A stretch of DNA of 64,000 nt from Bacillota bacterium. Its GTDB lineage: Bacteria; Bacillota; Limnochordia; Limnochordales; DUMU01. Below the pieces are notes generated by a model. That model was given only the letters and a program-made list of their open reading frames with translations. It was not told the DNA's origin and did not search any database. Location of the stretch: contig DUMU01000008.1 of assembly GCA_012839805.1 (NCBI GenBank), positions 1 to 64,000 on the forward strand. Direction: 5' to 3'. How positions within the stretch are numbered: position 1 is the stretch's first letter; the number at the start of each line of letters is the position of its first letter. Of this stretch, positions 1 through 64,000 are shown piece by piece. The position numbers and the translations under genes were made by a program.

Positions 1-4
1 AGTG

Positions 5-40
5 CCCGCGGGGTGACAGAGCCAGCCGTCACCCCGCGGG
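5..40 (-). terminator. Hairpin 3' of nrdJ, likely terminator
   Basis: A perfect 13-bp inverted repeat (arms 5-17 and 28-40, loop 18-27) begins 28 bases beyond the nrdJ stop codon on the minus strand. The following T-run, if any, would lie outside the window, so intrinsic termination is inferred from position and stem strength only. Confidence 0.6.
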
Positions 41-67
41 ACTAAAGTCTTAGCGCAAAAAGCCTTC

Positions 68-2737
68 TTAGCATTCACTGAAGCCGCAACTCATGCACTT
101 CAGGCAGCCCTCGACGTGAACCAGGCTGAATTGGCCGCATTCCGGGCAGAGTGCTCCCGCGAGCGGGCGCGCCGCCACCCCGGAGGTCGCCGGCGGCACA
201 GACGGCTCGCGCGAGGGAGCCGTTTCGAGTAGAGGAAGTTGCTCGAGCTGGGCTTTGAGCTCTACGCCGGGCTCCTTCGCCGCCGACTCGCGCCGGCGCG
301 CGAGCGTTTCGTGCAGGAACCGCCCGATGGCATCGGGAACGGACCGTACGCGCCTGGCACCAAAGCCGACGGAACGGCTCCCGCCAATCCCGAGGAGCTG
401 GTCTGCCACCTCTTCGGGAGCAACTCCGCAGCGCAAGGCCAGGGAGACCAAACGGGCCACCGCTTCGGTGAAGGCGGCCACGTCGCTTCCCGCCTTGCCG
501 ATCTGGGCGAAGAGTTCTACGGGATGATCTCCCAAGCTGTTGAGGGTGAGAAAAAGCTTCCCCAAAGGCGTCATCATCACTTCCGTGAAGCCGCTCAGGC
601 GTGCCGGGCGCTCGATGGGACGGATGTGACCCCAGTAACCGTTGATGTGCGGGTGTTCTTCTTCAGGTGAACCGGTTTCCTCCCCGTTTTTCCCGGCGCC
701 GGGGGTTTCGGCTTCGGTAGTCTTCGGTTCCGTTTTACCAGCGGTGAGAACCTGGTCGGACCGGCTCCCATCCCGGTATACGGTTACTCCTTTGCACCCC
801 AGTTTGTAAGCAAGCCGGTATACTTCTGCGACATACTCGGGACTTGCGTCGTGAGGGAAATTACACGTCTTGGAGACCGCATTGTCGGTATACTTCTGAA
901 AGGCAGCCTGCATCCGCACGTGCCACTCGGGAGTGACCTGGTGGGCGGTGACGAATACGGCCCGAACCGTCTCGGGAATAACTTCGAGGCCGGCTAAGTT
1001 GCCCCGCTCGGCTACCTGCTCCATGATCTCAGGGGAGGCGAAACCGGCTCGTTCGGCAACCCGTTCAAAGATGGGGTTGACGTCGAGCATGATCGCGCCG
1101 GCTTGCCGGCGGGTGAACGCGATGCTAAAAAGGGGTTCGATCCCGGAAGAAGCACCGGCAATCAAGCTAATGGTACCCGTGGGAGCGATGGTCGTGGTGG
1201 TGGCGTTGCGCACTTTGGGCATTCCGGGGCGGTCGTATATCGATCCCGGGAAGTTGGGAAAAACACCCCGCTTTTTGGCCAATTCCGTCGAAGCGTGGCG
1301 GGCCGTTTCCCGGATGAAGCCCATCACTTTCTCCGCGAGGCCGGTGGCGAGCTCGGAATCGTATGGTATGCCAAGATAAAGGAGCATGTCCGCCCAACCC
1401 ATCACACCCAGGCCGATTTTGCGGTTGGACTTGTGCATGCGTTCGATTTCCGGCAAGGGATAGCGGCTCGCATCGATGAGGTTGTCAAGGAAGTGAACCG
1501 CGAGGGACACGGCCTCTTCCAACCGCTCCCAATCGATACGGCTCCGGATCTGGTCGATCTCGGCCGGCAGCCCGGTTTCGAGCCAGGGAGCGGGATCTTC
1601 TTCGCTACCCAGGACGAAATGCCCCAGGTTGATGGAGCCGAGGTCACAGGCTTCGTAGGGCAGGAGAGGCTGTTCACCGCAGGGGTTGGTGCTCTCGTAA
1701 AGGCCGATGTGGGGAGTCGGGTTATCCGCATTCATGCGATCGAGGAAGAGGATGCCGGGCTCGCCATTCTTCCAGGCTTGGTAGACGATCTTATCGAACA
1801 CTTCCCGGGCGTTGAGCCAGGCTGTCACTTCACCATTGCGAGGGTTGATGAGCGGATACTCTTCACCCTTCTCCACTGCCTCCATGAATTTCTCGTCTAC
1901 CGCTACCGAGATGTTGAAATTGGTGATCTCGCGGGGATCGTCCTTACAAGTGATGAACTCGAGAATATCCGGGTGGTTTACCGCGAGAATGCCCATGTTT
2001 GCCCCGCGCCGGGTGCCTCCCTGCTTGACCGCTTCGGTGGCGGCGTTGAAGACGCGCAGGAATGAGATGGGTCCACTGGCTACCCCACCGGTGGTCCGGA
2101 CGACATCGTTTTTCGGCCGCAGCCGGCTGAAGGAAAAGCCGGTCCCCCCACCCGACTGGTGAATGAGGGCGGCGTGCTTAATCGAATCGAAAATACTGAC
2201 GAGTGAATCCTCTACCGGCAGTACGAAACAGGCGGACAGCTGCTGGAGATCACGCCCGGCGTTCATCAGGCAAGGGGAATTGGGAAGGAAGTCCGTCGAA
2301 GCCATCAATTCATAAAAATCCTCTTCCAAGGAGTAGATGGCCTCTCTCTCCCGGACCAGTAGGCCGAGGAGACTCGAAAAATCGACATCAATCGCACCTT
2401 GCGCCGCGAAGTACCGGTATCCCACAAAAAGAGCCTCGAGATCGGCGTCGGTCCAGTGATCTTTGACCTCCTGGTAGCGGTCGGATGCCCGCGCCGCTTC
2501 CAGCTCGCTCTGCCAGCGAGGGGAGGTGAAGTCGCCGGGGGGAGCCTCGGCAGCCTCGCGCCGGAAAACCGACGGATGGTAGAGGATATCCATCAAGGCA
2601 AGGTTTCGGGCCACCCGCCGGAACATTTCCTCGGGGGTTTCTACTACCTCTCCTTGGAGGTTTTTCTTCAAATATCTTTTCTGAAGAACCAAGAGCGCGT
2701 TAGGAGACAGTTCAGCCGGACGAAAAGTGTTACTCAC
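68..2737 (-). CDS. nrdJ: Adenosylcobalamin-dependent (class II) ribonucleotide reductase NrdJ
   Basis: Reduces ribonucleotides to deoxyribonucleotides with a B12-generated thiyl radical, without oxygen. The product is about 889 residues. It has the NPCGEQ active-site motif (Cys near residue 353), the PCLMNAG and LSACFVLP segments typical of the large subunit, a TSCPD-like region after about residue 700, and a cysteine-rich C-terminal tail (CPECG, then CMSCG and a terminal Cys) for zinc binding or re-reduction. The open frame extends upstream to 2872, but a GTG at 2737 has GGAGGG seven bases before it and fits family N-termini; a GTG at 2740 is the alternative. It overlaps the end of nrdR by 8 bases, so the two are co-transcribed and probably co-regulated by NrdR. 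Confidence 0.95.
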
Positions 2738-3194
2738 CACGGTTCCCTCCCAAAATACGGTCCAGTTCTTCCCTGAAGCGCTGCACATCCCCAAATTGCC
2801 GGTAGACCGAAGCAAAGCGTACGTAGGCGACGTCATCCAAAGTGCGCAGCTTTTCCATGACCAGCTCCCCAATGTCCTGGCTACTCACTTCTCGTTCGCC
2901 CCGGCGTTCCAGTTCCCGTTCCACGTCCGTCACCAGGGTCTCCAGCGCGGCCAGCGATACCGGACGCTTGGTGCAGGCAAGTAGTAACCCGCGCAAGACT
3001 TTCTGGCGGTCGAAGGGCTCGCGACGCCCGTCCCGCTTCACAACCACGATGGGCGTCACTTCCACCCTCTCGTAAGTAGTGAACCGCTCGCCGCACTGCA
3101 GGCATTCGCGCCGGCGCCGGATGGCCTGTCCTTCGTCGGTAGCCCGGCTGTCCAGGACACGGGTATCCGGGTGAGAGCAAAAGGGACAGCGCAC
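2730..3194 (-). CDS. nrdR: Transcriptional repressor NrdR
   Basis: Zinc-ribbon plus ATP-cone repressor of ribonucleotide reductase genes that senses ATP/dATP. Four cysteines (residues 3, 6, 31, 34) form the ribbon, followed by the basic [17 protein letters not shown] stretch and an ATP-cone to about residue 140. From the GTG at 3194 the protein has 154 residues, the usual family length. The frame can also start at an ATG at 3230, but family members start just before the RCPFC motif and GGAGGG lies upstream of the GTG. It lies directly upstream of and overlaps nrdJ, its expected target. Confidence 0.93.
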
Positions 3195-3263
3195 TCTGAT
3201 CCGATCCCTCCGGCTAACAGGGATTGCCATACAAGCCCTAGGGGTAAATCCACCTGTATACTA

Positions 3264-3273
3264 CAACATGTTG
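3264..3273. promoter_or_regulatory. 10-bp palindrome upstream of nrdR (possible operator)
   Basis: CAACATGTTG is a perfect palindrome in the AT-richer leader 70 bases before the nrdR start. NrdR boxes are A/T-rich palindromes in this position, but the match to the published box is poor and no second box is obvious, so this is only a candidate. Confidence 0.2.
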
Positions 3274-3311
3274 GAGGGGAATCCTGCTGCCGCCGCGCGG
3301 CGGGGAAAGAT

Positions 3312-3339
3312 TTTTCTCGTAGACCTTTTCTCGTAGACC
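3312..3339. repeat. Perfect tandem duplication of a 14-bp unit
   Basis: TTTTCTCGTAGACC is present twice, head to tail (3312-3325 and 3326-3339), in the 240-base gap between nrdR and the Fur-family gene. The rest of the gap shows no coding potential that can be supported. Confidence 0.8.
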
Positions 3340-3472
3340 AGGCCCCTCCTGGATCCCGGCCATAGCTCACTCAGTGGGCAGCCCACGGGCGCGAACGGAC
3401 GGGGCTCGCACCCTGAGAACAGGGCGGGGATAGCCTTGCGACCCCCGGGGCAGGCACCGGAGGACTTCCTGG

Positions 3473-3931
3473 CTACTTATCGTTCTGGAGGCTACCGGTT
3501 TCGGTTCCGTCTTGGCCCTCGGTCTTGGCACACTCGCCACAAAGGCCGTAAAACTCCAGGCGGTGACCGAGTACCTTCCAACCGGTGGCGTTGCCCGCCC
3601 TGGCGGTCAGGTCATGGTCCACCGGTATTTCGAAGAGGTCGAAGAGACGCCCGCACCGCTGGCAGTAGAAGTGGTAGTGGGGCTCGGGATTCCCGTCGAA
3701 CCGGCTGAACGTACTGCCGAAGTTGAGCTCCTGTACCTCGCCGTTTTCGGCGAGCGTCTTTAGATTGCGGTAAATGGTGCCTAAACTGATGTTGGGAAGC
3801 CGGTCGCGGACCTTCTGGTAGATCCAATCCGCCGTCGGGTGTGAATTGGTCCCCCGCAGCACCTCGAGGATTACTCGGCGCTGGCGGGTACTGCGGATGA
3901 AACCCCGCGGCTTTTTCTCCTGCTCAACCAT
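3473..3931 (-). CDS. Fur-family metalloregulator, PerR-like
   Basis: Metal-dependent DNA-binding repressor of 152 residues. It has an N-terminal winged helix (about 10-75, with the family HPTAD and ISLGTIYRNL segments) and a metal-binding dimer domain with HYH (85-87), CQRC (90-93) and CGEC (131-134) forming the structural zinc site. The tail and the HYHFYC..CG pattern resemble PerR more than Fur, but the aspartate that precedes HYH in PerR is not in place here, so peroxide sensing is not assured. The ATG at 3931 is preferred over the one at 3937 because AGGAG sits seven bases before it. No neighbour identifies the regulon. Confidence 0.85.
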   Translation of the reverse strand: MVEQEKKPRGFIRSTRQRRVILEVLRGTNSHPTADWIYQKVRDRLPNISLGTIYRNLKTLAENGEVQELNFGSTFSRFDGNPEPHYHFYCQRCGRLFDLFEIPVDHDLTARAGNATGWKVLGHRLEFYGLCGECAKTEGQDGTETGSLQNDK

Positions 3932-3961
3932 GCTCATGCTCCTATCTCATCTGCGGCTGCC

Positions 3962-3989
3962 GGTAATCATTTTCGCTCTTGATAATAAC
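3962..3989. promoter_or_regulatory. AT-rich paired half-sites upstream of the Fur-family gene
   Basis: Two AT-rich blocks in roughly inverted orientation (GGTAATCATTTT and TTGATAATAAC) stand out in a GC-rich context 31-58 bases before the regulator start. They resemble Fur/PerR half-sites imperfectly; autoregulation is an inference. Confidence 0.3.
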
Positions 3990-4050
3990 GCCGGCCCGGG
4001 ACGCGTGCAACGGTAGCGGCGGTAACGCTTACCCAGGACGCGTGTAGCCG

Positions 4051-4080
4051 TTGCGGCAGTACGGCAAGCCGTGGTATACT
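4051..4080 (+). promoter_or_regulatory. SigA-type promoter for tRNA-Leu
   Basis: TTGCGG at 4051-4056 and TATACT at 4075-4080 are separated by 18 bases, 12 bases before the tRNA 5' end. Confidence 0.75.
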
Positions 4081-4092
4081 TTCTCCGTCCCT

Positions 4093-4180
4093 GCCGGAGT
4101 GGCGGAATCGGCAGACGCGGCGCACTCAAAATGCGTTGGGGTAGCCCCCCGTGAGGGTTCGAGTCCCTCCTCCGGCACCA
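4093..4180 (+). tRNA. tRNA-Leu (anticodon CAA)
   Basis: Type II tRNA with a long variable arm. The acceptor stem GCCGGAG pairs with CTCCGGC, followed by A73 and an encoded CCA (4178-4180). The anticodon loop CTCAAAA gives CAA, which reads UUG. The GGTTCGAGTCC T-arm is canonical. Confidence 0.97.
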
Positions 4181-4186
4181 CTGCCT

Positions 4187-4222
4187 CCTCCTGCCTCTTG
4201 CAGGAGGCCCCATCTTTGTTTT
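4187..4222 (+). terminator. Intrinsic terminator after tRNA-Leu
   Basis: An 8-bp stem (CCTCCTGC at 4187-4194, GCAGGAGG at 4200-4207) with a 5-base loop is followed by the T-rich stretch CTTTGTTTT. Confidence 0.8.
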
Positions 4223-4532
4223 AGAGGAACCTCACCCATATCCGCGTGCCGTCGTTGGTACTGATATCAGCGAACGTCCAGGAGCCGTGGGCGCGCAGCT
4301 CGTGGATGAAACGGCGCACTTCCCCCAGCAGGTGGGACACGACCGGACGTCCGGGGAAATGCCGCGCGAGTTCTTTTTCTACCGTGGTCCGGAGCCGGGG
4401 CGATAATCAAAACGCCAGGCGAACGAGGTTGGCAGCACTTTCCAAAGCGTCCTCCACCACGAAAAGGGGCAATACGAGCGGGGGTAGGCGGCGCGGGCGC
4501 GGGTGGGAATCACCCCTTTTGACATAGATCAA
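4221..4532 (-). pseudogene. Small hypothetical gene interrupted by an in-frame TGA
   Basis: One reading frame of about 104 codons runs from a TTG at 4532 to a TAA at 4221-4223, broken only by TGA at 4407-4409. The first part (42 codons) contains a proline/hydrophobic segment, PLVLPLFVVEDALESAANL. The part after the TGA has about 61 codons, with a helical, charged stretch and a C-terminal WTFADISTNDGTRIWV segment. Codon third positions are strongly G/C on both sides, as in real genes here, and no good start codon follows the TGA. The family is not recognised. It is most simply a recent nonsense mutation or a sequencing error; selenocysteine is unlikely. The weak start and absent Shine-Dalgarno leave the N-terminus uncertain. 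Confidence 0.5.
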
Positions 4533-4597
4533 CAGAAAGAGACTGGGGCGCCGTTGCCCCGGCAAGAACCAGCGGTGCCCCGCCATGCGACCACTTC

Positions 4598-5695
4598 CTA
4601 CTGTTCGCGTTGTTTCTGGCGAGCCCAATACCGCCAGAGCTCGTCTTCTTCCCGTACCGGCCAGGGTCGCGCGATGCCCTCCTCGTCGATGAGCAGGCCC
4701 TGGCCCGCTGCCAGGCCCTCTTCCTCCGGGGCGAGGAGGTCGCCGATGACCGTGGCCTCGATCCCGGCGGCTCGGAGCTCTGCCACCAGGCGATGAGGGG
4801 CAGGATGGGCGATGAGGAGAGCTCCGGAAGAGACAAGGCCGAGCGGATCGAGGCCGAGAGCCGAGGTAATGATGCGAGTGGCCGGACGCACGGGCAATCG
4901 TTCTGCGTAAACGCGAAAGGCGAGGTGGCTGGCGGCCGCCAGCTCGCGCACGGCCACATAGAGCCCGCCTTCAGTGATGTCGTGCAGGGCGGTTGCCCCG
5001 GCGCCCGCCGCCACCAAGCCGTCTTTGACCACGCTGATCTCCTGCCAGTACCCGGCGGCCTCGCTTTGCCAATCACCTGCCCCGCCAGTTGCTGCTTCCC
5101 CGGGCGCGGGCGCGCCCAGCCTCCGTTCGAGTTCCTCGCGCGCCTCCACGGCCAGGATCGCCGTTCCCTCCAGCCCGATCCCTTTGGTCACCACCAGCTG
5201 ATCACCGGCCTGCGCTCCGGCCGAGGTGACCAGCCGGCCCGCCGGCCCCACCTTGCCCAGGGCCGTGCCGATGAATACGGGCTCGCGAACCCTTTCCGTC
5301 ACCTCGGTGTGCCCGCCGCTAATCTCCACCCCAATCGTGGCTGCGGCGGCATCGAGGCGGGAGATCAACTGCCGGAGCCATTCCTCGGTGGTCCCTTCCG
5401 GGAGCAGGAGGACTACCTGCAAAGCAACGGGTTCGGCTCCCATCGCTCCCAGATCGTTGCAGCACACGTGAACTCCCAGCCATCCCAGGTCCGTGGTGGC
5501 GCCCGTGATCGGGTCGCTGCTGACCACCACGAACTCGTCACCGAACCGTATCACGGCCGCATCCTCACCGGGGGCGGGCCGGACCACCACCTCCTCCCGG
5601 CGGCGGGCGAGTTGCCCGAGGACGGTCCGGGCCAGCCGGTCGGCTGGGAGCTTGCCGGGGGGGAGTCTCCTTTCAGTACTCACCATCTTCACCAC
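4598..5695 (-). CDS. AIR synthase-related protein, HypE/PurM/ThiL superfamily
   Basis: ATP-binding enzyme of the PurM fold, 365 residues. The N-terminal half holds the glycine-rich region PAPGEDAAVI, the SSDP(I)TGA motif and NDLGAMGA; ISGGHTEV lies at about residues 125-132. The C-terminal half has TEGGLYVAVREL and GLVSSGALL. This is the pattern of hydrogenase maturation factor HypE, but the protein lacks HypE's C-terminal Pro-Arg-Ile/Val-Cys tail, which carries the thiocarbamoylated cysteine; it ends in RQKQREQ. No other hyp genes are in the window. A phosphotransfer or ATP-dependent role outside hydrogenase maturation is therefore more likely, but the substrate is unknown. Confidence 0.8.
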   Translation of the reverse strand: MVKMVSTERRLPPGKLPADRLARTVLGQLARRREEVVVRPAPGEDAAVIRFGDEFVVVSSDPITGATTDLGWLGVHVCCNDLGAMGAEPVALQVVLLLPEGTTEEWLRQLISRLDAAAATIGVEISGGHTEVTERVREPVFIGTALGKVGPAGRLVTSAGAQAGDQLVVTKGIGLEGTAILAVEAREELERRLGAPAPGEAATGGAGDWQSEAAGYWQEISVVKDGLVAAGAGATALHDITEGGLYVAVRELAAASHLAFRVYAERLPVRPATRIITSALGLDPLGLVSSGALLIAHPAPHRLVAELRAAGIEATVIGDLLAPEEEGLAAGQGLLIDEEGIARPWPVREEDELWRYWARQKQREQ

Positions 5696-5739
5696 TTCGC
5701 CCTTTAGTCCAACCTCGGTCTGCCCGGGGCGCGACTTTT

Positions 5740-6861
5740 CTAGGCCGCCAGTACCTCGGCGAGCGGAGTGTATTCCAACCCGTGCGCGGCCGCTACCGCC
5801 GGGTGAACCACCTTCCCCGCCATTACGTTCACCGCCTTTTGCAGCGGCTCGCTTTCGGCCAGGGCCGCGCGGAGTCCCCGCTGGGCGATACGTATTACCC
5901 AGGGAAGCGTGGCGTTGGTCAAAGCATAGGTCGAAGTACGGGGAACCGCTCCCGGCATATTGGATACTGCGTAGTGGACGACACCGTGCTTTACGTACAC
6001 CGGGTCGGTGTGCGTGGTGGCATGATCCACGGTCTCGATGCAGCCGCCCTGGTCGACGGCAACATCCACGATCACCGCCCCCGGCTTCATGTTCCGGACC
6101 ATGTCCTCCGTCACAAGTCGTGGCGCCTTTGCTCCGGCGATCAACACGGCGCCGACCAGAAGATCGGCGTAAGCCACCGAACGCTGGATATTGTACCGGT
6201 TGGACATCAGGGTAAAGACGTTGCCATGCAAGATCTCATCCAGGTAACGCAGCCGGACCGGGTTGGCGTCGATAATGGTCACGTGGGCTCCCATTCCGAT
6301 CGCCACTCGAGCGGCGTTCAGCCCGACCGTACCCCCGCCGATGATGACCACCTCGGCGGGAGGGACTCCGGGGACGCCTCCTAGCAGCACCCCGCGTCCA
6401 CCGTATGGCTGTTCCAGGAATTGCGCTCCCACCTGAACTGCCATGCGCCCGGCGACCTCGCTCATGGGCACGAGAAGCGGGAGCGATCCGTCAGCCAGCT
6501 GGAGCGTCTCGTAAGCCAGCGCGGTGACCCGTCGTTCTCGCAAAGCCTCGGTCAACGTCCGGGAGGCGGCGAGGTGCAAATAGGTGAAGAGGATCTGCCC
6601 TTCGCGGAGCTTCGGGTACTCCTCAGGTAATGGCTCTTTCACCTTCAAAACCAGCTCGGCCTCGGCATACACCGTCGCGGCGTCCGGTACGAGGGTTGCC
6701 CCCGCTGCGGCATACTCCGAATCAGTAAGGCCGCTGCCTACCCCGGCCCCCTTTTGAACCAGCACCCGGTTCCCGGCGCGGGTGAGCTCCTCTACTCCCG
6801 CTGGAGTAATGGCCACTCGCTTCTCCGCCTCTTTAATCTCCGTGGGCACCCCGATGACCAT
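5740..6861 (-). CDS. ald: Alanine dehydrogenase
   Basis: NAD-dependent interconversion of L-alanine and pyruvate plus ammonia. The 373-residue length is standard. The N-terminal catalytic part has GVPTEIKEAEKRVA and the substrate lysine in KVKEPLPEEY, with a histidine in YLHLAA. The Rossmann domain has GGGTVGLNAARVAIGMGA (about 174-191), followed by VDVAVDQGGCIET with the catalytic aspartate. A purine-rich ribosome site (GGGGGGAAGG) precedes the ATG. It lies downstream of pyk, so pyruvate formed there can be drawn to alanine; in Bacillus this enzyme also matters for sporulation and spore germination. Confidence 0.97.
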   Translation of the reverse strand: MVIGVPTEIKEAEKRVAITPAGVEELTRAGNRVLVQKGAGVGSGLTDSEYAAAGATLVPDAATVYAEAELVLKVKEPLPEEYPKLREGQILFTYLHLAASRTLTEALRERRVTALAYETLQLADGSLPLLVPMSEVAGRMAVQVGAQFLEQPYGGRGVLLGGVPGVPPAEVVIIGGGTVGLNAARVAIGMGAHVTIIDANPVRLRYLDEILHGNVFTLMSNRYNIQRSVAYADLLVGAVLIAGAKAPRLVTEDMVRNMKPGAVIVDVAVDQGGCIETVDHATTHTDPVYVKHGVVHYAVSNMPGAVPRTSTYALTNATLPWVIRIAQRGLRAALAESEPLQKAVNVMAGKVVHPAVAAAHGLEYTPLAEVLAA

Positions 6862-6949
6862 GGTCGCCTTCCCCCCCGGTTATTAACCGTTGATCCCCTG
6901 CGCCAGCATCGCGGGCATACCGTCGACTCGCCGGGAAAGAACTCCCGGT

Positions 6950-8410
6950 CTATCGGCCGTCTTTTCCCACCTGAACTACCTGCAGCAGATTGGTCGAGCC
7001 CGGGACTCCCGTTCGCACGCCGGCAGTGATGGCGATCAGATCTCCGTCCGTCACCAGCCCGGCCGCCCGGGCTGCCCCCACGGCGACGTCCAGCATCCGA
7101 TCGATATTCTCGGCCTTGCTGACGAGGAGAGGATGAACTCCCCAGACCAGGGCGAGCCGCCGGACGATGGCCGGATTGGGAGTCACGGCAATGATCGGGG
7201 CCCGCGGGCGGTACTTGGCTACCATGCGAGCGGTGCTTCCCGACTGCGTAGAGGAGAGAATCGCCGCCGCGTTGAGATCACTGGCCGTCTGGCAGGTGGC
7301 ATAGCTGATGGCTTCGGCAATATCGCGACGGGCGTAGATACGCTTTTTTTCCAGCATCTCTTCGTAGGGCAGCGAGGCTTCGATCCGCTGGCAGATGCGG
7401 GCCATCACTCTCACCGCCTCCACCGGGAAGCGGCCGACCGCGGTCTCCCCGGAGAGCATCACCGCGTCCGTCCCGTCGAAGATGGCGTGGGCCACGTCGG
7501 TCACCTCGGCACGGGTCGGACGGTGATTCTCGACCATGGACTCGAGCATCTGGGTCGCGGTGATCACCGGCTTACCGGCCTCGTTACACTTCTCAATGAT
7601 CATTCTTTGTACCAGGGGTACTTCCTCGAGCGGCGTCTCTACTCCCAGATCGCCCCGGGCCACCATGACCCCGTCCGCCGCGGCTACGATCTCGTCCAGG
7701 CGGCGTACCCCCTCGCCGGACTCGATCTTGGCGATGATGGGTTGATCACCGCCGGCCTCCCGGACGATCTGCCGGATCGCTTCCACGTGGCTGCGACGGC
7801 GCACGAAGGAGGCGGCCACGTAGTCAACGCCTTTTTCCACCCCGAAACGCAAATGCTGCACGTCTTCTTCGGTAGCCGGGGGCAGGTCGATCTCCACTCC
7901 CGGCAGGGAGACGCCCTTTCGGGAACGGAGTTCACCACCTACCTGCACCTGGCAGATCACGTCGTTACCGGCGACTTTCTGCACTTGAAGCTCAATGAGG
8001 CCGTCGTCGATAAAAACCGGCGCTCCCGGCCGCAGATCACGGGCAAGATGCGGATACCCCACCGAGATCCGTTCCCGGGTGCAGGGGACGGGTTCGCTCG
8101 TGAGCACGACGGTATCCCCTGGCTCGACCAGTACGGGCTGTGCGAAGTGGCCGAGCCGGATCTTCGGCCCCTGGATGTCGAGGAGGATGGCCAGATTCTT
8201 GCCGAGCCGCGCCGCTTCGGCCCGGAGGGTGTCGATTCGCCGCCCCTGCTCTTCCAATGTTCCGTGAGAGAAATTAAGGCGAGCCACGTCCATGCCCGCC
8301 GTGATCAGCGCCCGGATCGTCTCCGGGCTTTCACTCGCCGGCCCGATGGTACATACGATCTTGGTTCGTCTCACACTCTTCGCCTGTTTCATGCTGGTGG
8401 TCGGTTCCAC
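6950..8410 (-). CDS. pyk: Pyruvate kinase
   Basis: Transfers phosphate from phosphoenolpyruvate to ADP in the last step of glycolysis. The 486 residues cover the barrel, lid and C-terminal domains. Motifs include VARLNFSHG, AKIESGEG with the active-site lysine, MVARGDLGVE, ATQMLESM and SGETAVGRFP. It lacks the extra PEP-utiliser-like C-terminal domain found in Bacillus pyruvate kinases. The GTG at 8410 has AAGGGG nine bases upstream and is preferred over the ATG at 8392. The start overlaps the 3' end of accA by 80 bases, implying translational coupling. Confidence 0.96.
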   Translation of the reverse strand: MEPTTSMKQAKSVRRTKIVCTIGPASESPETIRALITAGMDVARLNFSHGTLEEQGRRIDTLRAEAARLGKNLAILLDIQGPKIRLGHFAQPVLVEPGDTVVLTSEPVPCTRERISVGYPHLARDLRPGAPVFIDDGLIELQVQKVAGNDVICQVQVGGELRSRKGVSLPGVEIDLPPATEEDVQHLRFGVEKGVDYVAASFVRRRSHVEAIRQIVREAGGDQPIIAKIESGEGVRRLDEIVAAADGVMVARGDLGVETPLEEVPLVQRMIIEKCNEAGKPVITATQMLESMVENHRPTRAEVTDVAHAIFDGTDAVMLSGETAVGRFPVEAVRVMARICQRIEASLPYEEMLEKKRIYARRDIAEAISYATCQTASDLNAAAILSSTQSGSTARMVAKYRPRAPIIAVTPNPAIVRRLALVWGVHPLLVSKAENIDRMLDVAVGAARAAGLVTDGDLIAITAGVRTGVPGSTNLLQVVQVGKDGR

Positions 8411-9452
8411 GTCCTTGAACCCCTTCCCTTCCTGGGCTCGATGGGGAGGTTCCCTCTATCTCCCTAGGCCCGGTCCGCGGCCCGGGTCGGGAACGCTCAT
8501 GGCGATAGCGCTCCTCACGGCGGCGCACCAGCTCATCCCTATCCACCTTGAGGAGGTCCTGCAAGTTACGCAGCAGCGCCTCCTTGAGGGTCCTGGCTGC
8601 CTGATCGGGGTCCCGGTGGGCTCCGCCCGGAGGCTCCGGGAGCACCTCGTCCACCACCCCCAGGCGCAGGCATTCTTCGGCGGTTAAACGGAGCGCTGCC
8701 GCGGCCTCGGGAGCTTTCGCCGCGTCTTTCCAAAGGATCGAAGCGCACCCCTCCGGGCTGATTACCGAGTGCCATGCGTACTCCATCATCAATATACGGT
8801 CGCCGACGCCTATCGCCAGTGCTCCGCCGCTGCCGGCCTCGCCCGTGATGGCGCAGACGATCGGCGTACGCAGCGACGAGAAGGTGCGGATGCTCTCGGC
8901 GATTACGAGCCCCTGCCCCCGCTCTTCCGCTTCAATCCCCGGATAGGCGCCAACGATGTCGATGAGCGTGACCACCGGGCGGCCGAACTTCTCCGCCTGC
9001 CGGGCCAGGCGCATGGCTTTGCGAAAGCCTTCCGGGTGGGGCAGGCCGAAGTTGCGGGCCAGGTTTTCCTTGGTATCTCGCCCTTTCTGAGTGCCGATCA
9101 CGGTGACCGGTATGCCGTCGAGCAGGCCGATCCCGCCTACTATGGCGGGATCGTCCCGAAAGGTACGGTCACCGTGGAGTTCCAGGAAATCACCGAATAT
9201 CCTGCCGATGTAGTCCAGAGCGGTAGGACGGCGGGGGTGACGGGCAATCTGGACCCGCTGCCAGGGCGTGAGATTCCGGTAGATCTCCTGCCGGAGCGCG
9301 GATGCCCGTTCCTCCAGAGTGGCAATCTCTCCCGAGAGGTCGATCCCCTTCGCTTCGCTGAAGGTGCGCAGCTCAGCGATACGCCGTTCCAGTTCAATCA
9401 GGGGCTTTTCCCACTCGAACATATCCAAGCGCAGCCCGTTCAAGCTCCTCAC
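8331..9452 (-). CDS. accA: Acetyl-CoA carboxylase carboxyltransferase subunit alpha
   Basis: Together with AccD transfers the carboxyl group from carboxybiotin to acetyl-CoA, giving malonyl-CoA for fatty acid synthesis. The core from MFEWEKPLIELERRI to about residue 325 is typical, with VTVIGTQKGRDTKENLARNFG, DIVGAYPGIEAEERGQG, GEAGSGGALAIGVGD and SPEGCASILWKD. The last 40-odd residues are polar, unlike other AccA proteins, and overlap the start of pyk. The GTG at 9452 overlaps the accD stop; an in-frame ATG ten codons later is an alternative start. Confidence 0.95.
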   Translation of the reverse strand: MRSLNGLRLDMFEWEKPLIELERRIAELRTFSEAKGIDLSGEIATLEERASALRQEIYRNLTPWQRVQIARHPRRPTALDYIGRIFGDFLELHGDRTFRDDPAIVGGIGLLDGIPVTVIGTQKGRDTKENLARNFGLPHPEGFRKAMRLARQAEKFGRPVVTLIDIVGAYPGIEAEERGQGLVIAESIRTFSSLRTPIVCAITGEAGSGGALAIGVGDRILMMEYAWHSVISPEGCASILWKDAAKAPEAAAALRLTAEECLRLGVVDEVLPEPPGGAHRDPDQAARTLKEALLRNLQDLLKVDRDELVRRREERYRHERSRPGPRTGPREIEGTSPSSPGREGVQGRGTDHQHETGEECETNQDRMYHRAGE

Positions 9453-10462
9453 CTCGCTTCCGGCTTCCGGTGTAGCCGGAGCAGGCGGGCCAAATACCGT
9501 TTCATCTCCCGGCGGTCCACGATGGCGTCGATCATCCCGTTCTTGAGCAGGAACTCCGCGGTCTGGAAACCGGCTGGCAGTTTTTGGCGAATAGTCTGCT
9601 CGATCACCCGCGGTCCGGTAAACCCGATACGAGCACCCGGTTCGGCCAGGATGACGTCGCCCAGCGATCCGAAAGAAGCATAGACACCGCCCATGGTCGG
9701 ATCGGTGAGCACGGCCACATACAGGCCGCCGGCCGCCGAAAACCTGCTTACCGCCTGAACCGTGGTCGCCATCTGCATAAGGGAGACTGCTCCCTCCTGC
9801 ATCCGTGCCCCTCCGCCCCCGGAGGAGAAGAAGACCACGGGGAGGCCGGCGGCACGGGCGCGGTCGAAGAGCCGGGCCACTTTCTCACCCACCGCCCAAC
9901 CCATGCTGCCTCCCATGAAGTTGAAGTCAAGTACTCCTACGCAGACCTTCTCACCTTCGATCTGCCCGCGGCCGGTTATTACCGCCTCTGGCTGCCCGGT
10001 CTTCTGGCGGGCTTGCCAGAGCTTTTCGGCGTATTCCGGGAACTGGAGCGGATCCTCGCCTACCAGATCGGCGTCGAACTCCTCCTCCAGCCCGTAGTCC
10101 AGCATCATGGCAAGCCTGTCCCGAGCCGGCAGCCGCAAGTGGGCCTGGCAGCGATAGCAGACGTAGCTATTCTTCACCAGTTCCTTCGTGTAGAGAATCT
10201 GGCCGCAAAGGTCACATTTGGTCCAAAGCCCGTCAGGGACTTCACGCCCGTGAACCGGCCTTCCCCGCTCGTCGAGCCGTACAAGCGCCGCTGCGTCGGC
10301 AGCGCCCGTCTCCATGCCGGCCTCCGGGCCCGCCGCGGGCGCAACGGGTGCGGGAGCCCGGCGGGCCGGCACGGTAACGTAGCGGGGGCGGCTGCGGAAG
10401 AGGCTGTTGAAGAACCCCTTCTCGGAATGGCGGGATTCCCCCGGCATCATCTTCCTCCTCAT
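9449..10462 (-). CDS. accD: Acetyl-CoA carboxylase carboxyltransferase subunit beta
   Basis: Partner of AccA in the carboxyltransferase. It carries the N-terminal zinc ribbon KCDLCG...YVCYRCQ (four cysteines, about 82-104) and the carboxyltransferase core with VLDFNFMGGSMG, FFSSGGGGARMQEG and DPTMGGVYASF. An Ala/Pro-rich linker of about 35 residues precedes the ribbon. The ATG at 10462 overlaps the upstream gene's stop (ATGA); an ATG at 10447 has a better spaced AGGAGG and may be the true start. Confidence 0.95.
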   Translation of the reverse strand: MRRKMMPGESRHSEKGFFNSLFRSRPRYVTVPARRAPAPVAPAAGPEAGMETGAADAAALVRLDERGRPVHGREVPDGLWTKCDLCGQILYTKELVKNSYVCYRCQAHLRLPARDRLAMMLDYGLEEEFDADLVGEDPLQFPEYAEKLWQARQKTGQPEAVITGRGQIEGEKVCVGVLDFNFMGGSMGWAVGEKVARLFDRARAAGLPVVFFSSGGGGARMQEGAVSLMQMATTVQAVSRFSAAGGLYVAVLTDPTMGGVYASFGSLGDVILAEPGARIGFTGPRVIEQTIRQKLPAGFQTAEFLLKNGMIDAIVDRREMKRYLARLLRLHRKPEAR

Positions 10463-10659
10463 TCACCGATGATCTGGGCCAGTATCTCCTGTGCTTGAGG
10501 TGCTTCCCCTTCCGGGACGAGTACCTCGTAGCTTCCGGAGGCACCCATATGCGGAATATCGAGGGGCCGAACCATGACGAGCAGCCCCTCTTTCTCAAGC
10601 ACCTCTTTGATCATGTCCGCCACCGCCCGGTTGGGGGCGATATGGACGACAGCCCACAT
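10459..10659 (-). CDS. DUF2007-type small protein
   Basis: A 66-residue protein with a ferredoxin-like pattern (WAVVHIAPNRAVADMIKEVLEKEGL...YEVLVPEGEAPQAQEIL), as in the DUF2007 'putative signal transducing' family. The function is unknown. The ATG at 10659 follows AAGGGAG by eight bases; the longer frame to 10719 has no comparable site. It overlaps accD by four bases, so it belongs to the accDA-pyk transcript. Confidence 0.8.
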   Translation of the reverse strand: MWAVVHIAPNRAVADMIKEVLEKEGLLVMVRPLDIPHMGASGSYEVLVPEGEAPQAQEILAQIIGE

Positions 10660-10753
10660 GCCGGTTGCTCCCTTCGCCCGCCCGGGCGTGCATCTAGCAA
10701 TTCTGGCCGCGCGCCGCAAATTCCTGCCCCGGCCTGCGCTGCCCCGGCCAGAC

Positions 10754-11020
10754 CTAGCGCTCCGACTCCACCATCCCGTGGCGGGTCCAAATCTGTGCTC
10801 TTCCTCGGATCTTCATAGCGGCAACGTGTTCGGTGAACTGGGCTACCATCACCTCTCCCCGGTCGAGTTTTTCACTGTGCCCGATCCGGGTCTCCCGGCC
10901 GCGGGTCATGCCGATGATGGTAACCCCGTCTTCCAACGCCTTCACGACGATATACTCTCCCCAAACGGCAGCAGTTGTTGCCGCCGGCCGCCCCTCCTGT
11001 ACTCCATCCTGTCCGTCCAT
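10754..11020 (-). CDS. mtrB: Trp RNA-binding attenuation protein (TRAP)
   Basis: An 88-residue homologue of Bacillus TRAP, the 11-subunit ring that, when loaded with tryptophan, wraps RNA bearing spaced GAG/UAG triplets and lowers trp gene expression. The core VVKALEDGVTIIGMTRGRET...HSEKLDRGEVMVAQFTEH...MKIRG aligns throughout with the Bacillus protein, and the RNA-contacting residues are kept: K51, K70 and R72 match Lys37, Lys56 and Arg58. The first 14 residues are an extension. The start has GGGGGG seven bases upstream. It follows dnaE by three bases and lies ahead of the accDA operon; no trp or folate genes are here, so its targets lie elsewhere. Confidence 0.92.
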   Translation of the reverse strand: MDGQDGVQEGRPAATTAAVWGEYIVVKALEDGVTIIGMTRGRETRIGHSEKLDRGEVMVAQFTEHVAAMKIRGRAQIWTRHGMVESER

Positions 11021-11023
11021 CAG

Positions 11024-14000
11024 CTATCCCCCCACCTGTGCCCACCAATGCCCAATGGTCCCGACTGAGACCGAAACCACACCGTCCAGACCTTCGCGCC
11101 GGAGAGCTTCCCTGAGTTCGGCCTCTTTTCCTGCGAGCCCGTCGAAGCGAGCCCCGGCTTCGATCACTACCGTTGCCGCCATCGCTGTCGCCGGCTTCCC
11201 CGGTCCCGGGCCGGCCGCCGCCGTCGCCGCCGCGCCTGCCGGCCGCCCGGCCGCCGCCGTCGCCGGCGCGCCCGTCTCCCGGGGGATTCCCGTCCGGCCG
11301 AGCCCGGAGCCGGTCACCGGCGCCTTCGGATTGAAGTTCAGCTTTAGATACAGGCGCCCGCGGGGCTCTTCGACGCCCAGTTCCCGAGCAGGCGGGAGCC
11401 GTGCCGTCCCGGGCGGCGCAGTCTCGAAGGGCGTTGTCACCAGCTCGGCCGCGGTCCCGGCCAGGACTCGTTCCAGTGCTCGGGAGAGCGTAGCCAGGCG
11501 CTCCATGACCCGTTGCGCATCGAGATCCAGTTCCACGGTGATCAAGACCTCGCGCGGTTCGCCGGCGCCCAGGCCCCGCAACGCACCGGCCGCCGCCAGG
11601 GTTTCTAGAAGATTCCGGTGAACTACGTTCCTTCCCACCCGCAGTTCCAGGTCGATCAAGCTGCGGTACGGTCCGCCCCGGGTACGCGCTTCAACCAGGG
11701 CCGCGGCCGCCTTTTCGCCCATGTACCGGAGCGAAGCGAGCCCGGGACGGAGCCCGCCCTCTTCGACCGTCCAGTTCACGTCGCTCCGATTGATGTCTAC
11801 CGGGAGCAAGCGCAGGCCGCGGCGCAAGGCGCTCTGCTCCAGCTCGCGCCGGGCAACTTCGTCGCCGGAGGCGGCGGAAAGCAGTTCGGCCAGGTAGGGT
11901 AAGGGGTGATAAGTAAGTAGCCACGCCATCCCGTAAGAAAGCAAGGCGTAAGCGGCCGCGTGCGACTTGTTGAACCCGTAGCCGGCAAAGCGGGCGATGT
12001 CGTCGAAGATGGCCCCCGCCGTCTCGACGGGAACGCCCCGCGCCTTCGCCCCGGATATGAAGCGTTCTCGCTCCGACGCCATCAGATCCGGGTCCTTTTT
12101 TCCCATGGCCCGGCGCAAGAGGTCGGCCTCCCCCGCGCTCATCCCTGCTACTGCCTGCGCAATCTGGATCACCTGCTCCTGGTAGAGAATGACGCCGCCC
12201 GTTTCGGCCAGGATCGGTTCGAGGAGCGGATGCCGATAGCTCGGCGCCTCCTGCCCGGCCCGGACGGCGAGAAACCGGTCGAGCTGGGCCATGGGGCCGG
12301 GGCGACCGAGTGCCAGCGCCGCGATGATGTCGGTGAACCGGGTGGGCCGGAGCCGGGGAAGCAGGCGCCGGTTGAGGGGGCTGTCGAGCTGGAAGACCCC
12401 CGGATTATCACCGGTGGCGAGCTGGGCGTATACCGCGGGGTCATCGGGGTCGAGCTCGTCAAGTTCTGGTACTGCCGCCCCGGCCCCGCCGGTCCCGCCG
12501 GTCCCGCCGGCCGCGTCCGGCCGACCGGCCAGGGCTTCGGCCCGGATACGGTCGCGGACCCGGGCCCAGATCGAAAGATGCCGCAGGGCAAGGAAGTCCA
12601 TCTTGAGCAGGCCTACCTGCTCGAGCGACTCCATGTCGAACTGGGTGACCAGAGCGTCGCCCACCAGTTCCAGAGGAACAATCCGGGTGAGCGGCACCGG
12701 AGCGATGACCACGCCGGCGGCGTGGACCGAGGCGTGGCGGGGCAAGCCCTCCACCTGGCGGCCGAGGTCGATCAGGCGCCGGGCGGTAGGGTCGCGCGAG
12801 TACAGGGCATTGAGTTCCGGCACCTCCTCCAGGGCCTGGGCGAGACTCCGGGCCTGGCCCTGGACTACCGGCACGAGCCTGGCTATCCGGTCGACGAGCG
12901 GGGGTGGGAGCTCTAGCACCCGGCCTACGTCGCGAACGGCAGCCCGGGCCGCCAGCGTGCCGAAAGTTATGATCTGGGCAACGCGGTCGCGACCGTACGT
13001 CTTAACAACGTAATCAATCACCTCGCTGCGCCGGTCGTCGGCGATGTCGATGTCGATGTCCGGTGGCGAGACCCGGTGCGGGTTGAGGAATCGTTCAAAG
13101 ATCAACCCGTAGCGAAGCGGGTCCACCTGAGTGATGCCGAGCACATAGGCGACGAGACTGCCGGCCGCCGAGCCCCGCCCGGGACCAACGGGTATCCCTT
13201 GCTCCCGGGCCCATTTCACCACATCTGCTACGGTCAGGAAGTACCCGGCATATCCCATCTGGCGGATAACGCCGAGTTCGTGGCGAAGGCGGGACTCGAT
13301 TTCGGGCGGCAGTTCGGCGGTGGTCACACGTTCACCGGCGGCCCTATCCTGCCTCCCGTAACGACGGATCGCTCCCGCGCGGCAAAGCTCCTCGAGGTAA
13401 GTGTCGGCATCCTGCCCGGCCGGCAGGTTGGGGTAGGCGGGTAGCAGGAGCTTACCCGTAGGCAAACGAAACCGGCAACGGGCGGCGATCTCTCCGGTGG
13501 CCGCCAGCGCGTCAGGCCAGTCGGCGAAAAGTTCAGACATTTCGGAGGGGTTTTTCAGGTAGAACTGATCACTTCCCAGCTGGTAGCCGGCCCCCCTGGA
13601 TAGGGGAACTCCCTCCCGGATGCAGGAGATCACCCGGTGGAGGCCGGCATCCTCCGGGCGAAGATAGCGCACGTCATGGGTGGCCACCACCGGGAGCCCG
13701 AGCTCCCGGGCGAGCTTGCGCAGGGCAAGAAGCAGCCGTTCCTCCCCCGGGAGTCCCATCCGCTCTACTTGAACGAACACCCGGTCGCGACCGGCGACCT
13801 CCACCAAGCGTGCGAGCTCGCTTCGGGCCAGGCCCTCTTTTCCCGCTTCTTCCTCTTCCCGCAGGAGCGCCGGAAGCCACCCGTCGAGTTCCGGGCCGGT
13901 CAGGAATATGAGACCTTCGGTATGCCCGCTCAGGTAACCGGCAAGGTCCACGGCGAAACCGTCCCGGGTGGCGGAGGCGAAGGTGCTCTCAAGAGCCGGT

Positions 14001-14320
14001 GCCGAGAGGAGCCAGCCCAGGTTTTCCCAGCCGGCCGGGCTCTCTACGAGAACTGTCAGGCAGGAAGGCCGGGAACCGGCGAGGCGGGCGGGCGGAACCG
14101 TAAGCGGCAGCTCAGCGCCAAAGATGGGCTCGATCCCGGCGGCCTCGGCCGCCTGCTGCCAGCGCACCGCGGCGTAGACCCCGGCCCGGTCGGTTATCGC
14201 CGCGGCTCCATACCCGAGCTGCAACGCCGCGTGAGCCAGGCTCTCTGGAGAAGCCAGACCGTCAAGCAGCGTGTAATAGGTGTGAACGTGCAGATGAGTG
14301 AAATCGACTCGCGCTGCCAC
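11024..14320 (-). CDS. dnaE: DNA polymerase III subunit alpha (DnaE type)
   Basis: Replicative polymerase catalytic subunit, 1098 residues. The N-terminal PHP domain starts FTHLHVHTYYTLLDG and continues to about residue 250. The palm has the catalytic aspartates in SPPDIDIDIAD (about 415-425) preceded by GPGRGSAAGSLVAYVLGIT. The fingers and helix-hairpin-helix region carry YQEQVIQIAQ and GYGFNKSHAAAYALL. Two low-complexity Gly/Ala/Pro segments interrupt it: one near residues 600-620 and one of about 40 residues near 1015-1055, just before the C-terminal 45 residues. The GTG start follows AAGGGGG by six bases. A PolC polymerase, usual in Bacillota, is not in this window. Confidence 0.95.
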   Translation of the reverse strand: MAARVDFTHLHVHTYYTLLDGLASPESLAHAALQLGYGAAAITDRAGVYAAVRWQQAAEAAGIEPIFGAELPLTVPPARLAGSRPSCLTVLVESPAGWENLGWLLSAPALESTFASATRDGFAVDLAGYLSGHTEGLIFLTGPELDGWLPALLREEEEAGKEGLARSELARLVEVAGRDRVFVQVERMGLPGEERLLLALRKLARELGLPVVATHDVRYLRPEDAGLHRVISCIREGVPLSRGAGYQLGSDQFYLKNPSEMSELFADWPDALAATGEIAARCRFRLPTGKLLLPAYPNLPAGQDADTYLEELCRAGAIRRYGRQDRAAGERVTTAELPPEIESRLRHELGVIRQMGYAGYFLTVADVVKWAREQGIPVGPGRGSAAGSLVAYVLGITQVDPLRYGLIFERFLNPHRVSPPDIDIDIADDRRSEVIDYVVKTYGRDRVAQIITFGTLAARAAVRDVGRVLELPPPLVDRIARLVPVVQGQARSLAQALEEVPELNALYSRDPTARRLIDLGRQVEGLPRHASVHAAGVVIAPVPLTRIVPLELVGDALVTQFDMESLEQVGLLKMDFLALRHLSIWARVRDRIRAEALAGRPDAAGGTGGTGGAGAAVPELDELDPDDPAVYAQLATGDNPGVFQLDSPLNRRLLPRLRPTRFTDIIAALALGRPGPMAQLDRFLAVRAGQEAPSYRHPLLEPILAETGGVILYQEQVIQIAQAVAGMSAGEADLLRRAMGKKDPDLMASERERFISGAKARGVPVETAGAIFDDIARFAGYGFNKSHAAAYALLSYGMAWLLTYHPLPYLAELLSAASGDEVARRELEQSALRRGLRLLPVDINRSDVNWTVEEGGLRPGLASLRYMGEKAAAALVEARTRGGPYRSLIDLELRVGRNVVHRNLLETLAAAGALRGLGAGEPREVLITVELDLDAQRVMERLATLSRALERVLAGTAAELVTTPFETAPPGTARLPPARELGVEEPRGRLYLKLNFNPKAPVTGSGLGRTGIPRETGAPATAAAGRPAGAAATAAAGPGPGKPATAMAATVVIEAGARFDGLAGKEAELREALRREGLDGVVSVSVGTIGHWWAQVGG

Positions 14321-14744
14321 CGGCTACCCCCTTGCTCGTTGCTTGTTCTGTTGGCCCTATCCATTTCTTTATTTCTTATGATATCTCCGGTTTGGCAGCG
14401 TGCCGAGCACGTTTGGCCGGCGATGCAAGCCGAGATGGCGGAGGGCATTTCCTTCCTAGAGACAGCAGGAAAAGCAGAGTAAGCGCAGAACTAGGCTCAT
14501 CAAACCTGGAGCAGCCAGGTCTTGTGGAGCGGATAAAACCGCTTTGCGGCGCGTCGTGGCAGGATTTCCGGGTGACGACGTAGTATGCTTTCCGCAAGCC
14601 CTGCCAGTCAAGCGCAGGTCATCCAGATCCTGGCACGGCAAGGAGGTGGCATACCTACCCGGGTGTGCGGCTGTTGGTCGTTGGTTGAACTAGGTCGCCC
14701 GAGGACATGGGCTCGTCCAATTATTCATTTGAGGAGGATCTCTG
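14321..14744. other. Divergent intergenic region, dnaE / ABC operon
   Basis: 424 bases between divergent genes. An AT-rich block near 14350-14390 contrasts with the surrounding GC-rich DNA and may hold promoter elements for dnaE, but no convincing -35/-10 pair was found for either strand. A small hairpin (AGCGG...CCGCT near 14527-14542) and a strong ribosome site (GAGGAGG at about 14731-14737) before the binding-protein gene are visible. No remnant of a binding-protein N-lobe was recognised here. Confidence 0.5.
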
Positions 14745-16442
14745 ATGCGGAGAGGGAGAAACTCGAAGTTGTTTTCTCTGGCAGTGGGGTTGCTGGCCTT
14801 GTCTTTGGTCGCTCCAGCTGCTTTGGCGGCCCAGAAGGTCCAGTATGAGAAAACGGGACCGCGCGTAGATGAGATCATAATGCCAATCATCACCGAATCC
14901 GAGGCTCAGCTAATCGCGTTCGAACGTGGCGAAACCGTGGTACTGCCAGGTCTTACCAAACCAAGCGACATCGACAAGGTAAAGGCAAACCGCAACGCCG
15001 ACCTCACGATGAACCTCGGATTCCACATGTTTTACCTGGCGTTCAACATGCGCCGGGAGCCCCTGAGCGAGCTTCCCATCCGTCGTGCGATCGCCCACGT
15101 GGTCAATCGCGACCAGATCATCAACTCGCTTTTCAAGGGGTACATGCTGCCCCTTAATAGCTTTGTGCCCCCCTCGTCACCGTATTACAACGAAGACGTC
15201 CCAGCGTATGATTACAATCCGGCCATGGCAAAAGAGGTACTGGACAAAGCCGGGTACGTGCTTGATAAGGCAACCGGGATACGTATCGACCCCAAGACCA
15301 AGAAGCCGCTTCGGAAGATGACGATCTATACTCCAACCTACGAGGTGGCACCGACCTCTGCTGAGCTAGGGAAGATGATTGCCGAAGCCGCCCGGTCGGT
15401 GGGATTGCCCGTCGAGGCGCAGCCGATGGATTTCAACGTCATGCTGTCGAACATCGACAACCGTGACTTCGATATGTACGTGCTAGCATGGGGGCTCGAC
15501 CGCATTCCCACATTCCTCTACAACTTCTTCCATTCTTCTAACGACGTGATCGAGGGATACAACACTCCCGGTATCCGCATTCCAGAGCTAGACGCAGCCC
15601 TCGAGCAGGTGTACTACGCCAAGAACGAAGCAATGGCGAAAAAGGGCGCGGACGAGGCTCAGCGGATTTTGTCCCGGGAGGTGCCTTACGTCACCCTGTA
15701 CTCTCGCCCGTACATCGACGCCTGGCGCAAGGATATGGTGACCGGTTACGTCCCCATGATGGGTTACGGAGCGGCGAACTACAACAACAAGTGGACCACT
15801 CTGAATATCCGCCGGGTAGACGGCCCTGGGGGTACGATCCGCTGGCTCTTGCCGGAAAACCCGGAGAGCCTGAACCCGCTCACCACCACCAGCGCTTATT
15901 CCTGGGAGGTTCTCGGCAGACTGTACGATGGGTTGATTGAGGTCGACCCCAACACCATGAAGGACATCCCCTGGCTGGCAGAATCTTGGGAGGTCGGTAC
16001 CTGGTCACCCGAGAAGGGTAAGACTGGCACCAAGATCACATGGCATCTGCGCAAAGACGTGAAGTGGCAGGACGGGGTTCCGTTCACCTCCAAGGATGTC
16101 AAATTCACACTAGAGTACCTCAAAAAGAACGAAGTACCGGCGTATCAGTCGGCCTGGCAGGATCTGGTGAAAGTAGAGACGCCCGATCCGTACACGGCCG
16201 TCGTTTACTTCAGCACCGAGAGCTATTGGCACCTCTATCACGCGAATGCTGCCTTCCTGCCCGAGCACATCTGGAAGGACGTGAAGGATTATAAGGCCTT
16301 CCAGCCGTGGCTCGAGCCCCATCCGACGGTCAAGGGACTTACGAAGCTGATCGGTACGGGGCCGTTCGTCTTCAAGGAGTGGAAGCCCGGTGATTACGTG
16401 CGGCTGGTAAGGAACCCGCTCTACTTCGCCGCTGCGAAGTAA
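14745..16442 (+). CDS. ABC transporter solute-binding protein, family 5, with circularly permuted lobe order
   Basis: Extracytoplasmic peptide-type binding protein of 565 residues with a signal peptide (1-28, ending PAALA). In DppA/OppA-type proteins the N-terminal third holds the motifs for LxPxxLNP, PxLAxSWEV, LRxxVxWxDGxPFTxxDV and GTGPF, followed by the VRxAxxxxxxRxxI region. Here the order is reversed. Residues about 29-357 match the usual C-terminal two thirds (LIAFERGE, then LPIRRAIAHVVNRDQI near 110-125, then VTGYVP). Residues about 362-565 match the usual N-terminal third: GGTIRWLLPENPESLNPL, IPWLAESWEV, LRKDVKWQDGVPFTSKDV and GTGPFVFKEW (from 537). It ends at RNPLYFAAAK, exactly where a normal protein would continue into YEKTGPRVDEI, which here follows the signal peptide. 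Total length equals a complete single binding protein, so nothing appears lost. The ligand is unknown; peptides or similar are likely from the family. First gene of the transporter operon. Confidence 0.93.
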   Translation: MRRGRNSKLFSLAVGLLALSLVAPAALAAQKVQYEKTGPRVDEIIMPIITESEAQLIAFERGETVVLPGLTKPSDIDKVKANRNADLTMNLGFHMFYLAFNMRREPLSELPIRRAIAHVVNRDQIINSLFKGYMLPLNSFVPPSSPYYNEDVPAYDYNPAMAKEVLDKAGYVLDKATGIRIDPKTKKPLRKMTIYTPTYEVAPTSAELGKMIAEAARSVGLPVEAQPMDFNVMLSNIDNRDFDMYVLAWGLDRIPTFLYNFFHSSNDVIEGYNTPGIRIPELDAALEQVYYAKNEAMAKKGADEAQRILSREVPYVTLYSRPYIDAWRKDMVTGYVPMMGYGAANYNNKWTTLNIRRVDGPGGTIRWLLPENPESLNPLTTTSAYSWEVLGRLYDGLIEVDPNTMKDIPWLAESWEVGTWSPEKGKTGTKITWHLRKDVKWQDGVPFTSKDVKFTLEYLKKNEVPAYQSAWQDLVKVETPDPYTAVVYFSTESYWHLYHANAAFLPEHIWKDVKDYKAFQPWLEPHPTVKGLTKLIGTGPFVFKEWKPGDYVRLVRNPLYFAAAK

Positions 16443-16480
16443 GGCAGGGCTCGTCACCCGCAGGGTAAACCGGTCGTCTT

Positions 16481-16521
16481 GTCCGCCGCTCCTGCTTGCA
16501 GTTGGAGCCGGAGCGGCGGAC
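16481..16521 (+). terminator. Intercistronic hairpin after the binding-protein gene
   Basis: A 12-bp perfect stem (16481-16492 with 16510-16521, 17-base loop) followed by TCTCTT lies 38 bases past the stop. It probably acts as a partial terminator or mRNA stabiliser that lets the binding protein be made in excess over the membrane components. Confidence 0.6.
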
Positions 16522-16613
16522 TCTCTTATGACCTGTGGCCGCTTGTTTTGTTTTGCAATACTCCGGCCGCCCGAAGCATGTACCGCAACGGGTAGAGAAC
16601 GAGGTGGGCTAGC

Positions 16614-17594
16614 GTGGGTTATCGGACATATTTACTCCGGCGGGCCTTTTATGCACTTATTGTGCTGTTTGTAATTCTTTCCTTTAATTTCGCTCTTTTT
16701 CGATTAATGCCGGGAGATCCTACCAGTTTGATTATCGACCCTCGGTTCACTCCGGAGGCAAAGGCCCTTTTGGAGAAGCAGTTCGGACTGAACGACCATC
16801 CCATCGTGCAGTACGGCAAATACCTCTGGAGCCTCCTCCGTTTTGACCTTGGCCGGTCTTTCGCCAGTCAAAGACCGGTGAGGCAGGAACTTATGGAGAG
16901 GCTCCCCAACACCATCAGCCTTTTTCTGACGTCCTTTGTGTTCATGGCCGGCATTGGAATAGCCATTGGGGTATTTGCTGCCGCACGACGCGGTTCGTTC
17001 ACCGAGACTTTCGTTACGGGCGCTGGTCTTTTCACCTACGCAGTCCCCACCTTTTTCTTCCAGCTCTTGCTGCTCATGCTTTTCGGATACTACATCCGCA
17101 TTTTCCCGATCCATGGTACGGTAAGTGCTCCACCTCCGGAGGGGTTTTGGCCCCAAGTGCTCGATCGCTTACATCACCTTGTACTACCGGCCGGTAGCAA
17201 CGTCATAATCGGTTTCGGGTCCTGGGCTCTTTACACCCGTAATGCGATGCTCGAGGCGTTAAGCCAGGACTACATAATAACTGCTCGCGCCAAAGGCCTT
17301 TCTCAGCGTGCCGTTCTTTACCGGCACGCGTTACGAAGTGTTTTGCCTCCCATCGTCACGCTGGTCTTCTTGTCTCTTCCCGGACTGGTTACGGGGGCGG
17401 TCATCACCGAAACCATCTTTTCCTGGCATGGGGTCGGGCGCTATCTTATCGATGCCGTACTCAAGCAGGACTTTCCGGCTGCACAGGGAGCCTTCTACTT
17501 GATCGCGATTGCGGTAATCGTTTCCAACTTCTTGGCAGACCTGGTCTACGGTCTCGTCGATCCACGGATACGGGTGGCAGGTGAACAAGCATGA
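16614..17594 (+). CDS. Peptide-type ABC transporter permease, DppB/OppB family
   Basis: Inner-membrane permease subunit, 326 residues with about six membrane segments. The N-terminus (LLRRAFYALIVLFVILSFNFALFRLMPGDP) is characteristic of the DppB family, and the EAA loop reads SQDYIITARAKGLSQRAVLYRHALR (about 222-246), which contacts the ATPases. GTG start after GAGGTGGG. The first 100 bases of the gene are clearly more AT-rich than neighbouring genes. It overlaps the next permease gene by four bases. Confidence 0.93.
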   Translation: MGYRTYLLRRAFYALIVLFVILSFNFALFRLMPGDPTSLIIDPRFTPEAKALLEKQFGLNDHPIVQYGKYLWSLLRFDLGRSFASQRPVRQELMERLPNTISLFLTSFVFMAGIGIAIGVFAAARRGSFTETFVTGAGLFTYAVPTFFFQLLLLMLFGYYIRIFPIHGTVSAPPPEGFWPQVLDRLHHLVLPAGSNVIIGFGSWALYTRNAMLEALSQDYIITARAKGLSQRAVLYRHALRSVLPPIVTLVFLSLPGLVTGAVITETIFSWHGVGRYLIDAVLKQDFPAAQGAFYLIAIAVIVSNFLADLVYGLVDPRIRVAGEQA

Positions 17595-19063
17595 GTCAAG
17601 CACTAACGGCATCGAAAGCAGAGGTATCTCCTCGCGGTTCGAAAACGGGGAGGATGCGTTCACGAAGCGGGTTCCTGGGCTTTTGGAGCCAGTTCTTCCG
17701 GCGTCCTTACGGGGTAGTGGGGTTGGCGCTCCTGGCCGTATACGTGATCCTCGCCGTCGCTGCCCCCTGGCTTACTCCTTATCGGCCGTCCGATACTTTC
17801 CTGGCCGATCGCCTCGCCGCACCTTCCTGGGCTGGTATTTTCCCTCGTTTCCGGGGGGTCCCGCCCACCAAGCGGTTGGTGATCCCGGCGAGTGATTGGA
17901 AAGCTACCGGCCTCGTGGCGGCGACGGTGACCAGACAAAAGGTAGAGAATAACGGTGAGGCGACGGTTATAAATCTCTCTCCGGAGGCCACCGGGTCGGC
18001 ATCTGCGGATCTATCGTGGACACTGTCCTACCCGTACGATCCTCCGAAGACCTTCGAAGTTAATATTCCCTACGCGGTCGAAGCGCCATGGGATGCGAGC
18101 ACCAGCCTCAGCTTCAAGGTGGTGGATCCAAGCGGAACCGAGCACGTGGTGTGGGAGAAGACGGTATACGGCTCAAGTGACTGGAAGACTCAGAAACTGG
18201 ATTCCCGTGACTATACGGTCAAAATGGCCCTGGGACTCAGTTTCTTCGATGACCCGGCCCAAGTCGTATTTGCTGAAAGAGGCGACTATCACCTCGCCTT
18301 GCATGTCGAATCGAGCGGCGGCTCTGCTCCCGTCCGAGTGACGGTGGGTGAAGTCGGCTTCAACGTGCTGGGACTCCTGCACGGAATCTTAGGTACTGAC
18401 CATATGGGAGCGGACCTCTGGACGCAGCTGCTCTACGGCGCACGGATCTCTCTGATCATAGGCATCGTGGCCGCGATTATGGCCGTGGCCATCGGCACGG
18501 CGATCGGCCTGATCAGCGGGTATATGGGAGGAGCCGTGGACGAGTTCCTGATGCGGATGGCGGACGTATTCCTCTCGGTGCCCACTCTGCCCATCCTCAT
18601 CATCCTCTCGGCCTTTTTCGGCAAGAACCTTGGCAACATCATCATCCTGGTGGCTGCCTTCGCCTGGATGGGCACGGCGCGGGTGGTACGTTCGCAGACG
18701 CTTTCCCTCAAACAACGGGCTTTCGTGGAGTCAGCTCGAGCTGCCGGAGCGAGTGACGGGTACATCATGGTGACGCATCTTTTGCCAAACGTTTTCCCTC
18801 TGGTAGTGGCAAATGCGGTGCTCATGATGCCCGTGGCCATCCTTTACGAAGCCTCTTTGAGCTTCCTCGGTCTGGGTGACCCTCGCATCCCCACTTGGGG
18901 CAGGATGTTGCAGAATGCTCGTGCCTTCGGTGCGTTCACCGAGTTTGCCTGGTGGTGGCTGATCCCACCGGGGCTGGCCATAACCTTGCTCAGTCTCAGC
19001 TTCACGCTGATAGGAAACGCAGTCAACGAGGTATTGAATCCCCGCTACAGAGAGAGGGCGTGA
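17591..19063 (+). CDS. Peptide-type ABC transporter permease, DppC/OppC family, with large extracytoplasmic insertion
   Basis: Second permease subunit, 490 residues against roughly 290-320 usual. TM1 lies at about 41-62. The normal short loop before LGTDHMGADLWTQLLYGAR (from about 264) is replaced by some 180 residues (about 80-262) rich in beta-prone, polar sequence without cysteines or membrane segments, which should fold outside the membrane as one or two beta-sandwich-like units. The remaining part is standard: five further membrane segments and the EAA loop QRAFVESARAAGASDGYIMVTHLLPN. The insertion faces the side where the binding protein docks, so it may contact the permuted binding protein; that is inference. 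Confidence 0.92.
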   Translation: MSQALTASKAEVSPRGSKTGRMRSRSGFLGFWSQFFRRPYGVVGLALLAVYVILAVAAPWLTPYRPSDTFLADRLAAPSWAGIFPRFRGVPPTKRLVIPASDWKATGLVAATVTRQKVENNGEATVINLSPEATGSASADLSWTLSYPYDPPKTFEVNIPYAVEAPWDASTSLSFKVVDPSGTEHVVWEKTVYGSSDWKTQKLDSRDYTVKMALGLSFFDDPAQVVFAERGDYHLALHVESSGGSAPVRVTVGEVGFNVLGLLHGILGTDHMGADLWTQLLYGARISLIIGIVAAIMAVAIGTAIGLISGYMGGAVDEFLMRMADVFLSVPTLPILIILSAFFGKNLGNIIILVAAFAWMGTARVVRSQTLSLKQRAFVESARAAGASDGYIMVTHLLPNVFPLVVANAVLMMPVAILYEASLSFLGLGDPRIPTWGRMLQNARAFGAFTEFAWWWLIPPGLAITLLSLSFTLIGNAVNEVLNPRYRERA

Positions 19064-19065
19064 CC

Positions 19066-20070
19066 ATGCCGTTCTTTGAAGTAAGGGACCTTACCATGTA
19101 CTACCAAACCCTGCGCGGGCAAGTGAAAGCCGTCGACGGGGTGAGCTTTTCGCTGGAGAAAGGGAAAGCCCTGGGCATTGCCGGTGAGTCGGGTTGCGGG
19201 AAATCCAGCATGGCACTGACGCTTCTCAGGCTCCTGCCCAATAATGGGCGCATCCTGGCCGGTAGCATCGCCATGGACGGGATGAGCCTGCTCGACATGC
19301 CGGAAGAGACCTTCCGAAAGACTATCCGGTGGAAGCGCATCTCCATGATTTTCCAGGGGGCAATGAATGCTCTCAATCCCGTCCACCGGATCGGCAACCA
19401 GATCGTGGAGGCGATCCTCACCCATGAGGACGTTTCCCGGGAAGAGGCGGTCAAGCGGACTCACGACCTGCTCAACATGGTCGGCATCAGCCCGAAGCGG
19501 TTCGGCGACTACCCGCACGAATTCAGCGGCGGGATGAAACAGCGGGTCGTGATCGCCATGGCTCTGGCTTGCAACCCGGACCTGGTGATCGCCGACGAAC
19601 CGACGACGGCGTTGGATGTGATCGTGCAGGCTCAGGTGTTGAAGGCCATCGAGGATCTGCGTTCACGTCTTCAGCTGTCTATGATACTGATCACTCATGA
19701 CCTATCCGTCATCGCTCAGTTTTGCGATGATGTGGCCATCATGTATGCGGGCAAAATCGTCGAGCGCGGGTCGGCCGGGGACGTCTACTCTCGGCCGCTA
19801 CACCCGTATACCGCTGGCCTGGTGCGGGCTTTCCCCAACATCGCCGCGGGGCGTTCTATTATCCGCTCCATACCCGGATCGCCCCCCAACCTGGTCGATC
19901 CCCCGGCGGGATGCCGGTTCCATCCCCGCTGCCCCCTGGCAGACGATCGCTGCCGGGCGGAAGAGCCAGTGCTCACCGCTCGTTCCGGCGGCCACGCCGT
20001 AGCATGCCACAAAGTAGATGTGCTGGCAGGAGGAAGAGACATATGGCAAGAGCAGCCGCAGTCCGCGTAG
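19066..20070 (+). CDS. Peptide-type ABC transporter ATPase, DppD/OppD family
   Basis: Cytoplasmic ATPase, 334 residues. Walker [10 protein letters not shown], signature FSGGMKQR, Walker [13 protein letters not shown] and switch histidine ITHD are intact. The C-terminal family extension carries the cysteine cluster [15 protein letters not shown] plus a later Cys, which holds an iron-sulfur cluster in some relatives. The ATG at 19066 follows a purine-rich site two bases past the oppC stop. It overlaps the next ATPase gene by 28 bases. Confidence 0.95.
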
Positions 20071-21098
20071 ATGAGAACAGCCGCGGAAGTACGGGTACGC
20101 AGGCAAGACCCGACCAGGAGGCCCTGCTAGAGGTCAGCAACCTGGTGAAGTACTTCCCATTGCGCCGGGGTCTGCTATCGGCTTTACGTGGGGGGCCGGC
20201 ACCGGCCGTTCATGCCGTTGACGGCGTCAGCTTCTCGGTGTACAAGGGTGAGGTATACGGCATCGTAGGGGAGTCCGGATGCGGCAAGACCACTTTGGGC
20301 CGGGTCCTGTTGCGTCTTATCGACCCCCAGCAAGGCAGGATCGTCTTCGATGGGCAGGATATCCTGCGGCTTTCGCCCGAGGAGATGAAAGGACTCCGCC
20401 GCCGCATGCAGATTGTCTTCCAGGACCCGTACGAGTCGATGAACCCGCGCCTCGATGTCTTTCGGATCGTCTCCGAACCCTTGCGTATCCAGGGCATCAC
20501 GAAGAACCAGGCCGAGACGATGGAGCGGGTGGAACGCGCCCTCACCGACGTGGAAATGATTCCGCCCGATGAGTATGTCTACCGGTACCCCCACGAGCTT
20601 TCCGGCGGCCAACGGCAGCGGATTGCCCTCGCCCGCGCGCTGGTCCTAGATCCGGAGTTCATCGTGGCGGACGAGCCCGTCTCGATGCTGGACGTCTCTA
20701 TTCGGGGCGGCATCTTGAACCTGATGCTCCGTCTCTCTCGTGAAAAAGGGGTGTCATTCGTCTACATCACTCATGATCTGGCCACCGCGCGTCACATTTG
20801 TGACCGTATCGGGGTAATGTACCTGGGCAAGCTCGTGGAAGAAGGCAAAGCGGACGATATCGTTACCACTCCCCTTCACCCGTATACGAAGGCACTGCTG
20901 AGTGCCGTCTTGATTCCCGACCCGAGCCGGAAAGGGCTTCAGCAAGTGCTGCCCGGGGAGGTGCCGAACGCAGTCTATCCACCCAGCGGTTGCCGCCTTC
21001 ATCCCCGCTGCCCGCTGGCCCGGGATATCTGCCGGCAGCAAGAGCCGGCCCTGGTCGAGAAGGGAGAAGGCCACGAGGTTGCCTGCCACTTCGCCTGA
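20043..21098 (+). CDS. Peptide-type ABC transporter ATPase, DppF/OppF family
   Basis: Second ATPase, 351 residues. After a polar N-terminal 28 residues come the DppF-type LLEVSNLVKYFPLRRG segment, Walker [10 protein letters not shown], signature LSGGQRQR, Walker B FIVADEPVSMLD and ITHD. The C-terminal motif GCRLHPRCPLARDIC with a further Cys parallels its partner. The ATG at 20043 is supported by GGAGGAAG ten bases upstream; the longer open frame to 19911 lies inside oppD. Confidence 0.95.
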   Translation: MARAAAVRVDENSRGSTGTQARPDQEALLEVSNLVKYFPLRRGLLSALRGGPAPAVHAVDGVSFSVYKGEVYGIVGESGCGKTTLGRVLLRLIDPQQGRIVFDGQDILRLSPEEMKGLRRRMQIVFQDPYESMNPRLDVFRIVSEPLRIQGITKNQAETMERVERALTDVEMIPPDEYVYRYPHELSGGQRQRIALARALVLDPEFIVADEPVSMLDVSIRGGILNLMLRLSREKGVSFVYITHDLATARHICDRIGVMYLGKLVEEGKADDIVTTPLHPYTKALLSAVLIPDPSRKGLQQVLPGEVPNAVYPPSGCRLHPRCPLARDICRQQEPALVEKGEGHEVACHFA

Positions 21099-21112
21099 GG
21101 TATAGCTCGAGC

Positions 21113-21619
21113 ATGCGAAGGCCTGGATGGAGCTGTCCCGACGTGGCGTTCTTGGCCCTTGCCGGTCTGGCGGCCGTTTCCGTGATGGCTACCATCTGGA
21201 CGGGCGTGAACTATCTTCAGGTCAGCCGGGCCGCCGCCGGCTTCCAGGTGAGCATCACTGCCATCAGGGAAATCTACTTGGAAGAGACGGCCCGCAAGCA
21301 GCCCTCCCACCAGGCGGTGGTCCGGTTGTCGTTGTCCTTTGCCAACCGGTCCGGGTTGCCCTTGTCGGTGGTGAGCCTGGAGGCGAATGTTTACCGTGGT
21401 GACCGGTACCTTTGGGGTAAGAGCTTCGATTGGACGGCAGAGCCTTTTCGCCTTGCTCCCGGCCAGGAACGAGAGCTTGAGCTTGACATCATGCTCCCAG
21501 CTCGAGAACCCGGGGACGAAACGCGAGACCGCCCCGTTAACGACGCCCTTTCAGCTTATTTGGGCGGCCTGGTTGAAATTCCCATGGTGGGACGCAAGCC
21601 CTTCCGGGCCCATTCGTAG
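21113..21619 (+). CDS. Hypothetical N-anchored extracytoplasmic protein in transporter operon
   Basis: 168 residues with one N-terminal membrane segment (about 11-32) and an extracytoplasmic part of about 130 residues. The pattern RLSLSFANRSGLPLSVVSLEANVYRGDRYL...FRLAPGQERELELDIML resembles LEA14/WHy-type beta-sandwich proteins (asparagine-containing strand, polar loop, glycine), but the family is not certain. It starts 14 bases after the second ATPase and is clearly part of the operon, suggesting an accessory role for this transporter. The ATG at 21113 has only a weak ribosome site. Confidence 0.75.
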   Translation: MRRPGWSCPDVAFLALAGLAAVSVMATIWTGVNYLQVSRAAAGFQVSITAIREIYLEETARKQPSHQAVVRLSLSFANRSGLPLSVVSLEANVYRGDRYLWGKSFDWTAEPFRLAPGQERELELDIMLPAREPGDETRDRPVNDALSAYLGGLVEIPMVGRKPFRAHS

Positions 21620-21655
21620 ACGGGGGCGTGCCCTTTAGGAGAACAGCAGCGTTTA

Positions 21656-22066
21656 ATGAGACTGAAACCACGAGCGATACACCTCCTTGCAACGATCCTG
21701 GGCGGGGTCGCCCTGGCCGGTCCGCTTACCATGCAAGCCCTCCCCGAGCTGATGCCGCAGGGGCCCGGTTTCCTGCGCGACAACGTGTCGACCCTGGTGT
21801 TCATTGCAGCTTTCGCCGTAGGAAGCCTGATAGGACTACAGTCGACGCGTATCCGTTCTACCCTGGCCATGGTCGTGGGCGCGGTGGCCCTGGGGAGCCT
21901 GCTTGCGGGGTTCATGCTCTATTTGCCGGCACTGGTGGGACTGGCTCCCGATGTCATGCTGATTTCATTGGCCGCCGGGTTCCGCATGTTGGTAACCGCC
22001 CTCGTTCTCATACCCATCTCCGTGGTCGGCGCCTTTATTGGCAGTGCTCTTTCGAGCCGGGAGTAA
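21656..22066 (+). CDS. Hypothetical four-helix membrane protein
   Basis: 136 residues with four predicted membrane segments (about 9-28, 43-62, 66-88 and 97-128) and short loops; the family is not recognised. It lies 36 bases after the previous gene on the same strand and is likely the last gene of the transporter operon. Its last 102 bases run antisense to the extended 3' end of murA. AGGAGA stands 13 bases before the ATG, longer than ideal. Confidence 0.7.
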   Translation: MRLKPRAIHLLATILGGVALAGPLTMQALPELMPQGPGFLRDNVSTLVFIAAFAVGSLIGLQSTRIRSTLAMVVGAVALGSLLAGFMLYLPALVGLAPDVMLISLAAGFRMLVTALVLIPISVVGAFIGSALSSRE

Positions 22067-23419
22067 AGGGACGGGGTCTACGGCGGGAGAGGGGTCTATT
22101 GTCCGGTTTCCATATCCGTTCTTCTCGGTGATACGCAGCACCTGGGCTCCCACATGGCGAAGTTTCGTCTCCAGATCTTCATAGCCGCGGTCGATCAGTT
22201 CCACGCCGCTGATCTCGGTTTGCCCTTCCGCCGCCAGGGCCGCAAGGACCAGCGCCGCTCCCGCCCGGAGGTCCATGGCCTCGACCGGAGCTCCGGTCAG
22301 CTTGGCCACGCCCCGGATGATGGCCGTGTCCCGCTCGACCCGGATATCGGCTCCCATACGGCGCAACTCGTCCACGAACCGGAAGCGATCGAAGATGGTC
22401 TCGCGGACCACGCTCGTGCCGTTGGCCAGGGATAGCAAAGCCACCAGGGGCGGTTGCAAGTCGGTGGGGAAACCGGGATAGGGAGCGGTCTCCACGTCTA
22501 TCGCCCGCAGGCGTTTTGCGCCCGGATCGGTCCAAACCCGTACAAGACCGGTAGCGCCCGCTTCCGATCCCGTCCCTCCCCCGCCCTCCTGCGGTTCCAC
22601 GTGAAGCCCCATTTCGGCCAGTTTCACCACGGGAGTGCGCAGGTGGTTGAGCTCTACATTCCGGAGCGTAAGGTCGCCACCGGTAATCCCAGCTGCCATC
22701 ATATAGGTGCCGGCCTCGATCCGATCGGGGATGACCCAGTGTTCGCCGGGATGAAGCTCCTTGACGCCGTCGATCCGGATTACGTCCGTACCCGCGCCGC
22801 GGATGCGTGCTCCCATGCTGTTCAAAAGGACCGCCAGATCGACGATTTCCGGCTCTTTGGCGGCGTTTTCCAGTACCGTCGTTCCTTCCGCCAGGGTGGC
22901 GGCCATCAGCACGTTAACCGTAGCGCCTACGCTGGCCCGATTGACGAAGTAAGTGGCGCCGGCGAGCCGGGGCGCCTCCGCCTGCATGTACCCGTATTCG
23001 ATGTTGACCTTCGCCCCCAGAGCTTCAAAGCCCCTCAGGTGGAAATCGACCGGACGAGAGCCGAGCTGGCAGCCGCCCGGTAGGGGTACCTTCGCCCGGC
23101 CCAACCGGGCCAGGAGGAGGCCGGCCACGTAAAACGAGGCCCGCATTTGGCGTACGGGCTCGTAGGGGGCGGTGTCGCTCTTCAGGTCGGTTCCGTCCAC
23201 GTGGAGTACGTGCGGTTCGCTGAAGTATACTCTCACGCCCAGGTCTCGCAGGATACCGGCCATGGTGCTCACGTCCCGGTCATGGGGAACGTTGCGCAGA
23301 ACCGTTTCGCCCTTGGCGAGTGCGGCCGCCACCATCAACGCCAGGGCGCTATTCTTGGCACCGCTGATCGGCACTTCCCCCCGTAGCGGTACTCCGCCAC
23401 GGATTACCAGTTTCGACAC
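21965..23419 (-). CDS. murA: UDP-N-acetylglucosamine 1-carboxyvinyltransferase
   Basis: First committed step of peptidoglycan synthesis: transfers enolpyruvate from PEP to UDP-GlcNAc. The N-terminus [26 protein letters not shown] has the catalytic lysine, [19 protein letters not shown] holds the PEP-binding cysteine (about residue 117, the fosfomycin target), and [16 protein letters not shown] marks the usual end. About 45 residues beyond that end are polar and non-conserved, reading into the convergent membrane-protein gene. The GTG at 23419 is preferred (AAGGGA seven bases upstream); an ATG at 23437 is also in frame. Confidence 0.93.
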
Positions 23420-23511
23420 CGGCACATCCCTTCTCATCAGGACTGCAACGCAGACTTGACCCGCTCCACGTTACCACGTCTCATCGACGCAGGGAAGTAC
23501 TCGCGCGTAAG

Positions 23512-23541
23512 GCTCGCCCGTTCCCGGGGGAACGAGCGAGC
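23512..23541. terminator. Long perfect-arm hairpin between CBM gene and murA
   Basis: Arms 23512-23525 and 23528-23541 pair over 14 positions with one G-T/C-A type mismatch and a 2-base loop. There is no T-run on either strand, so it may be a factor-dependent terminator or processing site rather than an intrinsic terminator. Confidence 0.45.
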
Positions 23542-23579
23542 GCCTGAGCCCGGTTCCCGCTATAGCCGTTGCACCGGCT

Positions 23580-24116
23580 TCAGTGCGGCCAGTCTCCCGT
23601 GTGTACCTCGTAGCTCCAGTCGCGGCCGTTGTTGTTATCCCAGTTCGAGGCAGCATCCCGGAAGCAGAAGTTGAGCCGTCCTGGCTCATCCGCCCGGATC
23701 TGTGCCGTCCAGCTGCCATCCGGCTGCTGGTCCATGGCCAGCTCGGTGACGTGCCGCCATGGGCCGGGGCCATAGCCGTAGTGCAGGAAAACCCGGGTGG
23801 CACCGGATCGAGCGAGCAGGCCCTTGTAGCGGATGGTGACCTCCTGCCCCAGGGTGATCGGTGTGGGCTTGACGATCACCCCGTCGTCCGGAGCCCATTG
23901 ATAGGCCTGTGCCTGCTGGGCGCTGGTAAGCCACGGATCCAGTTCGACCGCCGCCTCCTGGGCCGTGGTATCCAAACCAGCCGGATTCCGGTGGGCGGAC
24001 GCTTGGGCGTTATCTGCTTTCTCCCGATCTGCTTTCTCCCGGGCCCGGCCCGCCTGCCCCGACCGATCCGGCTCTTCCGTCAACCTCAGCGCTCGTCTGA
24101 GGGCGTTCCATACCAT
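23580..24116 (-). CDS. CBM25-like carbohydrate-binding protein, no signal peptide
   Basis: 178 residues. The C-terminal 100 residues form a starch-binding type module (VTIRYKGLLARSGATRVFLHYGYGP, WRHVTELAMDQQPDGSW, then FCFRDAASNWDNNNGRDW), the aromatic and Asn/Gly pattern of CBM25/CBM53 domains. The N-terminal 70 residues are charged and low in structure (DREKADREKADNAQ). No signal peptide or membrane segment is present, and no catalytic domain, so it should bind an internal alpha-glucan or act as a scaffold. The ATG at 24116 follows a long purine-rich site GGAGGGAGGGAGG. Confidence 0.8.
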   Translation of the reverse strand: MVWNALRRALRLTEEPDRSGQAGRAREKADREKADNAQASAHRNPAGLDTTAQEAAVELDPWLTSAQQAQAYQWAPDDGVIVKPTPITLGQEVTIRYKGLLARSGATRVFLHYGYGPGPWRHVTELAMDQQPDGSWTAQIRADEPGRLNFCFRDAASNWDNNNGRDWSYEVHTGDWPH

Positions 24117-24504
24117 GGTGTGGCCTCCCTCCCTCCGACCTCGTACCGCGACTTGGCCTACGATTACGTACCACGATACCCGACGACTGCAGGCCGCACC
24201 GTTCATCCGGGCCGTCCCCCGGTGGCATCTCGCACGGGCGCCCGTACGGGACGCCGGCCGAGCGGCGGCGGCGCGGCTCCGGGTCCGGCCATCTGTAGTC
24301 TTTCGCCCCGGCCAGGCGGTATTCTGCGGCATTGGTGGCCGGGGAAGAACCAGGCGGGCAAGCCGCGGCAGTGCTGGGGCGGCCGCGGTCAGAGCCGGGA
24401 AGGCCGGAGGGCCGATGGATGGCCGCCCCCTCCGGGGCTACCGGGTCATCCGGCCAGCGACGCGAAAAAAGCTCGCCGGGTGGGGCGGCGAGCCAACGAA
24501 AATC
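24117..24504. other. Intergenic region between CBM gene and tRNA-Glu
   Basis: 388 bases. It holds the tRNA terminator at 24465-24493 and a second GC hairpin (24404-24411 with 24428-24435). No coding sequence can be supported, and no confident promoter for the CBM gene was found. Confidence 0.5.
24465..24493 (-). terminator. Intrinsic terminator of the tRNA-Gln/tRNA-Glu transcript
   Basis: An 8-bp perfect stem (24486-24493 with 24471-24478 on the minus strand), 7-base loop, and a run of six T residues, starting 11 bases after the tRNA-Glu CCA. Confidence 0.92.
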
Positions 24505-24580
24505 TGGTACCCCCGAGGGGATTTGAACCCCTGTCTCGTGGCTGAGAACCACGCATCCTAGGCCGCTAGACGACGGAGGC
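24505..24580 (-). tRNA. tRNA-Glu (anticodon CTC)
   Basis: 76 nt including an encoded CCA (24505-24507). The anticodon loop TTCTCAG within the CGTGG/CCACG stem gives CTC, which reads GAG. The D-arm TCGTCTAGCGGCCTAGGA and T-arm GGGGTTCAAATCCCC are typical of bacterial tRNA-Glu. Confidence 0.96.
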
Positions 24581-24586
24581 AAAACC

Positions 24587-24660
24587 TGGCTGGGAGGGAA
24601 GGATTCGAACCTTCATACCGGAGTCCAGAGCCCCGTGTCCTGCCGTTGGACGACCTCCCA
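24587..24660 (-). tRNA. tRNA-Gln (anticodon CTG)
   Basis: 74 nt including CCA (24587-24589). The acceptor TGGGAGG pairs with CCTCCCA, with G73. The anticodon loop CTCTGGA gives CTG, which reads CAG. It is 6 bases upstream of tRNA-Glu in the same transcript. Confidence 0.95.
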
Positions 24661-24721
24661 GCAACGACCGGCCACCGGCGCTCACGCTAAAGCGCGTGAC
24701 TCGCGCCGGGCGACACCGGGA

Positions 24722-24750
24722 AGTATAGCACGGAATAGCGGCGGCTTCAA
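24722..24750 (-). promoter_or_regulatory. SigA-type promoter for tRNA-Gln/tRNA-Glu
   Basis: On the minus strand TTGAAG (24750-24745), a 17-base spacer and TATACT (24727-24722) precede the tRNA-Gln 5' end by about 60 bases. Confidence 0.85.
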
Positions 24751-24773
24751 CCCCCTTCTGCTACCCCGCTTCG

Positions 24774-25595
24774 CTAACCGCACCCGGATCGGGTACAGGG
24801 ACAACGGCCGACCGTACGGGCCGGCGGCAAGAGGTCGATGGTGCGCCGGAGAAGCCGCCAGACCACCACGCCCTGCTTCTGCATGAGGCGGGTGACCTCC
24901 TGGTGGCTGATGGGTTCGCAAGGAGATTCGCCGAGTCCCGCGGCCAGGTTGGTGACCAAACCCAGCGCCGCATAGCAGATTCCAACCTCCCGGGCGAGCG
25001 TGACTTCAGGGACTCCCGTCATCCCGACCAAATCACCCCCGATGCTCTGGAAAAACCGTATTTCGGCGGCGGTCTCATACCGGGGGCCTTCGGTGCAAAC
25101 GTAGCAGCCGCTCTCCGCGATCGATACTCCTTCGGCGCCGGCCGCAGCTATGAGTGCCTTGCGCAGGATCGGGCAGTAGGGTTCGGTCACGTCGGTATGG
25201 ATGACCTTCCCACCCTCACCATCGAAGAAAGTAGCAGGCCGGTTTTTGGTAAAGTCGATGAACTGGTCGATTACCACCAGCTGGCCGGGGAGCCACTCCT
25301 TCCTTAATGAACCACAGGCGTTGGTGGCCAGAATCCACTCGACCCCCAGGTGGCGAAGGGCCCAGATGTTCGCCCGGTAGGGCACGCGGTGAGGCGGCAG
25401 CACGTGCCCGGCCCCGTGCCGGGAGAGGAAGTAGACGGGGCGCTCACCCCACCGGGCGGAGTATACTTCGGCGCGGCCGTAGGGCGTATCGATGGGGAGC
25501 GGGCCTTGGGCTTTCAGTTCAGTAACGATGTCGACCCCCGTACCGCCGATGATGGCGAGGGGAGTTGCCGGGGCGGCACTGCCTGCGGGCACCAT
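24774..25595 (-). CDS. mtnP: S-methyl-5'-thioadenosine phosphorylase family protein
   Basis: Phosphorolytic cleavage of methylthioadenosine (or a related purine nucleoside) to the base and methylthioribose-1-phosphate, for methionine salvage. 273 residues. The phosphate loop IGGTGVDI, the phosphate-binding RHGAGH, the base-site ATNACGSL, CTEGPRYETAAEI and VGMTGVPEVTLARE with the purine-contacting region all match the MTAP/PNP class II family. MTA versus methylthioinosine or inosine preference cannot be settled from sequence alone. The C-terminal CPCTRSGCG tail is unusual. The start has AAGGGAG immediately upstream. Confidence 0.9.
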   Translation of the reverse strand: MVPAGSAAPATPLAIIGGTGVDIVTELKAQGPLPIDTPYGRAEVYSARWGERPVYFLSRHGAGHVLPPHRVPYRANIWALRHLGVEWILATNACGSLRKEWLPGQLVVIDQFIDFTKNRPATFFDGEGGKVIHTDVTEPYCPILRKALIAAAGAEGVSIAESGCYVCTEGPRYETAAEIRFFQSIGGDLVGMTGVPEVTLAREVGICYAALGLVTNLAAGLGESPCEPISHQEVTRLMQKQGVVVWRLLRRTIDLLPPARTVGRCPCTRSGCG

Positions 25596-25719
25596 GCTCC
25601 CTTCCTTTCCGATCCCGTGATATTTGATGGGTACTTCTCCTTTGGGAATAGGCCTCCTTCCGGAAGGTACGGGTATCTACGGGTGTCTGCCTTCTCTTTA
25701 CTCGGCTGCGTATCTCTAG

Positions 25720-25950
25720 CTAGAGGACGATGTCGTAATAGGACGCGATCTCCTCGTCTCCGGCCTGCCGCAAGTGTTCGCCCAGTTCGTTCACCAGCTG
25801 GTTGTTAACCCGGTCGACCCCCTGTCCGAGCGCCCGCCGGCAGATGACCAGGGAAGCAAGGGATTCCCGATGATCGGAGACGAAATCGAGGATGGCCCGG
25901 ATCCGCCGCGACCTCTCATCTCCTCCAGCCCAGTTTTGGCTCCGGTGCAA
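25720..25950 (-). CDS. Small hypothetical protein
   Basis: 76 residues, mostly helical and charged (RRIRAILDFVSDHRESLASL...VNNQLVNELGEHLRQAGDEEIASYYDIVL). The regular amphipathic pattern and codon bias support coding, but the family is not recognised. The TTG start has purine-rich GGAGG and AAGGAG stretches upstream. It lies upstream of the mtnP gene with a 124-base gap and is divergent from typA. Confidence 0.5.
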   Translation of the reverse strand: MHRSQNWAGGDERSRRIRAILDFVSDHRESLASLVICRRALGQGVDRVNNQLVNELGEHLRQAGDEEIASYYDIVL

Positions 25951-26111
25951 GTCTCCTTCACCTCCTCAAGACCGGCCCGCCCCCCTGCCGGTGTGCCTTG
26001 CTCCCGGGGTCAGTCGCTCCGTTCCCACGGGTCGGGCGGCTCCCGGCCAGGCGGCTCACCGGTCTACCGGGACGCCCGGACAGCCGGCCTCTTTCGTAGC
26101 ATTCCCCGCGG

Positions 26112-26140
26112 TTGACGGCCGCCGGGCTTCGCCCTAGAAT
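26112..26140 (+). promoter_or_regulatory. SigA-type promoter for typA
   Basis: TTGACG (26112-26117), 17-base spacer, TAGAAT (26135-26140). The expected transcription start falls near 26147, only about 12 bases before the ATG at 26159. Confidence 0.75.
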
Positions 26141-26158
26141 CTGATGGTGACTGCTAGT

Positions 26159-28137
<1,979 letters not shown>

Positions 28138-28141
<4 letters not shown>

Positions 28142-29190
28142 AGCAGCTGGCGGTGGTCCAGGCGCGGGTGGACGCCCGTGACTACGTATCTGAAGAGGCT
28201 TTCCGTCGCAAGGTCTACCGCCTCCTGGAGATGGTCCGGGAACGAGCCGACCCGGATCCCTCTCTCCCGCTTTTGGTTGCCTTTCCTGAGGACATCGGAA
28301 CACCGTGTGCCTTCCTGGGCGAGAAAGAACTGATCGAGCGGGAGCAAACCCTCGCGGGGGCGATCCGGTACATGCTCCGGCGCCGGTATAGACCTGCCCT
28401 CTGGCGCCGGATACGCCACCGGGTGAGCTGGATCAGGGCTCTCTTCCTGCTCCAGGCCGACCTCATAGCCAGGACCTATATCACTACCTTTTCGCGGGCC
28501 GCGCGAGACTTCCGCGCCTACCTGGTAGCCGGTTCAACGGTGCTCCCCGAGCTCGATTCGGGGGAGCAAGCACCACCGGCTGCGGTTTACAACGTCTCTT
28601 ACGTGTTCGATCCCCAGGGACGGGTGATCGGGAGGCAGCAGAAAGTTCACCTGACCGAGATAGAGGAACGAGGGGCGCTGGATTTGACTCCCGGGGACCT
28701 CGAGAAGCTGCGGGTGGTGGATACCCCTGTGGGGAGACTGGGGGTGGCCATTTGTTACGACGGCTTTTTCGACGACGTAAGGAGCCGGCTGCTCGCGCAA
28801 GGGGCGCAGGTGCTGGTTCAGCCGTCGGCAAACCCGGGGGTCTGGTCGGTAGAGCAGCAGATAGACTGGCTGAACGGAGCCTGGAAAGCCACCCTTCCGC
28901 CCGGTGAACCGGCCTCCCTGCCCGCGAGAGAGATTCCGGAGGCAGATCGTGAAAACGCAGGCGTTCCCCCAAGTACTGGTTTTCAGCTGGCCCTCAACCC
29001 CATGCTGGTGGGCAGGCTCTTCGACCTTGAGTTCCAGGGGCAGTCCTCCATCATCCGTTCCCATGGCGAGTTCGCGGGCGACGTGAGGGATGGCTGCCCG
29101 AGTTACCAGGGGTGTCCGGGCCGGCCGGGCTTCGTGCGCGTGGCCGCTTCGCCCACCGAGGAAGAAGTGCTGGTCGCCCGGATCGAGTAA
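28138..29190 (+). CDS. Carbon-nitrogen hydrolase (nitrilase superfamily)
   Basis: Hydrolase of amide or nitrile C-N bonds, 350 residues. The Glu-Lys-Cys triad is visible: Glu in AFPEDIG (about 60), Lys in QQKVHLTEIE (about 163) and Cys in VAICYDGFF (about 206). About 70 residues between the Glu region and the central strand are rich in Arg/Leu (MLRRRYRPALWRRIRHRVSW) and longer than in simple omega-amidases. The substrate is unknown. It overlaps typA by four bases (ATGA), so it is translated with it. Confidence 0.85.
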
Positions 29191-29256
29191 GCCGGGAGTA
29201 CGCCGTCTATCGACCGAACCGGAACGAGGGACATCACGAATAGGAAGGATGGATGG

Positions 29257-30168
29257 ATGGAAGCAGGGATGTTCCCCGAAGAGGCCCCAGGGAGAGGCTC
29301 GGATGGCTGCCGCCCGGTGCTCGTGGCCCTTGACTGTGACGGTACGCTCCTGCGCAGCGATGGTACGCTGGGTGAACGCACGGTGCAAGTGGTGCGGGAG
29401 CTGCGACGCCGGGGTGTTCCCATCACCCTGGCCACCGGCCGGCGGGTGAGCGGAGCCTTGCCTTACGCCCAAAAGCTCCATCTCGACGACCCGCTCGTTC
29501 TCCATAACGGCGCCGTGCTGGCAGATCCGAAGACCGGGGAATCTCTCCGTTACCTCCCTCTTCCCGTGCAGGCTACTGCTGAGGCAATCGAACGCGGGCG
29601 CCGACACGACCTGGACATGATTGTTTTCGATGACCCCCGTCGCCGGGAAGGAGCCGGTTTCATCGAGCGCATGCCGCGTAACCCGGTGGACCGGCGTTTC
29701 GTTCAGGAAAACATCGCGCTGATCCAAAACGTGCCCGACCTGATAGCCGCCCTTCCCGAACAGCCCCTCAAGGCTTTCTTCGCGGGCCCTCCCCCGGTGG
29801 TGGAAGGTTTCTACCAGGAGATCGTCGCCTGGCTGGCCGAGCGGCGGGCCGGGGACGAGGTGCGGGCGATCCTCTACGGAGGCCCGGCCCGGGAGACGTG
29901 GGCCGTGGAGCTTCTCAACGCTCGCGCCGGCAAGGCCGAGGGGGTGGCCGAGGTGGCCGCGCGCCATGGCCTTTCCTTACGCGACGTGATTGCTTTCGGC
30001 GACGACATGAATGACTACGATCTGCTGGCCACCTGCGGCTTCGGTGTCGCCATGCGCAACGGGGTGATGGGCCTGCAGAAGGTAGCCCGCCGAATCGCCC
30101 CCTCCAACGACGACGAAGGGGTGGCCGTAGTCCTGGCGGAGCTCTTCGGTCTGAACGGGCGGGGTTGA
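29257..30168 (+). CDS. Cof-type HAD superfamily phosphatase
   Basis: Phosphatase of the haloacid dehalogenase superfamily with the Cof-type cap, 303 residues. Motif I ALDCDGTLL (nucleophile Asp near 27), motif II TLATGR, motif III lysine in GKAEGVAEVAA and motif IV IAFGDDMNDYDLL are all present. Likely substrates are small sugar phosphates or nucleotides, unspecified. Last gene of the typA cluster; convergent with the ROK gene 36 bases downstream. Confidence 0.9.
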   Translation: MEAGMFPEEAPGRGSDGCRPVLVALDCDGTLLRSDGTLGERTVQVVRELRRRGVPITLATGRRVSGALPYAQKLHLDDPLVLHNGAVLADPKTGESLRYLPLPVQATAEAIERGRRHDLDMIVFDDPRRREGAGFIERMPRNPVDRRFVQENIALIQNVPDLIAALPEQPLKAFFAGPPPVVEGFYQEIVAWLAERRAGDEVRAILYGGPARETWAVELLNARAGKAEGVAEVAARHGLSLRDVIAFGDDMNDYDLLATCGFGVAMRNGVMGLQKVARRIAPSNDDEGVAVVLAELFGLNGRG

Positions 30169-30204
30169 AGCCTCCGGCCGTGGCGGGCGCCGCCGCTCGG
30201 GCGG

Positions 30205-31237
30205 TTACCCGGTGCTATTCAGCGTCTCCAGAGCGAGGCGGGCCGCTCCGGCCAGGGCGGCGGCGTTGCCCAGCGCGGCCGGGACCAGACGCAGGCTGCG
30301 GGCCGCGTAGGGTTGAGCATGCTCCTCGACCACCGGCTGCATGTAAGGGATCAGGAGGTCTGCCTGCTCTCCTACCCCTCCTCCGAGAATGAAAAGTTCC
30401 GAACCGAAGAGGGAGGCCGCGTTGGCGGCGGCCAGGCCGAGCCAGTACCCCGTCTCCCGGATTACCTGCATCGCTATGGGATCCCCTGCCCGGGCGGCGG
30501 CAAAGACCGCGGGGGTATCCTCATAGCCCGGACCCGACCGGGCCTCCATCGCCGCCGGTTTTTCCCGGGGAGGTAGCCGCGCCGGGAGGTTTGGCCCGGG
30601 CGGCGAGGTGGCGCGCGCGGGCGAGGATCGCCGGGCCGGCGGCAAGGCTTTCCAGCCACCCCACCTGCCGGCACTTCTCCTGCCACCCGGGGTACGGTTC
30701 AGCACCGACCGGCCCTCCCGCCATCCAGCCGAAGGTGCCGGCAAGGCCCGCTGCTCCCCGCACCAGCCGCCCGTCCACCAGCACCCCGCCGCCGATGCCG
30801 GTGCCGACCACCATCATGGCCACGTTCGCCGTGCCCCGGCCTGCCCCCAGCCAGGCTTCGCCGAGAACGGCCAGGTGGCCGTCCAGATCCAGGCGGACCC
30901 GGGAACCGAACCGATCGGCAAGACGCGAGGCCAAGGGGAAGCCCTGCCAGCCCGGGAGGTTCGGCGCCCAGATCACGGTGCCCGTTTCGTGATCGACTAC
31001 CGCCGCCACACTGACTCCGATGGCCACCGGCCCCGTGCCCATCGCCTGCAGGACCTCGGCGACCGCCTGCTCGGTGGCGTGCCACGCCCGCTCCCCCCCG
31101 CCGGGCGGGAGCGGGCGGCGGGCGATGGGGGTAAGTTGCTTGCCATCTTCACCGAACGCGGCCGCCGCCACCTTAGTGCCCCCGATGTCCACGGCCAGCG
31201 CCCAGCGTTTATGGCTCGTGTACGTGCCTGTGCTCAT
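30205..31237 (-). pseudogene. ROK-family sugar kinase with a frameshift
   Basis: The first frame (31237 to about 30560) encodes the ATP-binding half: AVDIGGTKVAAAAFGEDG, VVDHETGTVIWAPNLPGW, GTGIGGGVLVDGRLV and a GWLESLAAGPAI segment. The second frame (to 30205), offset by one extra base, encodes the rest: FAAARAGDPIAMQVIRETGYWLGLAAANAASLFGSELFILGGGV. Neither frame alone is a complete enzyme. Removing one A from the GGGAAAAAC run at about 30557-30565 would restore a continuous protein of about 343 residues. The usual zinc-binding GHxxxxxxGxxCxCGxxGC motif is replaced by a degenerate PYPGWQEKCRQVGWLE. Either a real frameshift or a homopolymer sequencing error. Confidence 0.8.
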
Positions 31238-31305
31238 ATCCGTCAGATCCGTACCCTTTCCCCTGCCGTCACCCGGCTTTGTACCGGGTACGCGGTGAAG
31301 AACGG

Positions 31306-32052
31306 TCAGCCCCGCACCCGGCGGGCGAAAGCCTCGAAGACCGACAGGTTGTGATTGGGATCGGGCTCGAGGTTAGGCGAGACGAACGTGGGCAGGTGAA
31401 TCCCCCGTTCGGCCAGGCGCCGGGCCACCTCCGCCACCAGGCTCATGGAGATAAAGACGACGGCCAGGGTCGACCCGGCGGCCACCTTCTCCTTTTGCCC
31501 GGGGATCTCCACCAGCGCGTCCTCCGGCGGCACGCAGTTGTTAATCAAGACGTCGGCCAGGTCACCCAGCTTCTTGCCGGAAGAATGGGTCGCCTTGGCC
31601 TGGCGATGGTTTTCACCGGAGGTGACCGCCACCACCTTCATCCCGATGGACCTGGCGTAGAGCGCGGCTTCTACGGGAGCGGCGTTCAGCCCGCCGTGAG
31701 AATAGATCAACATGACATCTTGCGGAACGAGAGGGAAACTCTTCAGGAAGTTACGGATATACCCTTCCTGGCGTTCGATCCAGAGAAGCTCCGGCGCTCC
31801 GCCCGGCCCGAGCACCTGAAACCAGACGAGCCGCGGGTCGACCAGCGGGAAGAAGCCGACGAAGCTCCCGTACCGCGGAAAGACGTCCAGGGCAGGAATC
31901 ACGGAGTGGCCGCTCCCGAAGATCCGCACCCAGTGACCCCCGGCGATCGCCTCCGCCATCAGGTCGGCCGCCCGGCCGATCGGCTCCTTTTGGGTTTCCT
32001 TGATCTTCTCGAGCACCCCCAGCGCCGCCTCAGCATACGCCTCTGCACTCAT
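31306..32052 (-). CDS. SIS-domain protein, UPF0309-like
   Basis: Sugar isomerase-type phosphosugar-binding protein, 248 residues. The core reads GGHWVRIFGSGHSVIPALDVFPRYGS, then DVMLIYSHGGLNAAPVEAALYARSIGMKVVAVTSGEN, the SIS fold with its Ser/Thr phosphate loop. Family members are annotated only as sugar isomerase domain proteins; the substrate is unknown. The ATG at 32052 has GGAGGTGTGG upstream. The longer frame to 32157 has no such support. Together with the ROK gene it suggests amino-sugar metabolism. Confidence 0.82.
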   Translation of the reverse strand: MSAEAYAEAALGVLEKIKETQKEPIGRAADLMAEAIAGGHWVRIFGSGHSVIPALDVFPRYGSFVGFFPLVDPRLVWFQVLGPGGAPELLWIERQEGYIRNFLKSFPLVPQDVMLIYSHGGLNAAPVEAALYARSIGMKVVAVTSGENHRQAKATHSSGKKLGDLADVLINNCVPPEDALVEIPGQKEKVAAGSTLAVVFISMSLVAEVARRLAERGIHLPTFVSPNLEPDPNHNLSVFEAFARRVRG

Positions 32053-32206
32053 TCCACTACCACACCTCCATGCCTTTGCCGGTGAAGCGATGAGCCGCGT
32101 TGTCCCAAGCCCATGGCCCACCTGGTGTGCAGGTTCTATTCTCCCGCGGTCGCCCAAACCCTACTTCCGGCTACTTAAGTTGCCCAGCCGGCGAAACGCC
32201 GGGGCC

Positions 32207-33088
32207 TCACGTGTGCCACCGAACCGATTCGAGGAACGCCCGGCGAAGTTTCGTGGTGACCGGCCCCGGCCTTCCCTCCCCCACCGGCTGCCCGTTGATT
32301 CGCGTCACGGGCAGCACCTCGATGGTCGTACCGGTGAGGAAAACTTCCCGAGCCGCCGCCAGTTCAGCCGGGGTGAGCGCGCGCTCTTCCGCAGGTATAC
32401 CGAGGGCTGCCGCCACCTCCAGCGTCACCCCGCGGGTAATCCCCGGGAGGATGTGCGGGCCGGTGGGGTGAGTCCGCAGAACCCCGTCCACTACCGCGAA
32501 GAGGTTGGTGTGACTCCCCTCGGTCACCTTCCCATCCCGGATCAGCACCGCCTCCCACGCCCCCCGATCTTCCGCCTCCTGACGGGCGAGGACGTTGTAG
32601 AGAAGGCCCGTGGACTTTACGTGGCAAAGTTCCCAGCGGCGATCGGGCAGGGTGATCACGGCGACCCCCTCGGTGAACATCCATTCCGGATACGGCGGCA
32701 GTTCCTTGGCGAAGAGATAGAGCGTAGGTTCGACGCCCGCCGGGAAAAGGTGGCTGCGGGGCGCGACCCCCCTGGTCACTTGGATGTAAATGATAGCGTC
32801 CCGGCCGGTGAGGTGATTGCGGGAAAGGAGTTCTGCCACCAGCTGGGTGAACTCCCCGCGGCTCTTCGGTAAGCGGAGTCTTACCGCCTCGGCGCTTCGT
32901 TCCAGCCGGTGGAGATGACGCTCCAGGGCGAAAGGACGCCCGCCGTACGCCTTCAATACCTCGTAGACGCCGTCGGCAAAGACGAAACCCCGGTCGTCCA
33001 CGCTGATGAAAGCTCGAGCGTGCGGGATCCATTGACCGTTCAGATAGACCTGCCAGTCCCCTTGGTGCTCGCTTCGATACTCACTCAT
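32207..33088 (-). CDS. dat: D-amino acid aminotransferase
   Basis: PLP enzyme of fold type IV that exchanges amino groups between D-amino acids and 2-oxo acids, giving D-Glu and D-Ala for cell wall. 293 residues. VDDRGFVFADGVYEV is the family N-terminal motif, the PLP lysine lies in CHVKSTGLLYNVLA (about 153), and VTEGSHTNLFAV and LTGTTIEVLPVTRING complete the fold. Its start overlaps the nfo stop by 8 bases. Confidence 0.92.
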   Translation of the reverse strand: MSEYRSEHQGDWQVYLNGQWIPHARAFISVDDRGFVFADGVYEVLKAYGGRPFALERHLHRLERSAEAVRLRLPKSRGEFTQLVAELLSRNHLTGRDAIIYIQVTRGVAPRSHLFPAGVEPTLYLFAKELPPYPEWMFTEGVAVITLPDRRWELCHVKSTGLLYNVLARQEAEDRGAWEAVLIRDGKVTEGSHTNLFAVVDGVLRTHPTGPHILPGITRGVTLEVAAALGIPAEERALTPAELAAAREVFLTGTTIEVLPVTRINGQPVGEGRPGPVTTKLRRAFLESVRWHT

Positions 33089-33965
33089 CCTGCTGGTCTC
33101 CTTCCTTGGCCCCGCCCATCGTGGCGAGCTCTCGGGCCACCCGGATCTCCTCGGCGTACTCCTCTTCCGCGGCTACCGGCGTTTCGATCAGCCACGGGAT
33201 TCTCCGGAACTCCGGCCGGGTGAGGAAACGGGTAAGGTTCTCCCGGCCGATCTGTCCCTTCCCCAGGTACTCATGCCGGTCTTTGTGGGACCCGAAACCG
33301 AACTTGCTGTCGTTGAGATGGATCACACGCACGAGCTTTTCCATTCCCGTTCGTTGCCACTCGGCGACGAACGCGTCGAGCTCGTCGAAATCCAGGATGC
33401 CGGCGGCAAAAGCGTGGCAGGTGTCAAAACAGATCCCCAGGCGCTCATCGTCCCGGCCGGCGTTGATCGCGGCCACCAGGTCGGCCAGTTCGGAGAGCGT
33501 CTGGCCGAGTTCGGTTCCCTGCCCGGCGGTGTTTTCCAGCAGCAGGTGGCACGGGCCTTGGTAACGAGCGAGGATGTCGCGCACCGCCTCGATCATGGCC
33601 TCCCGCCCGGCCGCCGCTCCGGCTCCGACGTATCGCCCGCAGTGAACCACCAAGTAAGGGCTCCGGTACGCTTCGGCGATCTCGAGGTCGTTCACGATGG
33701 AGTCCCGGGTCAGGCGGGCCAGGCGTTCATCCAACGTGGAGAGGTTGGTCACGTACGGGGAGTGGGCCACGCTCGGCAAACCCAGCTCGCCGGCCCGGTC
33801 GGCCTGCCGGCCCAGCTCGGCCCGGTCGATGGCTTTGGGGCGGTAGCTGCGAGGGTTTTTGGGAAAGTATTGAAATATGTCGGCACCGAGCTCCCGGGCT
33901 CGCTCGGCGGCCGCGCCCAGGCCCCCCCGGCTCAGACTGAGGTGCGCTCCGATCCGAGGTAACAT
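33081..33965 (-). CDS. nfo: Deoxyribonuclease IV (AP endonuclease)
   Basis: Cleaves 5' of abasic sites in base excision repair using three zinc ions. 294 residues from the ATG at 33965. Zinc ligands are in GAHLS, VVHCGRY, LLLENTAGQG, GICFDTCHAFAAG, VIHLNDSK, GSHKDRHEYLGKG and PWLIETP, all conserved. The start is chosen because GGGAGG lies upstream and family members begin with the MLPRIGAHLS type; an upstream ATG at 33989 is in frame. In spore formers this enzyme is used during germination repair. Confidence 0.95.
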   Translation of the reverse strand: MLPRIGAHLSLSRGGLGAAAERARELGADIFQYFPKNPRSYRPKAIDRAELGRQADRAGELGLPSVAHSPYVTNLSTLDERLARLTRDSIVNDLEIAEAYRSPYLVVHCGRYVGAGAAAGREAMIEAVRDILARYQGPCHLLLENTAGQGTELGQTLSELADLVAAINAGRDDERLGICFDTCHAFAAGILDFDELDAFVAEWQRTGMEKLVRVIHLNDSKFGFGSHKDRHEYLGKGQIGRENLTRFLTRPEFRRIPWLIETPVAAEEEYAEEIRVARELATMGGAKEGDQQDE

Positions 33966-34031
33966 TCTCTCGCCCCTCCCCCTCGGCATTCGCGGTTTTT
34001 TTGAATGAACTTCCTGTCGCTAACGCGAATC

Positions 34032-35714
34032 CTAGACCTCCATAACGATGGGTAGGATCATCGGCCGCCGCTTCGTTTTCTCCCAGATGTAGGCCGACAG
34101 AACATCCCGGACGTTGTTCTTGATCAGCCCCCACTCCGTCATCGATTCCCGGTGGCACTGTTCGAGAACCTCCATGACCTTGCTTTTCATCTCTCCGACC
34201 AGCGCCTCCGACTCCTTCATGTAGACGAAGCCACGGGAGATGATGTCCGGCCCGGCAACCACCTGGGCGGTCTGGCGGTCGACGCTCAGCACGACCATAA
34301 GGATCCCGTCCTGGGCCAGGAGCCTGCGATCACGCAGCACCACGTTGCCTACGTCGCCGACTCCCAGGCCGTCCACGTATACCTGGCCGGAGGGGACACG
34401 CTCCCCGCGACGGATGGCCTCGGGTGAGACGATGATCCGGTCGCCGAGCTCGGGGATGAGGATGTGATCTTCCGGGATTCCCACCGCCTGGGCCAGCTGG
34501 GCATGGTGAACCAGCATCCGGTATTCGCCGTGGATGGGGATAAAGTAGCGGGGACGAGTCAGATTGAGCATGAGCTTGAGCTCCTCCTGGCTCGCGTGCC
34601 CCGAAACGTGGACGCCGGAGACGGCGTGGTATATCACCCGGGCCCCCAGGCGGAAGAGATGGTTGATGGTGTTACCGATGGAGCGCTCGTGACCGGGGAT
34701 GGGATTGGCCGAGATAATGACGGTATCCCCGGGGACAATCTCGACCAGGCGGTGCTCGGCCATGGCCATACGGGTGAGGGCGGCGGTGGTCTCTCCCTGG
34801 GAGCCGGTGGTGATGATTGTCACCTGTTCCGGGGGTAGCTCGTCCACCTCAGCGATGTCGACGAGGAGGCGATCGTCCAGCCGGAGGTAACCCCGTTCCC
34901 GGGCGATCCGCACCACGTTGACCATACTGCGCCCGACGAAGCTGACTTTGCGCCGGAAACGAACCGAGGCATCGATTACCTGTTGAATGCGATGGACGTT
35001 CGAAGCAAAAGTGGCCACGATCACCCGGCCGGGGGCCTCCCGGAATACGTCCACCAGGGTTTCCCCTACCGCCCGTTCCGACATGGTAAAACCGGGCCTT
35101 TCCGCGTTGGTGCTGTCGGAGAGGAGCAAAAGGAGCCCGTCTGCTCCCAGTTGAACCAGCCGCTGATAATCCGTATGTTTCCCGTCGATGGGAGTTTGGT
35201 CGAACTTGAAGTCGGTGGCGTAAAGTATTGCTCCCACCGGAGTACGAAAGGCGAGGGCCACTACGTCCGGAATGCTGTGGTTTACGTGGATGAACTCCAC
35301 TTCCACCGCTCCGAACCGGACGCGGTCGCCTGGTTTGACGGTCTCGAGGCGCGCGCGCCCCAAAAGACCGTGCTCGGCCAGTTTCCCCTCCACCAGGCCC
35401 AGGGTGAGCCGGGTACCATAGATCGGTACGTCGGGAAACCGGGCCAGGAAATAAGGCACGGCACCCACGTGATCCTCGTGGCCGTGGGAAAGAAGGAGAG
35501 CCCGGATACGGTCCTTCTTGTCATCGAGATAACTCATGTCGGGGATAACGAGGTCGATGCCGAGCATCTCCTCGCTGGGAAACTCCACGCCGGCGTCGAT
35601 TACCAGGAGATCATCCTCATACTCCAAAAGCCACATGTTCTTTCCGATCTCGCCCACGCCCCCGATGGGGATCAGCGAGACGGAACGACCGGTATCGTTC
35701 AAGCGCTTGTGCAC
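34032..35714 (-). CDS. rnjB: Ribonuclease J
   Basis: Metallo-beta-lactamase/beta-CASP nuclease for mRNA decay and rRNA processing, 560 residues. The zinc motif is SHGHEDHVGAVPYF, followed by YATDFKFDQTP, the beta-CASP SDSTNAERPGFTMSE, GSQGE and the HVSGHASQEELK region. The C-terminal domain ends KTKRRPMILPIVMEV. Placement after dapA matches the Bacillus rnjB position, so the B paralogue is inferred from synteny. GTG start close behind GAGGTAG. Confidence 0.93.
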   Translation of the reverse strand: MHKRLNDTGRSVSLIPIGGVGEIGKNMWLLEYEDDLLVIDAGVEFPSEEMLGIDLVIPDMSYLDDKKDRIRALLLSHGHEDHVGAVPYFLARFPDVPIYGTRLTLGLVEGKLAEHGLLGRARLETVKPGDRVRFGAVEVEFIHVNHSIPDVVALAFRTPVGAILYATDFKFDQTPIDGKHTDYQRLVQLGADGLLLLLSDSTNAERPGFTMSERAVGETLVDVFREAPGRVIVATFASNVHRIQQVIDASVRFRRKVSFVGRSMVNVVRIARERGYLRLDDRLLVDIAEVDELPPEQVTIITTGSQGETTAALTRMAMAEHRLVEIVPGDTVIISANPIPGHERSIGNTINHLFRLGARVIYHAVSGVHVSGHASQEELKLMLNLTRPRYFIPIHGEYRMLVHHAQLAQAVGIPEDHILIPELGDRIIVSPEAIRRGERVPSGQVYVDGLGVGDVGNVVLRDRRLLAQDGILMVVLSVDRQTAQVVAGPDIISRGFVYMKESEALVGEMKSKVMEVLEQCHRESMTEWGLIKNNVRDVLSAYIWEKTKRRPMILPIVMEV

Positions 35715-35784
35715 CTACCTCAGCACGTCAGTTCAGTAAAGGAGCACGTCAAACTAGCACGTTCTTCGCAGGTAGGAGCCCCTT

Positions 35785-36672
35785 TCAACCAACGAGCCCC
35801 AGATCCTGCAAGATGGTTCTGAGCCGGTCCGTTTCCGCCGGACTGGCTTCGATCAGCGGCGGGCGCAACCCCCCCATGTCCTCCCCTACGAGCTGTAGCA
35901 TCCTTTTGACCGGGATCGGGTTGGAGGTGAGGAATAGGGCCCGAAAGAGCGGGAAAAGCTCGAGGTGGATCCGGGTAGCCTCCTCGGTTTTCCCCGCCAC
36001 GAACGAGTCGATCATTTCCCGAAGCCGACGTCCCACCAGGTGCGAGGCCACGCTCACCACCCCGACCGCGCCCAGGGCCAGCATGGGCAGGGTAAGAGAA
36101 TCGTCTCCAGAGTATATGCCGAACTCCTCCGGCACCAGGCGTCGCAATTCGGAGACCTGGTCCATGTTACCCGCTGCCTCTTTGAGGGCGCGTACGTTGG
36201 GCAGTTCGGCCAGGCGGGCGACGGTATCAGGGGCCAAGTTGGTACCCGTGCGTCCCGGCACATTGTACAACATTACCGGCAGACTGGTAGCGGACGCCAC
36301 GGCCCGGAAGTGACGGTAGAGTGCCTCCTGCGGCGGTTTGTTGTAGTAGGGAACGACCAGCAGCAGGCCGTCGACCCCGGCTTTCTCGGCTGCTTGGCTC
36401 AGCTCGATGCTATCCCGGGTGGAATAGCTGCCCGTTCCGGCGATGACCGTCGCCTTGCCGCCGATCGCCTCCGCCACCGTCCGAAAGAGATTCACTTTTT
36501 CCTCCCGGGTGAGGGTGGGCGACTCCCCTGTAGTTCCGCAGACCACGACTCCGTCTGACCCGGTTTCCACCAGCCGGGTCGCAAGATAGGCAGCCTTCCC
36601 GTAATCCACCGCCAGCTTCTCGTCGAAGGGCGTCACCATGGCGGTGATCAGTCTTCCGAATACCGGTTGCAT
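35785..36672 (-). CDS. dapA: 4-hydroxy-tetrahydrodipicolinate synthase
   Basis: Condenses pyruvate with aspartate semialdehyde; the branch to lysine, diaminopimelate and dipicolinate. 295 residues. Motifs: GTTGESPTL, the Tyr in [10 protein letters not shown] and the Schiff-base lysine in [11 protein letters not shown] (about 165). A GGAGGGGAG site precedes the ATG, which lies two bases after the dapG stop. Confidence 0.97.
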
Positions 36673-36673
36673 G

Positions 36674-38206
36674 TTACGGTCTCCCCTCCATACGATTTGG
36701 TAAGACCCCCGGAATCTCCTGCCGGTGCCCGTTGCGGGAGATGGCTTCTACCCGGCCCCCGCTCTCCCTTTCCGAGCTACCCGCGCCATCGCCCCGGACC
36801 TTGCTTGCGCCTGCCTCTTGAGTGCTCTCACCATCGGCCAGGGGACGTGAAGCCCCGAGCGGCAGGGAGGCCGGCGCCCCGGTGTCCTCGACGGCATCCA
36901 GCCAGAACTCCCGGTGGAGAGCTCCTACCGCCCGTGCCACCTCGTGGGCCCGTACCAGACACGAGATATTGACATGGGAGTCCGCGGTATGGAAAACCGT
37001 TACTCCCGCCGCCGCCAGGGCCCGGAGAATGCGAGCCATCACTCCCGGTACGCCCTGCATGCCCCCTCCTACGGCGGAGACTTTGACAAAACCGGTCTCG
37101 ATGGTGGGCCGGCGGCCGAGGCCGAGGAGAATGGATCGGGCCAGGCCCACCTTGCCGGCGTCGATCGCGAACGCGATCCGGCCCGGTTCGACCTGGATCA
37201 TGTCCAGGCTGATCCCGGCGGCGGCCAGATTGTCGAATACCTCCAGCGTCTCTCTGGCTCCGGTATCGCCCACATCGGTGATGAGGACCCGGGCCAGTTC
37301 CCCCATCTGGGTGACGGCCCGGACCACCCGGTCCGAACGGATCTCTACCGTGGTCGCCCTCCCTGGCGTGGGGCCTGCGCCGGCTCGGGCCCGCTCCCCC
37401 AGAGAGAGTCCCGGGCCGTCGACGATGAGCGTGCCCGGGGCGTTGGTTCCCGTCTCGAGGACTCTCAGCGGGACTCGCCCCTCCATGGCGATCTCCACCG
37501 CCCGGGGATGGATCACCTTCGCTCCCAGCTGGGCCATCTCCATCACTTCCCGATAGGAGAGCGTCTTCAGCGTGCGAGCCTCCGGTACCAGGCGAGGGTC
37601 GGCGGTCATTACCCCGCCTACGTCGGTGAAGATCTGTACCTCGGCGGCCCGCAGGGCGACCCCCAGCGCGGCCGCCGTGGTATCGCTTCCTCCCCGTCCC
37701 AGGGTAGTGATCTCGCCGTCCTCCGTCATTCCCTGAAAGCCGGCGACCACTGGCACTATGCCTTGCTCCAGGACCCGCCGGAGGCGCTCGGGCTCGACCC
37801 GGAGAATGCGGGCGGCTCCGAAGCTCTTGTCCGTGACGATACCCGCCTGCGGGCCCGTCAACGGCATCGCTTCGATGCCCGCGGCCCGCAGCGTTTCGGC
37901 CGTGACCACACAGGAAATGGTCTCGCCACAGGCGAGCAGAAGATCGAGGGAACGGGCCGGCGTGTCGGGCGCTACCTCCCTGGCCAGAGCGAGGAGTGTG
38001 TCGGTGGCGTAGGGAGCTCCGGCCCTCCCCATGGCCGAGACCACCACCACCGGAGCGAAACCCTCCCGGAGGGCCTGGCGGACATGGATTACCACCCGTT
38101 CACGCTTTTGCGCGGTGGCGACCGACGTACCTCCAAACTTTTGGATCAGTACCGGGCGGGGCCGGTCCCGCTCTTGGATCTGCTTGTGCGTCGTCGACAT
38201 GCCCAA
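36674..38206 (-). CDS. dapG: Aspartate kinase (DapG type)
   Basis: Phosphorylates aspartate at the head of the pathway. 510 residues: kinase domain with [25 protein letters not shown] and the [14 protein letters not shown] segment, then two ACT domains (about 285-430) for allosteric control. An unusual polar tail of about 65 residues follows the last ACT strand and is not expected in the family. In Bacillus the DapG isozyme is diaminopimelate-inhibited and serves wall and spore DPA synthesis; the operon context here fits that. Confidence 0.94.
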
Positions 38207-38228
38207 TCCCTTCCTGTACGAAGGACCG

Positions 38229-39266
38229 TCAGATCATTCCTTCCTGCCTCATCCACTCGGCGATCTGGAGGCCGTTAAGAGCGGCTCCCTTGCGAATCTG
38301 GTCTCCCACCACCCAGAACAAAAGCCCGGCCGGTACGGTCGGGTCACGCCGGATCCGCCCCACGTAGACCGGGTCGGTTCCGCTCGTGAAGTAAGGCATC
38401 GGATATACCTGATCCTCCGGGCGATCCTGCACCACGACGCCCGGCATGGAGGCGAACACCTCCCGGGCTTCCTCGACGGAGAGCGGGCGCTCGAGTTCTA
38501 CTGCCACCGATTCCGAATGGCTGCGCAAGACGGGGACGCGCACGGTGGTGGCGACCACCTGCAGTTCAGGGGCATGGAAGATCTTACGGGTTTCCCGGAT
38601 CATCTTCCATTCCTCTTTGGTGAACCCATCCTCGGCGAACACGTCTACTTGCGGGATCACGTTGTGAACGATCGGGTAGTGGTGCGGGAGGCTGGCCACG
38701 GGAAGAATGCGAGCGACGATCTCGCCTCCCCGCTGAACTTGCTGCAACTGTTCCTCGAGCTCCTGCATGGCCCGGGCTCCCGCTCCCGAAACCGCCTGGT
38801 AGGTAGAGACTACCACCCGTTTGACCCCGGCTGCCCGATGTAAAGCGTAAAGGGGGAGGGACAGGATGATGGTGGAGCAATTCGGGTTGGCGATGATACC
38901 CCGGTGCCGGCGCAGGTCCTGCGGGTTTATCTCGGGAACGACCAGGGGCACCGTGTCGTCCATACGGAAAGCAGAACTATTGTCGATCACTACCGCCCCG
39001 GCTGCCACCGCCCGGGGGGCGAATTCCCGGCTCACCCCGGCACCCGCACTGAAAAAGGCCAGGTCCACACCGGCAAAAGAGTCGGGTCGAAGCTCCTCCA
39101 CGACGAGCTCTTGGTCCCCGACCGCCAGGCGCTTACCGGCTGAACGTGCCGAGGCCAGCAGCTTAAGACTGCGGAATGGAAACCTCCGCTCGACCAGAAG
39201 GGTAAGGAACTCCTGCCCCACCGCTCCCGTTGCTCCTACCACTGCTACCGATAGCGAATCCGCCAT
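38229..39266 (-). CDS. asd: Aspartate-semialdehyde dehydrogenase
   Basis: NADPH-dependent reduction of aspartyl phosphate to the semialdehyde. 345 residues. Nucleotide motif VVGATGAVGQEFL, the catalytic cysteine in IIANPNCSTIIL (about 130), STYQAVSGAGARAM, and the histidine in VPVLRSHSESVAVE. It stands between dpaB and dapG as in Bacillus. Confidence 0.97.
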   Translation of the reverse strand: MADSLSVAVVGATGAVGQEFLTLLVERRFPFRSLKLLASARSAGKRLAVGDQELVVEELRPDSFAGVDLAFFSAGAGVSREFAPRAVAAGAVVIDNSSAFRMDDTVPLVVPEINPQDLRRHRGIIANPNCSTIILSLPLYALHRAAGVKRVVVSTYQAVSGAGARAMQELEEQLQQVQRGGEIVARILPVASLPHHYPIVHNVIPQVDVFAEDGFTKEEWKMIRETRKIFHAPELQVVATTVRVPVLRSHSESVAVELERPLSVEEAREVFASMPGVVVQDRPEDQVYPMPYFTSGTDPVYVGRIRRDPTVPAGLLFWVVGDQIRKGAALNGLQIAEWMRQEGMI

Positions 39267-39350
39267 GTTGCCGCCACCCTTTACTCGGACTCTGCCCAGC
39301 CTCGCGCGGATCGGCCGTCTCCTTCCCGGCGCCGGCGCACGCCCCGCTCG

Positions 39351-39956
39351 TCAGCGTACGGCCCGCTTGGCCCGTTGGATCAGGACCGGTTGCAGCTGGC
39401 AACCGGCGAACGCGGCCACCAGCGTGTCGACGAGGAGTTCCCACGCTGCCACCAGCGAGTTGGGCTTCTCCTCCGGATTATCCTGTCCGAAGGGCACGAA
39501 GTAAATATGTTTGGCGTTCATGAGCAGGCCGAGATGGCGGGCGTTGTTTCCGAGAGCGTCGTTGGTGGAGATGGCGAGGACGAGCGGCCCGCCGTTGCGC
39601 AGCACCGCCTTGGCGGCCATCAGGACCGGGGTATCGGTGATGCCGGCCGCGAGCTTAGCCAGGGTGTTGCCGGTACAGGGCGAAATGACCATGGCGTCCA
39701 CGAGACGCTGGGGACCGAAGGGCTCGACCTCGGCGATCTCGGTGAGGGGCGCATGCCCGCTCGCTTGCGTGAACGCCTCCCGCCAGTGTTCCGGCGTGCC
39801 GAAACGAGTTGTCGTCGTCTGGACCGAGTAAGAGAAAACCGGGATCACCAGGGCACCCTCGTCCCGTAACCGGTGCACCTGTACCAGTACTTCCTCTAGA
39901 CTGCAGTGACTGCCGGTAACGCCGAACGCAATCCGCTTACCCAGAAGTCGCCCCAT
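39351..39956 (-). CDS. dpaB: Dipicolinate synthase subunit B
   Basis: Flavoprotein-like subunit that with DpaA makes dipicolinic acid in the mother cell. 201 residues. The N-terminal GKRIAFGVTGSHCSLEEV and the PCTGNTLAKLAAGITDTPVLMAAKA segment match the family. The ATG at 39956 is preferred over the frame opening at 39995 because it fits family N-termini and GGGGGTG lies just upstream. 50 bases downstream of dpaA. Confidence 0.95.
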   Translation of the reverse strand: MGRLLGKRIAFGVTGSHCSLEEVLVQVHRLRDEGALVIPVFSYSVQTTTTRFGTPEHWREAFTQASGHAPLTEIAEVEPFGPQRLVDAMVISPCTGNTLAKLAAGITDTPVLMAAKAVLRNGGPLVLAISTNDALGNNARHLGLLMNAKHIYFVPFGQDNPEEKPNSLVAAWELLVDTLVAAFAGCQLQPVLIQRAKRAVR

Positions 39957-40006
39957 GTGTGCACCCCCGTTGCCTGAACGGTCCACCACCCGCAAGTCCC
40001 AGGCCG

Positions 40007-40903
40007 TTAGCGGCCGGCGACGGGCACCAACTCCCGCAGGAGCTCGGGAACGGTACGGGCCAGAATCTGACCGGCGGTGCGGGGGGCAATCTTACCGGGA
40101 AGCCCCAGGGCAAGAATGGCCGGGATACCCAGGCGTTCGGCGGCGCTGAAGTCGGTACCACCCGGGGCCGATGCGATGTCTATCACCAAGGTGCCGGGCG
40201 GCATGGCCCGCAAGACTTCTTCGGTTATGACCAGAGCTGGTACGGTGTTGATCACCAGCTGGCCGCCCTTGACCACCTCCCGCAGTGCCTCCAGCGGATA
40301 CGGATCAAGTCCCATTTCGTAGGCCCGTGCCCGCTGCGCCCGATCCCGTGCTACTACCGCCGTGCTGGCTCCCAGGGCGTCCAGCACCCGCGCCAGAGTC
40401 TGTCCGGTCCGTCCGAAACCCACCACCACGACGCGGCTGCCATGCAGGGTGATGGGCAGCTCCCCGATGGCGAGATAAATGACACCCTCGGCGGTGGGGA
40501 TAGAGTTCAGGATGGCGATTTCATCGACTTCGGCCATTTCGATGAGGCGAAGTCCCGCCCGGCTGCACCATTCTTTCAAGAAGGGGCGGGCCGTACCGAT
40601 GAGGAAGGGCGTGCCGGGCGGCAGCAACTGGAGGGAGACCTCGGTGATGCGAAGCCGGGTTTTCCCATCGGGTACCACCCGGATGAACCCGGCTTCGTCC
40701 ACGCCGGTCATCGGTGCGATCACGGCTCGAGCCCCCTCCAGGGCCTCTTCCAGCGTATCGCAGCGCGTCGCTGCCTGCCAGTCGGGACGCTCGGGGTATG
40801 CGGCCAGGCGAACGCCGGCCCCTTCGGCCAGGAGTGCCCGGACCAATTCTGCCTCCCGCTGGTCACCACCGAGTACCGCTACGGTCACGCCTGCAAGCTT
40901 CAC
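40007..40903 (-). CDS. dpaA: Dipicolinate synthase subunit A
   Basis: Oxidoreductase subunit of dipicolinate synthase, 298 residues. The N-terminal region (VAVLGGDQREAELVRALLAEGAGV) and the Rossmann motif VVVVGFGRTGQTLARVLDALGA (about 155-176) are diagnostic, followed by GTLVIDIASAPGGTDF. The GTG start follows GGGGGAG. DPA made here gives the spore core its dehydration and heat resistance. The 182-base gap upstream holds a candidate mother-cell promoter. Confidence 0.95.
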   Translation of the reverse strand: MKLAGVTVAVLGGDQREAELVRALLAEGAGVRLAAYPERPDWQAATRCDTLEEALEGARAVIAPMTGVDEAGFIRVVPDGKTRLRITEVSLQLLPPGTPFLIGTARPFLKEWCSRAGLRLIEMAEVDEIAILNSIPTAEGVIYLAIGELPITLHGSRVVVVGFGRTGQTLARVLDALGASTAVVARDRAQRARAYEMGLDPYPLEALREVVKGGQLVINTVPALVITEEVLRAMPPGTLVIDIASAPGGTDFSAAERLGIPAILALGLPGKIAPRTAGQILARTVPELLRELVPVAGR

Positions 40904-41004
40904 GGTTCTCCCCCCGCCGTACTTGCCGGATCGCCGGCCGCACTCCTTACGCTGGGGGCGGCCGCGAGGTCCGTCTTTGGTTGCGGTTATCCTAGGACCG
41001 TAGC

Positions 41005-41031
41005 AGTATATGTGCACCCGCGAGGAGAGGT
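41005..41031 (-). promoter_or_regulatory. Candidate mother-cell (SigE/SigK) promoter for dpaA
   Basis: On the minus strand CATATACT (41012-41005) resembles both the SigK -10 (CATANNNTA) and the SigE -10 (CATACANT). An AC (41031-41030) lies 17 bases upstream, the SigK -35 spacing. In Bacillus the dpaAB operon is SigK-controlled, so the placement fits, though these motifs are short. Confidence 0.4.
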
Positions 41032-41085
41032 GCAGAACGCTATCCGCCGTACTTGCAGTCGCAGGTGCTGGCAGGCGGTCTCGTG

Positions 41086-41934
41086 CTATTCGGCAGCCGG
41101 GGACCGGAGGACGTCGGCGAGGAGTTCCTCCATCGTTACCAAGCCTTTGAGCTCCGGTGCCCGCCGGATGGCGAGAAGGACTCCGGGCATGAAGGAAGAA
41201 CGGTCGGTGGAGTCGTGGATCAGGCGGAGGGTTTGTCCTTCCATTCCGAAAACGACTTCCTGATGGGCCACTACTCCCGGTAAGCGAAGACTGTGGACCG
41301 GGACTCCTTCGACCAGGAGCCCGCGTGCGGGGGAGTTCCCGGCCGGAGCCGGCTCGGATGTGTTCACTCCGGAGGCGGCCGCCGCCCACCGGCTGGATTC
41401 GGCCCGGGAGCGGGCAATGAGTTCTGCAGTCCGCCGGGCGGTGCCGGAGGGAGCATCCCGCTTTTGGGGGTTATGGGCCTCGATGATCTCGACCTCGGGG
41501 AAGACCCGGGCTGCCTGGGCGGCGAAGTGCATCATGAGGATGGCACCCAGGGCGAAGTTGGGGGCCACCACTCCGCCTACCCGGCGTTCGCGTGCTAGCC
41601 GGTCGAGGGCAGCGAGTTCGGCCGCGGATAGCCCGGTAGTCCCCATTACCAGGCAGACCCCGGCATCCAACACGGTACGCCCGTTCTCGGCCCCGGCTTC
41701 GGGCAGGGTGAAATCGACACAAACCTGAGCCTGGCTCTCCGACAGGGCCTGCCGCAGGTCGCTGCCAACCTTTACCCCGATGGGGCCGATGCCGGCGAGA
41801 AGCCCGGCGTCTTCACCCACCCCGTGGTGGCGACCTACCGCAGCCACTAAGGTGAGGTCGGGGGCACGTACCACCGCCTTGACGACTTCCCTACCCATCT
41901 TGCCGGCCGCGCCGGCAACGGCCACTCTGATCAT
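41086..41934 (-). CDS. dapB: 4-hydroxy-tetrahydrodipicolinate reductase
   Basis: NAD(P)H-dependent reduction after DapA. 282 residues. Dinucleotide motif VAVAGAAGKMGREVV, VMGTTGLS, APNFALGAILMM, and EAHNPQKRDAPSGTA with the catalytic His-Lys pair. A segment of about 30 residues after the SGTA motif (SRWAAAASGVNTSEPAPAGN) is variable. It sits upstream of dpaA; in Bacillus subtilis dapB is elsewhere. Confidence 0.95.
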   Translation of the reverse strand: MIRVAVAGAAGKMGREVVKAVVRAPDLTLVAAVGRHHGVGEDAGLLAGIGPIGVKVGSDLRQALSESQAQVCVDFTLPEAGAENGRTVLDAGVCLVMGTTGLSAAELAALDRLARERRVGGVVAPNFALGAILMMHFAAQAARVFPEVEIIEAHNPQKRDAPSGTARRTAELIARSRAESSRWAAAASGVNTSEPAPAGNSPARGLLVEGVPVHSLRLPGVVAHQEVVFGMEGQTLRLIHDSTDRSSFMPGVLLAIRRAPELKGLVTMEELLADVLRSPAAE

Positions 41935-41990
41935 ACGGGTGTCCCTCCCGGTGAACGATTAGCGAGACCAGCCATGCCAGGCCGGGAAAT

Positions 41991-42046
41991 GGCGGCAGAG
42001 CGGGTGCCGGCCCTCCTTGGCAACGGTGACGCTCCGCTCTGCTGCC
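41991..42046 (-). promoter_or_regulatory. Leader hairpin upstream of dapB
   Basis: Two 13-base arms (42046-42034 and 42003-41991 on the minus strand) pair with one G-U and enclose a 30-base loop. A TTGACA-like hexamer at 42105-42100 could be a -35 box, but its -10 partner is poor. No known lysine riboswitch core was recognised; function unknown. Confidence 0.3.
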
Positions 42047-42135
42047 GCTCCTTACGCTTTCCCGGGACCCCTAGCCACTTTGCCACGGGCTCTCTCCTCT
42101 GTCAACCGGTCAGTGAGTTTTCCGTGGACCCCGAC

Positions 42136-42645
42136 TCAGTGGACCTCGACGTCTTTGGCACCGTACTGGCGCATGATCTGCGCGGCCTCGTCCACCTTGG
42201 TCTTGTCGGCCTTGACGGCGGCCAGGATCTCGCCGCGTTTTACACCCTCCTCATACTTCTTCCCCGCCTCTCCTCCCACGCCCCAGTCGATGAGACTACC
42301 GGCGATGCCGCCGGCGGCGGCCCCGCCCAGGGTGGCTGCGATGGGTCCGGCCGCCACCAGGGGCCCGATACCGGGAATCGCCAAAGCGCCGGCACTGGCC
42401 AGGAGCCCGGCGAGTCCGCCCAGCGTGCCACCCCAGGTAGCACCAGAGGTCAGATCCTGTCCCGTGCCCAGGTCACCGCCGGCCTCCATGTCCTGACGCC
42501 CTCCGGCCTTGGCGCCGGCTCCCTTCACGGTCTCCTGCTTGGCCACGATCGAGACTTCCTTCTCGGTCAGCCCCTTTTCCCGAAAGGCCTTGATGGCCTT
42601 TTCGGCCTGGTCCCGGCTGGGAAAAAGGCCTACCACACTGGCCAT
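42136..42645 (-). CDS. General-stress-type protein with glycine-zipper segment
   Basis: 169 residues. The N-terminal 35 residues (VVGLFPSRDQAEKAIKAFREKGL) match the general stress protein 17M-like fold. A central Gly/Ala-rich hydrophobic segment (about 75-125, LGGLAGLLASAGALAIPGIGPL) looks like a glycine zipper that can insert in or associate with membranes. The C-terminal 40 residues repeat the alpha-beta pattern (RGEILAAVKADKTKVDEAAQIMRQYGA). The function is unknown. The ATG at 42645 follows GGGGGG by seven to eight bases. Confidence 0.8.
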   Translation of the reverse strand: MASVVGLFPSRDQAEKAIKAFREKGLTEKEVSIVAKQETVKGAGAKAGGRQDMEAGGDLGTGQDLTSGATWGGTLGGLAGLLASAGALAIPGIGPLVAAGPIAATLGGAAAGGIAGSLIDWGVGGEAGKKYEEGVKRGEILAAVKADKTKVDEAAQIMRQYGAKDVEVH

Positions 42646-42735
42646 GAGATTACCCCCCTGCAAAGGATTGGTCAGGGGGTAGTCTTCCACCCGCCCTTCC
42701 CCGCTATCCGTCCGCCCTCGCCTACGACTGGTGGC

Positions 42736-43035
42736 TCAAAACTCGAAGCCTTGGAGGTGCGGCGGGAGGTTCCGGGCTTCGGCCAACCGGACCAGGACGA
42801 GTTCCGGGCCGATTTTCTCCACTGCTCTCCAGGGAATCAACGCCGGCGGGGTGGCCGGGGCCTGCCGCCCCCAGAGAGCTGACCAGAAGCGGAGCCGGGT
42901 GGCGGCCGGTATAAGGAGCGCTTCGATCCGGCCCGTTTCGGTCGCGAAGAGCAGCTCAGCTGCCGCCACCGTTCCCAGGCGGATGCCTTCGTCCACCGCC
43001 ACGATCTCCTTGCCGGTGAGCTCGCTCAGGCGCAT
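42736..43035 (-). CDS. ymxH: YlmC/YmxH-family PRC-barrel protein
   Basis: 99 residues with the PRC-barrel pattern (MRLSELTGKEIVAVDEGIRLGTV...IEALLIPA...IPWRAVEKIGPELVLV). Spore formers carry it next to the M16 peptidase gene. The exact function is not known; a sporulation link is inferred from family and synteny. Confidence 0.88.
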   Translation of the reverse strand: MRLSELTGKEIVAVDEGIRLGTVAAAELLFATETGRIEALLIPAATRLRFWSALWGRQAPATPPALIPWRAVEKIGPELVLVRLAEARNLPPHLQGFEF

Positions 43036-43064
43036 GGCCGGCCCCCGCTTTCCGCCCGCGCGGG

Positions 43065-44399
43065 CTATACGGTTCGTGCTCCCCTTCTCGATCGTATGCG
43101 GGCCACCGCCCGGGCAGCCTCCCCCGTGCTACGCATCCTGCCGGAAGGAGCAGGCTCGACCAGGGCCCGTTCTGCTTTCTGAGGCCCGAGGGCTACCAGG
43201 GTGAACCTTTCCAGGCGGAGGAGATCGGCCGCCACGGCCTGCACGTCATCAAGCGTAACCCTATCGATGTTGTTCAGGATCTCGTTAGGGTCCCAAGGCC
43301 AGCCGTAAAACAGCTCCGACCGGGCGGCCTCGCTCATCCGGTTGCTCGGGTTTTCCAGACTGAGCACATAGCTTCCCTTGATTTGGGTACGCGCCCGCTC
43401 CAGTTCGGCGCGGTCCAGACCCCACCTGGCCACGCGATCCAGCTCTTGCCGCACCAGGTCGATCACCAGGCGACTGCGTTCGGGCGCGGTGGCGGCGTAT
43501 ACCCCAACCAGCCCGGCATGGTCATAGGTCGCATGGAAGGAATAGGTGTTGTAAACGAGACCTCTGTCCTCCCGGAGCCCTTGGAAGAGGCGGGAACTCA
43601 TCCCTCCGCCCACGGCGGTATCCAGGAGCAGCAAGGCAAACCGGCGGGGGTCGACACGCGAATACCCGGGGGCCCCGAACACCAGGTGCACCTGGCCTAT
43701 GCGCCGGCGGGCATACTCGACGGCGCCTTCGGCAAGTTGGGGGGGCGGCAACTCAGGAGTCTTCTTTCCTGGCGAGAGAGCTCCGAAGAAATGCTCGATA
43801 CGGGCGACGAGATCGTCGTGACGGATGCTACCCACCGCCGCCACCAGCAGGCGATCCGAAGTGTACCATTCGTTCTTGAACGCCAGGATCTGATCCCTGG
43901 TAAAAGCGGCCACATTCTCGGCAGAGCCGAGGACCGTCTGGCCGAGGGGATGATTCCCCCAGACCTTGCGCAAGAAGAGGTCATGGACCACCTCTTCCGG
44001 CTCGTCGTCGTACGTCCGGATCTCTTCCAGGATGACCGCTTTCTCTTTTTCGATCTCTTCGGGGGGAAAAGAGGCGTTGAGAATCATGTCGGCCATGATC
44101 TCCAGGGCCACCGGCAAAGCCTCATCCAGCCCGCGGGCATAGTAGCAGGTATACTCCCGGGTCGTGAAGGCGTTGAGCTGGCCACCCACGGCATCGAAGG
44201 CCTCAGCAATCGCCCGGGCGGACCGGGTGGGAGTTCCCTTGAAGAGCAAATGCTCCAGGGCGTGGGAGATACCGTTTTCGTGGGGAGCTTCGTCCTGCGA
44301 GCCTACTTTGAAGAAGAAACCCAGGGTAAAAGAACGAAGGTACGGTATGGATTCCGTGACCACTCGAATCCCGTTCGGCAGAACGGTCTTCTCGTACAT
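43065..44399 (-). CDS. M16-family zinc metallopeptidase (YmxG/MlpA)
   Basis: 444 residues. The inverted zinc motif HALEHLLFKGT (about 46-56), with the distal glutamate in VILEEIRTYDDEPE, and the second half with the RxxxY-like region mark a processing-peptidase relative. Bacillus MlpA/YmxG is the same family and lies beside ymxH-spoVF. Cytosolic; no signal peptide. Confidence 0.93.
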   Translation of the reverse strand: MYEKTVLPNGIRVVTESIPYLRSFTLGFFFKVGSQDEAPHENGISHALEHLLFKGTPTRSARAIAEAFDAVGGQLNAFTTREYTCYYARGLDEALPVALEIMADMILNASFPPEEIEKEKAVILEEIRTYDDEPEEVVHDLFLRKVWGNHPLGQTVLGSAENVAAFTRDQILAFKNEWYTSDRLLVAAVGSIRHDDLVARIEHFFGALSPGKKTPELPPPQLAEGAVEYARRRIGQVHLVFGAPGYSRVDPRRFALLLLDTAVGGGMSSRLFQGLREDRGLVYNTYSFHATYDHAGLVGVYAATAPERSRLVIDLVRQELDRVARWGLDRAELERARTQIKGSYVLSLENPSNRMSEAARSELFYGWPWDPNEILNNIDRVTLDDVQAVAADLLRLERFTLVALGPQKAERALVEPAPSGRMRSTGEAARAVARIRSRRGARTV

Positions 44400-44460
44400 G
44401 CGCTCCCTTCTTCCCGGCTTGCGCCCGTGGCCGGCGCCTGCCTCAAACTTGCGTTACTCA

Positions 44461-44469
44461 ATTATAACA
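44461..44469 (-). promoter_or_regulatory. Extended -10 promoter for the M16 peptidase gene
   Basis: TGTTATAAT on the minus strand gives a consensus TATAAT with the extended-10 TG. No good -35 is present at normal spacing. It is about 60 bases upstream of the start codon. Confidence 0.55.
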
Positions 44470-44532
44470 GACCCTTAACTTGCCGGGTGCCCGGCCTTCA
44501 GGTGAAGCTTCCCATGCCCCCCGTCATTTCCC

Positions 44533-44559
44533 GACAGGACTGTCGTTCATTATGAACGA
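44533..44559. promoter_or_regulatory. Two adjacent dyads upstream of GH18 gene
   Basis: GACAG-GA-CTGTC (44533-44544) abuts and overlaps TCGTTCA-TTA-TGAACGA (44543-44559). Both are perfect inverted repeats in the 230-base region between the divergent M16 and GH18 genes, about 70 bases before the GH18 start: candidate operators. Confidence 0.4.
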
Positions 44560-44627
44560 ATTGCATCCTTTGCCTGACAAGTCGCTCTTTACAGTCAAGC
44601 AGGTCGTTCCGATCAGGAGGGCTCGGT

Positions 44628-45959
44628 GTGTCCAATCTTCTCATCCTCTCCCTCGTCGCGCTACTGGGTCTGGCTGCTCCCGCCGGGCCCGGAACGGCAA
44701 GCCCGGGGAACGGCCCGGCGGCCGCCTGGCCCCGCCCGGCCCGGGTGATCAGCCGTGCGATTCCCGTCTATGAAGCACCGCAGGGGCAAAGCCGGGCCGT
44801 AGAGATTCTGGCCGCCGGCAGCCAACTGGAGGTATTGGAGAAAGCCGGTCCCTGGTATCAGGTCCGCCTTGACGATGGGCGAACCGGCTGGGTGCGGGAG
44901 CGAGCGATCCTCCTGACAGGCAGGGACGACTCTCCGTCCCCGTTGCCCGGTTCATCCTCCGCCCTGCTGCCGGATCCGATCCCATTTCCGCCGGGAGCGA
45001 AAGTAGCCATCTATTACGTCTGGGATCCGACCCGTTCACAGGTACTTTCGGCAGCATTGACCCCCTTGCGCTCCTATCTCGTCCTGGTTCCCTGGGCTTT
45101 CCGGCTCGGCGGGGACGGGCGGCTCTCCCTCTCTCTGCCCGCAGCTAGTTTGGGCGGGATACTACGGGAAGTAGGCGAGGCCGGAGGCGATACCTGGCTT
45201 CTCGTTCACAACTTCAACGGGAGAACGTTCGACGCCGCGGGAATTGACCGCCTTCTCAGGTCCAAGGCTGCCAGAGCTCGAGCCGTCGAACAGATGCGGC
45301 GAGAGGCGGCTCGCTGGGGGGTGAACGGCGTTCACCTGGATCTCGAAGCCGTCCCGCCCGCCGACCGGAACCGCCTGACCGGTTTCGTGGCGGAGGTGGC
45401 CCGCGCGCTGCACGCGGACGGGCGTCTCCTTACGGTGGCCTTACCGGCCAAACTCCGGGACGAAAGTCAGAGCGCGTGGGCGGGCGCGTACGATTACCGG
45501 GACCTCGGCCGGATCGCGGACGCGGTTACCATCATGACCTACGACGAGCACTACCCGGGAAGTGCTCCGGGACCTGTCGCAAGCCTCCCTTGGATGGAGA
45601 AGGTGGTGGCCTACGCCACGGAGCGGATTCCGCCCCGCAAGATCCTGCTGGGCATTGCGGGCTACGGATACGAGTGGTCGCCGGACGGGAAGGCCCGTAC
45701 CCTCGCTTTCCCCCAGGTCGAAAGCCTCCTGCGCGCCGGCGCCACCGGCGGGTGGGAGGAGGCGCAGAAAGCACCGTTCCTCAGGTACCAACATCAGCCC
45801 TCCGGTAGCTGGCGGACGGTCTGGTATCAGGATCGCCGTAGTACCAGCTTTCAGCTGAGCCTGGTAGGCCGCTACGGCCTGGCGGGCATTGCTTTCTGGC
45901 GGCTCGGCATGGAGGATCCTTCTGTTTGGCAGGAGGTCCGGCTCCGTCACCAGCCGTAA
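44628..45959 (+). CDS. GH18 family glycosidase with SH3b domain (YaaH/SleL-like)
   Basis: 443 residues, exported: the first about 28 residues form a signal peptide. An SH3b module follows (about 42-98, SRAIPVYEAPQGQ...GRTGWVRERAIL), then a GH18 barrel with the catalytic segment VNGVHLDLEAV (Glu near 244), TIMTYDEHYPG and ILLGIAGYGYEW. Relatives are spore cortex N-acetylglucosaminidases used in germination. A strong GGAGGG site lies before the GTG start. Bacillus YaaH uses LysM domains for wall binding; here SH3b takes that place. Confidence 0.9.
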   Translation: MSNLLILSLVALLGLAAPAGPGTASPGNGPAAAWPRPARVISRAIPVYEAPQGQSRAVEILAAGSQLEVLEKAGPWYQVRLDDGRTGWVRERAILLTGRDDSPSPLPGSSSALLPDPIPFPPGAKVAIYYVWDPTRSQVLSAALTPLRSYLVLVPWAFRLGGDGRLSLSLPAASLGGILREVGEAGGDTWLLVHNFNGRTFDAAGIDRLLRSKAARARAVEQMRREAARWGVNGVHLDLEAVPPADRNRLTGFVAEVARALHADGRLLTVALPAKLRDESQSAWAGAYDYRDLGRIADAVTIMTYDEHYPGSAPGPVASLPWMEKVVAYATERIPPRKILLGIAGYGYEWSPDGKARTLAFPQVESLLRAGATGGWEEAQKAPFLRYQHQPSGSWRTVWYQDRRSTSFQLSLVGRYGLAGIAFWRLGMEDPSVWQEVRLRHQP

Positions 45960-45968
45960 GCGCGAGGA

Positions 45969-45996
45969 AGCCGTGGGAGCGCGAGCCCCCACGGCT
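45969..45996. terminator. Hairpin between GH18 and tRNA-Asn (convergent)
   Basis: A 9-bp perfect stem (45969-45977 with 45988-45996) between convergent transcripts. Neither strand has a clear T-run after the stem, so it is only a candidate bidirectional stop. Confidence 0.4.
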
Positions 45997-46004
45997 CGAA
46001 AAAC

Positions 46005-46079
46005 TGGCTCCTCGGGCAGGACTCGAACCTGCAACCACCCGGTTAACAGCCGGGCGCTCTGCCATTGAGCTACCGAGGA
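46005..46079 (-). tRNA. tRNA-Asn (anticodon GTT)
   Basis: 75 nt including CCA (46005-46007). TCCTCGG pairs with CCGAGGA, G73; the anticodon loop CTGTTAA gives GTT; T-arm CAGGTTCGAGTCCTG. Confidence 0.97.
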
Positions 46080-46092
46080 ACGCGACGCCTTG

Positions 46093-46122
46093 AGTATAGC
46101 CACCCTCCCTACCGCCTGTCAA
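46093..46122 (-). promoter_or_regulatory. SigA-type promoter for tRNA-Asn
   Basis: TTGACA (46122-46117), 18-base spacer, TATACT (46098-46093) on the minus strand, 14 bases before the tRNA. Confidence 0.88.
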
Positions 46123-46137
46123 GCCTCTGTGCCGGCG

Positions 46138-47070
46138 CTACTTCGCCCCTGTCGTGGCCGCCCGCCGGCGCCCGAGCTGGCGCCACCAAACCCAGATGGG
46201 GCTGGCGATGAAGATGGATGAGTAAGTGCCCGTGATCACGCCGATGAGGAGCGCGAGGCTGAAGTCCTTGATGGTCGTACCCCCAAGGAAATAGAGGGCA
46301 ACCACCGCGAGCAGGGTCGTCAGGGAGGTATTGATCGACCGGTTAAGGGTCTGCAAGATCGCCTCGTTGGCCACCTCGGCGGGAGTCTGCCGGACGTGAA
46401 GTCGCAGCATCTCACGGATCCGGTCGAAGACGACGATCGTGTCGTTGATCGAGTAACCGATCACGGTGAGCATGGCAGCCACGAACGGGGTATTTACCTC
46501 CCTTTGAACCAGCGCAAAGACTCCCAGAGTGACCAGGGCGTCGTGCACCAGCGCGAGGATGCCGGCGGTGGCGAAACGATACTCGAAGCGCAAAGACACA
46601 TAGAGCAGTATTCCGCCCAAGCCTATCAAGAGGGCGAGCAAAGTGGCCCGCAGGAGCTCCTTGCCGATCACCGGTCCGATCACCTCCGTGCGCAGGTCGG
46701 TGACCGCTCCGAATCGGCTCGCCAAAGCCGCGTCCACCAGCTGAATCTGCTCCGACGTGAGTTCGGGGACGCGGATGATGGCCTGGTGACCCCCTTCGGA
46801 AACCTGGATCCCGGCCCGCCCCAGGCCCAAACCGGCGAGATCACGGCTGGTGAGCACCGCCCGGATCTCGGCTACCGTGGCGGGCCGTTCGAAGGACCGG
46901 TCGAGAAGCGTGCCGCCGGTGAAGTCGATACCCAGGTTGAGCCCGCGCACGGCGAGCAGTACCACCGAAGCGGCGACCAGGACTATCGAAATGCCCATGA
47001 ATACTCGTGCCCGGCCGATGATGTCGAAAACTGCGGAGCGAGTCCCTTCTTGAGCTTGTCCTTTCGCCAT
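46138..47070 (-). CDS. secF: Protein translocase subunit SecF
   Basis: Membrane subunit that with SecD helps late steps of Sec export. 310 residues, six membrane segments. LNLGIDFTGGTLLD near the N-terminus, LVHDALVTLGVFAL and YSINDTIVVFDRIRE are the family motifs. Overlaps the secD stop by one base. Confidence 0.97.
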   Translation of the reverse strand: MAKGQAQEGTRSAVFDIIGRARVFMGISIVLVAASVVLLAVRGLNLGIDFTGGTLLDRSFERPATVAEIRAVLTSRDLAGLGLGRAGIQVSEGGHQAIIRVPELTSEQIQLVDAALASRFGAVTDLRTEVIGPVIGKELLRATLLALLIGLGGILLYVSLRFEYRFATAGILALVHDALVTLGVFALVQREVNTPFVAAMLTVIGYSINDTIVVFDRIREMLRLHVRQTPAEVANEAILQTLNRSINTSLTTLLAVVALYFLGGTTIKDFSLALLIGVITGTYSSIFIASPIWVWWRQLGRRRAATTGAK

Positions 47071-48281
47071 CAGGCGGCCACCTCCCGCAAGCCGAAGTAT
47101 CCGGCCACCCGTTCCGGGTTCCGGTCGACCAGATAGCGAACCAGCCAGTGGCTGACCACTACCGCGGTGAACATGCTGGCGAGGATGCCGACGCTCAGCG
47201 TCACCGCGAACCCCTTGACCGACCCGGTACCGAAGTAGAAGAGGACGGCGGCCGCGATCAGAGTAGTCACGTTGGAATCAAGGATGGCCGTGAAGGCCCG
47301 GCTAAAGCCTGCCTCCACCGCCGCCCGCCCGGTTTTCCCGGCCCGCAGTTCATCCTTGATTCGCTCGAAGATGATGACGTTCGCATCCACGGCCATACCG
47401 ACGGAGAGGATGAAGCCCGCAAGCCCCGGCACCGTGAAGGTGGCCCGCAGGGCGACCAGGGCGGCGAAGTCGATCAGGACATAGAGCAGCAAAGCCACAT
47501 CTGCCAGAGTCCCCGGGATACGGTAGAAGATCAGCATGAAGAGGAGCACCAGGGCTGCTCCGACGATGCCGGCGAGGAGACTTGCCCGCACGGAGTCTGA
47601 GCCCAGGGTCGCACCTACGTTTCGGATCTCGAGCTCCTTGAGGGGAACGGGCAGGGCGCCCGAGTTGAGCAGCATGGCGAGGTTTTTCGCTTCCCGGGCG
47701 GTAAAACGGCCGGTGATGCGGGCATGTCCTCCCGGAATCGGCTCTTCGACCACGGGGGCCGACAGCTGCTCCTGATCGAGGTAGATGGCGATGGGCTGGC
47801 CCACCAGCCGGCGGGTCGCGGCTTCGAATTTCTTCGCCCCTTCCGGAGTGAATTCCAGGCTAACTGCCCACCCCACATCCATCGCGTCCCGGTCGACACC
47901 CGCCCGTTTGAGGTCGGCCCCGGTCACGATCACCTTGCCCTCGGGATCACGAAATTCGAGCACCGCGGTTCGCTTGATGATGCTCTCGGCTTCTTTCTGG
48001 TTGGTGACGCCGGGCAGCTCGACGATGATCCGGCGGGCCCCGGCCCGTTGCACTACGGCCTCGCTCACGCCCAGGCCGTTGACCCGCCGTTCGATCACGG
48101 CCAGGACACGTGCCATCACTTCTTCGTTGACCTTGGTGGCCGGCGTGTCCTGGGCCTCCAGGACAACGTGCACGCCGCCCCGCAGGTCGAGCCCCAACCG
48201 CAAGGGCCAAAGCCAGTAGATCAACCCGACCGCGAGCACGGCGATGCCGGCGATGATCCAGAGACGGACCCGGTTGCTCAA
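47070..48281 (-). CDS. secD: Protein translocase subunit SecD
   Basis: Partner of SecF, 403 residues. GLDLRGGVHVVLEA after TM1, a short periplasmic P1 region compared with E. coli, and membrane motifs LAGFILSVGMAVDANVIIFERIKDEL and FYFGTGSVKGFAVTLSVGI. TTG start after GAGGG seven bases upstream. Confidence 0.97.
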   Translation of the reverse strand: MSNRVRLWIIAGIAVLAVGLIYWLWPLRLGLDLRGGVHVVLEAQDTPATKVNEEVMARVLAVIERRVNGLGVSEAVVQRAGARRIIVELPGVTNQKEAESIIKRTAVLEFRDPEGKVIVTGADLKRAGVDRDAMDVGWAVSLEFTPEGAKKFEAATRRLVGQPIAIYLDQEQLSAPVVEEPIPGGHARITGRFTAREAKNLAMLLNSGALPVPLKELEIRNVGATLGSDSVRASLLAGIVGAALVLLFMLIFYRIPGTLADVALLLYVLIDFAALVALRATFTVPGLAGFILSVGMAVDANVIIFERIKDELRAGKTGRAAVEAGFSRAFTAILDSNVTTLIAAAVLFYFGTGSVKGFAVTLSVGILASMFTAVVVSHWLVRYLVDRNPERVAGYFGLREVAA

Positions 48282-48348
48282 TCTGTTTCCCTCACCTTCG
48301 ATACCTTCGATTCAACTCGGGACATCCCCAACCCCGGGTTGCTCGAAG

Positions 48349-48708
48349 CTATTTTTTCACCGAAGCCACACCGGAGCGCGAGAGACGAATTTCAACCTTG
48401 TCGGCGATCCGGACGGTTAGCTCATCACCGTGAAGATCGGTGATCTGACCGTGGATTCCACCGGTAGTTATGATCCGGTCGCCTTTCTTGAGCGAATCCA
48501 GCATGGCCTGCCGGCGCTTTTGTTGCTGCTGCTGGGGACGGAAGAACATCAAATAGAAAAGCCCCACCATTAAGATGAGCCAGAATACGGTGGTGAATAG
48601 CCCGAGCCACGGGCTGGCGGCGCCGGGAGCGGCCGTTCCTCCGCCGGAGGGGTCCGCCGGCGCGGCGGCTTGGGCGATCTCGAGAATCCAGTTCGTCCCA
48701 GACGACAT
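48349..48708 (-). CDS. yajC: Preprotein translocase subunit YajC
   Basis: 119 residues with one membrane segment (about 37-56) followed by FFRPQQQQQKRRQAMLDSLKKGDRIITTGGIHG, the family signature. Associates with SecDF. The Pro/Gly-rich N-terminal 30 residues are longer than usual. Confidence 0.95.
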   Translation of the reverse strand: MSSGTNWILEIAQAAAPADPSGGGTAAPGAASPWLGLFTTVFWLILMVGLFYLMFFRPQQQQQKRRQAMLDSLKKGDRIITTGGIHGQITDLHGDELTVRIADKVEIRLSRSGVASVKK

Positions 48709-48737
48709 CCCCTACCCCCCTTTGTGCGACCCGTATA

Positions 48738-51004
<2,267 letters not shown>

Positions 51005-51026
51005 GGTTTCGTGGCTTCCTGCCTTT

Positions 51027-51482
51027 TCATCTTTCCGCCTCTGTCTCCCCGGGGCCGGCTTCGTCGAGGTGCTGCGGCAAGAATGCTCCCGGTAGCAGTT
51101 CCGCCAGCTCGTGCACCTCGAGACCGCCTCGCCCGTCCTCCAGGATGATCTCCATGGACGGCCCGAATTCAACCAGGAACTGGCGGCAGATGCCGCAAGG
51201 GGGACAGGGCTTTCCTCCGGGCCCCACCACTGCCACGGCGAGGATCTCCCTGACCCCTGAAGCAATCGCCGAGGCCGCGGCAGCTCGTTCCGCGCAGAGG
51301 GTGGCTCCGTAAGACGCGTTCTCGACGTTTACTCCGCAAAAGACGCGGCCGTCACGGGCGAGCACTGCGGCGCCCACCGCGAAGCCGGAGTAAGGAGCAT
51401 AGGCCGCAGGACGGGCGGCGCGGGCGGCCGCCAGGAGGCGGGTGCTGGATTCAGCCGTCAAAAGAGTGTTTCTTGCGGGCAT
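51027..51482 (-). CDS. cdd: Cytidine deaminase
   Basis: Zinc enzyme converting cytidine to uridine. 151 residues; zinc ligands and catalytic glutamate are in TLCAERAAAASA and PPCGICRQFL. The C-terminal 15 residues are an acidic tail (EAGPGETEAER). It precedes queA in the same direction with a 22-base gap. Confidence 0.95.
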   Translation of the reverse strand: MPARNTLLTAESSTRLLAAARAARPAAYAPYSGFAVGAAVLARDGRVFCGVNVENASYGATLCAERAAAASAIASGVREILAVAVVGPGGKPCPPCGICRQFLVEFGPSMEIILEDGRGGLEVHELAELLPGAFLPQHLDEAGPGETEAER

Positions 51483-51545
51483 TCAATCTCCCTCCAGCTC
51501 TATGAACTCGCCCGGCCGGCCCCCCGGGATTGGCCTTCGGGCCGG

Positions 51546-52571
51546 TCAACTGTCCTGGGCGGCCGGCAGGGTCAGATGGTCGACCGCGGTCACCTCGAGC
51601 TTTTTGCCCAGCTCGGAAAAGCGGATCGCGATGGGGGCGACGGCATCGGCCAGCTGCTCCGGATCGCCCACGGCCCGGATGACCACCGGATTGGCCGGTA
51701 CGGGCCGGTTTCCCACTACGATCACCGGTCCGACGCAGCGCACCCAGCTGCGGGCCTGCCAGCGCACACCGCCCACGTCCACTCCTCTTGCCCCGGCTGC
51801 GAAAAGGGCGGTCACGATGTCGACGATGTCCTCTTCATGGACGATCTCGTCCCAGAGGTAACCTCCCGGAGCGTCAGAAGCCTCTACCACCACTCCCGGT
51901 CCGCTCAAAGGGGAGAGGGCCGCCCATTCGCGGGCCTGCTCAATAGAGCGTTGCAGCGCCCTGGCTTCCGCCTGGAGCTGGCGCAGTCGTCTCCACTGGT
52001 CTTGCGGACGTACGGGCTCGACCTTGCCCTGGCTGACCTTGAACTCCAGTACCTGGGCGAAACCAAGGAGCTCGGGGCGGCGGGAAAGTTCTGCCTGGGT
52101 CTCGGAGGTCACCACCGGCTGCGGCTGTAAGAGGATGGCGCCGCTCGGGCCGCCCACCACCTGGATGAGGAGAGGTGGTAAGAGCCAGCGGCGGACCCCC
52201 GGATCTTTTTGAAGAATCTCTACGATGATGCTTTCCTGTTTACGCAAGATGGCCCGGGAAATGACCCGTTGAACCTCTTGGGACTGGGAGACCACCCTGG
52301 CTACATCCACTACGGCCAGGACGGAACCGGCCTGATCGCGCCAGCGAGCCAGGACCTCGGCTACTTCGCGATCTTTGTCGACTCCCGCCTGCCGGGCGAG
52401 CTCTTCATACCGGGCCACCACGGTGGCCGCTCCCTGCCTCACCCTTTGGATGTCGGACAGCTCCCGCGGCAACCGCAAAAGCCCGCTCGCCCTGGCCAGC
52501 ACCACGGTATCGGCGGCAAGGAAGCACACGATAAGGGCAATCACCCACCGCTGACCATGTGGACGGAACAT
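51546..52571 (-). CDS. DUF881-family membrane-anchored protein (first paralogue)
   Basis: 341 residues: one N-terminal membrane segment (about 9-29), a region with helical coiled-coil character (about 190-225, RRLRQLQAEARALQRSIEQ), and the DUF881 C-terminal domain (SGPGVVVEASDAP, LFAAGARGVDVGGVRWQARS, IVVGNRPVPANPVVIRAVGDPEQL). DUF881 proteins in Bacillus lie near division genes; function unknown. About a fifth or more of the residues match the adjacent paralogue. Confidence 0.85.
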   Translation of the reverse strand: MFRPHGQRWVIALIVCFLAADTVVLARASGLLRLPRELSDIQRVRQGAATVVARYEELARQAGVDKDREVAEVLARWRDQAGSVLAVVDVARVVSQSQEVQRVISRAILRKQESIIVEILQKDPGVRRWLLPPLLIQVVGGPSGAILLQPQPVVTSETQAELSRRPELLGFAQVLEFKVSQGKVEPVRPQDQWRRLRQLQAEARALQRSIEQAREWAALSPLSGPGVVVEASDAPGGYLWDEIVHEEDIVDIVTALFAAGARGVDVGGVRWQARSWVRCVGPVIVVGNRPVPANPVVIRAVGDPEQLADAVAPIAIRFSELGKKLEVTAVDHLTLPAAQDS

Positions 52572-52616
52572 CGACTATTTGCCTCCCCGGCCAGTCTCTT
52601 ACGCCCGTGAGGGGCC

Positions 52617-53678
52617 TTATGTACCCGGAGCCTCGTGCGCGCTCAAGGTAACCAGCGGGTACTCTTCGACTTCGATATGAAACGGAAAGGTAACGCTATT
52701 GCGTATCAGGTCCAAACTGCTTTTGAGCACCCGGGGGTCACCTACCGCCTTGATGGTCAACGGGCGGGTAACGATCGGCTGCTGGTTCACCAGAATCTGG
52801 TCGCCAACGGAGCGGATGGAGGTGGTGGCCACCACTCTCTGCCCGCCGACCTCCACCCCCGCGGCACCTGCGGCCAGAAGCTCGTTCACCAGGTCCCGGA
52901 CGTCGGCGGCCAGGATCGGCTGTTCCACCCCGGAGCGGGTCGGTCGTCCCTCTACCTGGATGACCACCCCCGGCCCGCTGAGCTCCGCGTACCCGCCCGT
53001 GCGCATAATGGCCTGTAGCTGGTTGCGTAAGCGTTCCACCTCGCCGCGGAGGGCCTCGATCTGGGAGGTAAGAGTACGGGTGGCGAGGAGCTCCGACTTG
53101 CCGTTGGCTACCTGTATCTCCACCAGGCGGGTCAGCTCGCGCAAATAAGGATCGTTCAGAATCCGCTGGCGTGTTTCAGGTGAGAGCACCCCCTGCGGAT
53201 CATCCACCACCACCCGGGGGATGCCGTCCTCGCCCAGTTCTGATCCGATGAGGACTCGGGCCGGTTGCCGGGTGGCCAAAACCCGCGGGTCCGAGCTCAC
53301 GAGCTGCAATAAATACTGCTCTCTTGCCGCCTCTTCTTCCCGTTGCAGGATACTCTCTACCGTCCGTCCCTGTTGGGTCATGGCCAGCGCCACCCCCTCG
53401 GGCGTGACCGCCTGTTCCACCTCGTAGTTGAACCGGGCGAGCGCCTCACGGACCGCCGGGTTCTCATCGAGTCCCCGGCGTTGGGCCTCCCGACGGTAGT
53501 ACGAAGCCAGCGCGTAGGCGGCAAGACGCGCTTCTTCGGTCTCGCTTTGGGGTTCGCCCGGCCGGAACATCAGCGTGGCCCGGGCGAGGACCAGGACGTT
53601 TAGCACCAGAAGCAGTATCAGGCCGGTGATTCCCAGCTTCTGAAGAAAGGCCGCACGCTTGGGCATGAGATCTACCAT
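52617..53678 (-). CDS. DUF881-family membrane-anchored protein (second paralogue)
   Basis: 353 residues with the same plan: TM segment (about 15-35), long helical stretch (about 205-230, SQIEALRGEVERLRNQLQAI) and DUF881 domain (LSGPGVVIQVEGRP, LLAAGAAGVEVGGQRVVATTSIRSVG, ILVNQQPIVTRPLTIKAVGDPRVL). Tandem duplication with the previous gene is clear from shared order and motifs. Overlaps the DUF502 gene by 7 bases. Confidence 0.86.
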   Translation of the reverse strand: MVDLMPKRAAFLQKLGITGLILLLVLNVLVLARATLMFRPGEPQSETEEARLAAYALASYYRREAQRRGLDENPAVREALARFNYEVEQAVTPEGVALAMTQQGRTVESILQREEEAAREQYLLQLVSSDPRVLATRQPARVLIGSELGEDGIPRVVVDDPQGVLSPETRQRILNDPYLRELTRLVEIQVANGKSELLATRTLTSQIEALRGEVERLRNQLQAIMRTGGYAELSGPGVVIQVEGRPTRSGVEQPILAADVRDLVNELLAAGAAGVEVGGQRVVATTSIRSVGDQILVNQQPIVTRPLTIKAVGDPRVLKSSLDLIRNSVTFPFHIEVEEYPLVTLSAHEAPGT

Positions 53679-54442
53679 GACGTTTTCATCATCCTCGCGA
53701 GCCTCGCGATCCGGTTCGTCGCCGGGAGCTGTCCGCCGTTGGTGCCACCTGACCCCTGTCTGTCCCCCGGACCGTCAACCGGCCCGTTGGCCTGAGAGGC
53801 CGGCGGTGCGGACAAGCCGGGGGGCCACAGTACTCCGCCGGAAACGACCGCCTTCATACCCTCCTGTACCGTTACCTTAGTCCGTGTCACTTGATCTGCA
53901 GGCACGATCACCAGAAAGCCCGAGGTCGGGTTGGGGGTCGTGGGCACGAAGACCCGTACCAGGCTGGTTTGGGGAGCAGCACCCATGGCCGCGCCGGCAG
54001 CCCCGGGCGTTACGTCCCCCTCTCGCCTGATGATATCGCCATTCTCTTCGCCCGTCACGAACCCGAGCGAATAGATGCCCGGCCGGGGATACTCGATGAT
54101 GACCACTTCGCGAAAGGTTGACTCCCCGAGGACGAAAGAGTCGAGGATCTGCCGTACCGTGCCGTAAATGGAGCGAATGATAGGGATTTTCTCCATGAGC
54201 TGGTCGAACCAGTCGAGGAGCCGGCGGCCGAGGAAGTTGGTTCCGAAAAGACCCACCAGGAAGATGAGTCCCACGAAGGTCGCCACCCCGAGCCCCGGTA
54301 CGGAGTGGCCCACGATGGCCTGGAGCATGCTGCCTACCAGGCCGTCGACCCAGTGGAAACCGACCCAGAGCACGTAGAGGGTAACCACGGTCGGAAGAGA
54401 AAGGATGATCCCGGTCAGAAAAATGGTCCGAATTCGTCTCAT
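53672..54442 (-). CDS. DUF502-family membrane protein
   Basis: 256 residues, two N-terminal membrane segments (about 5-28 and 43-68) followed by WFDQLMEKIPIIRSIYGTVRQI and VVIIEYPRPGIYSLGFVTG, the DUF502 signature, then a soluble part with a Pro/Gly-rich tail of about 45 residues. The function is unknown; plant and bacterial members are membrane-associated. The frame opens at 54517; 54442 gives the family-like MRRIRTIFLTG start, but the ribosome site is not decisive. Confidence 0.85.
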   Translation of the reverse strand: MRRIRTIFLTGIILSLPTVVTLYVLWVGFHWVDGLVGSMLQAIVGHSVPGLGVATFVGLIFLVGLFGTNFLGRRLLDWFDQLMEKIPIIRSIYGTVRQILDSFVLGESTFREVVIIEYPRPGIYSLGFVTGEENGDIIRREGDVTPGAAGAAMGAAPQTSLVRVFVPTTPNPTSGFLVIVPADQVTRTKVTVQEGMKAVVSGGVLWPPGLSAPPASQANGPVDGPGDRQGSGGTNGGQLPATNRIARLARMMKTSW

Positions 54443-54581
54443 TATGATCGAGTGCTCCATCGCAATCGCCATTCTTCGAAAGCAGCGACCGCCCACCATT
54501 ATAGCAAAAGCCCGCATCGCCGGCGGCCCATCCGGGCTGCCCCGTGGTCGCGCTCTCCCACGCCTTGGCGCCCGGGGACGA

Positions 54582-55289
54582 TCATGCCGCCGCTGCCGTG
54601 AGCTGGAAGAGCAGCAAGGTGACCAGGAAGCCCAGGAGGGCCCCGGTCAGTACCTCGGGGAGGGTGTGTATCCCCGCTTCCAGCCGGCTTTCCGCGACCA
54701 ATAAAACCAGGAGAACGGCCAGGATGGGAACCGCGCCCCCCGGCCGGCTGGTAAGTAGTATGGCGGTGCCCAGCGCGGCCGCCACCGCCGTATGCCAGCT
54801 GGGCATGCCGCCCTGCAGGCGAAAGGGACGTCGCCCGGCTTTCCACCAGAAGACCAAAAGGGTGACGACGACCAGGGCTAGGGAGGTTACGTGCGCCGGC
54901 AACCGCCGGACCCAGGAATCCAGGGGCAGTTCGATCGCGAAAAGATGCGGGAAGAAAATGAGATAACCAATGACCACGGCCCCTGCTGCCGCCACCAATA
55001 CTGCCGCGGCGGCCACGTTCTTGGCCGTGCGCGCCACGGGGTGGTAAGAGCCGGTATAGAGGTTGACCGTCGCCTCGACCGCGGTATTGAAGAGTTCCGC
55101 CATGAGGACCAGGGTTACGGTGGCGACCAGGGCTACCCATTCGATACGGGTGAGGTTACATACCGCCCCGAGAAGACTCGTAAGCACTGCCAGGGCGATG
55201 TGTATCCGGAGATTCCGCTCTCGCCGTAACGCGAAGAAGAACCCCTGAAGGGCGTAAGTAAAGCTGGCGATCAAGTTGGGACTGCGCAA
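54582..55289 (-). CDS. DgkA-type lipid kinase fused to PAP2 phosphatase domain
   Basis: 235 residues. Residues 1-110 match undecaprenol/diacylglycerol kinase (ERNLRIHIAL, AELFNTAVEATVNL, ARTAKNVAAAAVL); 130-235 match PAP2 (WWKAGRRPF, GGMPSWHTAVAAA, AESRLEAGIHTLPEVLTG). Such a fusion could both phosphorylate and dephosphorylate undecaprenyl lipids. Variant residues: N91 stands where E. coli DgkA has catalytic Asp95, N76 where it has Asp80; in PAP2 the PSGH is PSWH and the last Asp is Glu. E24, E65, N68 and K90 are kept. Confidence 0.85.
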   Translation of the reverse strand: MRSPNLIASFTYALQGFFFALRRERNLRIHIALAVLTSLLGAVCNLTRIEWVALVATVTLVLMAELFNTAVEATVNLYTGSYHPVARTAKNVAAAAVLVAAAGAVVIGYLIFFPHLFAIELPLDSWVRRLPAHVTSLALVVVTLLVFWWKAGRRPFRLQGGMPSWHTAVAAALGTAILLTSRPGGAVPILAVLLVLLVAESRLEAGIHTLPEVLTGALLGFLVTLLLFQLTAAAA

Positions 55290-55292
55290 GGT

Positions 55293-55820
55293 TCATCGTG
55301 AGAGCTCCAAGGCTCCCAACACGGCCTCCTCTCGGTCCCGCATCTCTCGTTCACCGACAGGCGTGTCGTGGTCGTACCCGCACAGGTGCAGGGCCCCGTG
55401 CACTACGAGGAAACCAATCTCCCGGGCCAGAGAGTGACCGTAAGCTTCGGCCTGCGCTTTGGCGCGAGGGAACGAAACGACGATGGAGCCCAATTCCGGC
55501 AGGAGGGGAATGGGATCAGCTTCCACGGTGCCGCCGCTGGCCACCCCTGCCGCATCCAGCGGGAAAGAGAGGACGTCGGTGGTGGCGTCAATCTTCCGGT
55601 ATTCACGGTTCAACTCCCGCATCTCTTCGTCGTCGACGAAGAAGAGCTCAACCCTTCCCCGCTCGATCCCTTCCCTGGCCATGGCCTCGCGGATGGCCCG
55701 CACGGCGATCTGCTGGTAGGTGGGCTCGGGCTCGCCCAGCGATGCGCTCCAGTCCACGGTCACCTCTAGGGCAGGCCCTTCAGAGCATAGCTCGCCGGGC
55801 ACCGTTACCATCCTCCTCAC
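55293..55820 (-). CDS. ybeY: Endoribonuclease YbeY
   Basis: Zinc endoribonuclease for 16S rRNA 3' maturation and ribosome quality control. 175 residues. HGALHLCGYDHD holds the three zinc histidines, and LNREYRKIDATTDVLSFPL is the conserved core. The start is either the ATG at 55820 or three codons later. It overlaps the pgpH 3' end by 41 bases. Confidence 0.95.
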   Translation of the reverse strand: MRRMVTVPGELCSEGPALEVTVDWSASLGEPEPTYQQIAVRAIREAMAREGIERGRVELFFVDDEEMRELNREYRKIDATTDVLSFPLDAAGVASGGTVEADPIPLLPELGSIVVSFPRAKAQAEAYGHSLAREIGFLVVHGALHLCGYDHDTPVGEREMRDREEAVLGALELSR

Positions 55821-58113
55821 GGGGCAGAGGGCTGGCCGCGAGACGCCCGCGGGCGGCCTTGCCTCCTGCCCCCCGGTGAAGTGCTACTGGCGAACGTTCG
55901 GCTTGGGAAGTACGCCCGGCTGCCGGAAGCGACGGGTAAGGGATGCGGCTGTGGAACATCCCGTTGAAGACGCGTAAGAACGCCTGCACGATGCCCTCGA
56001 GATCGCGCAGCGTCAAGTCCGATTCGTCCAGCTGGCCGTCATCCAGGCGCTCCCGCACGATGCGTCTGACCACCGGTTCGAGACGGGTGCGGTTTCCGTC
56101 CACGTGGGCCCGTATGGCCGCCTCCACCGCGTCCGCCAACATGACAATGGCCGTCTCGCGGCTTTGCGGGCGAGGCCCCGGGTATCGGAAGTCATCTTCC
56201 TCAACCGTATCTTCCGTCTCCCGGGCCCGATCCAACGCCTTTTGGTAGAAGAACGGGATCAGGGTCGTACCGTGGTGCTGGCGGATGAAATCGACGATGG
56301 ACTCCGGCAGGCGATATTGGCGGGCCAGGTCAACCCCGTCCTTGACGTGGAGCCGCAGCACCAGGGCACTCAAGCGAGGGTTGAGCCGGTCATGCGGATT
56401 CTCCCGGCCGAACTGGTTTTCGATGAAGAAATAGGGGCGTTTGATCTTTCCGATGTCGTGATACTGAGCTCCCACCCGCACCAGGAGCGGATCGGCGCCG
56501 ATCGCCTCGGCCGCGGCTTCCGCCAGGTTTCCCACCATGAGGCTGTGGTGGTACGTTCCCGGTGCCTCCATCATGAGCCGGCGCAGGAGAGTTTGGGTGG
56601 GGTGGCTGAGTTCTAGAAGACGAATGGAGGAAAGCAGCCCGAAGACGCTCTCCACGTAAGGCAGGACCCCTAGGGTGAAGACCGCGGTGGCAAGGCCGTT
56701 CAGGAAGCTCCAGCCTCCCCAGGCCAGGGCATGGGAGGCGTCAAAAAGCAGAGCTAGCCCTCCCATAGCCCCCGCGGCCGCCACCCCCACCAGAACTCCT
56801 ACCCGAGTGATATCCGCCCGCTGGCTTCCCCGGGGGAGCAGGCCGATCCACGCCAGGCTGCTCACGAGGGCGAGAACCGGAAGCGGAGAGTTCCAGCCGG
56901 CGACTCCTGCTACCAGAAGGGGATCGATAATGGCGGCCACTACTGCCAGGTGAACGTCGAAGAGCAGCAAGGCGGCTACCGGGCCGAGAGCGAGCGGGGC
57001 AAGGAACCCGGCTCCCGGCCAGGGAACGAAGAGAAAGAGCCGGGCCATGGCGGCCGGTAGGAGAAGTATGACGCCCCAAAGGACGAATTGCCGGTCCGCC
57101 TGCCAGACGCGTGGGGCGTGGCGGCGCAAGAAAAAGAAGGCCAGTGCGGCTAAGACCGCGGTGAAGAGGATGGCCCCTAAGAGTACCCCGTAGGTACGGC
57201 TCCCCCGGAGTAAGCCAAGGTCCTGTAAGATGGCGATGTGTTCGTCGGTGATCACGTCCCCCCGGCGAACGATCACCTGGCCTTGCTGGATGAGAAGCGG
57301 CTTGACCTGGGACATCGCTTGGGCCCGCGCCTGTTCGACGCGTTCCCGGTTGAGCGCGAGGTTCGGGCGGATCACCGCCTGGGCGATGGCACTCACCACG
57401 GTACGCTCGTCACGAGACAGGCCCAGGTTGTCTGCTCGCGCCGCGGCAAGCTCGCGTACCTGCGCCAGGTTGGTGGCGCTGATCCGCTCCTCCTGCATGA
57501 GGGGAAGAACCAAGTCGCGAGTCTTCTCGGCCAGGTTCTTGAGCCGATCGGGACCGATACGCAGCGCGGTGCCCACCACGTTGCGGCCGAGATCGATTCG
57601 TAGCTCGTCCCTGATCTGTGACCAGACCTCGTCCACCAGGTCACTACTCTGCGGGGCGGCCTGATCCGGCGCACTACTGCTCGGGCGGCCGATCGCAGCC
57701 TCGTCCTTGCTATTCCCGCCGACGGCCGGGCTCGGGTTGGGCGGCGTGCCGGCCGTCTCGAGGCGCGCGAACAGGGCCTGGATCACTTCTCCCACACGGC
57801 GTGCCTGCTCCGGGTCGATTTCGTAGTTGGCAGGGTTGGCCACGGCGTCGAGCTCGGCCTGGCGGGCTGCTTCCTCCCGCAAGGCCTGAGTGAGCGGCCG
57901 GTTCTCGATGGTCCGCGGCGACATTACATCGCGGCTGGCTACCTGCCCCGCCCGGAAACTGGTGCTCTCCGGCAGGACGCCTATGCCGAGCAAGAACGCG
58001 TAAAGCAGGCCAAATAGAGCGAGCAGGGCGGCTCGCCGGAGCTCGGTGCTTCTCCGGAAGGTGCGGAGGACCCGCTCCCCCAGGGAGCGGCCGGGCCACG
58101 CAACCTTCTTCAT
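55780..58113 (-). CDS. pgpH: 7TM-HD phosphodiesterase (PgpH/YqfF)
   Basis: 777 residues. One N-terminal TM, an extracytoplasmic 7TMR-HDED domain (about 55-320), seven membrane segments (about 325-510), and a cytoplasmic HD domain with GAQYHDIGKIKRP (about 560) and a later DAVEAAIR. Homologues hydrolyse cyclic di-AMP. A polar 60-residue tail extends past the HD domain and overlaps ybeY. Confidence 0.94.
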   Translation of the reverse strand: MKKVAWPGRSLGERVLRTFRRSTELRRAALLALFGLLYAFLLGIGVLPESTSFRAGQVASRDVMSPRTIENRPLTQALREEAARQAELDAVANPANYEIDPEQARRVGEVIQALFARLETAGTPPNPSPAVGGNSKDEAAIGRPSSSAPDQAAPQSSDLVDEVWSQIRDELRIDLGRNVVGTALRIGPDRLKNLAEKTRDLVLPLMQEERISATNLAQVRELAAARADNLGLSRDERTVVSAIAQAVIRPNLALNRERVEQARAQAMSQVKPLLIQQGQVIVRRGDVITDEHIAILQDLGLLRGSRTYGVLLGAILFTAVLAALAFFFLRRHAPRVWQADRQFVLWGVILLLPAAMARLFLFVPWPGAGFLAPLALGPVAALLLFDVHLAVVAAIIDPLLVAGVAGWNSPLPVLALVSSLAWIGLLPRGSQRADITRVGVLVGVAAAGAMGGLALLFDASHALAWGGWSFLNGLATAVFTLGVLPYVESVFGLLSSIRLLELSHPTQTLLRRLMMEAPGTYHHSLMVGNLAEAAAEAIGADPLLVRVGAQYHDIGKIKRPYFFIENQFGRENPHDRLNPRLSALVLRLHVKDGVDLARQYRLPESIVDFIRQHHGTTLIPFFYQKALDRARETEDTVEEDDFRYPGPRPQSRETAIVMLADAVEAAIRAHVDGNRTRLEPVVRRIVRERLDDGQLDESDLTLRDLEGIVQAFLRVFNGMFHSRIPYPSLPAAGRTSQAERSPVALHRGAGGKAARGRLAASPLPREEDGNGARRAML

Positions 58114-59108
58114 CCCGTCAACTCCCCGCTCCCCGCCTCTCCTCGTATGCCTTTCTCGAAGCGGTCGTAGGCCCGGATGATTCGCTGTACCAGCTCGTGG
58201 CGGACCACGTCCCGTTCGTTCAAGTAAACGAAGGCGACCCCCTCCACTCCCCGCAGGACTTCGGTTACTTCCAGGAGCCCCGAACGTTGCCCCTTGGGCA
58301 GGTCTACCTGGGTCACGTCGCCGGTTACCACTACTCGCGATCCAAACCCCATCCTGGTGAGGAACATCTTCATTTGCTCGGGGGTGGTGTTTTGTGCCTC
58401 GTCCAGGATGATAAAGGCATCATCGAGGGTACGTCCCCGCATGTACGCGAGCGGCGCCACCTCGATCAACCCCCGCTCCATATGTCGCTGGAAGCCTTCT
58501 GTACCCAGGGTGTCGTAGAGTGCATCGTAGAGAGGGCGCAGGTACGGGTCGACTTTCTCCTGAAGGTCTCCGGGTAGGAAGCCGAGCTTTTCCCCGGCTT
58601 CCACCGCCGGCCGGGTGAGCACGAGCCTTGCTACCTCTTTCTTCTTGAGCGCCGCTGCCGCCATGGCCACCGCCAGGTAGGTCTTTCCGGTTCCGGCCGG
58701 GCCGATGGCAAAGACCAGCGCATGATTGCGCATGGCCTCCACGTACTCCTTTTGGCCCATCGACCGTGGCACGATGGCACGCCCGCGTGCGGTCACGATC
58801 AGCACGTCGTTACTCAAGTCACTAAACTGCACGGGAGAGTCTTCGGAGGCGAGCTCCACCGCGGCCCGCACGTCCTGGGGGCTCAAGAAATCTTGTTTGC
58901 GGGACAGGGCGGCCAGGTCCTCCAGTACCCGCCGGGCGGCGGCCACTGCTTCCGCGCTGCCGAACACGGCTACCTCGTTACCACGCGGTCGGATCGCCAC
59001 CCCGAATTTCTTCTCGATCAGCCGGAAGTATTCGTCGGCAGTACCGGCAAGACGGATCGCCTCGCCATTGGTGGGCAAACGGAGTCTTGCTTCCGCAGTC
59101 TGTGTCAA
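58110..59108 (-). CDS. phoH: PhoH-family ATPase (YbeZ-like)
   Basis: 332 residues. KH-like N-terminal region, then Walker A FAIGPAGTGKTYLA (about 133-146), and Walker B-like DDAFIILDEAQNTTPEQMKMFLTR. It acts with YbeY in RNA metabolism in several bacteria. TTG start with GGAGGGG nine bases upstream; overlaps pgpH by four bases. Confidence 0.95.
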   Translation of the reverse strand: MTQTAEARLRLPTNGEAIRLAGTADEYFRLIEKKFGVAIRPRGNEVAVFGSAEAVAAARRVLEDLAALSRKQDFLSPQDVRAAVELASEDSPVQFSDLSNDVLIVTARGRAIVPRSMGQKEYVEAMRNHALVFAIGPAGTGKTYLAVAMAAAALKKKEVARLVLTRPAVEAGEKLGFLPGDLQEKVDPYLRPLYDALYDTLGTEGFQRHMERGLIEVAPLAYMRGRTLDDAFIILDEAQNTTPEQMKMFLTRMGFGSRVVVTGDVTQVDLPKGQRSGLLEVTEVLRGVEGVAFVYLNERDVVRHELVQRIIRAYDRFEKGIRGEAGSGELTG

Positions 59109-59150
59109 GCCTTTTATCCCCTCCCCTTACCTTGCTTACCGGGCTCGTCC

Positions 59151-60368
59151 CTATCCTGCCGCCATGCCTTTGTCAGGCTTTTCCAGCCGCAAGCGGTAGG
59201 TTCCCAGCTCTTCGCTGGTACTCACCAATACCCGTGCCCTGGCGCTTCGGCCTTTTCCGTCGTCGCCGCTAACCCCGGTGTCCTCGCTCGTCTCCACCAC
59301 CGGCACGCCCGGCGGCAACTGCTCACGCACCCGGGCCCAGGCCCGGGCCAACGCCTCCTGGACGGCCTCGGCCTCCGAACGGCGAATCACCTGCTCTCGT
59401 ACTTCGAATCGGCAGACCGTTATACCGGCCCAGGGTAGCCGGATCGTCCCTATGTACCCGGGGCGGATCTTCACTTCCTCTTCCCAGCTTCCTGCCCCCG
59501 ATGGCCGGCTAGGGACCGGAACCATGATACGCCAGCGACCCACCTGGATCCCGCGATGCCGGGTAACTCGTCCGGTCCGCTCCCGAAGTCGCTCTTCCAG
59601 CGGAACTATTGCTTCGGCCTCGTACCAGACCCGGCCCCGGATGATACCTTCTGCCCGTACCGGCTTACCGTCCTCGACGCCGGCAATGAGCACCTCGCCC
59701 CGGGTCACCGGTTGTCCCCGTTCCACGCGGGGGATACCCCGCACCACCAGCGTCTCCGTGACCAGGCCGTCCTTTCGGGCCACCAGGTCCGCCGGCCCGT
59801 ACCCCAAGGCCTCCGGCACGATCCGCTCGACTGCCCGGATCTCGAGCAGCGTGCCCCGGGTCCGCACCCCCACCCAGGCCAGCTGCGGCACTCGCAGGAG
59901 CAACTGCTCCGCCAGCCGGTCGGGGTCAATCTGCCGGCGCCGCAGGCCCGGCTCAATGCCCAGCTCCTCCAACGCCACCCGTACCCTGGTCGCCAACCCC
60001 GCCGGAACTCCCTGCACGGCGATAAACCATATGTGACGGGTCACCAGTGCCATGATCCCCAGCGCCAGCGCGGCCCCGACCACGAAGGAAACCCTCGGCG
60101 CCAGGCGCCGAAAGAAAAAGGGCAGCCCCCCTTCCTTGAGCACTACCATTCTGAGACCCCGTTCGCGGGCAAGCTCGCGAACGAGGCCGGCGTCCGCCGG
60201 GGACGACTGGATGAGGAGCAAGTCGGGGCTGACCCTTTCCACGTGCGCCAGATAACGACGACGAGCAAGCAAGGCATTGAGAAGCTCCTCCGGCCTGCCG
60301 CCGCTCAGAGCGATTATAGCATAACCCTCGATCCGCCTCCAGAAGGTGCTAGCGGCCAGAGCCCTCAC
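59151..60368 (-). CDS. yqfD: Sporulation protein YqfD
   Basis: 405 residues. N-terminal region WRRIEGYAIIALSGGRPEELLNAL, one membrane segment (about 93-114) and an extracytoplasmic part with IEPGLRRRQIDPDRLAEQLL, family signatures. Mother-cell gene needed for efficient sporulation in Bacillus. Overlaps yqfC by 20 bases. Confidence 0.93.
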   Translation of the reverse strand: MRALAASTFWRRIEGYAIIALSGGRPEELLNALLARRRYLAHVERVSPDLLLIQSSPADAGLVRELARERGLRMVVLKEGGLPFFFRRLAPRVSFVVGAALALGIMALVTRHIWFIAVQGVPAGLATRVRVALEELGIEPGLRRRQIDPDRLAEQLLLRVPQLAWVGVRTRGTLLEIRAVERIVPEALGYGPADLVARKDGLVTETLVVRGIPRVERGQPVTRGEVLIAGVEDGKPVRAEGIIRGRVWYEAEAIVPLEERLRERTGRVTRHRGIQVGRWRIMVPVPSRPSGAGSWEEEVKIRPGYIGTIRLPWAGITVCRFEVREQVIRRSEAEAVQEALARAWARVREQLPPGVPVVETSEDTGVSGDDGKGRSARARVLVSTSEELGTYRLRLEKPDKGMAAG

Positions 60369-60657
60369 CCCCCGGGCGTGACAGCATTACCACCGACTCG
60401 ATCATCCCCTCGATCCATACCTCCTCCGGCAGGAGCAGGGCCAGGCGAAGGCGCCGGCCACTCACCTCCACCTCGCCTTCACTAGTTCGGAGTCTCACCC
60501 GGTCGCGAGCACAATGTAGGAGCCCGTGGTGGTTCTCTATGTGAACTTCCTGCGTCCCCAGCATGGTGATGCGGGGCAGATCGAGCAGTACGTCTGCCGG
60601 GAGTTCACTCAAGGTTGCCGCGGCGCGGCGCCAGCGGTTCGACCGCGTAGCCTTCAC
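60349..60657 (-). CDS. yqfC: Sporulation protein YqfC
   Basis: 102 residues from the GTG at 60657: LSELPADVLLDLPRITMLGTQEVHIENHHGLL...VRLRTSEGEVEVSGRRLRLALLLPEEVWIEGMIE, the complete YqfC pattern. The frame opens at 60702, but the GTG start gives the usual family length; its ribosome site is not ideally spaced. Paired with yqfD as in other spore formers. Confidence 0.9.
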   Translation of the reverse strand: MKATRSNRWRRAAATLSELPADVLLDLPRITMLGTQEVHIENHHGLLHCARDRVRLRTSEGEVEVSGRRLRLALLLPEEVWIEGMIESVVMLSRPGGEGSGR

Positions 60658-60759
60658 GCTCCTCGCCAGGCCGGTTCCCCTCACTCTCTTCCCATGCTGC
60701 ACCCGTACCCATACCCGCGCGCATGGCTCTCTGCCATCTTTATTCCGCTAAAGGAAAGG

Positions 60760-60797
60760 CAAGAAGCAAAGAACCCGGGGCGTTAAACCCCGGGCTC
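60760..60797 (-). terminator. Terminator after rpsU
   Basis: A 7-bp GC stem CCCGGGG/CCCCGGG (60794-60788 with 60780-60774) extended by A-T/G-T pairs, 7-base loop, then TTCTTTGCTTCTT on the minus strand; located about 50 bases after rpsU. Confidence 0.8.
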
Positions 60798-60842
60798 CTG
60801 GTCAGTTAGCCCATGTCCTCCGGTCGCTTCGCGGACTCCCTG

Positions 60843-61022
60843 TCAAATCCGTTCCCGCTTGCGACGGGCCGCCTGCGACTTTTTCTTGCGCCGCACGCTC
60901 GGCTTCTCATAGTGCTCCCGCTTGCGTAGCTCGGCCAAGATGCCAGATTTCTGGCACTCTCGCTTGAAGCGCCGCAGCGCCTGGTCGAAGGATTCGTCCT
61001 TACCGATCCGCACCTCTGCCAA
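60843..61022 (-). CDS. rpsU: 30S ribosomal protein S21
   Basis: 59 residues: [54 protein letters not shown], complete and standard. The TTG at 61022 has GGAGG eight bases upstream; the frame opens at 61046. Confidence 0.97.
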
Positions 61023-61104
61023 CCCTGCTCCCTCCCCCCGTCCCATCGGGGTTCGAGCCGAGTACCCTGCGATGAGAAAAATCGGTGCCGGACAGGGAAC
61101 CTGC

Positions 61105-61527
61105 TCAACCGGGGGGCCAGCGCAACGCCCGCCCGCCCAGTATATGCAGATGAAGGTGGTGAACGGTCTGCCCCGCCTCCCCGCGCACGTTGACGACCAG
61201 CCGATAGCCCCGCTCCGCCACTCCTAGTCTTCGCGCCACCTCGACCGCTACCAGGATAAGATGCCCGGCCAGCCCCCGGTCGGCGGCGGTCAGGTGGTCG
61301 AGGCTCTCGATGTGCCGGCGGGGGATGATGAGTGCGTGAACCGGCGCCTGCGGATGGGCGTCTTCGAAGCCCAGTACTTCGCCATCCTCGTAGAGGAGCC
61401 GGGCCGGCAACTCGCCGCGAACGATGCGGCAGAAGGGACAAGGAGCCGCCTCCGCCGTCTTTACATTCTCCTCGCCGGAGGACTTTCCTTCTTCGTCCTC
61501 GTACTTCACGTCCGGATCCATTTTCAT
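61105..61527 (-). CDS. HIT-family nucleotide hydrolase
   Basis: 140 residues with [42 protein letters not shown] and the catalytic triad [15 protein letters not shown] polar 27-residue N-terminal extension is not family-typical. Lies just upstream of rpsU, as in many Bacillota. Confidence 0.94.
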
Positions 61528-61621
61528 ACTGCCCCCTATGGTGCCCGGAGCCGGCGGTTCCGGCCGGCGCCGCCCTCAGTACCCAACCCGAGCCATCTTG
61601 TCCCGTACACCATCATCAGAA

Positions 61622-62599
61622 TCACAGGAACGACAGTAACCACCCCAGAAACGGTAACTGGACGAGGCTCGCGAGTACCGTAACCACCACGCCGCTCGTG
61701 GCCATGGAGGTATCTGCTCCCAGAGCTTCGGCAAAGAGGGCGGTTATCATCATGGTCGGCATGGCCGCCTCGACCACTATTACTTTGGCCATGTCACTCC
61801 CCGCCGGCAAGAGGCCGGCGGCGAAGAGCGTCGCCAGAGCCGGCAGGACCGCCAGGCGCAGGATCGCTACTACTCCACCCGCTCGCCAGCGGGTGCCCTT
61901 ACCACCGAGTCTGGCCACGAGGCTCCCCACCTGCAGCAGGGCAAGCGGTACCGTTACTTGTCCTAATCTGTCGAGCGGCGAAAGAAGCCACGCGGGAACT
62001 CTGACCCCGGCCACCACCAGCACCGTACCGGCCAGCAGCGCGAGAAAGTTGGGGTTAAGAAGAGCCCTTCGCCAGCCGTTCACCGCGAGCTTGGGTGGGC
62101 CGGCGCCCGGGCCGCTCCCGGCGTAGTGCCCTTGCATTATCCGGACGCCAACGGTCCAGAAAACCAGGGTAGTCCCGAAGTCGTAGAGCACCACGAAGGG
62201 GACGGCGGTGGGGCCGACCAGCGCCAGGCTCACGGGGAGGCCGAGAAAGATGGTGTTGGGGAAGGCGCAGGCGGCTGCGAACGCGCCGCCGGCCAGAGGG
62301 TCTAAGTGCAGCCACCGGGCCACGATGAGACCCAAAGCGAGGCCGGCCAGCGCCAGCCCGACCGCCACTCCTGCGACCCCGAGGCTTCCGGCCAGCATGT
62401 CTTGGGAGAGACGCGAAACAGTGTTGACAAAGATGAGGGCGGGGATAGTGAGGCGGTAGAGCAGCTGGGAGAGGGCTTCGTCGGTGGCAGAACCTATCCA
62501 TCCGAGCCGCCGGGCCACATACCCGATGCCGCCCAGGGTGAGGAAAAGGAAGAGCGGGGGCAAAGCCGCGCGCCAACTTTGGATCATGCTGACCGGCAC
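61622..62599 (-). CDS. AEC-family transporter (auxin efflux carrier type)
   Basis: 325 residues with about ten membrane segments in two five-helix halves. LTIPALIFVNTVSR, ACAFPNTIFLGLPVSLALVG and EAAMPTMMITALFAEALGAD are the family motifs, including the helix-break Asn-Thr. Substrates of bacterial members are small organic acids such as malate; not determined here. It overlaps the mtaB 3' end by 16 bases. Confidence 0.9.
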   Translation of the reverse strand: MPVSMIQSWRAALPPLFLFLTLGGIGYVARRLGWIGSATDEALSQLLYRLTIPALIFVNTVSRLSQDMLAGSLGVAGVAVGLALAGLALGLIVARWLHLDPLAGGAFAAACAFPNTIFLGLPVSLALVGPTAVPFVVLYDFGTTLVFWTVGVRIMQGHYAGSGPGAGPPKLAVNGWRRALLNPNFLALLAGTVLVVAGVRVPAWLLSPLDRLGQVTVPLALLQVGSLVARLGGKGTRWRAGGVVAILRLAVLPALATLFAAGLLPAGSDMAKVIVVEAAMPTMMITALFAEALGADTSMATSGVVVTVLASLVQLPFLGWLLSFL

Positions 62600-64000
62600 A
62601 CCGCCTCGAGGCCTCCGGCGTCTGCCCCGGTTACGTCGACCTGGATGAGAGAACGAGCCGGCGGTCTGGATCTTTCCTCCGATTCGTCCGGTGCGTCCGG
62701 ACGGCCCGGCTCGCCGGGACGCACCCTCACTCTGACGTAGGTGCGGGTCAGTCCGATGAGCGCCCGCCCGGCCGGGTCTTCCTCCTCGATGAGTACTTCC
62801 ACCTGCCGTCCGACGAACCGGCGGTGGTAGCTCTCGGCCAGTTCACGGCCGAGCCGGATCAACTCACGCGCTCTTTCCTCTCGCACGGCCTTTTCCACCT
62901 GGTCTGGATAGCGGGCGGCGGGCGTCCCCTCCCGGGGCGAGAAGGGGAAGACATGCAGGCGGCTCCAACCGACGTCCTGGCAGAGCGAAACCGTGCGGGC
63001 GAACGCGGCCTCGGTCTCCCCGGGGAAACCGGTGATGATATCAGTCGTCAGGGCCACCTCCGGCCAGATCCGGCGCAGGCGCTCGGCGAGCCGGCGCACC
63101 TGGTCGGCACGGTAGCGCCGTCGCATCCGTTTCAGGATGTCATCGTCCCCCGACTGAACCGGAAGATGGAAGTGCGGGCAAAAAGCCGGCGTTTCCTCGA
63201 GGACCTGCAGCAGGTCGTCGGTAACCTCGTTCGGATGCAGAGACGAAAGACGCAAGCGGGTAAGCCCCGGCACCTTCCCTACCTCGCGGACCAGACGCGC
63301 GAGAGTCCATTCGCCAGGCAGGTCTTCGCCGTACCCGGCCAGGTGAACTCCGGTCAAAACGATCTCCTGGTACCCGGCCGCCACCAGCTGGCGAACTTCC
63401 TCCCTCACCGCCTCCGGCGGCCGGCTCCGGCCCGGTCCCCGCAAATGGGGAATGATGCAGTACGAACAGAAGAGGGAACACCCGTCCTGGATTTTCACCA
63501 CCGCCCGGGTATGCCGGGTGAACGCGGTGGGAAGTTCCTCATAGTCGCGGAGCCGGTAAACCGGATGAACTCTCGTCTCCGCCCCGGCACTCCCTCCATC
63601 TCTGTTTCCCTGTCCGTCTCCGTCCCCATCTCCCTCTCCGTCTCCGGCCATGCTTATCCGGGCCGCCATCTGCTGGTCGAGCCAGTCCGGTATCCGGGCG
63701 CGCCCGCCGGTTCCGATTACCAACCGTACCCCCGGCAGCGAGGCGACGGTGGCGGCGGCCCGCTGGCTGTAGCAGCCCATCACCACGATGACGGCCTGCG
63801 GGTTTTGGTGGTGGAGGCGGCGGATCAGCTGGCGGCTCTTTTTCTCACTGGTCGCGGTTACCGCGCAAGTGTTGACACAATAGGCATCGGCCGGTTCATC
63901 GGCTTCGACGCAGACGTACCCCCGCCGCCTGAGCTCGGTGCCGAGGGCATCCAGTTCATACTGATTCACTTTACAGCCCAAAGCTACCAGCCCCACCCGG
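62584..64000 (-). CDS. mtaB: tRNA t6A37 methylthiotransferase MtaB (5' end outside window)
   Basis: Radical SAM enzyme that turns t6A37 into ms2t6A37. At least 470 residues. The N-terminal cluster cysteines are in LGCKVNQYE, VNTCAVT and MGCYSQR; the radical SAM motif is CSLFCSYCIIPHLRGPGRSR; a TRAM domain closes the protein. A Gly/Asp-repeat insertion (GDGEGDGDGDGQGNRDGG) lies between the first domain and the SAM domain. The first visible GTG (63996) is probably internal, with the true start beyond 64000. Confidence 0.93.
   Translation of the reverse strand, partial: RVGLVALGCKVNQYELDALGTELRRRGYVCVEADEPADAYCVNTCAVTATSEKKSRQLIRRLHHQNPQAVIVVMGCYSQRAAATVASLPGVRLVIGTGGRARIPDWLDQQMAARISMAGDGEGDGDGDGQGNRDGGSAGAETRVHPVYRLRDYEELPTAFTRHTRAVVKIQDGCSLFCSYCIIPHLRGPGRSRPPEAVREEVRQLVAAGYQEIVLTGVHLAGYGEDLPGEWTLARLVREVGKVPGLTRLRLSSLHPNEVTDDLLQVLEETPAFCPHFHLPVQSGDDDILKRMRRRYRADQVRRLAERLRRIWPEVALTTDIITGFPGETEAAFARTVSLCQDVGWSRLHVFPFSPREGTPAARYPDQVEKAVREERARELIRLGRELAESYHRRFVGRQVEVLIEEEDPAGRALIGLTRTYVRVRVRPGEPGRPDAPDESEERSRPPARSLIQVDVTGADAGGLEAVCRSA
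63595..63650. repeat. Imperfect short tandem repeat inside mtaB
   Basis: A run of TCTCCGTCCC-like hexamer units encodes alternating Gly and Asp on the minus strand, a local in-frame expansion at a domain boundary. Confidence 0.7.

Follow-up and report, generated by a model that had tools for sequence, protein, structure and literature searches.

The window, by which we mean the whole 64,000-nucleotide stretch of DNA analysed here, carries a gene that, with a probability of about 92%, encodes a real, functional and natural circular permutant of a family-5 (cluster C) solute-binding protein (SBP) of a DppBCDF-type ABC importer. The open reading frame (ORF) at 14745-16442 on the plus strand codes for a protein of 565 aa and has a good ribosome-binding site, a Shine-Dalgarno-like GAGGAGG recognised by sequence at 14732-14738 (+), 5′ of the start codon. 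Residues 1-29 (14745-14831, +) are a predicted signal peptide of the signal-peptidase-I type (AALAA) without a lipobox cysteine, so that sequence and motif scan give the protein the export signal of an SBP from a DppABCDF/NikABCDE-type importer. This is followed by the part that is usually C-terminal in SBPs (aa 30-357; 14832-15815, +), corresponding to DppA from ∼204-208 to its C-terminus, and finally by the usual N-terminal part (aa 362-565; 15828-16439, +), which ends in GTGPF...RNPLYFAAAK. An alignment of relatives places a linker between the old C-terminus and the old N-terminus at aa 355-363 (15807-15833, +), and both its length and its sequence vary among relatives with the same order of parts, which we call type A.

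The two parts form one complete protein in swapped order

The protein scores 252.9 bits against the Pfam model PF00496 (SBP_bac_5), for which the gathering threshold is 32.4 bits, and it thus belongs to the family. The matches occur in swapped order, with aa 34-266 corresponding to model positions 140-365 and aa 408-561 to positions 3-141, and there is no colinear N-to-C match to the model; judged by sequence, the protein is a permuted variant and not a standard SBP_bac_5 member. Many solved family-5 proteins, including DppA, AppA, NikA and TM1223, match it in two separate stretches. Residues 204-342 of DppA (1dpp) match residues 34-175 of the window protein, and in a search with the type A family profile DppA 208-492 aligns to positions 36-334. 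These alignments show that the break in the chain lies between GTGPF/RNPxYF on one side and the xxGPxVDEI strand on the other, with the old termini joined by the short linker.

We also rotated the mature chain in 10-residue steps and scored each rotation against an HMM of conventional family-5 proteins from related genomes. For the window protein, the best single domain increased from 216.5 bits in the native order to 393.5 bits at rotation 330, where positions 38-533 of the profile of conventional relatives were matched as one domain, so that the fold content is complete. Three further type A members showed the same rotation behaviour, while four conventional controls, none of them part of the HMM, scored highest at or close to rotation 0. 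Together, the two pieces therefore make up a complete family-5 protein. These data bear out the earlier note, which had given the same ORF coordinates and motif order, had read the gene as a circular permutation whose two pieces add up to one full mature protein, and had named a colinear full-length alignment to standard family-5 proteins as the result that would overturn this reading; neither the Pfam search nor the rotation scan produced one. Translation of the window in all six frames showed no other N- or C-part pieces, and a search of the source genome found a single copy of this gene.

The swapped order recurs with a conserved importer operon

In the host class, the swapped order was found in 18 intact genes across 17 of 73 genomes, together with two more type A genes that are interrupted by contig ends. 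Type A matches were present in 27 of the 399 genomes sampled from the phylum, and type A is known from ∼30 named loci of Bacillota type, including Limnochordales bacterium Bu89. Since every named type A record found is a metagenome-assembled genome, we considered whether misassembly or mis-binning had exchanged the two halves of an ordinary gene, the second way in which the earlier note thought its reading could fail. However, the homologues share the junctions at 52-72% identity to the window protein, and the recurrence of the same junctions across several families, in assemblies that number in the tens and are independent of one another, refutes such an artefact. Purifying selection on both parts (whole-gene dN/dS ∼0.04-0.14, low in each) and the conserved operon likewise contradict it, leaving it a negligible chance. 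Searching for homologues with the identical order, as the earlier note had proposed, thus turned up dozens of independent assemblies.

The genes downstream, all on the plus strand, encode a DppB-type permease (16614-17594; Pfam BPD_transp_1 and BPD_transp_1_N), a DppC-type permease with a ∼190-aa insert after TM1 (17591-19063; OppC_N and BPD_transp_1), a DppD-type ATPase (19066-20070, its start inferred within the ORF 18895-20070; ABC_tran and oligo_HPY) and a DppF-type ATPase (19911-21098 as the longest ORF, with the true start probably near 20043; ABC_tran and oligo_HPY). Two permeases and two oligo_HPY ATPases are the complement of a DppABCDF/NikABCDE-type importer. Among type A loci with enough contig downstream, nearly all have DppB, DppC, DppD and DppF behind the SBP gene, and in one locus, L056, no DppB frame was recognised.

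The DppC insert occupies 17816-18400 of the window and is extracytoplasmic, between TM1 and the permease domain. Nearly every type A operon has a similarly long DppC, mostly of 464-555 aa, and in two archaeal systems whose SBPs are conventional it is longer still, at 730-771 aa. We considered the insert as an adaptation to the permutation and rejected this idea, because operons of a second permuted class described below, type B, lack it (DppC of 286-316 aa); the two archaeal systems also contradict a link between insert and permutation. In three loci (L032:6811-10641, L033:1-3669 and L034:3916-8152), a tandem pair of permuted SBP genes precedes one permease set.

By alignment, the new termini fall inside lobe I

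Alignment puts the new termini of type A near mature DppA residue 205, a position that we take, from published DppA/OppA domain limits, to be inside lobe I. Neither hinge crossing is therefore cut, and the two lobe crossings of cluster C would be kept in type A. The earlier note had proposed that both lobes can be rebuilt with new termini in the lobe I/II region; the completeness of both lobes stands, but the DppA alignment and the DppA/OppA domain limits move the termini from the lobe boundary to the inside of lobe I.

An AlphaFold model of the window SBP, built with 32 family members, is a confident one, reaching a pLDDT of 84.8 and a pTM of 0.81, with aa 5-26, in the signal peptide, modelled as a low-confidence helix. 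Foldseek matched the type A model to family-5 structures (NikA/DppA folds), with TM-scores of 0.37-0.51 when normalised to the target; the alignments span only ∼283-352 columns for chains of roughly 500 residues, the partial coverage expected of a sequential aligner on a chain whose order differs. Solved chains matched the permuted type A profile in a single stretch of at most ∼315 of 565 positions, and no solved chain was found that matches the type A or type B profile in one full-length stretch.

Predicted function and ligand

From the signal peptide, the operon, the purifying selection and the completeness of the fold, we predict that the window SBP very probably works as a Venus-flytrap receptor of an importer. 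Type A would fold into the usual Venus flytrap of two lobes, leaving both hinge crossings unbroken, and would hand the ligand bound between the lobes to the permeases whose genes immediately follow its own. It is very unlikely that the protein is a remnant that has lost its function or taken on another one (a domain-swapped oligomer, say, or a protein not involved in transport), given that both parts are under purifying selection, that the signal peptide is present and the mature fold content complete, and that the DppBCDF operon is conserved.

The window protein falls far below the curated DppA/OppA/NikA cut-offs, scoring 105 versus 1005 bits for DppA, 41.6 versus 947 for OppA and 123.4 versus 650 for Opp4A among the NCBIfam equivalogs. 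In the alignment, position 252 is presumed to correspond to the aspartate by which DppA/OppA hold the amino group of the peptide; it is D in the window SBP, whereas relatives have E, N, A, S, T or G there. The amine-binding aspartate of peptide binders thus appears not to be conserved in type A, and this hallmark of DppA/OppA would not apply to it. We also looked for an upstream RNA regulator as a clue to the ligand, and the only RNA genes in the window are tRNAs. One of these, a minus-strand tRNA-Glu at 24505-24580, is overlapped by a forward ORF at 23583-24660 (end ...PRGFEPLSRG), the end of which is therefore spurious.

A second permuted class is opened at a different site

A search with the window protein also found type B, in L020:1408-3039, L027:1420-3015 and L029:1027-2703 (genomes G054, G060 and G056, respectively), with further type B SBPs at L121-L126, L129, L130, L140 and L141. 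In type B the second half of the C-part comes first, followed by the N-part and then the first half of the C-part, the chain being opened after an AGYxWDxxG motif. DppA 2-341 matches positions 211-535 of the 547-position type B profile, and this alignment therefore puts the cut in lobe II. The rotation scan gave 257.8 bits in the native order and an optimum of 356.8 bits at ∼residue 195, and the AlphaFold model is again confident, with a pLDDT of 89.1. When both models, type A and type B, are rotated to the conventional order, 496 residues align at 32.5% identity, with 85.7% agreement in three-state secondary structure and no helix/strand conflicts, versus only 362 aligned residues in the native order.

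Type B occurs in several Bacillota families, with matches in 8 of the 399 phylum genomes and full-length proteins in 6 of those, and it has its own DppBCDF operons wherever the retrieved sequence suffices. Several members carry a lipobox (e.g. FMGC, LIGC), which would place their lipid anchor on lobe II, not on lobe I. Genus g85 contains both classes, type B in G108 and G146 and type A in G181 and G432. At L147:2399-3859, a type B SBP fragment is in frame with DppF-like sequence, which could reflect a deletion, a pseudogene or an assembly join.

It is thus probable that natural permutation of family-5 SBPs has happened on two or more occasions, at a loop of lobe I for type A and at another, in lobe II, for type B, and that both classes are widespread in Bacillota with importer operons of their own; they may have been trimmed in different ways from one ancestral tandem duplicate, whereby the anchor of some type B proteins would have moved to the other lobe.

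Phylogeny and possible origin

Type A forms one clade in trees of the C-part (support 100), of the N- and C-parts in conventional order (100) and of DppC (99). The SBP and DppC trees place it within a larger clade that also contains type B, SBPs of Limnochordia/Chloroflexota and SBPs of Thermoplasmata. In the best concatenated tree types A and B are apart, which disfavours one permutation event common to both, though a single A+B clade is not rejected (p-AU 0.12).

The simplest origin, and a likely one, is the tandem duplication, fusion and trimming of one gene. In this mechanism, a single parental gene would have been duplicated in tandem and fused in frame, and its outer parts would then have been trimmed, the signal peptide being either kept or newly acquired. 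Trimmed in two ways, an N-C1-C2-N-C1-C2 chain would yield either type A (C1-C2-N) or type B (C2-N-C1).

A related possibility, raised in the earlier note, is that the window SBP was cut down from a longer protein of N-C-N order, a form that persists in relatives. This fits the duplication and trimming model, and the tandem pairs of permuted SBP genes in L032, L033 and L034 are in line with it. However, our search for such relatives found no duplication intermediate, N-C-N or other multi-copy, among 158 SBP-bearing frames, none of which has two N-parts or two C-parts, and the full-length type A open frames, among those listed, extend to at most ∼684 codons from stop to stop. We therefore regard persistence of a longer form as unlikely.

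Alternatively, the C-part and the N-part could come from different SBP lineages, as has been suggested for Treponema MglB-2. The C-part indeed has its highest scores with Limnochordia/Chloroflexota/archaeal SBPs (∼150-200 bits). For the N-part, these SBPs give roughly 10-54 bits, below the maximum of 89 bits obtained with other Bacillota SBPs. Yet a clade of the N-part with the sisters of the C-part is not rejected and has a slightly better likelihood (p-AU 0.59), whereas a clade of the N-part with the other tested SBPs is rejected (p-AU 0.015); the N-part of the sister group simply sits on a long branch. From these AU tests a chimera of two parents is therefore not needed, and we consider it distinctly improbable next to the trimming of a duplicated single gene.

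Comparison with known systems

Few receptors of bacterial importers have been studied as thoroughly as family-5 SBPs. If our reading is correct, two permuted classes with different cuts imply that both fold and docking tolerate moved termini, and they offer a natural way to test whether the position of the chain start matters for hinge motion, docking and membrane tethering, as well as ready-made biosensor scaffolds with termini in lobe I or lobe II. Colinear annotation pipelines hide such permuted proteins under ordinary names.

The closest conventional relatives of the type A C-part are the SBPs of Limnochordia/Chloroflexota and Thermoplasmata (L021-L028, L060-L079), which share an SBP and permease clade with type A but keep the N-to-C order. 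Many of the archaeal SBPs among these have long C-terminal extensions. Archaeal family-5 SBPs of ∼1400-2200 aa occur at L065:8092-14700 and in L060, L063, L066, L067, L070 and L071; by eye, Ig-like-looking domains recur in the L065 protein and a membrane anchor can be made out at its C-terminus, and the archaeal SBP at L073:5677-10281 lies behind ∼780 aa of beta-helix-looking (NosD-like) and other repeats.

With DppA, NikA, AppA and OppA (PF00496, cluster C), type A shares domain content, fold elements, motifs and the DppBCDF operon, but its parts are swapped and its new termini lie in lobe I. A literature search, with most subscription journals outside its reach, found no report of natural permutants of OppA/family-5 proteins, so that we found no earlier description for family 5, while natural SBP permutation as such is already known from cluster B. 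The closest precedent is Tp0684 (MglB-2, 'cluster Bc') of Treponema pallidum, a natural circular permutant of an ABC-importer binding protein with a crystal structure, which was shown to bind its sugar, glucose, and whose permutation is reported to need an additional (fourth) lobe crossing (PMC4990184). Natural permutation of an importer SBP is common to both systems, but Tp0684 is a glucose-binding protein of cluster B with a different fold class, whereas the window SBP matches family 5 in sequence and fold and thus belongs with cluster C rather than with the cluster B sugar-binding fold of cluster Bc.
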